Source: Thuidium tamariscinum | Lineage: Eukaryota; Streptophyta; Bryopsida; Hypnales; Thuidiaceae | Reading direction: 5' to 3' | NCBI GenBank assembly: GCA_947034885.2 | Contig: OX344750.2 | Span: forward strand, 13,758,053 to 13,822,052 | Length of the DNA: 64,000 nt | Shown: positions 1-64,000 of the stretch, one piece after another | Layout: each line of letters starts with the position of its first letter | Position numbering within the stretch: the first letter of the stretch is position 1 | Notes under the pieces: generated by a model | Told to the model about the DNA's origin: nothing | Databases searched by the model: none | Seen by the model: the letters and a program-made list of their open reading frames with translations, nothing else | Made by a program: the position numbers and the translations under genes

Positions 1-585
1 CAGAAAAATGGCGTATGAAATACCGCCATTATAATGAAAATCGCCATTCACACGGTTCTCGTTTGGTCGAGTGCCTTCGACTGCATCCAGACCCTAGTGT
101 GGGTGCGACTAAAATGAGTTGTTGGATCTTTGTCCAAGCCACTCTTATTGAACCCATTTCAACAAGAATGGTATTTTGTAGCAACGTGTATTCATTCTGC
201 TGTGATCTAATTTTGCACCCAGGTTACTAATAGGCCATAATAGTATAGCCTTCCTATTATAACTAATTTAATTCAATGGTGGCATTCATCACTTTGGCAC
301 CCGGAAGAACTTATTAAAATGGCGAATTTGAACTGTAGAAAGTGTCAGAGTAAAGAAATACAGCCATTTAAACGAAATTCGCCATACTGGTGTTCTGTAT
401 CATACCTGTCCGTAATTTTAGACCATTATGAGTCACAATTTTTGGGGCCGGAATCTCGCTATTTTAACGAAATTGACGCTGTAGGACCCTCCCAACCGCA
501 TGCTCCATCAGCAACAAGTTGCCATGCATATGCAGCAGTGTCTAAGAACCTAGAAAATTTATAGTAAAGTGGTTCAGATGCCTTA
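1..585. other. Intergenic stretch, no gene supported
   Basis: I see no convincing gene here. A short imperfect hairpin lies at about 7-31 (AATGGCGTAT facing ATACCGCCATT), and the words GGCGAATTT and AAATTCGCC recur in inverted order around 320-385, which suggests a degraded inverted-repeat element. On the minus strand, a short last exon of the neighbouring charged-repeat gene could begin after an AG near 545, but the resulting cysteine-rich tail of about ten residues is too short to trust. Confidence 0.3.
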
Positions 586-587
586 CC

Positions 588-819
588 GGTGGACAATCTC
601 GATTCTCGTCTTGGGCACCTGCCGCACGACTGGGACCCGGTCGATGTGCTCGATTTCGTCCATGACGACGCGCGTCTTGGGCACCAGGATGGTGCGATCC
701 TCATGGTGAATTTCTTTAATGAAGTCCGTCTTCTCGATCTTTCGCATCTCAGGGTAGCGTTGGATCACCGTTACCCGGGTTTCGAACTCCCGGGGCTGCA
801 TGACAGTTAACACATGCAT
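588..819 (-). CDS. Exon of a charged-repeat (VPKTR) protein, alveolin-like, partial gene
   Basis: This minus-strand segment encodes about 75 residues dominated by charged repeats: ILVPKTRVVMDEIEH, then IDRVPVVRQVPKTRIEIVH. Alternating Val-Pro and charged residues recall the repeats of alveolins and other cytoskeletal or membrane-skeleton proteins, but similarity in composition alone does not prove homology. The apparent stop lies inside a good 5' splice site (CCACCG then GTAAGG, near 588), so this is more likely an internal or first exon than a whole gene. The first base could be the ATG at 819, the ATG at 801, or an acceptor just before 799 (ATGCAG). It lies about 520 bp downstream of a LEA-like reading frame on the same strand and might be a later exon of that gene. 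Function is unknown. Confidence 0.4.
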
Positions 820-822
820 CAA

Positions 823-1335
823 GCCCTCATACTGGTTGAATTCGGGTTCCAGGCGAACTCAAAGCCAACATGCGCAGTCCAAGTAATCAGGCACATATTC
901 AGAGCTCGCTAGTCATAATTTCGGCCCTCTCAAACGCAGCGCTTGAAAGAATATACAACTATGTACCCAGCGACGCAATTTAGTATCACAGAATCTCGCC
1001 AAAATCACAGATGATTAAAACAAGCAACCACGCAGCCTACGCTACTAGAGAGAGGCTTTGTCCCGGTCTGTAGCACTGACTCGAGTAAGGTCCTGTCAAC
1101 CGTCAACCCTCAAACTTCCTCCCATGGACTGAAACTCCCGCACATGCAGTCAAACTTCCTCACGAGTTCTCTAACTCCCTCACATCAAGCGCATCCTCTC
1201 AAAACACAAACTTCCTCACTCACATGCACTCATTCCTCAAACTTTCTCCCGGCCCATAATCTCAAACTTTCTGTCAATGCTCAGGCTGCCATTCCAAAGC
1301 CTCCTCCCTTTCGGTTCACAGTCAAAGTCGGCAAA
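823..1335. other. Stretch between two minus-strand coding segments
   Basis: No gene is supported. Between about 1105 and 1285 a pyrimidine-rich phrase, TCAAACTTCCTC or close variants, recurs at least five times, a degenerate short tandem repeat. Plus-strand open frames here run antisense to the LEA-like gene and have no protein character. Confidence 0.4.
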
Positions 1336-1758
1336 TTAATACGGAGTACCAAGGTGCAGACCCAGTGCCCCGTCATGCATGCGTACCAGATCTGCGATGT
1401 TGGGATTCGGACAATACGCCTCGCCTTCGTGCGTGATGTGCGACCTCGTGCGCAGTTTGGCGAGCTCCTCCTCGGTGCGTCCCAAAACGCCATTGTCGTG
1501 GTGGTGGTGATGAGGACCAGCACTCGTCGACGCTGCGACTCCAGGCTCGACCACGCCACTACGATTTCCCACTGCACGGTCTGCCGCTGCAGGGAGTCCT
1601 GCCTCGTCTTGTCTCGTGACCACATTTTTCGCCGCCTCCACCGCTTGCCCCCCCACACCCTTGCCTTCCGCGCGTGCCGTCTCAGCCCCGGTTTCCGCCC
1701 GCTCGGTGGCCGTGGTCGGAGGTTCTGTCCCTGTGCTTGGTCTCTGAAGCGTCGCCAT
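1336..1758 (-). CDS. Small hydrophilic LEA-like protein, 140 aa
   Basis: The protein is hydrophilic and low in complexity: Thr/Ala/Glu-rich at the N-terminus (residues 1-50), a GGQAVEAAKNVVTRQ segment that looks able to form an amphipathic helix, a run of five histidines near residue 85, and a better-ordered C-terminus containing HEGEAYCPNPNIADLV. This resembles late embryogenesis abundant proteins that protect cells during drying, but no signature of a named LEA group is clear. The ATG at 1758 is the first in frame, and third positions are strongly G/C-rich, unlike the flanking DNA, which supports coding. The stop follows LGTPY; a GTACTC just before it could instead be a 5' splice site leading towards the charged-repeat exon at 588-819. 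Upstream, three tandem repeats with TGACGTCA-type sites suggest bZIP/ABA-type control (inference). Confidence 0.55.
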   Translation of the reverse strand: MATLQRPSTGTEPPTTATERAETGAETARAEGKGVGGQAVEAAKNVVTRQDEAGLPAAADRAVGNRSGVVEPGVAASTSAGPHHHHHDNGVLGRTEEELAKLRTRSHITHEGEAYCPNPNIADLVRMHDGALGLHLGTPY

Positions 1759-1762
1759 CTCG

Positions 1763-2325
1763 ACAAACTCTACAGGAGCACAAGCACGTCAGCCTAGATT
1801 ACAATTCAGGAGCTTCATGATTCGAGAGATGACAGATTTCAGTCATTTCGGCGCGGATTCAGTAACTCGACTGACCCGCAGAGATGGACACCGGCCAGTT
1901 ACAAGCTAGTTCGGTACTCAGAAACAGACCTTTTTCAACGCCAGACTCTACACGACCACAATGACGTCATCCTAGATTACAGTTCAGGAGCTTCATGGTT
2001 CGACGAAGGCAAATTTCAGTCACATCGAAACAGTTGCCGAACACCATAAAGTGAGGGTTCGGCAGAATCGGTACTTGAACTTCAACCGCAATTTCGGCAC
2101 TCAGAAACAGATCATTTCAACTGGCAAACTCTACACGACCACTGCACAGTGACGTCACCCGAGATTACATTTTAGGAGCTAGGTTGATGAAATCTTCGAA
2201 AAACTTTCAGAAGTATGGCAGTCAAAGTGGCGCAGTTTCGGTCGCCGCACACAACTGCGAGATCGACACTTGAACTTCCATCGCCGTCTCGGCCTCCGAA
2301 ATTGCTTCTAGACCAATTCAACTAT
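1763..2325. repeat. Three ~185 bp tandem repeats upstream of the LEA-like gene, each with an ACGTCA-type bZIP site
   Basis: The phrase ACTCTACA, a 15-20 base gap, a (T)GACGTCA-like site, CTAGATTACA, then TTCAGGAGCTTCATG recurs at about 1767, 1947 and 2129. The core is CACGTCAG in copy 1, a full palindromic TGACGTCA in copy 2 and GTGACGTCAC in copy 3. Each copy also ends with a similar block (CACTCAGAAACAGA in the first two). Copy 1 abuts the start codon of the minus-strand gene, so the array forms its leader and proximal promoter. TGACGTCA is the classic C-box/CRE bound by plant bZIP factors. Confidence 0.65.
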
Positions 2326-2330
2326 CTAAT

Positions 2331-2485
2331 ACTCCCTCTGTCCCACTGAAAGCTTCCTAATTAGACTGAACTATTACGTACTCCCTCTGTCTCACTAAAA
2401 GCTACCTAACTAAAAGCTACCTAATTAGGCTGATTTACAGTCTCTGCAGGAAGAATTTGGGAAGCTTTTAGTGGGACAGAGGGAG
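2331..2485. mobile_element. Stowaway-like MITE, with a nested or duplicated left end
   Basis: The element starts TACTCCCTCTGTCCCACTGA and ends TTTTAGTGGGACAGAGGGAG, inverted termini typical of plant Tc1/mariner-derived Stowaway MITEs, which insert at TA. A second left terminus (CTCCCTCTGTCTCACTAAAA) begins at 2381, so an inner 105 bp element is nested in, or fused to, a partial copy. A related copy lies at 3684. Confidence 0.75.
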
Positions 2486-3683
2486 CTTGCGCAATCATCA
2501 GTTCATCGTTACCATTGCTTCACGTACTAGCTAGCTACGTCCTGTACAAATCTAATGAATTCCGTTTGATTTCAGAATGTGATTGCAGCTAGCTGAAATC
2601 TGTTGACGGTCGGTATACATTTCGCAAACCCTTGAATGATCTACAGTAGCGAGACGCTAGAACTTCGCTTGTGGATACGTACAAGGACAAACATCAAATG
2701 AACTGACTGTAATCGATCTTAATTGACTGGTTCCATGTATGCTTCAGTACCTTATGTCAGAGTCGATTTCGATCAGAAACAAAACGGCTTTGGTTTAGAT
2801 TGACAACTGCAAGTGCCGGCCGAAGCTAGCTAGCATGAAACTCGGCCAAAACCTGTATCAAGATGAAACAAGGATTCACCTACTTCGCTGGAGCTCACCG
2901 CATCAGCTAGCTAGAGTTCCGAAATAGGAGGACGGCACGGGAAGACGATGTCAATGCATCTACAGTGGGTAGGATTTCGAGTAGACGTGATCCGCAAGTG
3001 GACAAGAGGACCCAGCGGATGAGCGAGTGGAGCGGACGAAGTCATGAGGGACATCATCAATTTTTTATGACCATGGAATACTGGACCAATTGCTTTGTTG
3101 GTATGGTTCAGGCCTTCAGGGTGAAACCGCCCTGCCACGTGCCCACGGATCTCTTAGGGAGGGAGAGACTGTGAGCCGTCGATTTAGATTGCATGAACAA
3201 GACAGGAGTGAATAATGAATAGCATTACAAGTCGAACCTCTACACTTATCACTAGTGTACCTCGTTAAGCATAAAATCTTAGATATATGTTACATAACTT
3301 CACCCTTCTCCTAGATCTTCTCCTAGATTCTCAAAGAGCGATGTTAGATAAATGGTACTAATAATTCTTGACAGTCATTCCTAATATGCTTTGCTATGTG
3401 TCACAGTGTCAGAATAACCAAAAATTTGATAATTTAATATGCATATTACTGGAGGAAGATCCGGAGAAACAAGATCTGGAAGTCCTGCGGTGATACCCAT
3501 ATTGAATGTGCTTGTACCTGTTACTAGTCCAAAACTTGATAAGTTTAATAAATGGTATTTGTTGTGTGTTATGATGTTGTATGTGTTTAAAAATCTTCTA
3601 CTTGCATTGATAGGTTGCATACTCCATGTAAATTGTTTGTTATGTGTTAAAAAATCTCTATCCCTACTACTAGTAACATAATA
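2486..3683. other. Intergenic stretch, no gene
   Basis: Short open frames at 2911-3174 and 3381-3725 overlap on both strands and have no recognisable protein character. A CACGTG G-box lies near 3137. Nothing else stands out. Confidence 0.35.
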
Positions 3684-3773
3684 TCCCCTCTGTCCCATTA
3701 AAAGCTTCCCAAATTCTTCCTGCAAAGACTGTAAATCAAGCTAATTAGGAAGCTTTCAGTGAGACAGAGGGAC
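3684..3773. mobile_element. Stowaway-like MITE, ~90 bp
   Basis: Termini are CCCCTCTGTCCCATTAAAAG and, inverted, CTTTCAGTGAGACAGAGGGA. The centre shares CTTCCTGCA, GACTGTAAATCA and CTAATTAGGAAGCTT with the element at 2331-2485 but in the opposite orientation, so the two belong to one family. Confidence 0.75.
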
Positions 3774-5200
3774 TATTATACAAATTACTGTGCAATCGCT
3801 AAACCCGGCGAGTTACCCACAAGAAGAATCGAATTCCTGGACCTCTGTGTCTGAATCTGAGGTCTGTTGGGAACACACTGCCTCGTGAACTGATCGTAAG
3901 TCAAGCGTTGTTGATCGGTGTGCAACCGAAAGGGGTGCCGAACTTCCGTTTTCGAAACTGAAGCTTGAATAAATCAGTAAGGTAACTTAAGTATCAACTG
4001 GTAAGGACTCCGTAATTATTTTAAGTTTGTTGACTTTGTTTTTAATTTAAGAGCTCGTGTGAAGTTGTGCAAGGGATTGACGAGTAGTTGGATCTAGACG
4101 GAGTCATGCAGATTTTAGTTGCATTTCAGAGAAAGTGAGGAGTCTGGTTTCGGGTTGGTTACGATTATTTAAAGCAGGGCTCAGCTACATTAGACTTCGG
4201 AGCCCAAGTACGTGGTTGATACGGAAGTGTACTTGAAAATCATCCTGGCTGCCAGATCGGAAGATCACACATTCACAGTCAAAAACAATTTTTTGTTTTC
4301 TTTAATATTTCTTTCTACGGGGAGGTAGTACCCCTGAAACGTCTCAATCCTTTTTTGAATTTTTGCACATTTTCGCTTATAGCTTTGTACAGATATATCA
4401 TTTACCAGAATTTAATGAATTTGGTCATTAAGGAGGGTTGTCTCTTCTAAATTCAAGTTAATTACCATGAGAATTAGATGAAACAGTGCCTTGAAGCCCT
4501 CCGTTCATCGTCCAGAATATGGACGTCGGAGCGCTTCAGGGTTAAAGTCGGTAGGTCCGGCAGTCTTTTGGCCCTACCACAGGCACCCCAGTCGGTTCGT
4601 CATGGCAAAGGCTCAACTTTATTTATAGTTCTAGGCAATCCTCTTTTTCTCGACAGCCATGTTTGAAATTTCTCGGGGGTATGATCACTATGATGAGCTT
4701 TAAATATTTCCTTCTTTTGCAATGTCTTGTCGGCTTCCCAAGTCGAACAAAAGGTGAGAAGATAAGGAGCGATAAGGCCGATTGCATTAGAGATATTTGT
4801 TTACTTTTCTTTTCTTTTGGTGAAACGCATGGACAAGTTCCATTGAATGTTTATTTACTTTCAAGAAAAGCAAGATGAACGATTCATTCACAGTACCTTC
4901 TCCGAAATATCTCTATCGTGCATTCAGTTTTTTCCTCTCTGGACATTGATATGTTATACTGATTTTGCGTGCAAATCCCATTGAACTGAATTTCAATTGG
5001 AAGAAATCGGCACTTTTCAAAGTACTCATTGTCCCGCCACCCAGTGAATGGTTGAGCATTTTGGGTGAAAATAATATCTCGAAGCCTCATGAATAGTCGG
5101 TCAGTGTTACTTACTTCAAAGGTTCGTTCCGACCTACGGGCTCAGCAGTTCAGTTGTATACTGTATTGGCCAGGCATGATTCTCAATGTTGCCTAGATTA
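3774..5200. other. Intergenic stretch, no gene
   Basis: I see no supported gene, RNA or clear transposon end here. Base composition is nearer genic than in the DNA that follows, so a decayed gene or retroelement is possible, but no domain is readable in any frame. Confidence 0.3.
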
Positions 5201-5204
5201 TATT

Positions 5205-5375
5205 ATTAGGCTGTTCAGATTTTTATATGGTCTTGGTGACAAGTGAAAGCATGTTTCATTGCACTAAAGAACGTAGCATTTGGATACAATATGCAAAAGT
5301 TATTAAGGGACAAAGTTTGTTTCTAAAAGTGCCATCAACAGTCTCTGTACATCATTGATTACATATGGGTATCAC
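5205..5375. mobile_element. Degenerate fragment of the GGTGTACC-ended element family
   Basis: From GCTGTTCAGATTTTTATA, through CACTAAAGAACGTAGCATTT, to TATGCAAAAGTTATTAAGGG and the CAACAGTCTCTGTACAT block, it matches the interior of the elements at 9721-9997 and 48132-48408. The terminal inverted repeats are eroded here. Confidence 0.55.
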
Positions 5376-5450
5376 CCTCGACTTAAACATTGTGAACAAA
5401 GTTCAATTTGAACTTAACTGCACATTTGAAAGCCTTATTTCGGTAAGGTA

Positions 5451-5912
5451 TGTAAAGTAAACTACTCCATTATAGTCAAAATGGGAGCAAGTACGGTGAA
5501 TTTCATTAAAATGGCAAAATTCCTCATTACTTTGACATTTTTTAAAGTTCAGACCATGCAGTTTTAAATCTAAATCAATCAAAGATTTTTGAAAACTATA
5601 TGAGTTGAAGATGTCTAAAATCTATGTACACTAGACCAAGATGTTTCAGACCTCACAATCATAAATCTAAATCCTTCATAGACTTTTGAAATCTACAAGT
5701 GTCTTAGATGTTAGTTTTCAATTCAAATTGTGCCAACTGAAAAGTAGCATATGGAATGCTATCATTTAATAAAATTCACCATAAGTCCTTTGTGGACAAA
5801 ATTGTAATGTTGGTATATATTTCAAAACCTAAATGTACACCACCATGCCATTACAATTTTGCCTTCAATGAACTTGCTCCCATTTGGCCCAAAATGGAAT
5901 AGTTTACTTTAT
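5451..5912. mobile_element. ~460 bp inverted-terminal-repeat element
   Basis: The left end, GTAAAGTAAACTACTCCATT followed by a block ending ATGGGAGCAAGT, is matched in inverse order on the right by ACTTGCTCCCATTTGG and then AATGGAATAGTTTACTTTAT, giving ~41 bp imperfect terminal repeats. There is no coding capacity. I cannot assign a superfamily. Confidence 0.6.
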
Positions 5913-7575
5913 ATTTGTTACATTTACTAATAAGATCAAATGCAAGTCCAACTTATCATTATCAAGTTGCCACCCAAACATCTTTTGTCACCTCTCTTGA
6001 AACCTAATTTCGACTTTTTGAGTGTCTCATTCCAAATATGAATTCCAATTTCCCAAATTTTCTCATCCAATCATGGTAAATCATAATGTTTCATTGTTTG
6101 CCGAGACCAAGGTAATAAAAAGCTTAGAGTCAAAAGTTTCAAATTTTGTTTCATTTCTTCAAAAATAAGGACCAATTCAATTAAGCTCCAAATTTTTCCT
6201 CCTCTAAGGAACACTAGCTTCTACTCATACAAAAGCTTCTGGTTTAGTGATTTTTTTTCATTTTGGACAAAGAGCTAGTTGTCGTTTCTTCAATATTCAT
6301 GTGATACACTCCCTAGATAGTGAAATTAGATTGCCTTTACAATTAAGCTACATTATCTCAAGAAAATTGCTTTACAAGCTATTGTACAAGAAAATCGCTT
6401 TACAAGTCAACAAATATTTCTACAAATACTTTCATCTACACCAATAACTAATTCTAAAATAAAGTGCATTCTTGTACAATAACAATAAATCTTTAAATAT
6501 AGTGTGAAATGTCAAGAAATTAATGAGGGGCAACCTAATTTCACTATTTAGTGTAAGTAAAATTTGGCTACGAATTTAAAAAGATAGCTATACTAAATCT
6601 AGCTACAATACTTTGATCCCCCAAAATAAAATTTCCTTTACAAAAAATAACCAACATCTTTTGATTCTAGCCAATTGGTGAATAATCGTACATTAAAAAA
6701 AATGCCATTTAATTTCAAAATGAATTGTGCAAGACATTAAACCCAAACTTTAAAGTGGACCTAGAAAGCTAGATTTATTAAATGCTAAAAAAAATTAATT
6801 TTCCACACATGATAAAATATAAAAATTATGAATCCTTATTTGCACTCAAAGACCCCTTATTAGCCAAGAGAGGTTAAGCACATCTCCAAACATAGCACAA
6901 AATAGGGGAATTTTTTACTTTTACCCCCACAGAGCACAAGCTTTTACCCTGCTGGTCCCACGGATTTAGCGTGAATCGTGATCTACTCAAAAGGCTGAAA
7001 AATAAAAAGTTGATTTCCCTTCAGCAGGAGAGGTAGCCACTTGCTTCTGATAGGCAGGGAGCCAATCAGGGCTTTTTTTTCTTTTCTTTTTTGTAAACTT
7101 TTGTACTATAGGTTTCCTATTATAGAAGATAAGATAGGATGGAAATTCATAATGGCCCTAATTTATGTGATCCCAGTTACCGACTACTATAGTACTATTT
7201 CTTACCAACATAGGCACTTTTACAAAATTATATGGTAGCTATACTTAAAATAGCACAAATAAGCAATTCAGCATATATCATATTATTATATTGGAATTTT
7301 TTTGTGGGGTCACGTTGGTAGTCCAAAGAAAGTTTTAGAATGCATTTTTTGGACACTGTATGAATCAACTACAAATTTTTACACTGTTGAAAGTAGGTGA
7401 ACATTTCTAAAATCAATCATAGATTTTGATGAATAGTGGGAGTACATTTTTGGCAAGAATCTGTAGTGTGCAATTTTAGAGAACGTCCAATTTTAGGTGC
7501 AGTTACCTTACTTACACAATTGTGCTTCAATCTTGGGAAATCTTTTTGGAAATTCAAAGGAGTATGTTTTTTTAT
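5913..7575. other. AT-rich intergenic stretch, no gene
   Basis: Composition is about two-thirds A+T or higher. Open frames at 6247-6447 and 7041-7238 are low-complexity and unsupported. No clear repeat end was found. Confidence 0.3.
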
Positions 7576-8514
7576 TTAACCCCTAAAGGACTAAAGTCCC
7601 CGTGGGGGGACACTTGGAATTTCAGGCAGGCTTGTGTGACCTGAATTTTTGCTATGATTTTTTGAAACTTTTTTTGAAGATAGGAAATCAGGTTAGCTTT
7701 CCAAAAATATAATTTTTATTTCAATTGGTGCTTGGAAGCAGAAGTTATGCCATTCTAAGTCCGAAAAGTAGTTTGTTGGGCAAAAAAATAACACAAAAAA
7801 ATATTATTATTATTATTATTTTTTATTTTTCTCAAATATTATGTTTTATTCTACATATGAAGCTTTGGTTCATTTTATTTCGACAAATAACGAGAAAGTT
7901 ACAGACAATCTTGTATTTTGGGCAATCTAAGCACCTACTTCAAAAAATAACTTATAGAATTCATTTTTGAATGCAATTTTTCAAATTTTTCAAAATTTTT
8001 TTTTGATAGGCTTTAGGATGTTTGCAAGAACAAGCTCACCTTTGGGATCATGGTTTTTCAATTACATCTTGAAGTTATTAACAACTTAGTGTTTTGTTCA
8101 ATCTTGGACCTACTTCTACTTAACAATTTTTTAATGAATGAAAATCAAGTAGTTTTTTTTGAAATTTTTTCCCTAATTCTCAACTCAAATGTTCAACATA
8201 AAAATTTTAACTTCATGGTCCATAGTGCAAAAAAATTCAACAAATGGCAGTCAAAGTCATCTGAAATTGCAAGTTAGAGTTCAAAAAAACTTTTTTTTCC
8301 AACTTTGAATGCTAATATCTTCCAATTTGTACGGTCAAACTTCATGAAAGTTTTATCACATGATTTCAGACAAGTAATTTACAAGATCCTATGGTTAGAT
8401 TTAAGAAAATTGTTTTATTTTGTTCCCGCTTTTGTTTTTTTGGGAAGAAGTAGCAAACATGGCAATTTTGAGTGGTTTTCAAGCCAAAAAATGCCTCAGT
8501 CCTTTAGGGGTTAA
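7576..8514. mobile_element. piggyBac-like non-autonomous element, copy 1
   Basis: It is bounded by TTAA at both ends (7576-7579 and 8511-8514). The 17-base end including the TTAA, TTAACCCCTAAAGGACT, is repeated inverted at the right end. TTAA target duplication with a CCC-starting terminus is the hallmark of piggyBac transposons. The interior, including GGGGACACTTGGAATTTC, a tract ending TTTTTTTGAAGATAGG and TTCAATTGGTGCTTGGAAGC, aligns along most of its length with the element at 11621-12553 in opposite orientation. No transposase is encoded; the open frames inside are low-complexity. Confidence 0.65.
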
Positions 8515-8881
8515 GCACTATTTTTTTTCAATTAGCTACGAACATCCAAAGAAAGATATCAGCTATTTTATGTAACAAGGAAATTTCCTTTTGAGAGACA
8601 TAATAGCTAGATTATTGCATGTTGTATTTTAAAACCAATAGACAAATTTTATCTAGGTCTCATCAACTTTAATATAGATAACCAAGTGTCACAGAAATAT
8701 CACATAAGTATAAACATTGAAGAAACAATTGGCTACTTTTTCAAAGATTTTCCAAAAAATATTGATTCAAAGGTTATCAGTCCTTAGTTCTCCCAAGTCC
8801 CAATTTCTATCATTTCTATCAATTAGACAATGTAGTCTATAAACTATGCTTGCCTCATAGTTGGTTGTAAAAATATTTAAT

Positions 8882-9181
8882 TCATTAGGAGGGACTTGAG
8901 GCTTGCAAAGGGCCGTTTCGGGACTGTTCCCGAAACAGGGTCTGGGAACAGCTGACCGCTGGTCAGCATTTTCAACAAAAAATAAAAAATAAAAAATAAA
9001 ATTTGGGGGTCCTGAAATATGAAAAAAAGTCAAAAAAAAAATTTCGGAAAAAAAAGTCGATGACGTGGCAGTCGCTCGACCACATCGGATTCCTGCAGAA
9101 CTGCGTTCCCAGACCCTGTTTTCGCGATTTCGGACTGTGGGAACTCATAGGCTCCCAGAGGCCTCAAATCCCTCCTAATGA
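8882..9181. mobile_element. ~300 bp TIR element carrying TGACGTGGCAGTCGC
   Basis: The terminal repeat TCATTAGGAGGGACTTGAGG (8882-8901) is mirrored by CCTCAAATCCCTCCTAATGA at the right end. Inside is a conserved core, TGACGTGGCAGTCGCTCGAC, also present in inverse orientation in the element at 19733-20083, plus a microsatellite of AAAAAT units at about 8977-9000. The core contains ACGTGGC, an ABRE-type motif. Confidence 0.6.
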
Positions 9182-9720
9182 TATAACAACCTTTTTAAGA
9201 GAATAATAGAAAATTCATCTTGACAAGGACACTTCTCTATTGGAAGTCTTGAAATTAAATCAAAAAACAATAATGAAGTATCATAGTTTTGGTGCTTGTG
9301 AAATTGCATCAGCATAACAAAATTGACTTTCAAGTAATGTATGCACTCATCACCACCCAAAATGCAACACCTACATTTGAACCAAAACAACTACACTAAA
9401 ACTTAGACATGTATCACTCAAGATGTACACCACTAGAACATGAGAAGCCTCAAAGAATCAAAAGTTAAGTTTTTGTGCACTTAGAGAGATAGTACTTTGA
9501 AATGTCACAACTCATTCATATAAGGTCCAAATAATGCATACTAAAGTGCAACGGAATCCTCTTTCACTTACCAATCCAATCCACCACAAATTAATTTATA
9601 TATCTAATAATAGTAAAAATGTTGAATTGCTATTAGTGAACATGGTGTAGTGTCCTCAATAGTATTGTATATAAAAATAATATGCTATCTAGCTATAATA
9701 TCCAAAGAAGCACATGATGC
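9182..9720. other. Intergenic stretch, no gene
   Basis: AT-rich sequence with no supported gene, repeat end or motif. Confidence 0.3.
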
Positions 9721-9997
9721 TAAGGTGGGTACACCTAAAATGGCCACTTAATCTTATTGTGCCTAGTTTCTGTCATCATGCTGTTCAGATTATTAAATAG
9801 TCTTGTTGGCGAGTGAAAACATGTTCTAACGCACTAAAGAACATAAGATTTGGATACCGTATGCAAAAGTTATTAACGGTCAAAGTCTGTTTCTGAAATG
9901 ACCATCTACAGTCTGGGTACATGACTGATTTTGGAAATATATGTATATTGTAGATGGCGCTTTAAGGTCACAAGCCATTTTGGGTGTACCTACTTTA
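9721..9997. mobile_element. ~277 bp element with TAAGGTGGGTACACC ends, copy 1
   Basis: The left end, TAAGGTGGGTACACCTAAAA, matches the inverted right end, TAAAGTAGGTACACCCAAAA. A palindromic pair CCATCTACAGT / TGTAGATGG lies inside. The full-length relative at 48132-48408 is in the opposite orientation, and a fragment sits at 5205. TA flanks suggest mariner-like target duplication, though TA..TA is too short to prove it. Confidence 0.7.
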
Positions 9998-10099
9998 AAT
10001 CCTCGATTTGAAATAGACCTTAGAGGGTAGTTTTTGGATTCTCTGGGATAAAAGTAAAAAAACAAGACCCCTATTTTGCGATCTTGACCTCTTCCAGTT

Positions 10100-10317
10100 A
10101 ACTTGGGGTCTTGGAATACACAAACATAACATTCAGTAGCAACCTGTCACACTGTCTCCCACCGGATGAAATGGTGTGGAATATCCCACACCATTCCATC
10201 TAGTAGATGAAATGGTGTGAAATATTCCACACCATTCAATAACTAAAGTTGCAAACTTCAAGAAATGTCAGATGAAATTAGGTGATGGGGACTTCACAAA
10301 GGGAAAGGTAGTCCTTC
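10100..10317. repeat. Dispersed repeat with two tandem 24 bp palindromes
   Basis: The block from ACATAACATTCAGTAGC through CTGTCACACTGTCTCCCACC to AGGTGATGGGGACTTCA recurs inverted at 23115-23290. It holds two palindromes about 41 bp apart (10171-10194 and 10212-10235), close to ATGGTGTGGAAT followed by its mirror ATTCCACACCAT. No coding potential. Confidence 0.6.
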
Positions 10318-10628
10318 TAAGGGAGGAGGTCCATAAACCAACCATCTAAGGGCTGGAACAAAATTTTGGGCAAGTTAAACATCTTGAAATAATTTTTAGT
10401 GAATTTTTCTTGAAAGACAGCTTGAATAGGCATTGAACCCAAGTTGTTTCATATTTTTTGGAGCTCTGTAAAATTAGTTATGAGTTTCTGAAGTCAATAT
10501 GGCGTAGGGCTCCAAAACCGCCCACCTCCTCAATTGTTCACTAGTACATTACTGTAAAGATCAAAAAGCATCATGTACCACAAATATACATTTCGAAAGG
10601 TGAGCGGTTTTTCGAGCCTCCTCCCTTA
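10318..10628. mobile_element. ~311 bp MITE with TAAGGGAGGAGG ends
   Basis: It begins TAAGGGAGGAGGTCC and ends with the inverse, CCTCCTCCCTTA. The interior motif CAAGTTGTTTCATATTTTTT is shared with the elements at about 13841-14152 (inverted) and near 47945-47975. No coding capacity. Confidence 0.6.
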
Positions 10629-11620
10629 TGAGCTACTGAATGTTATGAATATGAGTTCAGAATCTGCAAAAAAATCATGTACAAAAAATTAAAAGTTTCT
10701 CCATTTTTCCCCGAAGTAAACTCCACCCTCACTATTGGGCACACTTCCCAAACAGGTCTAGTTTTGTGAGGATCCGGGGGCTGAAGCCCGAATACTGGCT
10801 TCGGTGACAAATGGCCAAGCTGGACCACGTGGATTCCAATATTGCTTCCCCAAAATCTGACAAATGTCTCAAAGCCACGTGGCCTCATGAGCACGTGGCA
10901 TCTTGCCATGATTTTCTCTTCTCAAAACAGGGTTCATTTCATGTCACCAGTGGGATTCATTGCACCAGAATTGGGGAATAATTTCGTGATCCAAATGCAC
11001 CACTTGCCGACAACTTTTGCAAGTTGCAGTGGATTTTGCACATTCAAGTGGTGATTTAAGATATGCAACACTACTAAGAGCATTTGTTTCCCAAAAAAAA
11101 AAAAAATACTATTAAGAGCATTCCTTATGGTCCTTCAAATGGGTGTGTGGAATACCAATTTTGAAGGTTTGAGAGTTTTTACTAAAGAATGAGAATATCT
11201 CTTATGGACCCCTCGTTATGGGGTGTGCTACTCTCGCAGGCTTGTTGAATTTTTTCTATTGCCATGTGCACTTCTATGGGTTCTCTTTGATGATTGGTTG
11301 CTTCAAAAGAAAAAGACAAGGCAAATGATTGCCATGATTGCATGTTGACTTTCTTTTACTGCATGATTTGTACGTTGTTTTGCTTTGCTTGAATGAGGTG
11401 TGGGGGCCTTGAATTGCATTGGAGGGGTCCATATGTGTCTCAAGTGCCAATCAATTTTGAAAGGGCCAAAATTTGAAGTACCATAGATTAGGGGAAGAGA
11501 CTAAATCCTCCATTTGAAGTAGATCCAACATGGTAAATTTTGGATTTCCTAGGATAAAAATTAAAAAACACACATGTTTCTTTGTGTTGTATTTAGGGTA
11601 TATACTAGACCTCTCCTAGG
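10629..11620. other. Intergenic stretch with three clustered CACGTG sites
   Basis: No gene is supported. Three CACGTG G-boxes lie within 72 bp, at 10826-10831, 10876-10881 (within the palindrome GCCACGTGGC) and 10892-10897. All are ABRE-like, yet no coding start is recognisable within several hundred bases on either side, so they may sit in a transposon or a lost promoter. Confidence 0.4.
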
Positions 11621-12553
11621 TTAACCCCTAAGTTCCCAAGGCATTTTCTGGCTCTGAAACCACTGAAAACTGCCATTTCTGCTGCAATCACTCAAGAAAC
11701 CTAAAAAAACTTTTTTTTTTCTTAGAATCTAACCGTAGGATCTTGTACTTCACTTGTCTCAAATCATGTGGTAAAAATTTCATGAAGTTTGACCGTACGG
11801 ATTGGAAGATATTAGCATTTGAAGTTGAAAAAAAAAGCTTTTTTCAACTGCGGCCTGCAATTTCAGGTGACTTTGATGGCCATTTGTGGATTTCTTTTGC
11901 ACTACACACCATAAGGTTAAAATTTTTTATCTTGAACATTTGAGTTGAGAGTTGGGGAAAAAAATTTTAGAATGTCAAAACTTGATTTTCACATATAAAA
12001 AAATTGTTAAACAGAAGTAGGTCCAAAGTTGAACAAAATACTAAATTGTTAATAGCCCTTAGATGGAATTAAGAAATCATAATCCCAACGGTGGGATTGT
12101 TCTTGAAAACAAACTCAACCTTGTCAAAAAAATAAATTTGAAAAAAATTGAAAATTGCATTCAAAAATGAATTCTATAAGTTGTTTTTTGAAGAAGATGC
12201 TTAAATTGCCCGAAAAACAAGATTGTCCATAACTTTTTCATTATTAGTCCAAATAGGATGAATCAAAGCTTCAAATGTAGACAAAAACATAATCTTTCAG
12301 GAAAAAAATTGAAAAAAAAAATTTCATTTTATTGTGGTTTTTTTTTTCTGCCCGCCGAACTGCTTTTTTGACTTCGGATGGCAAAACTTCTGCTCCCAGG
12401 CACCGATTGAAAAAAAATTATATTTTTAGAAAGCTGATGTCATTCCCTATCTTCAAAAAAAGTTTCAAAAAATCAGGTCAAAATTTCAAGTCACACGAGC
12501 CTGCCCGAAATCCCAAGTGTCCCCCGAGGGGACTTTGGGACTTTAGGGGTTAA
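11621..12553. mobile_element. piggyBac-like non-autonomous element, copy 2 (inverted)
   Basis: It is flanked by TTAA (11621-11624 and 12550-12553) with ends TTAACCCCTAAGTTCCCAA and, inverted from the right, TTAACCCCTAAAGTCCCAAA. Read on the minus strand, it follows copy 1 block by block. No transposase is visible. Confidence 0.65.
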
Positions 12554-13840
12554 TTGGGACCTTTGATTTCAAATATGAAGTCGTAAATTGAAAAAAAAAT
12601 TGTGCAAAAAACTAAAAATTCTTTCATTTAGCCTTACTAAAGGTGAATCCACTTCAAATGGAGGATTTAGTATCCTCCTAGATTAGGGATGCTTTCACTT
12701 AATTTAAAGGTGAGCTTAAAATGTTTCTCACACTGATCCATTTGGACATTTTAAGCTACAAACAACTTCTTGGAATCTACTAAAGTATTTTTGTTATTTT
12801 GGAGAAAAACTTCTAGAAACTTGTACAAGTTCATAACAAGGTAGTATAGATAAATGTCTTATACACAACAATTAATTTTTTTTGATGGTTTAACATCCCA
12901 AAGGATGAAGTTCACCTACTATAACATCCAATATTGTAAATGGCAATAAAAAATACTCAAAAAGCCTTGCATTTGTGGCACTCAATGAATAGTCAATAAT
13001 TGTCTTTGTAAAGTATCTTTTAAGTGACATGAGGCTATAAGTGTAGACAAAAAGAATTTAGATTCTTATCTCAAAGATGTTGGGTAATAATTCATCTCTT
13101 TACAAACATGTTGTACAAATTTTTGGAAGCATCTTCTTTGGAAGAATGTATACAAAAGAACACTATAAAGTAGGGGGTTCTAAAATATTCAATAAGACTC
13201 TAAAATTTTTCTTCAATACAAAAGTACAAGTTACATTCTTCAATGTATTAACAATAAACATGTTAAGCAATGGGCCTTTTTGAAGTTTTTTGTAATTTTT
13301 CATTCAAAATTTTAACTAATTCTATAAATTCCCACCCCAAATAAAGGTGATTTAGGTGTAACTTCTATTTACCTTTAAAAAGAATTACTAAAATTTATTT
13401 AGAATTGTGCAAGCTATACACTTTCCAAAACTAAATCAATCCTTAAAAGGGATGCCTTTAGAGCTTCTCATAGTCCTACCTAACATCTTATTTTTTTCTT
13501 TTGGATTTGAAGTGGCCAATTTCTATACATATAAACCTTATTGTACAATTCCAACCAATAATTGATGTACTAATACCTTGTTCAATGGAAGAAGAAAACA
13601 AAAACTATTGGATTGGATTTTATAGGTTCACCCCCTTGAACTCTAAACAAAGATACTAAGGAGATACATACCAATTCATCAACATTTCACACTATATACA
13701 CATCTACCTTTGTTGTACATCAAAAGTTATTGAAGTGTCCATGGACTGTTCATCATGTTTCAAACATCTACAATTTTTTACAAAAAGTCCCTTTAATTTT
13801 TTGTCTCCTTTGAACCTTTATTCACTGAAGAAAAAGTTTT
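12554..13840. other. AT-rich intergenic stretch, no gene
   Basis: The open frame at 13077-13283 is AT-driven and unsupported. No repeat boundary was found. Confidence 0.3.
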
Positions 13841-14152
13841 GGAAGGTAGGAGGCTCAAACTCCAAGTGGGCATTAAAAGTGAACATGTCCTAAACGTACA
13901 TTTTTGCTTTCTTTAATGTACCAAATCTCCACATTTTAGGAGGTGGTCACTTTTGATGACCACAAATGACCACTTTTTTTCAACTTCAAAAATTTACAAT
14001 TAATTCCACAAAGCTCTAAAAAATATGAAACAACTTGAATTAGATGCCTATTCCACTTGTCTTTCAAGGAAAAATTTATTGACAAGGAAAGTTTTCTGAA
14101 AAATACTTAAGATGTTTAACCTCTCCAAAATTCAGTTCCAACCCTAAGATGA
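13841..14152. mobile_element. Degenerate copy of the TAAGGGAGGAGG MITE, inverted
   Basis: GGTAGGAGGCTCAAACTCC at the left matches the inverted right end of the 10318-10628 element. The run AATATGAAACAACTTGAATT, the CTTTCAAGGAAAAATTTATT block and the TTAACCTCTCCAAAATTCAG block match its interior in reverse. Confidence 0.5.
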
Positions 14153-15601
14153 GTGCTACCCTGGCAGAGGCAGAATAAGGCCGGGCCACCATCAACAAAG
14201 AGTTTTTGAGCGTTTGGCAAGGAGCACATCATTATGCCGCCACTGCACATGCATCACAATCTCATGAGAATGATATTCAAGATTGATATTGAACAATTTC
14301 TTGTAAGTAGGTAAATTTTGCAGTGTTTGAAACATCGGGGTTTAGGGTTTAGGATTATGAAACCAAACTCGTCATGTAATATTCAGTTGCCACTACCATT
14401 GTTTACTCGTCCTCTCGCAATGTTATGGCATTTGTAATCTGTACTCTAGGAGCCAGAGCTTCGCATTGCAACCATATTATGGCTTATTTCATACCAGAAA
14501 ACTTTAGTGAGGTCGGACCTGATTGCCATGATTTTATGGGACCATCAATGCGTTCGTGGATGGACTCTAAAACCTTCTGTTGCAAACTCATCAGTTGCAA
14601 GCAGGTTGACACAGAATTGGGTCAGTCCAAAATTCCTTGAATTTCTCAGTTCTACCGTAATTTGAAGGAATCAAGGATGTGTTCCAGTGCACTTCACTTG
14701 CACTCCATCTACTCAAGGTTATCAGTATTGCCTGGTGAGTTTTCCAAACTGTGCTTCCAATTTTCAGTGCAATTCAAGGTCATCTTTTGTGTGTGACTTG
14801 TTCAGCTTTTCTTCGCTATTCGCTTTAGATGAAGCTACTGGACGCTGTTTTTTTCTTTTCCGATGACAGTTAGGAGTAGGGTTCAAATTCTCAAGATTGG
14901 GATTGCGTTGTGCTGTGAAGCTATGCTTTCAAACAGAGAGGGAAACCCAAATCGCTAACCCTAAACTTGGTATCCTAATTTGGTACTGTATTGTGTTCGA
15001 ATGATCCGTGTTGCTATTATACGTTCGCTCTAGTGTTTGTAATTTTCGATACAGAAGCAGTTTCTTCTTTCTTCGGCCATGAGTATGAATGGATTAGGTC
15101 TATCTGCTTTCATTGAATTATCTGCTTACTCCACAAAACCTTAGTGGCAGTGGTGCCCTGTGATTGTTGGTTTAGTTTATGCATGACGCAAAGGAGCACT
15201 ACAGTGGTCTTCAATTCTAACGATTACAATTATAAAATTCGAATTAAGAATTCTTTGAAGCCACTTATTAATTCACTCTTTAATGGATCAAACCTGGTCA
15301 TGGCAACCTGATCACTGTTAATCTGTTGTTATGTTTGACCACCAGCATCAGTCTTGGAAACAAAGGGAAACCCTCAATGGAATTAGAAGAATCAGAAACA
15401 GGGGATGCAGCCATTGCCGTTGCACAATGGACGTGGGATTGCAACTATCCAACTCTTCCTTCTTTGTCTCGGTAGCAACACAGACTCTGTAATGCATTTG
15501 GTGTGAGGCTCATACTTTTGTGGTTACTACCGAGAAATTTCTAGAGTACATCCACCTTGTGAAGCCAGGAAGAGCGGCCTCGGTAGTCATGAATTCCAGA
15601 C
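14153..15601. other. Upstream region of the secreted-peptide gene, no firm gene
   Basis: A short frame at 15377-15475 encodes 32 residues (starting MELEESETGDAAIAVAQWTW) and could be a small exon, but it ends quickly and has no visible partners. Telomere-like TTTAGGGTTTAGG occurs near 14339. No other gene is supported. Confidence 0.3.
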
Positions 15602-15602
15602 C

Positions 15603-15609
15603 TATAAAA
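15603..15609 (+). promoter_or_regulatory. Probable TATA box of the secreted-peptide gene
   Basis: CCTATAAAAGG is a strong plant TATA box. About 120 bp downstream, a leader exon would end at a consensus 5' splice site (CTTG then GTAAGT, donor at about 15730), consistent with transcription starting near 15635. Confidence 0.5.
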
Positions 15610-15814
15610 GGTGAACCTCCAAGAGCCTTAACCATTCCATCCCCTCCATCTAGGTTGGTTCTCAAAGCAGTAATTTCCTTCAGCTTTTGGACTGGAAAAC
15701 TTCGAAGGATATCTTCTCTGTCCGGAGCTTGTAAGTTTCGATTTCTCTGCTTTTAGACGTAATGGTGTCTTGATGTGTCTTAATGCTTTTGGAGGAGTTC
15801 CATTGCTCGCATTT

Positions 15815-16282
15815 CAGCTTTAATTGCTTCTGCAGAAGAAATGTCGTACCTGTAGAGAGGCTTGTTGCGTACTTTTCTAATGAGTTTGGCCATAACAGGC
15901 CTTTCTGTTTCGATGATGCTTTTCACTCTTAGTTAAGCTCTTTCAAGGATCATGGATTGCTTGCTTCTTGTCAAGGGTAGCTAAGGGTTGTTGTTGAACC
16001 CTAACCCTAATTATTGAGACTGTCAAGCTGTTCGCTCCTCGTACTTTTTAGCATCGATTGCTTCTGTAGAAGAAATGTCGTAGTTGTAGATTGTTTTTTT
16101 GTTTTTTTCCTAATGAGTTTGGCCATGACAGACTCTTCTCCTTCCATGTTGCTTTCCTTTTCTTAATTCAGCTCTTTCGAGGTTCATGGATGGCTTGCTT
16201 TTTGTCGAGGGTAGTTAAGGGTTGCTGTCGACCCCAAACCCAATTAACCGAGAATGTCAAGCTGTTTGCTCTTGGTAATTAA
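15815..16282 (+). repeat. 234 bp tandem duplication within the leader intron
   Basis: TTGCTTCTGCAGAAGAAATG at 15824 recurs as TTGCTTCTGTAGAAGAAATG at 16058, and the following blocks (CTAATGAGTTTGGCCAT, CAAGGATCATGGATTGCTTG, CTAAGGGTTGTTGTTGA, GTCAAGCTGTTCGCTC) repeat in the same order and spacing. Both copies lie in the predicted 5'UTR intron of the gene that starts at 16326. Confidence 0.75.
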
Positions 16283-16325
16283 TCACTTAACCGTTTAAGC
16301 GTGTCGGATTGTGGCGCAGATCAAC

Positions 16326-16766
16326 ATGATGCGGGGGCTACTAGTATTGCTGTCCTTATGGCTCCTTCTGGTCCTTGCCAACCACGGAGAGGGCAGAGTG
16401 CTCCCAAACGATATGTTCAGCTTGCAGCGTGAAGAGTCCATGGAAGTAGTTGGTGTCTCGACTTCGAAGGGGAATCATCATGGGGCAGCACTCAAACCCG
16501 TGCCTTGCACATGGGTCTGTGGTGAAGGAGAGAATCATAACTATGAGTGCAATTGTATTCGAAATGCAACGAAGAAGGACGAACTTGTGGAAGCTGAGAA
16601 GATGACCGCCGCTCATGCTAAAGCTCGCAAACCTTTGCCTTGCACTTGGATCTGTGGTGAAGGAGAGAACCATAACTATGAGTGCAACTGTATCCCTAAT
16701 GCATTCATGGAGGAGGATGAGTTTATGGGTGCTCCTGTGAACGCTCTTATTGGTGGACATCACTGA
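16326..16766 (+). CDS. Small secreted protein with two cysteine-rich repeat motifs, 146 aa
   Basis: The first ATG gives MMRGLLVLLSLWLLLVLA, a clear signal peptide (residues 1 to about 23), so the product should enter the secretory pathway. The mature part carries two near-identical modules, CTWVCGEGENHNYECNC at residues 61-77 and CTWICGEGENHNYECNC at 106-122, each with spacing C-x3-C-x9-C-x-C. An acidic, basic-flanked linker separates them; basic pairs before the second module (KARK) could allow cleavage. The DNA of the two modules is also closely alike, indicating a recent internal duplication. A TATA box, leader exon and 3' splice site (GCGCAG just before 16320) support a real gene, as does an AATAAA at 16946. 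I do not recognise the family. A signalling or defence-type cysteine-rich peptide precursor is an inference from architecture only. Confidence 0.8.
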   Translation: MMRGLLVLLSLWLLLVLANHGEGRVLPNDMFSLQREESMEVVGVSTSKGNHHGAALKPVPCTWVCGEGENHNYECNCIRNATKKDELVEAEKMTAAHAKARKPLPCTWICGEGENHNYECNCIPNAFMEEDEFMGAPVNALIGGHH

Positions 16767-16945
16767 GGCACAAGAACCCATAAATTTTGCTTGGGAGTAT
16801 TGTTGGGATAACAGGAATTATGAAAGGAAATTCTCTTCCTCTTCTTGGGTTCAAGAGCTTCGGGGTGTAGTTCAACCATTTATGTTGTGACTTCTATGTT
16901 AGTTTAGCTATGAAACTTGGGATGAGGGGTTTGAATTATCCGAAT

Positions 16946-16951
16946 AATAAA
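16946..16951 (+). terminator. Poly(A) signal AATAAA
   Basis: AATAAA lies 180 bp after the stop of the secreted-peptide gene, followed by a T-rich stretch. Just downstream, TTTTTAACACGAT-type units repeat three times (about 16966-17006). Confidence 0.45.
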
Positions 16952-17006
16952 ATTGTATTTTACGGTTTTTTAACACGATTTTTTAACACGATTTTTTTAT
17001 ACGATT

Positions 17007-17486
17007 ATAAAATATGCTGACGATGACACCACTTGATGATTAGTCAAGATCCAATGTAGAATTTGATAGCCAATGTCACTCTTTGCACAGTTGGTGATTT
17101 TATGGGATTTTCCAAAAGTTTGCTCAGTGACTGCAAGTCTTGCATCGTTAGTGTTTGATGTTTAGTGTCCAGGACACTAATCCCCATCTGAATACTCTTG
17201 GAAGTGTTGATGACATTAGCAAATGTTCTACTAAATTTTTTTTATTGCGACAAAAGATGTGAATATTAGAGTTCCATTAAATTGTAGCTCGTTTAACGAT
17301 GTTTTTCACAACTTAAGATGTAGTAATCACATTGGGGTCCACTGTTTGCATGACTCGAGGACATCAAATTGCTTGTTAGTGAGCAACGAAGAGGAATAAA
17401 TCCAATTCTCACTGACGAGATACCATCCAACTTTGTCACTGCAACAGGAAGTAGTGCAAGAAAATACAGAACAATGAGGTGTGCTT
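17007..17486. other. Intergenic stretch, no gene
   Basis: No gene is supported. A minus-strand frame at 17293-17490 begins with a hydrophobic stretch but lacks an ATG and overlaps the end of the neighbouring coding-like segment in another frame. Confidence 0.3.
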
Positions 17487-17669
17487 TCAAAGATTATCCA
17501 GCGCAAGCTTCGTGATCAATTCATGAGGCAAAAATGTTCCTTGAATGTGGAAAACTTTGTAATCAATAGCAACACGGCCTGTACAACAATTTACAACAAG
17601 TAGTTGACCATCGTCACCTTCTAAAAGCTTTCCAATATCAACGCAACAGATTGCTACTTCCTCTCGAAA
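17487..17669 (-). pseudogene. Orphan coding-like segment, last exon or gene remnant
   Basis: A 60-codon open stretch on the minus strand ends in a TGA and reads like protein: EEVAICCVDIGKLLEGDDGQ, then LLVVNCCTGRVAIDYKV and IQGTFLPHELITKLALDNL. There is no ATG. A polypyrimidine-rich stretch with TAACAG precedes it, so it could be a terminal exon, but no upstream exon was found in the next 500 bp. I do not recognise the family. It may be a decayed gene fragment or a chance open frame. Confidence 0.35.
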
Positions 17670-18208
17670 CTAACTGTTATCCAGTCTCCGAAAGCAAGAA
17701 GAAAAGGCGGCTTTCACCAATGCACCATTGCAGATGAGATTTTACTAAGGGAGAAACACCCATTCCCGTCCCTGTACCTTGCAGTGGAGTGTAGAGTCAC
17801 TCAAATATGTCCCTAGAGTGTAGTTAATGTGTTTGACACATGTGTGAAAATAATTTGTTGACACAGGTGAAGGACACTTAAGAAAATCTAGTTGGCTCAG
17901 GGCTGATTTTCGCAGGGTTCAGTTTTGGGTGCACCTACTGGACACTTTCAGTGGTCTAGGCACCCATCACTTCAAAAAAACATAGAAATTACATACAATG
18001 CCCAAAAAAATTATTTCTTTTTTTGAATATTCATAATTTTCACTCGCTAATACTAGAAAAATATCAATTTTAGGAAAATCTCCCTCCAACTATGCTGAAT
18101 TCCTTAAATGGACGGTTTTGGGTGTTTCCACTGTAAATAACCTCCAAGCACTATTTAAGAATGCAGAAGCTCGTAAAATTTACGCAGCAGCTTATAGAAG
18201 TTTCACTT
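17670..18208. other. Intergenic stretch, no gene
   Basis: It holds the 3' side of the dehydrin-like gene. A GGGTGCACCTACT phrase at about 17926-17940 resembles the end of the GGTGTACC element family but has no partner. Nothing else is supported. Confidence 0.3.
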
Positions 18209-18685
18209 TCAGCCGTGCAATTTATCCTTAATCTTGCTAAAGACTGTCTCCCTCTTCACAGCATCTGTGTGCGGGCCAGGCTTCAAATTACCGTGGTGGT
18301 CCGTGAGCGCTTCCCCACCTGTCTCTTCCTGCTGACGCACATCGCTCTCTTCCTTCCCCGGCGCGGTGGAATCCACGACATTCCCTGGTGAGTCATTTCC
18401 CGTGTCAACAGTTCCATAAGGACTCGCCTCCGGTGTATGTCCAACGCCAGAGCCAACCGCAGCATCTGTACCCTCGTCGTCATTACGATGGTGGCCTTTA
18501 AACAACCCTTTCACTTTGTCCGCCATTGTTTTCTTCGGCTCAGGTGGCGCACCTCCGACCAAATTAGGATCCCCTACTTGCAAGTCCCGTTCTGGATGCG
18601 CAGTGTATGCGTCCCCCGTAGGCTTTGAAGGCGTGCTCCTCTTGTGACCCTGTCCATCCAGATCGTCACTGCTCAATCTCTCCAT
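18209..18685 (-). CDS. Dehydrin-like (group 2 LEA-like) protein, 158 aa
   Basis: The product is very hydrophilic, with no Cys or Trp from the chosen ATG at 18685, and is rich in Gly, Asp, Glu, His and Lys. Two segments resemble dehydrin K-segments (consensus EKKGIMDKIKEKLPG): KKTMADKVKGLFKG at residues 51-64 and KRETVFSKIKDKLHG closing the protein. Dehydrins bind membranes and proteins during drying or cold through such amphipathic helices. No Ser run or clear Y-segment is seen, so assignment to true dehydrins is tentative. The ATG at 18685 is chosen because a 5' splice site (CCAAG then GTGAGT at 18831) and a 3' splice site (TTTCTCAG before 18696) place a leader intron just upstream. The promoter carries ACGTGGC, fitting ABA control. 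Confidence 0.65.
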   Translation of the reverse strand: MERLSSDDLDGQGHKRSTPSKPTGDAYTAHPERDLQVGDPNLVGGAPPEPKKTMADKVKGLFKGHHRNDDEGTDAAVGSGVGHTPEASPYGTVDTGNDSPGNVVDSTAPGKEESDVRQQEETGGEALTDHHGNLKPGPHTDAVKRETVFSKIKDKLHG

Positions 18686-18687
18686 CT

Positions 18688-18823
18688 CCCAACACTCTGA
18701 GAAACTCAAAGTATCAACAAAAGAGATGCAATTCAACGGGGATCAATTGCTCTCCCAACACTCTGATGAGAAGCTCGAAATATCAAAAGAAGAAATGCAG
18801 TTCGACAGGGATCAAGTGCAAAG
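18688..18823 (-). repeat. 66 bp tandem duplication in the leader intron and 5'UTR of the dehydrin-like gene
   Basis: CCCAACACTCTGAGAAACTC at 18688 recurs as CCCAACACTCTGATGAGAAG at 18754, and the rest of each unit also matches (GATGCAATTCAACGGGGATC against AATGCAGTTCGACAGGGATC). On the minus strand each copy supplies a TCAGAGTGTTGGGAG block, so the duplication has also duplicated the likely 3' splice site. Confidence 0.7.
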
Positions 18824-19135
18824 TTACTCACCTTGGCTAATTTGACCGCAACCAGTGACGAATGTCTTGCCAAAATTGGAAATGCGGTCGTGAAAAGGCT
18901 ATGAATTCGTCAGAATGGAGAGTATGGGAAAGGAAACCGAGATGTGGAGGTGAGAGTGCGGTGAAGGCTATATGAAGGTGACGGGCGGAAAGCGCGGGAG
19001 AGGTGACGGGTGTTGGACAGCTGGCGGTGTCCCGGGGAAAGGGACTTGCGATCTCCGGTGAAGGTGCCATGTCAGCGGTCGTTGCGTGTTGGACACCTGG
19101 AGAATGTTTTCAGTTTGCAGGCTGAGGTGAAACCA

Positions 19136-19142
19136 ACGTGGC
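19136..19142 (+). promoter_or_regulatory. ABRE core ACGTGGC in the dehydrin-like promoter
   Basis: ACGTGGC matches the ABA-responsive element core ACGTGKC. It lies about 300 bp upstream of the predicted first exon of the minus-strand dehydrin-like gene, with another ACGT (CCACGTAG) 20 bp further on. Confidence 0.45.
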
Positions 19143-19213
19143 CTCCTTGCCCGTCCACGTAGGACTTTTTATTTGCCGCTCATGATAAAACTTGGAATAA
19201 AACTTGGAAATAT

Positions 19214-19475
19214 TTGAGTTATTTGTAAAGTCCCCCCACTTTGGACATGATTTTTTTTGAAGTTGAGAAGGTAATTATAGTTGAAGCGTCAAACTTTTTT
19301 GCAACATATTTATGTCACACGACTTCAAAAGTGGGGACTAAACTTTTTTAGGCACCATTTTGATGGAAAAATAAGTTTTATATCCACTTTTATTTCAACT
19401 TTTTTAACTCAACCAACTTTTTTATACAACTCATGGGTTTAAACCCCAGTTTAGTGTACTTTACAAATAACTCAA
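19214..19475. mobile_element. 262 bp MITE with TTGAGTTATTTGTAAAGT ends
   Basis: The left end TTGAGTTATTTGTAAAGT is matched exactly by the inverted right end ACTTTACAAATAACTCAA. The next bases (CCCCCCACTTT and AACCCCAGTTTAGT) are weakly mirrored. No coding capacity. Confidence 0.7.
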
Positions 19476-19732
19476 TTGAATTCATATTTTTTGTTAGAGG
19501 CCCCAAATTAGATAGGGAATGTGTGGAAAATTGATCAAGCACATAATTATTTGTTTTTGTTTGTTTTTGTTTATTTTTGTTTTTTTAAAACATGCATCCC
19601 TTGTAATGTAGGGCCAAAGTGAAGCAACCCCCTCACTTGTCCTAAAGAAAATGACACTTTTATTTTATTTTTCACACATGATAAAATTTGCAAATTGTAA
19701 ATTCATATTTGCAATCAAAGGTTTCAAATGAA

Positions 19733-20083
19733 TCATAAGAGGATTTTCAGCTATTGTACAAGACTGTAAGTTCCCAAATGCTGGGAAGGCATTGGGAACG
19801 CTGGGAACGCAATGCTGATGTGGTCGAGCGACTGCCACGTCAGGAAATAATATTTTTTATTAATTTTAATTAAATATTAAATATTTTTAAAATATTTTTA
19901 AAAAAAAATTTTAATCATTTTTTTCTCTTTAATACATTCTGAAGTTTTTTGGAAAAAAAATTTTAATTTTTTTTTTCAAAATTCAAAAATTCAGACCAGC
20001 AGAGGGCTGGTCTGCAGCAGTGGGAACTATTTCGGGGAACACCCCTGAAACGGTCTTCTGGGGGCCCAAAAATCCTCTTATGA
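19733..20083. mobile_element. ~350 bp TIR element, second copy of the TGACGTGGCAG family
   Basis: Its ends are TCATAAGAGGATTTT and, inverted, AAAATCCTCTTATGA. The core GTGGTCGAGCGACTGCCACG is the reverse complement of the core in the element at 8882-9181. It also holds a CCAGCAGAGGGCTGG hairpin near 19995-20010 and a very AT-rich centre. Confidence 0.6.
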
Positions 20084-23000
20084 GGGAGAGGTGTAAGAGA
20101 TGAATTGTTTATGTACATAATAGAGGTGCTTTTCTTTATACCTACCCTGTAGAATGATTTGGCATGGTGAGTGAGGGGTTAGTTCACCCTACCAAAAATA
20201 GAAGACTTTGAAAATATGAGCAAGGGTATTAGTTCACTCCAACCTTGATTTTAAGCTTCATTATCAATTATTTTGGTTGATGCTATTTTGCAACTAGATA
20301 TGAATGAAAATTTTTATATTTATATAAAAGACATGACATCATATATACATAATAGGAGTTTCATAATTTTTGATTTGTTGGAGAAAATTTGAAAATACTA
20401 TAAAAACATTTGAAAAAAAATGAAAAAAATTCATACACAGTGCAATTTATGTTCTAAAATTCTAAAATTTTCATCATAGATGTATATTATAGTGTATTAT
20501 ATCATGTTATGAACCAAAGTTACTATATTATTCTTAAATTAAACAATTAGAATAACCATTGTTATAGTTTTTAAGTTCATATAGCTATAAAAATATTAAA
20601 ATTTATGAATTTTTCCAAGTTTTCTATGAAGATAGAGATTAAACTTCATAAGCTTCATTTTATTAGTTGGACTCAAATTCAAAAAAACATCATTTTATAG
20701 TTGAAATTCACATCACAAGCAAATTGGAAAGCAAATAGCAAGAAATGACAAAAAAACAACTAAAAGGGTGAATTGTAACATCTTCTTCTTCAAAAAAGGC
20801 AACAATATTATAATAAAGGAATTTGCATTACAATTAATTGAAAATTTATATGAGCAATTTTTTATTAAATAATGGACAAAAAGACATTTTTTTCCATCCT
20901 ACAGTCTCATATGAAGTCATCCAATCAAATACTTAGTGCCCACAATAACAATACAAGGTTGATTGAAGGTTTTAATAAGCTTTAACCTATCATGTTCAAA
21001 ATGAATATAATAATGGAAACTATATTGAATTGTTTATTTGGTTGTTTCAAGTGTAGTACTTATCTAATGAAGATAATGGAGTAGCTCGATTCCTTACTTG
21101 AAAACTAAAGACTAAAACATTTTATTAAAGAATAAAAAAAAATACAAAGAGACATTGTTCACTCATCACCATTTGCTTTCCTTGTTCCACATTTCAAACT
21201 TCTTCTATAGGAAGTTGAGCCTCTAATAGCATTGATCCTTGTTTTTAGAGTGGAAGCCTAGAAAGGCATTGCTTTATAATCAAGGCATCAACAAAATTTA
21301 TTAAACTCTTAGATGAATGAAAAGCACATTTTTCATTTCTATAGTTTTCATGGAAAGCATTCATGGGACATTACTAACCTTCAACATCCTTCTTTGGTAA
21401 AGGTGAACTACTTCATTGTGACCTCCCTCATTTCTATAAGCAATTCCTATAGAATTCTACCAAAAATGTATTTAAGCATTTATAAAAATTTAGAGGTGCT
21501 ACTAAATACACCTATGTAAAGTATTTTACAAATTTTTATTTATTTGTATGGTGTTCAAAACTTCTGTACAAAGGATACCTACAATATTTTTTGACTTCCA
21601 ACAAGATACAATAAAAATTTACAAAATCTAACATTATAAAAATTGTTACAATCTAACATTATAAAAATTGTTTAATTGCTTATCAAGATATAGTTAGGTG
21701 CAATTATCTTTATTTATTTATACTTGTAAAATTAAGCTAAGACTAAATTATAGTTGAAAATTTTAATCTTCATTCCAATTTATCCTATAAATTTCTTCAA
21801 TCAACAATAGTAAGACAAAAAAGGTTCAAAAAATACTTTATTTTAGAAAAATAATCTAAAGAATTTGTAGTTAACTACAAGTACTTGACAAGGCTATAAA
21901 TTAATCCTAAAAAGATTGGTCTATGAACACATGATTTAATCCAAAAATCCTTCATTTTTCAATGGTTCTATTTTGAGACTATTTATCATTGAAAATAATC
22001 ATTTTTATTTTTCATGAATGAAATTAAATGCCTTCTATCAATTATAAATTTTTAGATCTTCTTTGTAAAAAACCAAAATTATGGTGATTTTGTAAAGTAA
22101 GAGTAAAGAAAATTCATACCCACAATAATACAAAATATACCTAAAATACTTGAAAATTCCTTTGTCAAGGTAGATAATAGTCTTCATAATAGTGTAGAAC
22201 ATTAAAATTTAAGTGGAATTTCTTAATCATTTCAAAATTAGAAAATTAATAGACTATAATTGTAGATCCTACGATAATTGAATATTTGATTTATAATGAT
22301 TTTTCAAAATTTCAAATTGAAGTAGAAACTAGAATTGCTGAACTTCATTTCTTTAGTTGATTTCAAATTGAACTCCCCCTACTTTTGTGTGGCTAAAATG
22401 AAGTTTAAGGATAAGAACCTAAAAGTTGCCAAAACAATTTAGTAAGACGTAGTGGACTTATTTGCTCTCAATAGTCAATTAAAAGAAAGAGGCCTACTTC
22501 ATTGCCATTACCAATTGCTAGATATTTAGCTAGTTTTTTGGAAAGGTAAAGATTAATCACTGATAAGCTATACATTTTTTTTGTCATATTATTTAAAACA
22601 ATAAATTCTCCTATTTTCATGGATATAATTGTTGAATTTATATATAATCTAGGGACGACTTCTCTTTATTATAGATGACTTTATATTCTTGGAGATGAAT
22701 ACATGTATTTCCATCCATATTTGCATAATTTATCTATATCAATGAGTGTAAATAGCTTCACTACTCCACTATACATTGCTTAGTTTTTATACTCCCTAAA
22801 AATAATGAAAAAAAATCATTGTCTAAATTCAACATTAAGGTTGTAATAGTTCAAGAATCTAACTTTGTTTTTTTAATCTTAGATTGATGAGTCCTTTTTG
22901 GTGCTAGATTGATGATACTTTCATAAAATGATGATTAGGAAGCACTCATGGCTAGTTTCATTGCTATTCAATGAAATTGGTAAAATTCCTCGGTTGCAAT

Positions 23001-23114
23001 TTATAACATAGAAAAAAAACCCATAAAAAAGTCTATGAAATTCCTATTGAGAGTAAATAATAGAGAAAAAAATGGACTCTTGAAAAACCAGTTCATAACA
23101 TATAGTAGCCTATA
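20084..23114. other. 3 kb AT-rich repeat-derived region, no gene
   Basis: A+T content is very high and no coding frame is believable. Segments at about 20590-20700 and 22300-22370 share phrases (AAATTGAAGTAGAAACTAGA, TTCATTTCATTAGTTGG-like) with 46820-46920, so part of this is an old dispersed repeat. Confidence 0.4.
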
Positions 23115-23290
23115 GAAAGACTGCCTTTCCCTTGGTGCAGTCCCCATCACCTAATTTCATCTGACATTTCTTGAAGTTTGCAACTTTAGTTACTGAATGA
23201 TGTGGAATATTCCACACCATTTCATCCGCTGGGAGGCAGTGTGACAAGCTGCTACTGAATGTTATGTTCAGTATGGAAATTCAAGGGAAA
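23115..23290. repeat. Dispersed repeat next to ECH2, inverted copy of 10100-10317
   Basis: Read on the minus strand it follows the 10100-10317 repeat (CATAACATTCAGTAGC, GTCACACTGCCTCCCA, GGTGATGGGGACT). It has one palindrome (about 23200-23224, GATGTGGAATATTCCACACC) where the other copy has two. It lies only about 200 bp upstream of the ECH2 start codon. Confidence 0.6.
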
Positions 23291-23497
23291 TAGCAGAAAT
23301 TGCAATCATCCAGTGCCGTCACAGATAACGGTACAGGGGGTTGTATAGTTCCCTCCACTGGAAATGCACCCCTGCATTTTCCCGCGCCCGCCATTTCACC
23401 CTGAACCCGCTTTCTTTCGTTCCTTCTTCATTTCACTGCGATCTTCAACTTCGATTTTCGTGAGTTTGTGTATTGCAGCCGATCACCATAGCCAGCC

Positions 23498-26400
23498 ATG
23501 GCGTCCCTGCCCCGTATCGATCCTCAACAAGTGCTCGCCTTCCGCTTCCCCCAGGTGCGATCAGGGTTTAGTCTTTCGGATCCTTTCACCTGTGTCGATC
23601 TCTCAGAGTCATCTGAATTTTGGATCACCATGGATACTACTTTGTTTTCGAAACCTCGTGAGAGTTTCTCAATGCTTAATTGTTTAGTTGGAAAGTCTTG
23701 GGATAGTCGTTTTGTATGAATTCTCAAGATAAGAATTCCTTCCATCGGGTCTGATACAATTCAGGAACTTGAGAAATTGGTCTAAATTTTTGGTAGAATA
23801 TTTTTCTAATGATACTTTGTAGCTTAGATTGGTTACCGATCGCGCGAATTTGAAGATTTCACAGCGAGAAACTAGTTTTTCGATGTTGGAAGGTTAGAGA
23901 ATCTGCTCACGCTTTTTTTGGTTTCCTTGGTTGGTGTAGGTGAACTTCACGTATACAGAAAGGTATTCTTAACCGTAATTTAATAATTCCACTTGTTTTT
24001 CTTGTACTGGGCGAGACTTTTCGATGGCGTTGTCGAAATGCCTTAATTGCCCCAATCAGGGCTCTCTTTTTGGGCGATTTTGATTAGGCCGAATGGGATC
24101 TTCTTTGTCCCATTTGAGATCATTCTTTATCCAATACTTGCAATGTTCTTCAGTGATTGTGGTAATATGAATTATTGGCCATATCCGAATTCTTTTTTTC
24201 TTAATAGATCGTTTTGAAAATGTGATTGCTGCCAGGGATGTAGCACTGTACGCATTGGGAGTGGGAGCTGCAGGAGCGGATGCTCGCAACTCTTCTGAGC
24301 TTCCTTTCGTGTATCATCCAGACGGACAGTCTGCCATTAAGGTGGAATTTTTGAAAACGTTTTAACACTAGAATGGATGGTTTTGGAATATTTTTGGAAA
24401 ACAAGCAATCTCCTTTACCTTTTTCCTTTCGTTTACATCAATCCAATCCAAATGACGGTTATCTTTTTGCAGGTCTTGCCCACCTTCACAGTGCTGTTTC
24501 CCAGCAAATTTGTTGAGCTTATGCAAAACATACCAGGCCTACAGTGCGTGCCTCCCACGTCCTCTTTGTATTTACAATCAGATTTTCGTTACATTTCGAT
24601 TGCAGTAAAGAGGAAATTAGGGTTCAAGGCATATCGTGGTGGTTTTGGTGGGCTTCATCCCATATTGCAAGGCGACACTTGTAAGAAAAAGTATCCCGTG
24701 AAAGACACCTACAATGCCAACTGTTCTTTGTCAATCCGTTGTTCCTTCTGTCTTTTGGGTGCAGCCACGATTCAAGCCTATTGCTGCATGGAGAACAATA
24801 TCTTGAAATCTACAAGCCTCTTCCTACTACTGCCAATGTGAGTTATCTTGTGGGCTCATATGCAGAAGTGTTCGGATGTCCTTTCTGTGATTTAGGCGAG
24901 TGTGGCTTCATGTTTCTTAGTATGATCAGTACCTCATACGTAGGTTTGGCTGGTTCGTGAATATTAAAGAACTGGATCGTGATCTTAGTATTTTACTATG
25001 TTTTGAAACTTATACAATTCGTTTGAATGCAGATAGAAAGCAGTATACGGATTTCAGGTCTTCATGACAAGGGTCAGCCTTTTAACCTACAGGGTTTCAT
25101 GCTACATTCATGTGATATTTGTGTTCCTGTCATTTGAAAAGCAATGCGAGTGCAAGCATTGATCTCTCGTTGATTTGGAAGAATTGCAGGTAAGGCGGCG
25201 GTTGTGGAGTTGGAAACTCTCAGCCACAACAAGGACACAGGAGACGTCCTATGCATGAATAGGTCAGGTTCTTTAACCCCCAAGTACTCAAATGACCGAA
25301 AATGTCCTCTTTCAAATCTTTAGAAGTTAAGATAAATAATTTAGGAAGCTTCGAAGGAGGTAACTAAATGTCGAAATAGAGAGAATAAATCATACCATAC
25401 GTTTTCTTCCTCCTGAATTTGTTCTGAAAGTTACCAATTTTTACTACTGGCTTCCGCACTCAGGGCTTAAAAGCTCATGTTCATGCTCTTGCTATATGCT
25501 TGTTACAATTTCATGTCAACAAGTTTCTTCCATGTTCGAATTACCCTGGTCCTATTTTCTCTCTCCTGTTGGTTGACTGGATTTTCCTGGTAGATCATTT
25601 TTCACTGAATGTTTTCGGTTTTCCTTTCAGAAACACAATATTTCTGCGAGGAGCAGGAGGGTTTTCGAGTTCAGGAAAGCCATATTCATTTTCGGATCGC
25701 ACACCTCCTAAGACCGCTCCAAAGAAGGGCATCTCGGCAGCTAACAAACAGCCGGATTTTGTGTTTGAAGACCGCACTTACGAATCTCAGGCAAGGCTTT
25801 TGCCGCAAATTTTTTGTCTTTCTATATAATGTGCCTCCAAATAGACTATATTCCACCTGTGTACCTATGATTGCACTGTAGCTCATTTTGTGTCATGTCA
25901 AGCGCTTTCAAAATGATCTAATACTTGTGATATTATAAACTTTTTCAAGTTCCATCCAGTTTTGAAATTACAGCTTTCAAGTCTGATCTAGGCCAAGTGG
26001 TGCAGGCCTTGTTGTACAGGTTGTCAGGAGACTACAACCCTCTGCACGCAGACCCTGCATATGCTGGAAAAGCTGGGTGTGCAATCTACACTCCACTTCC
26101 CTTCCGTTCTTATGAACATCTTGAGAGAAGCTCCCGGCTTTGTAGTATGTAATCCTGCTTTTTCAGTCTTTTCTTCAAATCGAGATCTTAAAGAGCTGTC
26201 CCTTGTTTTAGTAATATTTGTTTGAGCTTTCTGTGGGGACAATGTGACGGTGTTCATTTGACATGAAACTAGAAATGGATTGTGCTTATTTGATGGAACG
26301 GAATGCACAGGTTTCCCCGACCCATCTTGCATGGTTTGTGTACGCTTGGTTATGCAACTAGGGCGGTGGTGACACGTTTATGTGGGGGAGATCCAACGAT

Positions 26401-26910
26401 GGTGCAATCCGTGCAAGGCCGTTTCTTGCTCCATGTCTTTCCGGGCGAGACTCTCGTCACAGAAATGTGGACGGACAAAACTCACAACAGGTCATTTTCT
26501 ACTTTGTTGGTCTTTGATTTGTTGGGTTGTTGTAATCAATTGGTAATTTTCTTTAGCCCATGGACAAAAGTTTACTGGGCCCTTGACCAAATCTGCCATT
26601 ATATCCATTAATGCATGGTTCAAACTAGAGTAAGGTAACTGCACCTACTTCTGATTCAAGCCAATAAAACTCTCTTATTTAATGTTGTCAGACCGGTCCC
26701 GGACCTCTTGGTTAAGAGAGGTGCTGTACTTATGTTTGTAACTTTGCTGCCAATAAACACTGAATCGAAATTGGCGATGTGCTTTTGGAGGTTTGACTTC
26801 TTGCATCGTTTTGGAATTGCAGGGTAGACTACAAGTTGAAGGTGAGGGAGCGAAACAAGGTTGTTTTGTCTGGAAGTTTAATCCTCTCCCCAACCATTTC
26901 GAGGTTGTGA
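23498..26910 (+). CDS. ECH2: Peroxisomal enoyl-CoA hydratase 2 (MaoC-like), 313 aa, 11 exons
   Basis: ECH2 hydrates 2-enoyl-CoA to (3R)-hydroxyacyl-CoA and supports peroxisomal breakdown of unsaturated fatty acids. Exons, in phase throughout: 23498-23554, 23940-23962, 24236-24341, 24473-24543, 24765-24837, 25033-25072, 25190-25262, 25631-25790, 26006-26076, 26311-26490, 26823-26910. The N-terminal hotdog half includes DVALYALGVGA and SLLLHGEQYLEIYKPLP. The C-terminal half has the hydratase-2 motif LSGDYNPLHADPAYA (catalytic Asp210 and His215) followed by GFPRPILHGLCTLGYA. The protein ends SRL, a PTS1 peroxisome signal. All family motifs and normal length are kept, so it looks functional. The intron after exon 8 starts with GC (CTCAG then GCAAGG), a GC-AG intron. 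The start ATG lies in the context GCCATGGCG. Confidence 0.9.
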
Positions 26911-27340
26911 GGTGATCCGCATAAATCTTTCAATTGTGTAGGATTTCACCTTTTAGCAGCACGTACAGCACAGTTGAAATCTAGTCTTTTGTTCTCTTTG
27001 TTGGAAGGCAGTAGGTGCCCTTGTGAAGCCCAGATGGTGGAACTTGGAGTCAGAATGTGAATCCTATTGTGACTTCAGAGTTGATTAGTTATTGAGATTA
27101 GTTATTGAAGACTCAATAGCATCGTTCTGACTTGACAAGGTCTTGTTTGTGTTGCTTGTGTTGCTTCGATTGCTGTTAAGCTTAGCCGAAGCTGAATTTC
27201 TTTTGTAGGTCGAATTGTAGAATATTTTTTGTTGCAGACCTTTGGATTGCGAAATGTTTTAGCGTTTGTCATTTACTCCCATTCTAGGCAGCAGTTCAGT
27301 CCTGATGATTCGAAATGCTTCTACTTTCTGCACAGTAGAT
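26911..27340 (+). other. Probable ECH2 3'UTR and downstream DNA
   Basis: GC content here is still gene-like and falls off after about 27350. No clear AATAAA was found close to the stop. No second gene is supported. Confidence 0.3.
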
Positions 27341-27494
27341 CCTGAATGGAAATAAGTTTTGGGTTTCAGTCATCCAACCCTCATACGATTTGCAGAGGAC
27401 TGGTGAGGCTTTTTTCCCATATTGCTAAGTTATTGCTTGACTGCGCGTGCTGAAGACTTGAAAACAAGCACCACTTATTAGAATTTACCTTTAA

Positions 27495-27845
27495 AGGACA
27501 TTCACTTGCCTAGGGTAGCTTCATTGAGAATTACAAATCTCCTTGAAGTGGGGTATGGGTCTTGTTTGTCCAAAGTTTTTGTTGTCAAAGAATGTCAAAG
27601 TGAATAATGAATTGCGCTTTGACTTTGTATTCTAAATGCATTGCTTGGTAAGCCTTATTCATTTTGAAATGACTTTCACTTGCCTAGGGTGATTTTATGG
27701 AGAAAGAAAATCTCCTTGAAGGGGGGGTATGGATCTTGTTGCTTGCTAAATATTTGTGAGGTTAAGGATTGCAAAAGTGAATAGTGAATAGTGCTTTGAA
27801 TTTGTATTCTAAATGCAGTACTTAGCAAGCCATATTCATTCTTGA
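27495..27845. repeat. ~174 bp tandem repeat, two copies plus a distant third
   Basis: TTCACTTGCCTAGGGTAGCT at 27501 recurs as TTCACTTGCCTAGGGTGATT at 27675. Each is followed by AATCTCCTTGAAG, GGTATGG, AAAGTGAATA and TTTGTATTCTAAATGCA. A third, more decayed copy lies at about 28460-28600. Non-coding. Confidence 0.6.
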
Positions 27846-28808
27846 AGTGGATCTAGTAAAGTAAAATATTTTGAAAGAATCCAAAAGAAAATTGTAGTTT
27901 GCAATTTGTATCAAAACCAAGCCTAAGGGGCTTGCATGTTCTTCAAGGGTTATTTGTAAAGTCATGTAAAGACCATGTTTGATTGTTCATGTACTATTTC
28001 TTTTAGTATTCATTCTAGAAAGCATTCAAATGCTTACTTAATTTGAATTTATTGGAATGACAATAAGACATCACTTGCCCTTCTTATTTTTTAAAACGAC
28101 AACAAGGCATGGTAGTATGCCATCTATTTACATGAAGTTCTTGTCTTCCTAACTCAAGATTTAGGTCCCACCTTTGTAAAACTAGAGGGAATCAAATGGA
28201 GGTGCATGTTTGAGTTCGACCATGTACAATACAAGTCCTAAAGAATATTGAGCTCCCATTTCTAATAGGCTAGTGTGGCTAGCAATGCTACAATATATTG
28301 TTGCTAAAAGTGTGTTTACATGATATGTGACTTATAAATGAAAATTGAGAAAGTACTTCCAAATTCTACTTAACGTATGTATTTTCTAAAATTGACTACT
28401 TCCTACAATTCACTATCTCACAATTCATTTGGTCAAATAACCAAATCATTTTGGTATTGATAATTCTCCTTGAAAAATGATATGCATCTTTTTGCCTGTA
28501 GTGATAGAATGCAAAAGTGAATTGTAAATAGTGTTTGGACTTTGTAGCCTAAATGTAGCACTTCAAGACTAGCTATACACATCCTTGAAGTAGGATAGTA
28601 GGTTGGAATAGTCCAAAGTAGGTTGAAGATTTCTAAGAAGCAATTGCGTCACTGACTCAACTTGAGAAGAAATAAAAATTGGTAGATGGCTTTCAAATGA
28701 CATCTAGCCATTGCTTGTATACTAGAATGCAGTATAACTAGAAGACTAAGTGTTATATATAGAAGGACCATTGTAGTCAAAGTTACCTCTTCAAGAACAT
28801 TTGAGGTT

Positions 28809-29860
28809 TTAACCCCTAAATGCCTAAGCCTTTCCAAGTGTATTTTGAATGTGAAAAAAGAAAATTGGCTTATAGTTATCTCCAATGTAACAAATTATTT
28901 TTTGTCCAAAACCTAATCCTATAGATGTTTAAAGAGATTTTTTATTAGTATATCTACCAATTGTGAGTGCAAAATTGCCTAGGAATTGTGATATTATAAC
29001 AAGAGAATTAAATGTAAATTTTCTATTTTTAGTATGTTAGTTTTTTCCACAATGTTTTAGAAATTTGCATAAAAAAATTGGGGGGATAGGAGGTGATATG
29101 AACAAGTACAAAGAGTATTGGCACTCTAAAATGTTCTTCCAAAAAACTTAAGTTCACATAAAAAGCAATTAAGCTTAGAATACAATCCACCTCACAATTG
29201 TTGAAATGACAAATAATTCCAAATCAATAATTGCACGTTCAAATTTTCAATGGTGAAAATGATAAAAACACTTTATTCTTTCTATTGGGACCATTTTCAA
29301 AGCAAATGGCTAAGTACAATTTCTTGAATATTAAATCAAGTGAAATTGGTAAGTGTTGCATAAAGCCAAGAAATGAAGTAAAGTTTGTAAGCTTTAAGCT
29401 TATTAATAGGATATATATGCCCTGAACATAAGGATTGTATGTTTTATATGACGTTTTCATTATTTTTTGTGATAAATTGTAGTGGATGTCCAATAAAACA
29501 ACTTGTGCTTGTATGTCAATAATAATGTTCAATTCAACATCCAAATATTACATTCTGAAGGTTATAATTCACAAAAAAGCTAGCAAAAAAGGCAAGTTGT
29601 TTTATTGGATGTCTACTAAAATTTTTCACATAAATTAATGAAAATGTCACATAAAACACACAATTCTTAAAGTGCCTTGAAGACCTCTCAATAATCAAAT
29701 ATGTACTTTTTTTAGTGAAATATGAAATTTTTCAATAGATAACACTCAAAACTGCCCAAAATTTTTTTAATAGTCAAAGGATTTTAACTACCTATGAAAA
29801 ATTGACCCTAAAAATTCAAATTGACCGTACATAGTTGATTGGGAAATTAGAAGAGAAGAG
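28809..29860. mobile_element. TTAACCCCTAA-type element, family B, copy 1 (right end lost)
   Basis: It starts TTAACCCCTAAATGCCTAAG at 28809 and aligns over about 700 bp with 45639-46445 (for example ATTGGGGGGATAGGAGGTGA against TTTGGGGGATTGGAGGTGAC). The right end near 29855 has decayed (GATTGGGAAATTAG against GATTGGGTAGTTAGGGTTAA). No transposase. The left end resembles those of the piggyBac-like elements. Confidence 0.5.
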
Positions 29861-31814
29861 GTTGTCTTTATTCAGATTTCAAATTCTTTTTTATATGGAC
29901 AACTTGTAGTAAGTTGTTCAAATGACTAATCAATGATGAACTTTCACCCTCCTCATGGTTATGGGCAACCTCAAAGCCACCAATCAAAATGTATATCAAA
30001 CTTTCTAATTGAATGCAAAAACTACAAGATCAAATTGTGATTCAAAACCCAAGACATAGCCATTGATAGATATAGATCCTATTGTGACAAAGATGATGAT
30101 CCTATTGGGGCATGTTGTTAAGTATTGGAGGATTTTTCTTGAATGATCTCCAAAAACTCCAACTTCTTGAGTTGGATTTTTCATTTCTGTTTTAATGTCC
30201 AAGAAAAAAGCTACAAAATATTGGAATTGTTTGAAATAGATTGTAATACACAAGTACCAAAATCCACCCACTTGTTTTGATTCTAAAATCTTAGATGACC
30301 AAATTATATTTTGTTTTTGTATTGAGCTTATTTTTATTTGTAAGAAAAATCCAATCCTAGATTTTTAGTAATGTTTGGTCACTTCACTTATCTATTGTAA
30401 ATTTTCAAAGTAGAAAGTTTAAAATACCTAAGCCCTTTCGAAACTCTCCTTAGATGGCCACATCGAAGCACTAATTGCTTCAATTCCCATTGTTTTTTCT
30501 TGAAAGTATATGCCAAGTTTTTTGGGGCCATTCAAAGACCAATAATAGGTTGTGAAGGAGTAGTGGAATTGGGATTGAATTAGCTACTTTAATCCCTCAT
30601 TGCCTAAAGTCCAAACGTGCCTAAAAGCATCTTTGCTTTTCAAGTCTTATGAGTCTATATGTTAATAATGTATGGAAATTTCAATTGTATAACCTTGTAA
30701 TGTGCATGTTATAGATGACATGGATCAAATTTGGAATCATTTGGCCAGATAGATTGTAAGATTATAATATTTTGATGTGGAAAAAAGATGTTGAAATTTT
30801 CCTAAAAGGACATTTGGAGGTGAAATTTTATTTTTGAACTTAATGAAAAGAAAAAACTTTAAACCAATAAGTGCTTCAAAATCAACATTGGTGAAAATTC
30901 AATTGACTTGTTGTGTTTGCAAAATGACTTTGAAATGTCAATTAAAATAGCAAAAAAGGGTGCAAAACACATCTAAGATTGAATGTCCTACTAAAATTCT
31001 TTTCGATCACTTATAACATCTAAAATTGATATGAAATTTAAGACATACAAACAAGACTAGAATGCACAACTTTTCAAAAAAAAATTAGTAGTAATAAACA
31101 CCATACAAAGAAGAAACAAGTTGCCAAAGTTCAATGTAACTCAAGTATGCTTGATTTTTGAACTTTGGATTGCTCCCAAATATTCAAAACAACTTGGATT
31201 GCCATGAAAATTTGATCAAAACAACTAGACTTCTAAAAGAATATAATTCATTAAATTTTATTGCAAACAAGCATTGAATGAAGGAGACACAAGCCCCCCA
31301 AATGCAACCATCAATTGTAGTTTGATAATCTCAACTTGAACTTGTGAACTTTGATTGGCTCTCAAACCATTTGTAAATCTTAGATTGATTTGAAAATTTT
31401 ACAACATAAACTAGAGTAGTATTCTCAAATTTCACAATAATTTGATTGAATTTGAATATTGGATCTAAAGGTTGTAGTACTTTCAACTAGACTAACAAAC
31501 TATGTGAGAGCACTTCTTGTCCCCTTTGATGGTGACAGATTAATAGTGATTTGCAACCCTCTTAAAGGTAGGATGGCCTTTGGATCATTTTACATGTTTA
31601 TAATTATCAACTAAAGATTAAAAAGTTGAAAAAGAAAATAGGGGTTGAATATTTTACAAATGTGTAATTTTGTTAATTTATTTTGGAAATAAAATATACA
31701 TTCTAGTTGGTCAAAGCAAACATATAATTATTTCTCCCCAATTGTTCTTTGTGGAGAACACTATTTTAGTCTTTTTGGATCATTTACTAGTTGTAACCTA
31801 AAATATCATTTTCT
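29861..31814. other. AT-rich intergenic stretch, no gene
   Basis: Open frames such as 30005-30271 are AT-driven and unsupported. No poly(A)-like tract or short direct repeat marks the 3' side of the adjacent helicase copy. Confidence 0.3.
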
Positions 31815-33758
31815 CTAATATAGCTTTAACCAATCTCTCTGCACTACTGTAAGATTTTGAATGGAGTTTTGACATCCAAGCAACAATTTCTCATAAATGA
31901 TACATTGAGGCTTTGAATGTGCAAAGTATAAACTAGATGATCGATGCAATTGAACCACTTTATGATTCTTAGGAAGTACGTACCGCCCATTGTTCTCCAA
32001 ATATGCTATTTGCATAAAATATCCAGCAAGCAATGCTTTCCTAATGTTGACATAATAGTTTTTATTGTTGAAGCCAAGACTATTTATTGGAAAGCCATAG
32101 CGGTTCATGATGTTGGCAAGTTGAGAGCGAATTTTATTAGCTAATTGCAAACTCCGTACATCAAGGAAGTTGTCATAACACCAAATAGCATCTTCACCAT
32201 TTTCTATCCAAGCTTGGTATACATTAAGAAGTATGAGGTGATCGCCATCAACATGTAAAAATTGGGCTTTTGCTTCATCAGCTATCTCTTGAGCATTCCT
32301 TGGTCGAAGAAAGCAATTAGGAGTTGAAAGCATGGCAACAATAGAAAGGATTTCCATGGAACAATTGAATGTGGGGCTAACCACTAGCATCTTTGCCAAT
32401 TGTGGATCCAAGGGAAATTCACCTATGATCTCTCCTAGCTTTGTCAAATTTGCATCTTCATCAATGGCCCCTAAGCTAAGAAGTAACTCAAGAGCTGAGG
32501 CAAGTGTTTGTGGTGCTGGTGGATCTATATAGTCAAAATGCACCAAATTATCCACACCTAATTTCTTGAGAGTAAGCATTGCTTTTGCCAAATTAGATCT
32601 TAGAATTTCAGGGCAAATTTGTGCTTGCATGTTGATGTAAGACACTTCGGTATAAAGTCGAAAGCACATTCCAGGTTGGGTACGACCAGCACGACCACTT
32701 CTTTGATCAGCACTCGCTTTACAAATGGGAGTAATTGAAAGTGATTCTCCACAAATTTGAGGATTATACACCTTTTGTTTGACAAAACCAGGATCCACCA
32801 CAAAAACTATACCTTCAATAGTAATTGAAGCTTCAGCAATATTTGTAGATACAACAATCTTTCGACCGAGAACTACATCAAAAACCTTTTGTTGCATGTT
32901 GAATGGTAGTGTAGAATAGAGAGGCATTATATGAAAGGGCCTTGTTGGATCCTTCAACTTTTGAAGCTTTTTGTTAATTTGTTTGCAAGCCTCTTCAATT
33001 TCTTCTTCTCCAGTTAAAAACAAAAGAATATCTCCAGGTGTTTTGAATAGATGAATCTCTACTACAATGTCAATTGCCTTCTCAAAATAATCTCGCACCT
33101 GTGTTGGAGTATAAACTATCTCTACTTGGTGTAGTCGACCTGGAATTTCCATGAGTGGGGCCTTGTCAAAATAGCGTTGAAAACTTGAAACCTCCAAGGT
33201 AGCACTCATAACAACAAGCTTCAAGTCGGGGCGTTCCTTTAGAACCTTAACCTTGAGCAATGCCAACAACACATCCATTGCTTCCGTCCTCTCATGAGCT
33301 TCATCAAGAATGATGATTTTGTAGCGTTGGAGTAAGGGATCCATCATGGCCTCTCTCAAAAGCATTCCATCCGTCAAATACTTCAACTTTGTTTTTGGAC
33401 CACTACACTCATTGAACCGAACACTATATCCAACTTCATCTCCAACTGTGACATCCATCTCATTTGCCACACGCCTTGCCATTGCTATGGCAGCCATTTT
33501 TCTTGGTTGTGTACATGCTACTTGATGTTTTGTGGTTGTATATCCTTCTTCAACTATAAATTGTGGAATTTGGGTAGTCTTGCCAGAGCCAATGTCACCC
33601 TTGAGGATGATTGTTTGATGGCATGCCAAAAGTTGTATTAAATTTTCCCGATGTTGCCACACTGGAAGAGTTTGTTGCTTTTGAAGAATATCATAGTACT
33701 TTGTAGAATAGAGCTTATTAGTGTGAGGATTCACTTGACAACCATTATGCAATGCCAT
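31815..33758 (-). CDS. Intronless DEAH-box RNA helicase, Prp43/DHX15 type, C-terminally truncated, 647 aa
   Basis: Prp43/DHX15 helicases release spliceosomes and act in ribosome assembly. The motifs are in order: I GDIGSGKTTQ (Lys60), Ia CTQPRKMAA, Ib YLTDGMLLREAM, II DEAHERT (152-158), III SATLE, IV LLFLTGEEEIE, V VSTNIAEASITIEG, VI QRSGRAGRT (352-360), then winged-helix, ratchet and OB regions. Motif I has Asp-Ile where the family has Glu-Thr. The frame is one uninterrupted exon, whereas plant orthologues normally have introns. It starts late, without the usual N-terminal extension, and stops at RDWLKLY, just before the conserved IAPHYYDL segment, so roughly 50 C-terminal residues are missing. 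It sits in AT-rich repeat DNA. A retrocopy is likely. All catalytic motifs survive, so either it is young or it is maintained; activity is uncertain. Confidence 0.75.
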   Translation of the reverse strand: MALHNGCQVNPHTNKLYSTKYYDILQKQQTLPVWQHRENLIQLLACHQTIILKGDIGSGKTTQIPQFIVEEGYTTTKHQVACTQPRKMAAIAMARRVANEMDVTVGDEVGYSVRFNECSGPKTKLKYLTDGMLLREAMMDPLLQRYKIIILDEAHERTEAMDVLLALLKVKVLKERPDLKLVVMSATLEVSSFQRYFDKAPLMEIPGRLHQVEIVYTPTQVRDYFEKAIDIVVEIHLFKTPGDILLFLTGEEEIEEACKQINKKLQKLKDPTRPFHIMPLYSTLPFNMQQKVFDVVLGRKIVVSTNIAEASITIEGIVFVVDPGFVKQKVYNPQICGESLSITPICKASADQRSGRAGRTQPGMCFRLYTEVSYINMQAQICPEILRSNLAKAMLTLKKLGVDNLVHFDYIDPPAPQTLASALELLLSLGAIDEDANLTKLGEIIGEFPLDPQLAKMLVVSPTFNCSMEILSIVAMLSTPNCFLRPRNAQEIADEAKAQFLHVDGDHLILLNVYQAWIENGEDAIWCYDNFLDVRSLQLANKIRSQLANIMNRYGFPINSLGFNNKNYYVNIRKALLAGYFMQIAYLENNGRYVLPKNHKVVQLHRSSSLYFAHSKPQCIIYEKLLLGCQNSIQNLTVVQRDWLKLY

Positions 33759-34835
33759 TTTTTTTTATGAAATACCAAACCACAAGGTAAGTTTGATGTT
33801 TTAGAAATTCTTACTCTAAACAATGAAAACAAAAATGTTGTTGTATATCTTTTTGACCTTCAACTCTTGTATTTATATTCCTTCCATGGTTGTCTTTTAC
33901 TTTAAATATTGTATTATAAATATTTTACTTTAAATAATGTATTTAGAACTTTTAATTTATATAATGGATCAAAATTTTTTACTTTAATTCTAAATGCCAT
34001 TTCACTCAAATTGAAAAGCACCCCCCCCTTCCCCATCAAAACCTCCCTAAATCCATGGCTTGTAACTATTTTAGAGGTTGTTCATTAAATTTGATGGCCT
34101 TTGGATGTAATGTAAGGTAAGAGGGATTAAAAGTGTCTAATTAACTTATTGTTTTAGCTTGTTTTCTAAACTAACAAAACTCATGATGCAACTTCTTTTT
34201 AACCCCTAACAAGCAAGTACAATTGCAAAAGACACTTGTGCTATTCATTATCACACATTTCTACTTGATTTTTTTTGCCAAAATTTCTACATTAATGCTC
34301 TAACAAACTCAATTTTTTTTATAGCTCACATTCAAAATTCTTTATGCGTGATGTTTTGAGAACATTGGAAAAAGGATAAAATAACACCCCTTTTTGGTAG
34401 TGACATTCCACACAGATGAATTAATATCTTATGAGTTTGCCTTCAAAGACCCCTATATTATTTGATGGAATGTGTGGAGCAAACTGTATAAATAAGTCTT
34501 GGAAATTTGAACTGCTTTGAGGTGGTTTAAGACCCTTACCTCACCGGGTATGCCCAAAATGATATACCCGTCCTACATGGGTATACACCAACGTCGCACA
34601 AGGAGCACCCAAGACCGTGAGGGAGCGAAGGAATGGGGCCCTATGACAGCAGCAGCGAAAGACGTTGTCAGCGATCCAAGTAAGCGCCCTTCGTCTCTCT
34701 CGGGGACTGATCTTGTCTGTCCTGGTCTCCTGTTGGTGTAAAATCTTCGCCAGATCCAGGCGTCTTCTGCCCCTGCTCGATACGCCACCTTCACGTAAGT
34801 CGCTATTCTCTCCTGTTTGCTTCTTTCGCCCCCTC
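33759..34835. other. Intergenic stretch, no gene
   Basis: No gene is supported. A lone TTAACCCCTAA at about 34198 may be the end of another TTAA element without a visible partner. Overlapping open frames at 34517-34856 occur on both strands and probably reflect the promoter side of the PTEN-type gene. Confidence 0.35.
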
Positions 34836-35370
34836 ATTTCGTCACTTGTGCTCTGAGATCCGTCTCTGGCAAACCAAAACCCTAGAGTCTCTGTCCTTCC
34901 AAATGTGTCAGCTCTGATTTGCTTTCAAGGTCATCCCTTTCTTTCTTATTTCTCTCTTTTATACTGCTGCCTGGAGTTTTATTCCGAAATTGGGACGATC
35001 TGGTGTGATTTTGATCTGTGAGGGATGAGGTAGGACTGCGTGGAAGGACATTCTCATCTCTTTACTCTGCCTGTTTGGATTTTCAAAGGCTGTGACTTAG
35101 ACATTTCGTCACTTGTGCTCTGAGATCCTCTCCTGGCAAGCCAACCTGGCCCCCGAACCCTAGATTCTCCGTTTTCCGAATGTATCAGCTCCGATTTGCT
35201 TTCGAGGTCGTCTCCGGGGCTTTTTCTCCCTAATGCAGTGCTGCCTGGAACTTTTTTCCGAAATTGGGAAGACCTGATGTGATTTTGATGATTGTGGGAT
35301 GAGTTGGGGCTGCGAGGAAGGACACTCTCTTCTCTTTACTCTGACTGCTTGGTGTCACCAAAACTATGAC
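34836..35370 (+). repeat. 267 bp tandem duplication in the PTEN leader region, with telo-boxes
   Basis: ATTTCGTCACTTGTGCTCTG at 34836 recurs at 35103, and the following blocks repeat in order (AACCCTAGA, GTCAGCTCTGATTTGCTTTC against ATCAGCTCCGATTTGCTTTC, TTCCGAAATTGGGA, CTCTTTACTCTG). A third partial copy (AAAACCCTAGAGG, TGTGTGATTTTGCGAG, TTAGGACTGCGAGG) occurs at about 35475-35610. Each copy carries an AACCCTA telo-box, a motif common in plant promoters of translation and growth genes. Confidence 0.65.
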
Positions 35371-35976
35371 TTGGTTTGAATGTTTTGACAAGTCGATGAT
35401 AGTGCCACAAGTGTACTGGATATCCTAGAGAAGGTCTTATCATAGAGATCTGAGGGGAATTGGAATCCACCCCTTCGTAAAACCCTAGAGGTTTCTGTTT
35501 AGAAAGAATCAGTTTAGTTTAGTTTTTTTCTTGTGTGATTTTGCGAGTTGTGAATTTAGATCATGGGGTGTCTCTTATGTATGGGGGACGAGTTAGGACT
35601 GCGAGGGAGGAATTGGGAATTGAATGCGGGGAGGGCAGGAGAGGCATCTGGTGCAGAGGGTTCGGAAAACCTAATTTTCCCCCCCGGATATGCTGTGTGG
35701 TGATGCAGACGCAAGTAGAAGGGACTCGATTGCTTTTTGATGGGAAGGATTCATTGTGTTGGTTAGTGTGTGTGATCACGAGATAGAAGCTGTGCGGTTG
35801 GTTAAGGTGAGAGATGGACCTTGTAGATTTCGTGTTTTGGTACAGAATTGTAGAATGTGGAATCAGGGGATTGTAATTGAGAAGGAATGTACGATCCAGA
35901 GGATTTGACTTGCTTTTATGTCGTTTCAATTTTCAGCGGCCTCTGCGTTCATTACTGTTGAATCGAGCTCGCCACG

Positions 35977-38900
35977 ATGGCAGACGTAGCGGAGGCAGAG
36001 CCCTCTTTGGGCGTTCCTGCCGCCAGTGAGCCCCCTGTTGTTGTTCAACGATCGACGTCACATTTGGGGGATCAGAAGTCTTCCCAAGAGGCCGCCCCAA
36101 AAGCAACGCAACGATCGTTTTCTTTCAACTTTGGTGGTTCCCCTAAATCTGCAGAAGAAGACACTGCAAAAACGAGTCCAGCGTCTGGATTTTCTCAGTG
36201 GGCGAGAGGGTTTCGGTTGCCAACGTCACTAGGAACATCGTCTTCGGGATCATCATCAGATACTCCCAAAGCCTCACCATTTAGTATGCTTACAAGTGGA
36301 TTTGGCAAGCGTGTGCCTGCTAAAACACCTGCCGATTCCACAGGGGAGAGCCCGTCAACAGATGACTCGGTCACAGCTCCTTCAAATGCTACTGGGGTGC
36401 AAGAGGGTAATGCTTTTGATAACTTTACCAAGGGGTTTCTGGACTCGTCAAGAAATGCTGTGCGGACTGTGCAGCTGAAGGCTAGACATCTGGTCTCTCA
36501 AAACAAGCGGAGGTATCAGGTACCGGCCTCTTTCTTCTCCAAGTCATACCGAATTTCCCTTTCTGACATGAATGATTGTCTTGAAGATTCTGTTAACTTG
36601 CCCTAATCTCAGTACTCAATTTTGGAAGAATTCAGTATACTTTTGTGAGTATATTAATTGCGTCACTATTAAGTATCTGGACATATGTAGCTCAATATTT
36701 GGGCATTTGGGGGAGATATGTATTGATATGTAGAGATGTTTGTGGACAAGATGTTGTTGAGATCAAATTTCTATCTCTATGTACGCAATTCTTATGCCAA
36801 TTCAGAGTGGGAGGTTGTTATAGAATACTTCTCGATTTCCATTCGATGATCTGTGACCATAGACATTCAGCCATGTCATTCCTACACCATGTGCTTATGA
36901 GTGCAATCAAGTGTATGAATAGATGAGTTATTGTGGTAACAGGTTTCAGTATAGAAGACGGGCTCAGGCACCTAACAGTTTACTTTCGTTGCATTTCTGG
37001 ACCTGGCATCTGGTGCATTGAGATTTGATTATCCTATTCTTTTGCTGAATAGTTTAAAGTTGCGTTGATGCCTGTCGTCATTCTCATCATGCGTACCTTT
37101 GGTTATTGATCAGGAAGGAGGATTCGATTTAGACATGGCATACATCACTGAAAACATTATCGCCATGGGTTTTCCTGCCGGGGATAAGAGTTCTGGCCTT
37201 CTGGGTTTTGTTGAGGTACTGCCGCCGAGTGGCTTCATCTGCACTGCAAATTTTTTGTTTGCTTAGGCGCTCTGTGCCATTTTGTCATCTTCTGAACTTA
37301 TCTTTAGAGTTGCTTTGGCTTTGCTACAGGGGTTCTATCGCAATCACATGGAGGAGGTCTTGAAGTTTTTTGAGACTCACCATAAGGTATGCATATTGTA
37401 AAAACTCTTCTGGAGGAGTTTCAACCTATGCTGTGTACTTCACTGGTTGGTATGTTCTCAATTACTTCAGCCTCAAATTACGAATCTCACTTTGCTGTGC
37501 AGGGCAAGTACAAAGTGTATAACCTCTGTTCTGAGCGGCTTTACGACGCTTCACTTTTCGGAGGAAAGGTTGGTCAATGAACCTCGTTGTAGTGCTTTCA
37601 CCTCCTCCACTGATCATCTGGCCCGATTTTCCTACATTCACCTTCATTTTCTGGTGTGCAGATTTAAGATTTGAAAGATTTAAGTAATCCTTGATTTGTC
37701 GTGCTAGATGGCATAGATTGCTGATACATTGTAAGTACTAAAACCATTTCATTGTGCTTTAGGTGGCTTGTTTCCCCTTTGATGACCACAATTGTCCTCC
37801 GCTACAATTAGTGGCAGCGTTTTGTCAAAGTGCTTATTCATGGCTGAAAGGCGATCTTGAGAATGTGGTGGTTGTTCATTGCAAAGCCGGTATGGGTCGC
37901 ACTGGTCTTATGATCACCTGCCTCCTTATGTATCTCAAGGTACGCTTTTAAACCTTCGGAGTATGTGTCGAAAGAAGTCTCAGTCTTGTTTTGAAAAGCT
38001 ATGTCTTTGCAGACATATACTCGAATACAATAAACGTGACGTTTAATTATATGCTGATCATCGTAGATTTTTCCTATGCCCTAGAACTACTAGAGTTGGA
38101 TTGGGGATGGTTGACAATGCACATATATTCCTTACATACAGTAGTATCGAAGAAGTACAGAATACTTCGTGATTGCATCTCCTGAATCATACAGTGGATT
38201 TAGACGATGGGGTGGCCATCTTTAATCAGTTTATTTTACTTTTTTTGTAACATCAAACTGACTTTACGTGGTGCAGTTTTTCCCAACCGCAGAAGAGTCC
38301 ATCAACTATTACAACCAGAAGCGTTGTGTGGATGGCAAGGGCCTTATCCTACCAAGTCAGATAGTAAGACTCTCGAATCTCCTACCACTATAACGCAAGC
38401 TCTTTTTCGCATATTTGCTAGTTCTAGCGGCAGCCCTCCTCTCAGTACAGGTTCCTTAGTATTCGTGGCCTCTACTTATGATCTTAAACCCGTTTTGGGG
38501 CAAGAAGGTGTACATACATTATAGTAACATGTTTTGTGCTCATTTGCAGCGTTATGTGAAGTACTTTGAGCGTGTCCTCAAGGAGTTTCACGGGGAGACA
38601 CCGCAGGGCAGAAAGTAAGGATTCTACGTCACTTTTGTAGCGTAACTACAATGTACGTTTCAATCAGTTACAAAAATCATGTGCTTGACATTAACGTCTG
38701 CTCTCGGTTCTTGTTCACAGGTGCATTTTGAGGGGTATAAGGCTTCACAAATGTCCTTACTGGGTCCGGCCAGGCATCACCATTTCTGACCACAATGGTA
38801 CGAACACCTTGTCTACCTTGTATCTTTGTGCTTGTATCGCGATTAAAAAGCACTTAAGAATTTCTTACAAGCTCACGTGAAAAGAAATATCGACGTCAAG

Positions 38901-40630
38901 TTTCATGACCAGCGTACATTGACAGCGTAAAAATATACTCCGTATTCGTAAGAGCTGGAAGTTTCTGTTCCACGAATGAGGATTATAATTTGCGAGGCTT
39001 CTTTTTGAAATCTTATGTTGTTGTTCAGGTGTGCTCTTTTCAAGCAAGAAACACCCTCGAACAAAAGACCTTCTGGTTTGATCCTGAACGAATTTATCCA
39101 CGTTGATTTTGCTGATAAGTTGGGGCTTCTTTGACCTACTTCTGCTTTGAGATCTCTGCAGTAAAAGCACTTCTAACATGTGATGTTAATTATGTGCAGT
39201 CAGAAGATATATGGTTCAATGCTCCCAGAAAAGGTGTGCTTGTGTTCGCCCTTCCTGGAGAGCGTTGTGTGGCAGATATTAACGGGGACTTCAAAATTCA
39301 GTTTAGTGATCGACATGGAGACTTTTACTGGTACTCCTGTCCACCCATCCTTTCATTGCTGCATTTGATCAGATGTTGTTGAGAAGCCTCTTGTAAGTGC
39401 CTATTACGTTTATACAAGTCAGATTGTAGTGAAGGTGGATACCGTATGATAGTGTACTTGTGCTTGTGCCTGTTATTATGTAACTGTGAAAATTCATCTG
39501 ACGTTGACTTCCAATATCCAAGACTGGAATTATGCAAATTTGGTATTTCTTTTCCTTAGACTGACAATTGAAACCGATGTGTAAAATGCAGCTGGTTGAA
39601 CACAAATATGATGGAGACTAGACAGATACTGGAAACTTCCGATCTTGATGGCTTTGAGAAGGTGCAAGCGTGCAAACTTTATCTTTTTATTTATTTTATT
39701 GAGTCTGCTTTGTGTGTAAGAATTCGAGACATGTCTGATTTTATCTACTGAAATCTTTGTGGTGGTAATGCAGAGACGACTTCCATCGCCAGGTCTCCAA
39801 GTTGAAGTTGTCATTTTAGACCATGATGCACCCATTCCAAAGAAGAAAACAGCGGAAGGAACAGTATCTCAGTCTGCAACTACTACGAAAGAACCGTCAA
39901 CTCCTCTGCCCCAAGAGAGTGCTGGCACAGAAGAAGGAAGCAGGTTATCTCAACCTGCAGATCCATCAACTGACAGAAATGTTGATCAATCGAAAGGTAA
40001 AGAATCTGACTATTGTGTAGATTGCTTTGAGCTTGTTTATCTTATTTCTTGTTTTTTTACCATGTTGACTGAATCAGGCCAATTTAGGCGAAGTCTGATA
40101 CCAACACTGCCTCTCTTGGATGGTCACCTTTGTTAGTCGCTGCTCTGCTCTTGCTCTCCGTAGATTTTTAATCTGAACTGACTACTGAGGGGTTATTTCT
40201 GTTACTATTGTCTGCTTTCATTGTGTGTTTGCTGAGGTTTCAGCAACTTTTGAGAATAGCGTTGTACTCTGAATTGGATACTCTAGTAAAGATTTTGCAT
40301 GTTTTTGCAGGTAGTACACCATCTGCCGATAATTCTAGTGTCCAAGGTGAATCCACGGTCATTTCTCCTGTGGAGTCCAGTGCTGGTGTTCAACAGGCGG
40401 GAGATTCCTTAAAGGATGCCAATGATGGTGATGCTAAGAAAGTGGAAGTACCTCAAGTTGAAGGCAATTCAGCAAACGGGAAAGCCTCTGCAGTGCCCGA
40501 CGAAAGTCCAAGAAGTGGAGCAATGGCTCCGAGTGATTTCAAGGCAATTGCTGCAGCCAGTGCTGCAGATGCGTCCGTCTTCACCTTCGGTGATGATGAT
40601 GACTACGACAGCGAGGAAGAGCTTCAGTAA
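35977..40630 (+). CDS. PTEN2: PTEN2-type dual-specificity / phosphoinositide phosphatase, 654 aa, 13 exons
   Basis: PTEN enzymes remove the 3-phosphate from phosphoinositides; plant PTEN2 proteins carry extra N- and C-terminal regions, as here. Exons: 35977-36519, 37114-37215, 37330-37386, 37503-37568, 37763-37939, 38277-38363, 38550-38614, 38721-38797, 39029-39075, 39200-39330, 39592-39661, 39774-39996, 40311-40630; all join in phase. Residues 1-180 are Ser/Pro-rich and disordered. The phosphatase domain starts near RYQEGGFDLDMAYI and contains FDDHNCPPLQL and the P-loop HCKAGMGRTG (Cys296, Arg302). The C2 domain follows (VLVFALPGE, GDFKIQFSDRHGDFYWY-like region, about 390-480). The tail is low-complexity and ends in an acidic patch, DDDDYDSEEELQ. 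No catalytic residue is missing. The donor after exon 9 (GTTTGA) is weak, so that boundary is the least certain. Confidence 0.88.
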
Positions 40631-41250
40631 TGGTTTGAATCTCTCACCTTTGGCTAATATTATCGAATATCTGGCTTTAGCATATCAAGAAGAAGTGGTT
40701 GAAGCCAGTTCTTGCGTCGGCAATGTGAGTTTTCAGGAGAACCTCAAAGTGGCTCAATGATGGGACGTTGTCTGCTCAAATAATGGCTTTTCGGACTGGG
40801 AAGACCTCGATTGTTGGTGGACTGGTCTTTCACTTGAGGTAGTTTGCAACCGTGAAGATGTTTTGAACCCCAGCAAGTGAGGTCCAGTGATCTTCAACGT
40901 CTCTTAGTCTTCAAGGATGTGCAGTGACCTATGTATAGGCAGAGAGAGGCATGATGGTACTGTACTGTACAGGTGGATGTTAGAAGGCAGGCAGATCTGA
41001 TCTTTCTATGGCTGATTAGTGCTTTGTGTTAGTCTGTCTTGTTGCCAGATTTGCATGGTGGCGACAGTGTTGAATTGTTTTTATTGTTCTCAAGAACTTT
41101 ACTGCATTCTTTCACATGTAAGCGCAGATTACCATATGCTTCCATCAAGCAACTGTATATATTTTTGCCCTCCATGCGGTGCGTCTTATGAGAATCTGAA
41201 CCTGGGGTGTTTGAATAAGGTAGGATCACTCAGACTTGACATTTAAAAGT
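40631..41250 (+). other. Probable 3'UTR of the PTEN2-type gene
   Basis: Gene-like base composition continues to about 41250 before the AT-rich repeats begin. The short open frames here are unsupported. Confidence 0.35.
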
Positions 41251-43250
41251 GGTATATGCTGGGTATATGCAAGGATCTTAGGAATGAATTTGACGAGTCA
41301 CTTTACTAACACTTCTTCTAATTTAAGTTTGAACATATCTTAGGACCCTTTACACTAGGGTGGAAAAGTACATTGGGTCAAGAATTGTATGGAAATGGAG
41401 CAATATGATTGGAGAAAATTTGTTCTTCATCTAATTGGATTCATACCATGGCCAAGACTTGTTGGATGGAAAATTTTAAGTATGGATGAAAATGATATGG
41501 TTGCCTATCTTTTAGCACTTTTTATAACACAAGTTTTTTGAAGGTCAAGTTTTTTGGGTGGCTTGAACTTCTTGAATAAGAAATTTGGCCTTTGTAAAAC
41601 TCCAACTTCATTTAGGGTTGGTTTCTATTGTCCCTTTGATGTCTATGAGTTGGAGGGGGATAAAGTAATTTACATAGTTAGAGTAGAATCTAGCTTTCCT
41701 TCTAGGGTATTCATGAAGATTCTTTGATATTTGTGAAATCCTTTAGCTTATATTCATGATGGATTCTACCTTGGAAATGGGGGTCCAATCCACCCTGTAG
41801 CCCCTCCAAGTTTGCATTTGCCCACATGGATTGGAAGATGGAGGTTTACTTAGAGTTCTAGATCCCCTTGTATGTCAATGGCAAGTGATTGGAGGGATTG
41901 AGTTTTGGACATCTAGGTCCTAATGGAAACTAGCCTTTACTATCTTTTTATTGTGGTATATCTCAAGTGTGTGATTGAGAACTTTCTTTATTTCAAATAG
42001 CATTAGTAGGCTCTTTGCCCCTTTTTCTCTTCCATTGCAAATTCTCCTCTAGGTGAAGTTGTTTGGTAAACTTCAATAATATTCAAAATTGTTTACAAGA
42101 CTTCTTTGCTTGGTCTTTATACTACAACTAGTCAAGACTTTTGGTAGCATTGTTTTATTGTCTTTTCATCTCAACATCCTACTATAGTAGTGGCCTTAAA
42201 TAACTATGTCTTGGCTAAAACTTCTTGACCAACCAATGCACTTCTCTACCATAGTATATAAGAGCCTTGAAATCATTTATATTTTTATATATTTATAGCT
42301 TGGTGTGTAAGAATTCTATGATTATATGTATCTTCAATATGACATACTTTAAGCTTTTGTAAATATGTGAAATTCAGCACAAAATATTACTCTATATATT
42401 CAACATGAATTTTTTTTGAGTATGTATAGACATGTAACTATGAAGGTTTATTTGAAGGTTTCGAAAGGTTCAAAATTCTCGAAACTAATGCATTTTTTTG
42501 ATGGGAAGGAAAGGATACTTAATCTTTAAAAAGATACTATGGTAGAAAAGTGGTCAATAGATGACTTGACTATTCACTATACTAGAAACAAATAATGCAC
42601 CTATTGGTCCAATAATCCTAGCATTTGTCATAAGGACCACATCCTTTGAAGGTTTAGTTAATACTACAAAAACATTGTAACCTTCACTTTGTAATGATAT
42701 CCTGAAAACTAAATCAAATACAACACTTTTTATACTATCTCAAATATAATGATTTTCATCCAACTTCCATTCCATTTTCATTTGAATTTAATTTTAGAGT
42801 TCACATATATTATTAAATTCATCCAAATTTGTCTAAAAATAATATGAGTTGTTTCATACTACCATACCTTATGGTAAGGATTGACCTGTAATATCAAATA
42901 ATTCATTCAAGTTGGAAAATACATCTATCATTATAAAATATAGAAAATTTTAATGAAGATTTGCTTATGAACTGTATAGTTCATATATTTTTAAACAATT
43001 CCTCAAAAAAATTGGCATCTATTATTAGAAATATTTTTTTATCGATCATATCTACAACAAAGAGTGCAAAAACTTTTGCACGAAGTAGTAATATTTTGAA
43101 TTGTAAATAAAATATGAATATCTATTATAAACCTATAACCAAATGGCAATCTAATCTATACTTGTCCAACATGTTAGGGGCTAAAATATCAAATTGTTGT
43201 ACTGAGGACATAATTGGATTAAGAGTCTATAGTAGGTTGGCATTCATTGC
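41251..43250. other. Intergenic repeat-like stretch, no gene
   Basis: AT-rich, with no readable domain in any frame and no clear element ends. Confidence 0.3.
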
Positions 43251-43254
43251 AAGC

Positions 43255-43470
43255 CATTAGATGTTAGGCTAGCATTAAAAAATAAAATAAAATAAAATAA
43301 AAATTGGGTCCTGAAATATGAAAAAAATTACAAATAATAATGATAATGATAATTTTTAATTACATAGTAGGGGCATGACCACGTAGGATTCTAGTTCTCA
43401 AGGTAGAAACTGCGTTCCCGTAGTCTAGGAACCTGCAGTCTCCCAATGCCCTCAATTTTCATCTAATGAT
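43255..43470. mobile_element. Decayed third copy of the TGACGTGGCAG TIR family
   Basis: It shares an AAAATAAAATAAAATAAAAT-like microsatellite, GGGTCCTGAAATATGAAAAA, CATGACCACGTAGGATTC, AACTGCGTTCCCGTAG and a CTAATGA end with the element at 8882-9181, in the same orientation. The ACGTGGC core has decayed. Confidence 0.5.
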
Positions 43471-45171
43471 TTCAATATCTTCCACATGTACATATCTTGA
43501 ATTTTTTATTCAACTAGTTATCAAATTGTAATCAAAGATGTTGCAAATAGAATAAATTTTCTTACTAAAATAGAATTGTCCTTGTAATATTTGAATTGCA
43601 ACATCTTTGCACAGTCACTTTGAAAATCTATTTCAATTCTATATAGGAGATGGCTACTATTACATGTAGATCTAAAGGGTCATTGCAAGAAACACCTGTA
43701 CTATTCTGTGTCACACGTTACATGCTGATCTGTTTTTTGGCCATAATTTTTGTATTTTGATTCAAAAATTTGGCACTTTTCAAGTTCTCCTACTTAGAGA
43801 ATTTTTCTATCAATTTCCTTCAGTGAAAACCTTCATTTTAGAGGTACATACATTATTCATATTTTTAAATTAAAAAAAAATTAGTTTTCTAATTTTATAG
43901 TATTCTTGAAAAAGTCATGAGTACTGTTGCAAAACGCAACAAAATCGACAAGTGTTTCTTGCAATGACCCTAAATAACTATTAAGCAAAATTAGGTGCCT
44001 ATTTTATAGTCAGCTTCACTACATAAGTGCTAGGAGCTTTCTTACAAAGGGTAAAAATTTGGAGCTTTACTTCAAATTTTCACATTGATACAATGTTGTA
44101 GAGATCACAAAATAGAAGAATTGACAATCCAAAGTACAAGACAAATGTTTTTTTTACATTTGTGATAAGTATACAAAAACAAACAAACAAACTCTAGACA
44201 TTCCTAGAAAGGCTTGTAGCGACCAATTCAAAGAAATCCTATTTCATATACCTAACAATTTAATTTTCCATTACAAAACTTTGAATGAAATAACTTTTGT
44301 AAATTTCACCAATCAAACTATCATAGGAACTATTTCAATTCTAAAAAATTCTAAAATAAACTCCCTAAATTCCCACTCTCTACCTTCATTCACAACCACA
44401 CCAAAAAAAATTTATGTACAATTTTCACTAGTGTCTACAACTAAAAACACATTGGTTTGTTTGTTTGTTTTGTAAAGGAAATCTTTAGATTTTGGGGGGG
44501 TCTATAATAACAAGTTTACTACCATTTTTTTAGACCAACAACCAAGTCTTATCTAGATATTATCTAATTTTGATATAGATACATCTAATATCATTGAAGT
44601 ATCACATCTATTCCTTAAGGTAGGTTTTTCGTTTGTTTTATTTATTACATTGAGATCTCCCAGATTGTGCATCTTCTAATCACATTATTGGAATAATCAA
44701 TAAGCCCTCAGTGAGCAGGGGTGCACAGACTATGTTTCATGGTTTTCTGACCTAGGGTTCAATTTTTGAGTTATTTTTAGTTCTAAGAAATTATAAAACT
44801 ACTTTTTCTTTGATTTTAACAGATGATTGATTCCAGGAGAGTAGCCAAGCCATTTCCAATCACTTAAGCAATTACACATAATTAAAGTGCAATTTTTTTA
44901 TTTGCAAAATTTTTATTATCTGTAGAAATAGAGTTTGGAAGGATAGCATATTTTTCTAGAATTTTATTACACAAAGTGTAAATACTATTAATTTTTTAGG
45001 AGAAGATTCTTTTTGACCTATAATGTTAATACAAGCGTTACTATTTCTAACCATAGGCTAATTGCAAAATCCACCAAGGGCTGGTTGCATTTATGAGATC
45101 ATTACAACCAATTCTATGTGCCACAATTGCTCTAGAAGCTACACCCCAATTTTATAGAAAGGAAGCAAACT
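43471..45171. other. Intergenic stretch, no gene
   Basis: Short CAAACAAACAAAC and TTTGTTTGTTTGT tracts at about 44179 and 44458 flank an AT-rich open frame (44281-44475) and might mark a small inverted-repeat element. No gene is supported. Confidence 0.3.
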
Positions 45172-45638
45172 AAGGGAGGAGGCTCAGAAATTGCTCATTA
45201 AAGGGTTGGTCTGCCTTTTTCATGTAATTTCTTAGGTGGGAATATTTTTAACTCATTTTTCAATCAAAGAAAAATAGATGAAGAATATTGCAGAAATCGT
45301 TTTAGAATTTTTATAGCATTTATGAATTACTTATGAATTTTCAAACAAAATCTTGCATAGGGCCGTATTTGTGATTAGTAGGCCTTGAAAACCCACACAT
45401 GCTTGGTTTGGAAAAGAATATGGCTTTGTTCAAAAACTAACATTGCAACATATGAAAAGTAACCTAGATGGCTTCAAAATGCAAACCTTTTTAAATCTGA
45501 AATGAATGCTTGAATCAATCATTACTTTAGATTTTTAACATTGTAAAAAGGTAGTTGGACTACCAGTTCTAATTTTGAATAAAATTAGTAGACACCTATC
45601 CACTTAGTTAGGAATGAACCCATTTTGGATCTTAACCC

Positions 45639-46445
45639 TTAACCCCTGAATGCCCAAGCCTTTTCAAGTGTGTTTTGACTATACAAAAAGTACATGGGCT
45701 TGTAGCCATCTCTAATGAAGCAATTTGATTTTTTTCAAAATCTAACCATACAAATGTTTTAAGAGTTTGTTATCATTAAGTACACAAATTTCGAGTGCAA
45801 AATTGTATAGGAGTTGTGAGATTATAATGAGAGAAGTGTACATTTTCTATATTGAGTATGCTACCTTTTCCAACAATGTTTCCCAAATTTGCATATAAAT
45901 TTTTTGGGGGATTGGAGGTGACATAAACAACTCTATAGAGTGTTAGCACACTAAAATGCACTTCTAAAAAACTTGATTTCATATGAAAAGCTATTAAACT
46001 CATTACACAATCCACCTTGCAATTGCTGAAATGCAATTATTTTTTATAAGTAGAAATTGCAAATAGCTCCTAATCAATAGTTGTATATTAAAATTTTCAA
46101 TGGTGAATATCACAAAAACACTTTACACTTTCTATTGGAACCATTCTCGAAGCAAATGGATATGTATAATTTCTTAGATCTCAAATCAAGTGAAATTGCT
46201 AAATGTTAGGAAATGAAGTAAAATTGGCAAGCTTTACACTTTACTTTTGGTACATGTATGCCTTTGAAGACCTCTCAATAATCAAATATGTAATTTTTTC
46301 AGTAAAAAATGAAAATTCTCAGTAGTTAACCCTTAAAATTGCTCGAAATTTTTTTTAAGCAGTCAAAAGAATTTAACTACCCACTCAAAAATGGGCCTGA
46401 AATTTCAGATCGACCATATATGGTCGATTGGGTAGTTAGGGTTAA
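45639..46445. mobile_element. TTAACCCCT-type element, family B, copy 2
   Basis: It is bounded by TTAA at 45639-45642 and 46442-46445, with ends TTAACCCCTGAATG and, inverted, TTAACCCTAACTACCC. It aligns with 28809-29860 over most of its length. A local palindrome, CGACCATATATGGTCG, lies near the right end. Non-coding. Confidence 0.55.
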
Positions 46446-47493
46446 ATGACACACCTATAACCATTGGTTTGAAGCCTCCTTGTTTGTCACTCAGTTTCTT
46501 ACCATTTTGGAAGTAGATATGTATGAAAATTTATATTTTAATTTTTCCAAGATGAAAGTACATGTCTTCTATATTTTCCAGAAAAATTTAGATTTTTTTG
46601 AGGAAAATTGTTTATTATGAAATTTTTTGAAGAAAAAAAGAAGAAAAAATCATATCAAACAGAAAATTATCTCAAAAAATCCGAAAATTTCACCATGTGT
46701 GTACATTATAGTGGCAAACATCATGGTTGAAACTCAATTTCCATGTACTTCTATAATTAGGATGCAATGGACATTAAAAATGCAGCCAAAGTTCAAAATG
46801 CAAGAGAATATTCAATTTTATAAATTTTTCCAAAATTTAAATTGAAGTAGAAACTAGAGTAGAGGACCTTCATTTCATTAGTTGGGCTCAAACTCAAGAA
46901 ATGTCATTTTGAAGGAGAAATTTCAGATTTACTCAATTTCTCAAAATACACTAAGATGGCAAATTTTGCCATCCATTTTCTCTACCTACTTCTCAACTAC
47001 ATGAAAACAAACACTAGTTAGACTAAAAACTCAATTGGAGATTCCTTACAACTCAACATGAAGGTCATTAAAAAAAAGTGAATGAAAAAAATACTAGTAA
47101 GGTCTTCTTCAAACCCTGCAAAGTTAGCAAAACACTATAGAATGACTCTCTACATTGCTAAGGGATTAAATCATCCATTGAAGAAGTAAAAAACAACTCT
47201 TATCATACTTTGATATAATTTAATCAAGAGTCCATTTTTCCACAATCTGGTATCCATTTCACAGCCTCCCATAGGAGAGGGCTCTAAAATCAAGCGTGCA
47301 TTTTCAACCATCCAAGAGTAAGGGGTTGTGAAATGGACACTTGAATTGTGGGAAAATGAACTGTGGATTACAATGGACCTTGATAAAATTTGTCTTTACT
47401 TCTTTAATGGATGGTTTAAGAGCCATACTAGGTTCATTTCTAACTAAGTGGCTAGGTATTTACTAATTTAATTCAAAATAAGAATTCCTTAAT

Positions 47494-47696
47494 CACTACA
47501 AGAAAAAGGGGTGTTTTAAGTAGTGTCCTAGACATCATATCTTTTAAGTAATGTCTTTTAAGTAAGGTTTTAAGTAAAATTTTACTAAACAGACAGTCTT
47601 TTAAGTAAAATTTTACTTAAAACCTTACTTAAAAGACATTACTTAAAAGACGTGATGTCTAGGACACTACTTAAAACACCCCTTTTTCTTGTAGAG
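47494..47696. mobile_element. CACTA-type hairpin MITE, 203 bp near-perfect palindrome
   Basis: The left end CACTACAAGAAAAAGGGGTG is the typical En/Spm (CACTA) terminus. The right end mirrors it (CACCCCTTTTTCTTGTAG, with the last bases AG instead of TG). Almost the whole element folds on itself: GTGTCCTAGACATCA, then repeated TTTTAAGTAA units, then their inverse. A transcript through it would form a long hairpin. Confidence 0.8.
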
Positions 47697-48131
47697 CTTG
47701 TTCAATTACCTTCTTCCAAGTATTGTAAAATCTGAAATAATGATTAATTCAAGCATTCATTTCAGATTTAGAAAGGGACACTTTTAGAAACCATTTCAAT
47801 TACTTTATACATGTTGCAATGCTAGTTTTTGAACAAGCCTTGGTTTTTCTTCAAACTATGCATGGATGGTTTCCAAGGGCATGTGATAAAAAATAAGGAC
47901 CTATACCAGATTGTGTTTGAAAATTCATAACTAATTCAATAACGCTTCAAAAAATATGAAACGACTTGTGTTAGATTCCTCATCTATTTTTCTTTGACTG
48001 AAAAATAAACTAAAAATATTTCCATCTCAGGAGATACATGAAAAGACACATCAACACTCGAATGATTGCCTTTTGAGCCTCTTATGTTACTGGACAGGTC
48101 GAAAAGCCTGCACCATTTTTGAGCCCTCTTC

Positions 48132-48408
48132 TAAGGTGGGTACACCCCAAAGCGCCCTGTTCCTAAAAGCACCATCTACAGTGCACATACATTTCCGAAA
48201 TCAGTCATCTTCACAAACTGTAGATGGCGCTTTCAGAAACAGACTTTGACTGTTAATAACTTTTACATACGGTATCGAAATCCTGCGTTCTTTGGTGCGT
48301 TGGAACATGCTTTCACTTGCCAACAAGACTACATAAAAATTTGAACTCATTAATAGCAGGAACTAGGCTCAGTATGAATAAGTGGCGCTTTTGGGTGTAC
48401 CTACCTTA
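48132..48408. mobile_element. ~277 bp element with TAAGGTGGGTACACC ends, copy 2
   Basis: Its ends are TAAGGTGGGTACACCCCAAA and, inverted, TAAGGTAGGTACACCCAAAA. It follows the element at 9721-9997 in reverse orientation. An internal inverted pair CCATCTACAGT / ACTGTAGATGG is intact here. It lies about 900 bp upstream of the F-box gene. Confidence 0.75.
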
Positions 48409-49329
48409 TATAGATTGGAAATGGGGGTGATCGGAAAAGGGGTTGGCTACCCTAGGCCAGTACAAAAATTCTCATCACTTCCATTCCTAACTGAAATCAA
48501 TGCTCAAATCACTCTGTGATATGGTTATGTCTGTCGTCTTCACGCCCCCAGTTTCCGCAGTTTCCAGTTTCCATTCCACTCTCTTAACGTTGGATTCATC
48601 TCTTTCTGTCCATCTCACAGCTCCAGAATCATGGGTTTCAGGGATTCAATCCGTAGTCGTTGAGTCTGCTGCAACAGAGAGAGCTCGCGAAATCGTCGTA
48701 TGAGATGTTCAGTTGCGAGATTCGGAATTCCAAGGTGACTGTTCTGGTTGCTGCATCGTTGTTGCGGCGGTGGTGATTGCTATATAGGCCGTGGGTGGAG
48801 TTTCGAGGGATTCAGGGGATCCAGAGGATTTGGGTTTCGTTACCTTACTGTTCTTGTATTTTAGGGTTTGCTACGGGCGTGCATTGGTTTAGGTTCGATT
48901 CTTGAGGTGTGGGGAGTATTGGCGGATCAATGTAGATCTGTTTCCCGTCTCAAAGCTTTCCACCACTGATTTCGTCGAGTGCATCAACAGGCGTTTTCTG
49001 TCATAGTTGACCCATTAGAAAGCAAAGCATATAAAGCTGTTATTCCAATTTCAGATGGACAAATCACGTAGGAAACAGAGCTTCTTGAGTGGTGATTGGT
49101 TTAGGGGGTGTTGAAGTGCGGCGGTTGGTTTTAATTGGGGAAGAGAGTTTGCGAAGTTAGGGTTTCGGATTGAGAAGAGCCTTGGAGATTGAGAGGTGCA
49201 TAAGTCGGAGTCCGCAGATCAACACAAGTTTTGAAAAGCGTGTGCTGACACGTTTAGGGTTTATACAATTTGGATAGTTTGGGGGAAGGCTGTAAGTTTG
49301 GGTTTCGGATTGCGTTGAGCTTGAGGATT
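48409..49329 (+). other. Promoter and leader of the F-box gene
   Basis: GC content rises from about 48500. No separate gene is supported. GTAAGT at about 49291 could be a leader 5' splice site, but no matching acceptor is needed because the downstream frame is open. Confidence 0.3.
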
Positions 49330-50556
49330 ATGGATTTATTGGAAGATCGCGTGGAATTCGCGGATCAATCCGACGAGAAAGTGGAACGCTCCAATCCAGA
49401 GCTCCATGCGGTTGCATTTGAATGTCCATCCGATTGTGACTTTGACAATATTGTCATTCTCCGCCCGTGGTTCATGCGCCCCTGGCTATGGAGCCAGCTC
49501 CCTGACGAGATTTTGGAGCTCATTATCGCCCGTCTCCCAGTTGCCCAAATCGACTCTCTCCGTTCCCTTTCCAAATCCTGGTACTTCAACATGACCCCCC
49601 ACTCGCACTTCAAGCGCCTCTGCGCTGAAGCTCGTCCCAAGCTCTTCGCCCTGATGCGCGCTGACCCCCAACGCAGCAAGATCCGCTTCAAGCTCTTCGA
49701 CAGCCGCTCCTTCACCTGGCACAACTGCGAGTACACTCTCAGCAAGGACTATCGTCACTCGCTCTGCGTCTCCGACAACGGACTAGTTTGCTTCGTCCCC
49801 GGTAGTTCACAAATTCCCATTTTAGTCTGCAACCCCTTAACAAACGACTGGAGAACACTTCCTTTACCGTCTCTGATCCGCCACAAGCCTCGCATGATTC
49901 AACTTCTTGTTGGAGCCCGAAGCTACCGGTTAACCATCGTTGGCGCTCTTGGTCCTGAGCTTCTGGGAGCCGAAGTTTATGATTCAAATCTCCAGAAATG
50001 GGAAACCGTAAACCAAGGGTTTATCACTGGCTATGTCGATTACCGATTGCAGTTCGATGCACATAACCCCTCGCGTGGTGAGAGTTTAGGGGTTTACGAT
50101 TGCAGGAAAAAGTTGCTTACTGGACTGGATTGCTGTGAAGAGATTGCGAGGTTGCAATTCTCGGCGGCGGTGAAGGAGAGAGTGTTTGTGTTGGAGTCTG
50201 CTGGGCACGAGATTGTGGAGTTACAAGGGGTGGAGTACAGAGACTCGCGGAGAGTTATTAAAATTCCGAAGCAAACGAGGCGAGGCTCAAGGTTAGATTT
50301 GAACTATGGTGTGCATACGGCGATTCATGCTTGTAATGGATTGGTGTTGGTTACAGAAGGGGCAGGGTTTGCGAGTAAGCTTCCGGAGAAGGAATGGAGA
50401 GTGGGATATGGGCATCGGTTCTATCTATTTGACATGGGGAGAGGATCCTGGTGGACGCTGCCGAGCTTGGAGAAAGAGTATGATGTGTTTGCGTATAATG
50501 CAAGAGACGTTTCGGAAGCGTTGATGTGTAAGCTGAATTGGTGGGCTCGTCCTTAG
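49330..50556 (+). CDS. F-box protein, single exon, 408 aa
   Basis: F-box proteins recruit substrates to SCF ubiquitin ligases. The F-box spans about residues 53-97: LWSQLPDEILELIIARLPVA, then SLRSLSKSWYFNMTPHSHFK. The C-terminal part (about 150-400) has kelch or F-box-associated-like features (VCNPLTNDWRTLPLPS; AEVYDSNLQKWETV; DMGRGSWWTLPSLEKEYDVF), consistent with a beta-propeller substrate domain. The start is the first ATG in frame, at 49330; upstream codons lack an ATG. Third-position G/C is high in the first half and falls towards the end. The target is unknown. The 3' end has a decayed tandem duplicate downstream. Confidence 0.8.
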   Translation: MDLLEDRVEFADQSDEKVERSNPELHAVAFECPSDCDFDNIVILRPWFMRPWLWSQLPDEILELIIARLPVAQIDSLRSLSKSWYFNMTPHSHFKRLCAEARPKLFALMRADPQRSKIRFKLFDSRSFTWHNCEYTLSKDYRHSLCVSDNGLVCFVPGSSQIPILVCNPLTNDWRTLPLPSLIRHKPRMIQLLVGARSYRLTIVGALGPELLGAEVYDSNLQKWETVNQGFITGYVDYRLQFDAHNPSRGESLGVYDCRKKLLTGLDCCEEIARLQFSAAVKERVFVLESAGHEIVELQGVEYRDSRRVIKIPKQTRRGSRLDLNYGVHTAIHACNGLVLVTEGAGFASKLPEKEWRVGYGHRFYLFDMGRGSWWTLPSLEKEYDVFAYNARDVSEALMCKLNWWARP

Positions 50557-51050
50557 CAGGTGTTTGTGACGACTCTTTCTCTCTCTGTAATTCATGTGAA
50601 TTCGCTGAAACCATGCTTCTTGGAGAAGTCATGTATGATTCTTAGAAGTTACGCAACTTGGGTTTGCTGATGCGGGGACGTATGAAGCTTTTGCGAGAAG
50701 GGGACATATTACAAGGAGTGCGAAAAATTCCAACTGAGTACCGTCACCTACTGTGAATGAAGAGCTTGATGCGTTCGCTTTTAATGCTCGAGACGTTTCG
50801 GAAGTTTAGATGTGTAAGCTTGATTGGTGGCTCGTCCTTAGCAGGTGTTTGTGACGACTCTTTCTCTCTCTGTAATTCATGTGAGTTCGCAGAAATCATG
50901 CATCTGGGCGAAGGCATGTATGACTCTTAGGAGTTACGCAACTTGGGTTTGCTGATGCATTGAGGACGTATGAAGCTTTTGTGAAAAAGGGAGATATTTT
51001 AAGGAGCTCAAAAAATTCCAAGTGAGTAACTTGACCTTCTGTGCATGCCG
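50475..51050 (+). repeat. 286 bp tandem duplication of the F-box gene's 3' end
   Basis: The final coding stretch (NARDVSEALMCKLNWWARP and stop) plus about 200 bp of 3' DNA is repeated 286 bp downstream. In the second copy it reads NARDVSEV then a stop, and further frameshifting changes have accumulated. The following 3'UTR blocks (GTCCTTAGCAGGTGTTTGTG, CTCTCTCTGTAATTCATGTG, AGTTACGCAACTTGGGTTTG) are strongly conserved between copies. Confidence 0.8.
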
Positions 51051-51742
51051 ACCGTACGTACTCTGCATGTGGATTGAGATTGAGGAGCCAGCTATGTTTG
51101 CATATGAATTTCGGATGGAGCGTGATTGGAAGCTGAAATTCAGCAACCTTCTGTTTGAGATACTAATCTCAAGATCTTCATGTTGAATGGCCATTTTCGG
51201 TGTTTAAATACCGCACCCTCAGTCTGAGTGACATTTCAAATGCCATTACGTTATTGTCGTTACACAGAAACCAGTTTGAGTCCCAGGTTTTACGTTATGT
51301 ATGCCATTAACTGCTCAGGGAACACCCTCTCTTGAAATGTACATCTATGGTTCATTCTCGCTGTAGAACATACACTGGGTGTGTCCTGAGCAGCACTCCA
51401 TCTAGAATCTGCTAGTTGTCAAGTGGAACATTTAATACGTGACTCAACTTCTAGTTCACCCTTTGTGTCAAGCTTGAAGTGAAAGTGTGACAGCGGTACT
51501 TAGATTTACGTTTGCAACATCTTCTCTTTCTCATTTAAAATTTTTTCTGGCTGCCTCTACTCCATCTTCGAGCTTTTACACCCTAACGTTTCCATAAGCT
51601 CACTCCAAGCTCTGGCTTTAGACTGACGGTATGGTTTCGTTGGTTTAAATGGAGGATTTATTGTTCTTCTATTTCATGCCCTCCTGATCGATTCTGATGT
51701 GTAGTTCAATTATCTGTTCCAGGTTGTGTTCTACATGGTGGC
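51051..51742 (+). other. Intergenic, then leader of the next gene
   Basis: No gene is supported. A 3' splice site (CTGTTCCAG before 51721) suggests that the following gene has a spliced leader exon, perhaps near 51590. Confidence 0.3.
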
Positions 51743-53606
51743 ATGGGTGTGATAGCCGCACGAGCAGTGGCAGTACAGAGAATTCAACAATTTGGATTTC
51801 ACACTGCTATCTATTCTAGATCTCGACTGGGTCGAGGACTTCAAGCTGTGCCAGCATTGGCCCGTAGCAACAGCAACATCTACTGGAGATTCGTCTCTGC
51901 AAGATTGAACTCGGCGAACTCCTGGAAATCACTCAACATCTGCAGAGCTATGGACTCCTCTATCAGTACCAACGACTCCATTGTAACAAGAGCAGGCATG
52001 AAACCCGACTTTGGATCGCCTCGTCCAAATCCAAACCTTGTTAGCCTCAAGGGGGTGTCATCCGGTGTGTCTCGTGACTTCAAGTCAGCTGCATCAACAT
52101 CTGATTCATCAGCACATCAAGCAGAAGAAGAGTCCTGGTATAATTTTGACGATAGCAATTAGCATAATAATGATGAAATGCAAGATGAGTATGGTGTGGG
52201 TATGTCATTTGAAGGCGTCTTGACTATTTCACAGCTCTTTCTCGTCTTCAGCTGTTGTCTGATTCTCCCTGAAGTTCTTGTCAATCGATGGCGCTGCAGG
52301 CCAAAAGAGAAAGAGAAAAAGAGTTCTCAAAGACTGGGGGTGTTCGCATTCGGAGCTGGCATTTTCTCGACTATGTAAGTCCATCTGAGTTCTTTATTTC
52401 TTCATTTCGTGCAAATTCAGAATTGACCATGATTGATTTTACTCTTTTGTCTGTAAGGAAGGGAAGAGACTTAGCAATGGTTCGAAAATGAAGAAAGTTT
52501 TTTGTCCGATGATAATGAGTCGTTTACAAGGCGATAGTAGCATATTGGGGCTCATTATGCCTAAGAATGAAAATGAATTTCTCATATCTCGTTGCTTAAA
52601 GTAATGATGTGGAGGCACCACATGGCTTAATGCTAGTACGAGAGTAAGCGTACAGTTCTAATTTTAAGGTTCGTGAAAACTACTAAGATTTGCAAAAAAA
52701 AGGTGTTGTAATAGGGAAAGTGTCTTATTACAAATTACATATCAAATTATATACTTTTATTTGGGGTAGAGACACTTCCTATTAGCCACTTGATTAGAGC
52801 TTGTGATGTACCTGTTCAAGCACATAGTATGAACATATGCACAATTCATGTTACACGCGTTTTCAGCGTTTGTTTCTTCTTGGGTGCAGACTGAGCTACG
52901 TTATCAAGCTTTGCGGTGGTGGATATACCCCCTACGTGAAGCAAGCTGAAAGTATGTTTCAATTGTATCTCTCTATTTTGACGCGTATTCTCAATATAAG
53001 ATCCTGGAGTGATTCTGTATCATGGGGAGACCTCTTCAAGAATCATGAAGAGTATTCTCCTTAAGATGCTGTCTAATCGTTTTTGATATATCCTAATTTC
53101 ACTACTAACCTTCTTATCCAGTGTCTTGGGTACAAAATTTATGGCAAATAAGGGGTATTTGCGAAAGGATGTGGGTCTGGCATTGCAGTGGAAGCAAAAA
53201 AAACCCAACGAACCTGAGTGATGTACAGTACAGGATGAACATATGCTTGGAACCTGCTTACCAAAGTGAAGCTCAAACTCAAGGGTTTTTTTCGGAATTT
53301 TTTGTGATGGCAGAGGATATTGACAAAGTGGCCGACTTCGTTGAGGCGGGCGCGAGGCTGGTTGTCAAAGTGGCAGATGATATTGAAGAAATGGCGCATG
53401 TAGCTGCCCTGACTGCCCAAGAAGCGGAAGATCTGGCGCTCAAGGTTGAGGCCAAGACCAAACTGGTGAAAGAAACCCTGGATGCCATTGCAGATGTGCT
53501 CGAAGGGGACAAAAAGCTGTCCACGGTGCTGACTGATTATGCCAACATGAAGAAAGAGTCCCCGAAAGAAATCACAAAAGGATCTGGAAGCTCTACCAAC
53601 ATTTAG
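51743..53606 (+). CDS. Organelle-targeted protein with one membrane segment and a long helical tail, 274 aa, function unknown
   Basis: Proposed exons, in phase: 51743-52137, 52300-52374, 52890-52951, 53314-53606. The N-terminus (MGVIAARAVAVQRIQQFGFH) is rich in Arg, Ser and Ala and lacks acidic residues for about 60 positions, as in mitochondrial or plastid transit peptides. A hydrophobic segment, LGVFAFGAGIFSTILSYVIK, follows, then GGGYTPYVKQAEKDIDKVAD and a long Ala/Glu/Lys/Val-rich helical region ending KGSGSSTNI. I do not recognise the family. The junctions into exons 3 and 4 are strong. The exon 1 to exon 2 junction is the weakest: other acceptors (TTTCACAG near 52233, CTTCAG near 52252) also keep the frame, and without splicing exon 1 runs to a TAG at 52160. 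Without the last intron an extra 64 residues from 53122 would be read. Confidence 0.6.
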
Positions 53607-54093
53607 ATATTCTTCATTATTATTTATGGGAGGGGGGGGGGGTTGAGTCCGTCCACAAACTCCCTGCAATCATTCTCCATTCTTTTCTGTGCATATATTT
53701 GTGCCAAAACGATATTATTGTAGATCCAAAGATTCTTTTGTCATCTTCCCATTGAAGATACCTCCTTGTATGTGTAGCTTTTAACTCTGGACTCTTGAAT
53801 AATAAGGGAGTTGGAATTAGCACGAGCCCAGAGGCAATTTGAACGCGTGTATTGATACTGATGTCTAATGAATGTCAGGATTTTTGTACGATGGACAGGC
53901 CTGGGTGAGCTAAACTGGAGTGCCAGCAGTATACAGTAAGTTAATTCATGTCGGGTGTGCTAAAAATGCCTTTACTCAAAGTTTCCTCAGCATGGGGTAC
54001 ATATTGGATGAAGATATTTTGAGCACAATGTATTTCCAGGATGAGGATACTTTTTGAGTACCCTAATTCCAATTTCTAAAGTTTGTAATGTAT
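53607..54093 (+). other. 3'UTR and intergenic stretch
   Basis: A run of nine or more G (about 53632-53642) follows the stop. No gene is supported. Confidence 0.3.
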
Positions 54094-54246
54094 TAGAGTT
54101 AAGTGTAAAGTGAGTGGAATGCTGGACCAGGAGCCGGAGTTTCGGGAAAACAGAGTTTCGTGCTGTGTTTCATTTTTACTATTCTTGGTTATACCTCCCT
54201 TTGACACCCTTGTTTCAAACCTGGGTTTCCTTTACACTTAACTCTA
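54094..54246. mobile_element. 153 bp MITE with perfect 17 bp ends
   Basis: TAGAGTTAAGTGTAAAG at the left is matched exactly by the inverted CTTTACACTTAACTCTA at the right. The interior is non-coding. I cannot assign a superfamily. Confidence 0.65.
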
Positions 54247-56213
54247 TTGATGTAATTGATTCAATAAGAGTTCAAAACTATTTTTGATAATAAGAGGCTT
54301 AGATGCTATCTCTAAGGGAGAGGCACTCAATGGCATACCTGTACCCAATGCCGTCCGTTTCTACAACACACAATCATTTTAGGCTATAAATGTAGGTAGG
54401 TAGTACATGGCTTATTTCTTTTGATCTAAAACAATAAGCAGTCTACAGTCCCACTACATTTTTATTCTATAATGAATGATTGACTTAGAAATGGACAGCA
54501 TTGGGTGCAAGTGTGCCATTGGGTGCCTCACCCGTACTTGCCTTTCAAGGAGATTTGATTGAGAAATACTTGTGAGTAGCTCCTTAACCTTGTATCCCCT
54601 ATGGAGGCAGTTCGCGTCCACTAAATCCTAAAGAGGAGAGGGTGATCAAATGTTATAAGTTTGAAATCTACCTTTAGAAATTTTGATTAGAGTTGATCTA
54701 TGCAAGCATTATAAGTTTGAAATCCACCTACGAAAATTTTGATCAAAGTTGATCTATACAAGCAGTGATTGTTGATGAATCAATTTCAAGAGTGAAGTCT
54801 TCAGAGTCTTCCGACATCAATCGATTTGATTAGGCTGCACAATGTGACAACCTGTAGTGGTTGTTTGGAGCTTTGCCAATGAAGGGTTAACGCTTGAGGG
54901 ATGGGCCTCAATGACCATGGTAGTCATCTATTTTGATACTCTTGGAATCATTGGTTTGAAAAATCCAAAAACATTAATTAGAAGTGAGAGTATTGTAGAT
55001 GATCTTCCCTTTTCACTCATAATTTTGAGAATGAATTGTTACATTGATATCTTGCATACAAAGATTCTATGTCATCCATAGGATGTCAAACTTGTGTGTT
55101 TATGTTAAGGGTCTTATCATTGCATGTAAGAGGATGCAATAGGCCTAAAATGGCCAATAATGAATGTACCCTATTAAATCAATAATTAGAGTATTTCCAA
55201 GGTTAACTTACGAAGACCTATCCAAAAACAAAAATGATTTGAATTTTCGACAAATAGGTGCATTTGTCCCTTTCACAATGGTTTGAAAAGTCATTTGTAG
55301 ATCACTCTTTGGCTTTAACATCCTTTTAGAGTTAAGGGTTTCTTGGAGAATGTAGATGTATGCATTACTTAGAGTCTTGAAAAATTCTCATTGAGCATTG
55401 AAAATATGACTTTGTCTTTGTGTATTGTATATTATGGTCAATGAAAAATTCAGAAAAACTAAGACTTACATTTTTTTATGTACAATCATGAAATAACCTT
55501 TCATTCAACTAGTATGATGAAAAAGATGTCCAATATTTTTCATATCATGTATTGTGCGGACCATCACTTGCATGAAACAACCTTGCATGCAAGTAATATG
55601 ATGAGAGTGGTACCCAATAACTTTCATGTATTGTGCAGATACAAACATGTCGCACTATGTGTTTCGTATTTACAGAACAATATCCACCACATGACAATGA
55701 CAATGAGATTAATTTGTTTATAAGTCCATCTTTTTCAATTTAGCCTTCAAGAAAAATTAATTAATTACCCACTTCATATCAAAGAAAAACATCTGATTGC
55801 TTTAAAGTAACAATAGGTGTTCACAACTTAACTGATTCCACATGGGTCCCGAAAGTATAAATTGAAGTAGATTAGATGCAGTTTCAAGAGATTCAGCGCC
55901 TCAGGATGCCTCTTTCCTGAAAAGCTATGAGTTGCAACTGTAGGAAGTAGAGTTCAATGTAGAAGACCAGTTCAAGTTTGTAAATATGGAATTTGGCAGT
56001 ATCCTCTTTTAGTATCCTCTTGTTGAGGGGAGCCTTCTGCCCCTACTTAACAATTTCATGACCTTGATCACCTTGTAAATCTAAAATGGTTTCTCACTCC
56101 ACTAAACAAAGTAGGATGGAACTAGAATCTCCTTGAATTAAGCACCACGAGCATCTAAACTAGCCGATTAGAAAAATCTCGCAAGTACAGCTGAATTCTG
56201 TATAAAAAAAAAT
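54247..56213. other. Intergenic stretch with two short tandem duplications
   Basis: A ~59 bp unit (TTATAAGTTTGAAATCTACC onward) is repeated in tandem at about 54653-54768. An ~80 bp unit (ATGAAATAACCTTTCATTCA against ATGAAACAACCTTGCATGCA) is repeated at about 55488-55650. Open frames here are unsupported. Confidence 0.4.
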
Positions 56214-59200
56214 TCAATTCAGGGAAAGCTCAACGACTAAGGGGCTGTTCCCTTTCACAACCTCAAACTCTACAGCATGTTCACCAAGTTCCCCCAAGTC
56301 TACAAAAGCCTTGTAACGCCCGAGATAACCCCGGAAAGGGAATTGCCCAGACTCATCAGTTCTTCCTTGAAGTCTGGTGGTCCACTCCTCCCTCAAAGAG
56401 ATGAGACGCTTACCAGCGGCATTGACACGGTTGTCAGAATCGACAAGATGACCGTTCTCTCTGGACAACGCTCCTTCCCGGAAACCCCAGAGCATGATCC
56501 CCTCCACATTAGGATGAGCAAAGGACTCTCGCAGCATAACCTTGAAAAGGACCAAAATATTATATGAATGTTAATAATTGGGTGTAGCAATAACCCAGTG
56601 TGAAAGATTATAAATATATTCGATAAAAGCCCAAGCCTACGTGCATTGTAACTTCACCCTACGTGCCCGAGCGGACAGAAATGGCTGCTTGCGTATCAAT
56701 GCGAGTTGAGATAAACAATCTAAGAGCCTTCAAGGAAGCTAACAAAAATGTACCAATAAAAAGACGAAATCATACCCTAAAATATTGAACGAGAGAAATA
56801 TGTTTGTAAGTTACTATTATCAACTATTAGCTTCCAAAGTGGACTTTAGATTCTATTCTGGGTAAATATAAGAGATCCAAGCGCATCCAATCACCTGACC
56901 CTTGAAAACAAATCCTTCGAGTATGACAACAAAAAACATTTGAAACAATCAGAACCTCGATTACTTAGTCACCTAATATTTGCGCTCTTAACAACAAGAT
57001 ATTAATTGAAAGCAATGCAGAGAGACTATGAGGAGTAAATTGTACCTCAAGGTCGTCAGCTCGGATATGCTCATTAGCTGCCGCAACGTCGATTTCAGTC
57101 ATCCATATTGGTAGGTCCAACTTGCTCAATTTGTCCAAAGAATTTCGAATGATAGGACCAATTGGGGTGTCCGCGTGACCCTGTACCCCAATTGCTCCAA
57201 CGGGTGCACCTTCTTTCAGGAGCCACTCAATATGTTTAACGTATTTATCGGGAGAGGAGTTTCCATCTACTCCATCTTCAACATGATAATCATTCACAAA
57301 GAGAATTGCCTCATGGTCGTACTGATGAGCCAATTTGTACATATAGGGCAATATGTCTGGATTCAACCGATTTTGATAAAAGCAACCATGAAGCATCTCA
57401 TTATTTACATCATAGTGTTGAAACTTTCCCTTGTAACGATTCAGGACATCAACTGCTCGAGTGTGCAAAGCGTCTCTCAATTCTGAAGACGTGAGCTTCT
57501 TGAGCCAATCCTGGCAGTTGTTCTCGTCTTCCCAGAAGATGCAATGGCCTCGCATAGGTATGTGATGTTGTGAGCAGAAATTCACCATCTCATCTGCGTC
57601 GCTGTAATTGAACTGCCCACACATTATCATCGTGAGCACAAGAAAACTTAGAAGTGACATAAGAATGTTGAGAAAGTACCTGGAAATTCACTGTACAACA
57701 TGCTTGTGATGGTAATTACTTAGCACGAAACCATCTGTGACATCATACCTAACAGACCCGCGACCATGAATTTCCTTTCAACCGCATCAGCTAGAGAATA
57801 AAAAAATTATTAGCAGCGAGAAAACAATTGCACAACGCACAACAAGACTGCTCTAACTAATCGTACATCAAAGCTAATAAAAAGTGAAAGGAATGGAGGC
57901 AAATTTTAAGACAAATTCGTTCAACATTTAAGCATGAGACAGTGGCAATACGGGAAGTGGACATCATGCGTTAGGAAACAGCGCCACACACTATATGTAA
58001 CAAAGGAAAACCACTCACAGTGTCACGGTGGGGCTCAGTCCAACTCCACTTAAGTTCATTCTCAAAAACTGCCCAGTTAAAGTTTTGTAGAAAAAACTGC
58101 GTGTAGCTGCTGTTGTCCAAACTCCAACGGTTGATGCAAGAACCAAGTGGGAAACTCCTACTCGTCTGCTCAATCCTCACACAAATGCCAGGTGGAAAAG
58201 GCAATCTGCTTCGTCTCTGTAGTTTAAGAATTACATCTCGCTTCCGGATCTGTAGAGTTCACGTTTATAAGAAATTGTACATGTCAGAAACACATCACTG
58301 CCACAGAGAACAATAAACACAATAAGCAACATCCAGAGTAGAACACTATACTGATGCTGGCGTCATCCTAAAAATACCGGCGTACCTTGTCAGCTTGAGC
58401 CTTCAAGATTGGAATTCGAGCACTTCTGTCGACAGCAAATATTTGCAATCCTGCAAATATTATTTGAACATCAACCCATATATCTCCTAAACCTATACGT
58501 AAGAGAATGTAGTCTAGACAATAGTGGCCAATCATTGGCAAGAGTTACTTCGTTGACAGCTAAACAAGCTGAAAATGTATTTTTAGAATGCTACTTGGAA
58601 ACAAAGATCACAGAATTTAAGAAGCCGAACTTAAGGATTCACTTAAGAATTTAAGAAGTCGAGGGGGACACTTGAGAAGGTCCTTACCAGCAAGCATAAG
58701 ATCTACACCAGGTTCTGGTCCTTGGACATGAACCATTACATAATTCGGCTTATTCTCCAGCCGGAATGATCCCATTATCTCTTTCCACGAATTTTGATCA
58801 ACTTCCACTTCTCCTCCAGTCACCCATTTTCCATCTAAACTCAGCGCAACATTTACTTTTTGTCCAGTCTTACCATGGCATTTCCCAACACACACCCAAG
58901 CGGAGACTTGGTAGACCACAAAGAGCTCTAATTTGTCGGTGATGTTTTGGGCAGGACCTTCCCACCACTGTGTCCGGTTGGAAGCAATAAGACAATTTCC
59001 ACTCAAACAAGGAGAGCATGGTAGAGACAGAGCAGCAGCTGGCGGGACGCAAGTCGGAGCTCCGGAGGAAATGAATAGCCGTGCAGAGCCCTGTCCGAAC
59101 CAATGTTTTACACCAAGTTGAAAGTTGTGGTTTTCCACTATATTCACACCGTATTTTGGATTCTGCCGTAAAGTCCATGTTCGCCAGTGTTAGCAGATAG

Positions 59201-62200
59201 GCACAAAGTCAGCGATCACATCTTCTACGAAGAACTACTATACCCTGATCGCAAGAGTGTCCCACAGGAGTGCCAAGAAGAACAGCAAAATATGCTTGCA
59301 ACTTATCTCTAAAATTTCTAAAAACAATCACGAAGTGTAAGTACTGGAAGGCAAGCATTTGAAAATTAAAGGTTGTGAAAAGCAGATATATTTGTAAAGA
59401 ATTTCAAAATATTAGCCTGTCTACGTACCTAATTTGAGGTCAAAATATTCACAAGGTAGTGAGTGCATTCAACGTCTATTTAGCACTCTAAGTATACAAG
59501 ACTGCTCCTGTATCAAAAAGAGCTTATCAGATGGAGATGCTTACATTGAGGATGCTTTCGATGATACAAACACGTATATACTCATGAAATACTAACCGTA
59601 ATGATGGGGCGTCTGGTTGGCTCTGGTTTCGCAGTAGGTTGGATAAAGAAGCTGTCTACCAGAATATCTGTTCCTGGTGGCGGACCTTCTAAGTAAACAG
59701 ACACTTTCGCTGGTACATTCTGCAATATCAGCCTCCCCTCCAAATGCTTCCACTCAGTCGCGTTTGCTTCTAAACTGCACCAATAGTCATATACAACTCT
59801 TTTACTGACAAGAATCAGAAGGATGACAACGCACATGCCCACACTCAACAAATATGCTGGCATGATTTACATTTCTTACAACTAGTGATAATTAATATCA
59901 GGTGGAATTTAAGCGTGTAAAAGATTCCCGGAAGCTTCTTGAGCCTTACGCTGCTGACTGGAAATGAAACACATCTGCAAATACCAAATGGTACTAGAAC
60001 CCACCCTGATGATGAATTTTTGCTAAACCACCAACCTTCCCAAAGTGATGTAACGCTCGGTGTTGTCAACTTCTAGGAGGTACAGAGTGGCCTTCACAAT
60101 TGCCTTGGAACAAGGTCCAGAAATGCGAACAGTAGCCACAACGTCATACACAGTCTCCAGATCTATCCGATCCGTGATGGTCTGCTCAATACCGGACCAG
60201 GTGTTTGTACGTTGAGTTGCCATAGCGAAACACTTTCCCTCCAACGGAAGAACTTCTGGATTCTCTAAACAATAACACACGAACCCTCTGCACCCTCTGA
60301 GCTTCCAGTTTTTTAACCCATGAGTAAAGGTTGCATTGTGTACGATGCTTTCAACAACTCGGACTCCTGTACCGCAAGCTTCCGTCCTCTAATAAGAATC
60401 AAGAAGTAGGTACGCCAATTTAGTATCTAATCAGTTCATGGTGCACATCTAGAAACAAGGGGAAATTGGAAATGATCACTTTGGAAAAAAATTGAAGAAC
60501 CGCATTTTCTAAGCAAAGATCATCACATCTAAACTTCAACATTGAGTTGCAGGGCTAAACCCAAGATGGAAAGCGACACGAGGAGTAAATATACTAAGAA
60601 CTTGAAAACAGTTGACAAGAGTACTTGCCAATTTCTTGAGAGGAGAACCCTGACACCCCGGAGTAGTAGCATGCTTGATAATAACTGTTGATACCAATAA
60701 ATCTACACCATGCGGGGGCCCCTCTATATAGAAGACTGCTTTTTGATGGTGTGCGTCCAGATGAAGCTTGCCTTCAAGCACAACCCACTCTGTGCTTGAT
60801 GCCTTCACCCTAGCAGCTTGTCAACATTACATCAGGAATAAATCAGTTCATCACTCACAAAAGTGTGATCTATAGAACAGGAATAAAATGCTAATACTCA
60901 CCCAACTTCATCAGATAGGAGTGCTTTGGATTCATGGATAAAGAAGGAACAAGTACCCAAACAGCCACGCCAGCATTCGGATAAAACAAAAAATGGGACT
61001 AGGCAAAGTCAGAAATAAACACTTTCGAGACAGAAAGAAGATGCATACCTTCCAACAGATATGTAGCGTGTGTTGGAGGCTTTATATTCAAGTCGAACTG
61101 TGGCCAGCACATTGGCTCCTTCGTGAGGTTTCCCTGCAGTGCGGACTATTGCTACCACAAGATAGGTTTCATCAGGCTGCACTAGGGCAGTGATGTCTTG
61201 CTCAATCCCCTGCCATCCCTCTACTCTGTCCAAAGCTAAGGCAAAAGGTTTTCCCCTTGGCCCCATAATGCCTTTCCATCCATGTAAACCCGAATGGATG
61301 ACTTTGCAGCAGATCCCTGACCATCCCTGGATTCCAGTGTCGAAATTTGGGTTGACAAGGACATTCCCCTCCAAGTCCACCTCCTTAGGTTCTTTAAAAG
61401 AAAATTCCTGCAGTGTATGGTGACATAATCCTGGTATGTCAATCAAAAGTATCCCTTCACTTGGTGATAACAGTCTACAGAAAAATCGAAAAACCCTTTA
61501 TATATACCTGGAAGAAACTGACTGCCCATCGCAAGATGAAACAAATTAAAACCTAGATACTGTGAATGGCATTGAGCTCGCAGAACTTACAGGTTCCGGC
61601 TTTGATGGTACGATAGAGAAAGAGCTAGCAAGTATATCTATCCCCACGGGAGGTCCTTCCAAGTACACTAAAGCTTTGACAGGTGCCACGCTCACTTCCA
61701 TCTTGCCTTTTAACAAAGCCCATTGTCGTCTCGACACAGGCCCGCTGCATTCAGAAAAAGTACTACATAAGACATGCTAGTAACCTTGACATGACAGTAT
61801 CACTGGAGAATATTGAGAAGCACATGGTGAGAACAAGAAATGCACAAAGATTAACCAAAACGAAGAATCAGGGAGTTTACATCATGCCGCTGGCAGAAAC
61901 CAACATAGTCACCCACTCTCTGCTACAAACACCATACCTCTATCAGATCCAATGGCACCAATATACTTCAAAACAACTCTAATAAACCCTTCACAAAATC
62001 ACTTTCCTTCTGGGTATTCGTGAACAATTCACTCTGCAAGGTACAGAAGCGCATACACACCTGGCAAGTGTAGAGTAAGTGACCTGGCCCCCTGCATTCT
62101 CAAGCTTTACTGTAGCCCGCACATCGGCTAGCTCTACATGACCAGAAATGGAAACGCAAGCTTCGACTTTGTACTCCACACCTGCCTAGATGAAGAGTGA

Positions 62201-62583
62201 GGAGCGTAATGAGTGACAAGACTAATCGCATCCAATACATCTTAACAATTTGAATTTCCATCTTCCATACAGCACGAGGTATCAGATAGTGACGTATTAT
62301 CAGGAAGCACAGCAAGGGATGTAAGACATATATGCATTTTTAAGCTAGATTTCAGCGCTTGCTGTAAAATTCTAACCTTCAATCGACCAGTGATATCTTG
62401 TGCAATACCCTGCCACAATTGTGTACGATTTTGTGCAATGCAATAAAATTGATGTCCACTCGGCGGGCCTCCGCATTGAGGGAGAACATCGCTAATTGAC
62501 ATCGAGCAGCACAGGGGCTGCCAGCCATGGTCTGAGCCCCATATGAATGAAGGGTTGACAATCAAATTTCTCGTCCCAGCCAT
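56214..62583 (-). CDS. Endo-beta-1,4-xylanase with four CBM22-like modules and a GH10 domain, 1073 aa
   Basis: GH10 xylanases cleave the xylan backbone of cell walls. Coding exons (transcript order): 62583-62377, 62185-62061, 61744-61591, 61407-61049, 60809-60629, 60388-60036, 59774-59597, 59162-58688, 58450-58386, 58249-58019, 57612-57046, 56540-56214; all join in phase. Four CBM22-like modules start NLIVNPSF, NVLVNPNF, ESIVHNATF and VNIVENHNF; each has a W(Q/S/E)G(I/P)xQxIT-type block and ends near YLEGPPPGxDxL. GH10 (about 680-1073) includes FNWAVFENELKW, acid/base Glu848 in DVNNEM and nucleophile Glu949 in WMTEIDV. No signal peptide is visible. An in-frame TGA upstream, in the spliced leader, supports the ATG at 62583. 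The intron after 60629 appears to be GC-AG. Family relatives include plant XYN proteins. Confidence 0.88.
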
Positions 62584-63700
62584 GACGGCTACTGTTGCCA
62601 CAATAATTCAAGCAGCTGGATACTGAACATTTCTGAGGATTATCAACAAATAAAATTCTAAAAAAGCATTGAGAACATTGACAGTCTAAGTCCCTATGTC
62701 AGATTCACCCCGTAAGAATTGTAGCTTTGGCAGTGCAGAGCAGAATTGAGGAAGCTCCCGATACCCATTGCACCTTCCCTCCTCACAATTTTTTGGAAAG
62801 AGAACTCAATTGAACTTCACCTATACCAGCAAAGGTAAATGCAACACGTACGTACAGCTCCGCACAAACATCAAGTGGATCGACTCATTAACGAATGAAA
62901 TACCTGGTGTGGAAGAATCAACCAAAGCAAGCCGCGCGATACTGAGGATCAAAATGCATAATGCGCGAACACCACCTCTTTGTTCAATAAATGATCATCA
63001 AGTCATGCAATCGAATGAAAATTATATTTACCAAATTTTCCCGCACGAATCATAATAATAGCACCAACGCAACTTTTAAACAGCAGTCCGCCACATCAAA
63101 GGCAATTAGTTCACAATTCTACAAATCTACTTACAAAGTTCCTTTGCTAAATTGCGATTGCTAAAATTGGGATCGAAGGATCACTACTAACTCCACAATC
63201 CTCAGCAAGCATTCCACAATTCAGCAGCAAGACTGGTAGTCTTCAGATCATTCCCTTTGGTGGAGCTATTCTCAATCACACCTGAACTCTGCGCACGTGT
63301 AAATTCTAACCATCAGAAACACCGAAATTCCCTACACCTCTCGACACACTTTGTGTCAGACACTCAGTTTTCCTCAGCAACACACACAACGAGAGAATTC
63401 TCACTGAACATTCAAGGCAGAGTCTATAATCCATCAGCTCGATCACGAATAGACAATCCGAACAAGAAAAAAATCTCCATCATCGAGCTCTCATCATAAT
63501 TTATCCCTTTATTTCCAAAATTCCCAACACAATCAGCTGCGTCCGGCCAGAAAAAAATCGCTAAACAATAAGAAAATTTCCAAGACTGCAGATCTACGAA
63601 ATTGGGAAGCCAGAGACATACCTGGCAACGACTGAGTGTCTCACAAACTCACATGCAAGAATAATTCTCAAGGCGGGCGACAGAAAGTTCAACATGCGAG
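62584..63700 (-). other. Leader intron and 5'UTR exon of the xylanase gene
   Basis: On the minus strand, GTTGCCAG then GTATGT at 63621 is a good 5' splice site, and GCAACAG near 62598 is a matching 3' splice site just before the start codon, giving a ~1 kb leader intron. Open plus-strand frames here are antisense to the leader and unsupported. Confidence 0.5.
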
Positions 63701-64000
63701 GGTCAAGGAAGCTAGACCTAAATTAATGACACTGCCATCCGACTCGAGGTGCGAGACGACCCAGCCCCGGCTGATACCCTGTTGGTCTAATACACCAGGT
63801 CAACTAAGGGGCTGTTTGCATGGGGAGCCCGACCCCGACCTGCAGCTCGGCTATTCGCGTGGAGTGAAGAGAGACCCGTTGGAGATTGGAAGGTCGGGTT
63901 GAGGTCGAGATTCCCATCTCCTCAAAAGGTGGAGTTTCACTCCCGATATCTCCAACTTCAACTCGACTTTCTATATTCATTTTTGATTATCCGCCACTTG
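63701..64000. other. Promoter of the xylanase gene, possibly the left end of a transposon
   Basis: GGGGCTGTTTGCATGGGGAG at about 63810 resembles the GGGGCTGTTTG-type ends seen on some plant DNA transposons, but its partner would lie beyond the window. No gene is supported in the final 300 bases. Confidence 0.25.

Follow-up and report, generated by a model that had tools for sequence, protein, structure and literature searches.

Results

Layout of the locus

On the plus strand of the 64-kb stretch of DNA that was analysed (the window), an open reading frame (ORF) of 146 residues contains two copies of a four-cysteine module, and its surroundings suggest a plausible, complete-looking gene predicted to comprise a TATA box, an ATG-free leader, a 5' UTR intron, a single coding exon and a poly(A) signal. 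The features are as follows:

15601 to 15610, plus strand: predicted TATA-box-like element (CCTATAAAAGG context)
15633 to 15730, plus strand: predicted 5' leader exon, start approximate, no ATG inside
15731 to 16319, plus strand: predicted 589-nt 5' UTR intron, donor GTAAGT, acceptor GCGCAG/ATC
15812 to 16280, plus strand: tandem repeat within the predicted intron, a unit of about 234 bp present twice in head-to-tail order; the copies match at 185 of 234 aligned bases, with 2 gap columns and a distance of 0.25
16326 to 16766, plus strand: coding exon, 146 aa, from the first ATG downstream of an in-frame TAA at 16296
16326 to 16394, plus strand: signal-peptide-like region by hydropathy, residues 1-23, cleavage after A18 or G23 uncertain
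16494 to 16568, plus strand: module 1 core KPVPCTWVCGEGENHNYECNCIRNA, residues 57-81
16506 to 16556, plus strand: module 1 CTWVCGEGENHNYECNC, C-x3-C-x9-C-x-C
16563 to 16571, plus strand: N-glycosylation sequon N80-A-T, adjoining module 1, the sole sequon in the protein
16569 to 16628, plus strand: 20-residue spacer, residues 82-101, with K83-K84 and, as its final residue, R101 of the R101-K102 pair
16629 to 16703, plus strand: module 2 core KPLPCTWICGEGENHNYECNCIPNA, residues 102-126
16641 to 16691, plus strand: module 2 CTWICGEGENHNYECNC, C-x3-C-x9-C-x-C
16704 to 16763, plus strand: acidic tail FMEEDEFMGAPVNALIGGHH, residues 127-146, without K or R
16943 to 16951, plus strand: poly(A)-signal-like AATAATAAA, 177 bases past the stop codon

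For the TATA-like element, position counts more than the match, because the plus strand of the window has 65 instances of the looser TATA[AT]A; CTATAAAAG itself is present once on that strand and is absent from the minus strand. The AATAATAAA nonamer likewise has a single plus-strand occurrence in the window and none on the minus strand; AATAAA by itself has 51 plus-strand occurrences. The acceptor CGCAG of the predicted intron ends at 16319, seven bases upstream of the ATG, and splicing would take out the 15 ATGs that lie within the intron; its weak points are the 17 occurrences of GTAAGT on the plus strand of the window and a poor pyrimidine tract at the acceptor. Introns of the 5' UTR are able to raise expression. 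We rejected a tie of the 234-bp repeat in the intron to the 135-nt repeat of the coding sequence, as the two differ in both period and sequence.

Several other genes or gene pieces share the window. A dehydrin-like ORF of 158 aa (18209 to 18685, minus strand), unmatched in Pfam at E up to 0.1, has a C-terminal end, VFSKIKDKLHG, close to the dehydrin K-segment, which an excerpt of PMC8100072 gives as EKKGIM(E/D)KIKEKLPG. An intronless ORF of 647 aa (31815 to 33758, minus strand) encodes a DEAH-box helicase with helicase, HA2 and OB domains and is possibly a retrocopy, and an ORF of 408 aa (49330 to 50556, plus strand) matches the Pfam F-box (E 8.3e-07), with Kelch_6 under its cut-off. Pieces of a GH10 xylanase gene (56214 to 62583, minus strand; Pfam E 8.8e-32 at 56965 to 57657) and a weak CBM_4_9 match (62242 to 62580, minus strand; 18.4 bits against a cut-off of 25.9) are probably exons of one gene. 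These neighbours, the dehydrin-like, helicase, F-box and xylanase sequences, mark the host as a plant; it may be a moss. We found no tRNA genes and nothing at the gathering score of Rfam.

The encoded protein

The twin-module ORF described in the initial annotation is real, and most of what was reported of its protein holds. The chain runs from a hydrophobic N-terminus through a leader of about 33 residues to module 1, the spacer, module 2 and the tail. The modules, reported as near-identical 17-residue cysteine modules, agree at 16 of 17 residues and 47 of 51 bases and lie 135 nt apart, and the coding DNA repeat is traceable over 105 nt at 80%. All eight cysteines fall within the modules, four in each; each module also has one histidine, with more in HH pairs outside, and the calculated pI values of the modules (5.5 and 4.8) are neutral to acidic. 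By hydropathy the N-terminus, MMRGLLVLLSLWLLLVLANHGEG/RV, consists of an Arg and then a strongly hydrophobic stretch, from which we, like the initial annotation, infer a signal peptide and hence secretion; the alternative cleavage positions, A18 and G23, are those given by the -3/-1 rule. Cleaved after G23, the chain (residues 24-146) would have a calculated mass of about 13.6 kDa. The 146-residue length and the patterned cysteines are features of the small secreted cysteine-rich class, the signal peptide being judged by hydropathy alone. Basic residues had been noted in the spacer before module 2; R101-K102 lies there and K83-K84 follows module 1, and these are the only basic pairs in the protein. 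The predicted N80 sequon is one difference between the two heads.

Evidence that the frame is coding

In all six frames of the window, C-x3-C-x9-C-x-C matches these two modules only. Dinucleotide-preserving shuffles of the window (n = 100) gave a mean of 0.03 single pattern matches and in no case a twin in one ORF; the twin module is beyond chance. The length of the ORF is by itself no proof of coding, because an ATG-started ORF of at least this length arose in 15 of the 100 shuffled windows (a count that takes in the stop-to-stop piece counted from its first ATG) and because an antisense ORF of 141 aa (16356 to 16781, minus strand) overlaps the gene. The plus reading frame is supported instead by the changes between the copies, since it alone has few non-synonymous ones: the nine changes in the 25-codon core are six synonymous and three non-synonymous in this frame, and each of the other five frames has 6 to 8.5 non-synonymous changes. 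The same pattern gives no support to the antisense ORF as coding sequence. When the nine changes were placed at random (n = 20000), 62 placements were free of stops and altered no more amino acids than observed, and 7458 made a stop; the 17-codon module, with four changes, is less telling by itself, because 419 of 20000 placements were as conservative.

A spurious ORF or a dead gene is very improbable. Such a reading could draw on the gene model being built from DNA alone and on the ORF length and the antisense overlap noted above, but it would have to account for protein-level constraint between the copies in the plus frame only, for the patterned cysteines and for gene signals flanking the ORF.

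Age of the repeat

The initial annotation took the similarity of the copies at the DNA level as a sign of recent duplication or gene conversion. That does not fit, because silent sites would then be alike too, and it is not supported, given the substantial synonymous divergence between the copies: in the 25-codon core, dS is about 0.54 and dN about 0.05 (on only 15.6 synonymous sites), with 22 of 25 residues alike. The 11-codon flanks on either side of the core, aligned ungapped, keep 13 of 33 and 12 of 33 bases. Because the core is kept while the ungapped flanks have diverged, we suggest that a 135-nt unit was duplicated and that its flanks drifted while the core held. The two 234-bp intron copies, at a distance of 0.25, serve as a crude, undated neutral reference. 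Both module copies seem to be under constraint, and selection seems to have kept them alike; gene conversion between them may have taken place long ago.

Family and structure searches

Consistent with the earlier statement that no family could be recognised, nothing in Pfam, NCBIfam or the PDB rose above cut-offs or clear of controls. The best Pfam match was PCYCGC (PF13798), at E 0.0027 and 18.1 bits against a cut-off of 25, which fell to E 0.17 with the 76-aa module region alone. Controls were the reversed protein, whose best match was at E 0.15, and seven proteins in which both modules had been shuffled with the cysteines left in place; of these seven, one matched PCYCGC at E 0.0096 (16.3 bits) and one Gallidermin at E 0.0044. 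We thus reject PCYCGC, which is below its cut-off and nearly equalled by a shuffled control. Pvs28 EGF (E 0.07 and 13.7 bits with the protein; E 0.02 and 15.4 bits with the 76-aa module region; cut-off 26) is also rejected, being far under its cut-off, with shuffled controls reaching better E-values with other families. The only two NCBIfam matches (E 0.023 and 0.03) were both far under their cut-offs. Searching PDB sequences with the whole protein at E up to 10 returned none, and the best of four module-profile matches there, an arginine methyltransferase at E 0.12, is taken as chance.

Pattern searches gave 22 matches in bacterial and archaeal contigs and 3 in viral contigs, none of them confirmed, and tblastn against plasmids at E up to 10 gave none; because these collections hold no plants by design, their negatives do not bear on novelty. 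Within the window, tblastn found no second copy, the three matches besides self having E-values of 0.36 to 8.3. A literature search with sequence strings found no match, supplements with sequence tables lying outside its reach. Provisionally, then, the protein appears to match no known family, "unmatched" referring to Pfam, NCBIfam, the PDB and the prokaryote, viral and plasmid collections and not to absence from plants.

Modelling of the module from an input of two sequences predicted a beta-hairpin with a GENHN turn (mean pLDDT 71; 85 and 79 for the ten-residue blocks holding the hairpin). In a single-sequence model of the full-length chain both modules likewise formed hairpins, though confidence was low (mean pLDDT 48). 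The PDB fold search gave no structural match.

Discussion

A Y-x-C-x-C motif in a hairpin is common to EPF/EPFL peptides and EGF domains, and an EGF-like domain has six cysteines. The present module resembles EGF-like domains in this motif and differs in being without two of the six EGF cysteines; membership fails both on cysteine count (four per module) and on profile score, Pvs28 being the only EGF-type model among the matches listed. The comparison with EPF/EPFL peptides, that is, stomagen and its relatives, is closer in overall form. According to an excerpt of PMC3670920, these plant peptides are secreted and rich in cysteine, have disulfides and two antiparallel strands with an inter-strand loop, carry six or eight conserved cysteines when mature and act via ERECTA-family receptors and TMM. 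Our protein would share a comparable disulfide-held hairpin scaffold, which for it is only modelled (mean pLDDT 71), but it has four cysteines per module, a short turn and two modules per chain, in contrast to the six or eight cysteines and long loop of EPF/EPFL. Its eight cysteines are two identical sets of four, unlike those of EPF/EPFL, and because that family needs six or eight cysteines the protein is not assigned to it. Among the Pfam models listed up to E 10 there was none for EPF, in a range where HMMER filters drop most matches above about 0.1.

We consider it improbable that the protein belongs, in strongly diverged form, to a known family that profiles missed, whether EPF/EPFL, EGF-like or a plant family outside Pfam. 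The shared Y-x-C-x-C hairpin and the Pvs28 EGF scores lend such a relationship some colour, but other families score E 0.0044 and 0.0096 with shuffled controls, the cysteine number per module differs from that of EPF/EPFL, and the fold search returned no structural match.

We tentatively favour a two-headed, cysteine-rich protein of the extracellular space, which may serve as a bivalent ligand or binding protein; this reading falls somewhat short of an even chance. A nuclear plant gene would encode a small cysteine-rich protein that acts outside the cell once its signal peptide has been removed. Each module would form a beta-hairpin, modelled with moderate confidence, in which strands CTWVCGE and YECNCIR flank the GENHN turn and which two disulfides would hold; in the symmetric register C2 would face C3 and C1 would lie diagonal to C4. 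The fully conserved GEGENHN segment, present on both hairpins, is a putative contact surface, and the flexible 20-residue spacer could allow a single chain to engage two molecules of the same partner, such as a receptor ectodomain or a wall component.

Two functional alternatives, a two-headed binding protein and a precursor of two peptides, had been offered in the initial annotation. We prefer the former because it needs no processing; the latter fares less well, the basic pairs lying only at 83-84 and 101-102. In that precursor reading, proteases would cut the chain into two related four-cysteine signal or defence peptides of roughly 2.8 kDa each, and this main rival is a real but clearly lesser possibility. 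R-x-x-L sites are used by plant subtilases, and a K-P bond is a poor site for trypsin-like cleavage. Two near-identical modules lie behind a signal-like N-terminus, K83-K84 follows module 1, R101-K102 precedes module 2 and R101-K-P-L fits an R-x-x-L site, but a K-P bond follows both module-adjacent lysines, no basic pair stands directly upstream of module 1 and neither K nor R comes after module 2. Considering basic sites only, cleavage sites do not frame both units. Multi-peptide precursors do exist in plants, the sweet-potato wound peptides being one case going by a title cited in PMC11756074; the present protein shares with them repeated units in a secreted chain and differs in that its units are cysteine modules that cleavage sites do not frame on both sides. 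The absence of a basic pair C-terminal of module 2 suits an uncleaved chain.

Metal binding by Cys and His, or an antimicrobial disulfide hairpin, with two copies raising capacity or potency and no clamping of receptors, we consider unlikely. Four cysteines and one histidine per module, the extra HH pairs outside and a predicted hairpin outline like that of two-disulfide antimicrobial hairpins are in keeping with such a role. Antimicrobial hairpins are cationic, though, unlike these neutral to acidic modules, and the cysteines of secreted proteins are usually oxidised.

Returning to the two-headed protein, one could go further and propose that the gene founds a family of extracellular plant ligands, so far undescribed and restricted to its lineage, in which a minimal 17-residue two-disulfide hairpin occurs twice per chain and one molecule clamps two receptors; this more specific form is rather unlikely. 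If a plant database already names the family, the finding turns ordinary. Small secreted cysteine-rich proteins make up much of plant cell-to-cell signalling and defence, and a chain that carries the same minimal hairpin twice, its copies held similar by selection, would lend itself to testing how bivalent ligands act, with a 17-residue module small enough for synthesis. Should the number of modules vary among relatives, this would show the origin of a ligand through duplication of its unit.
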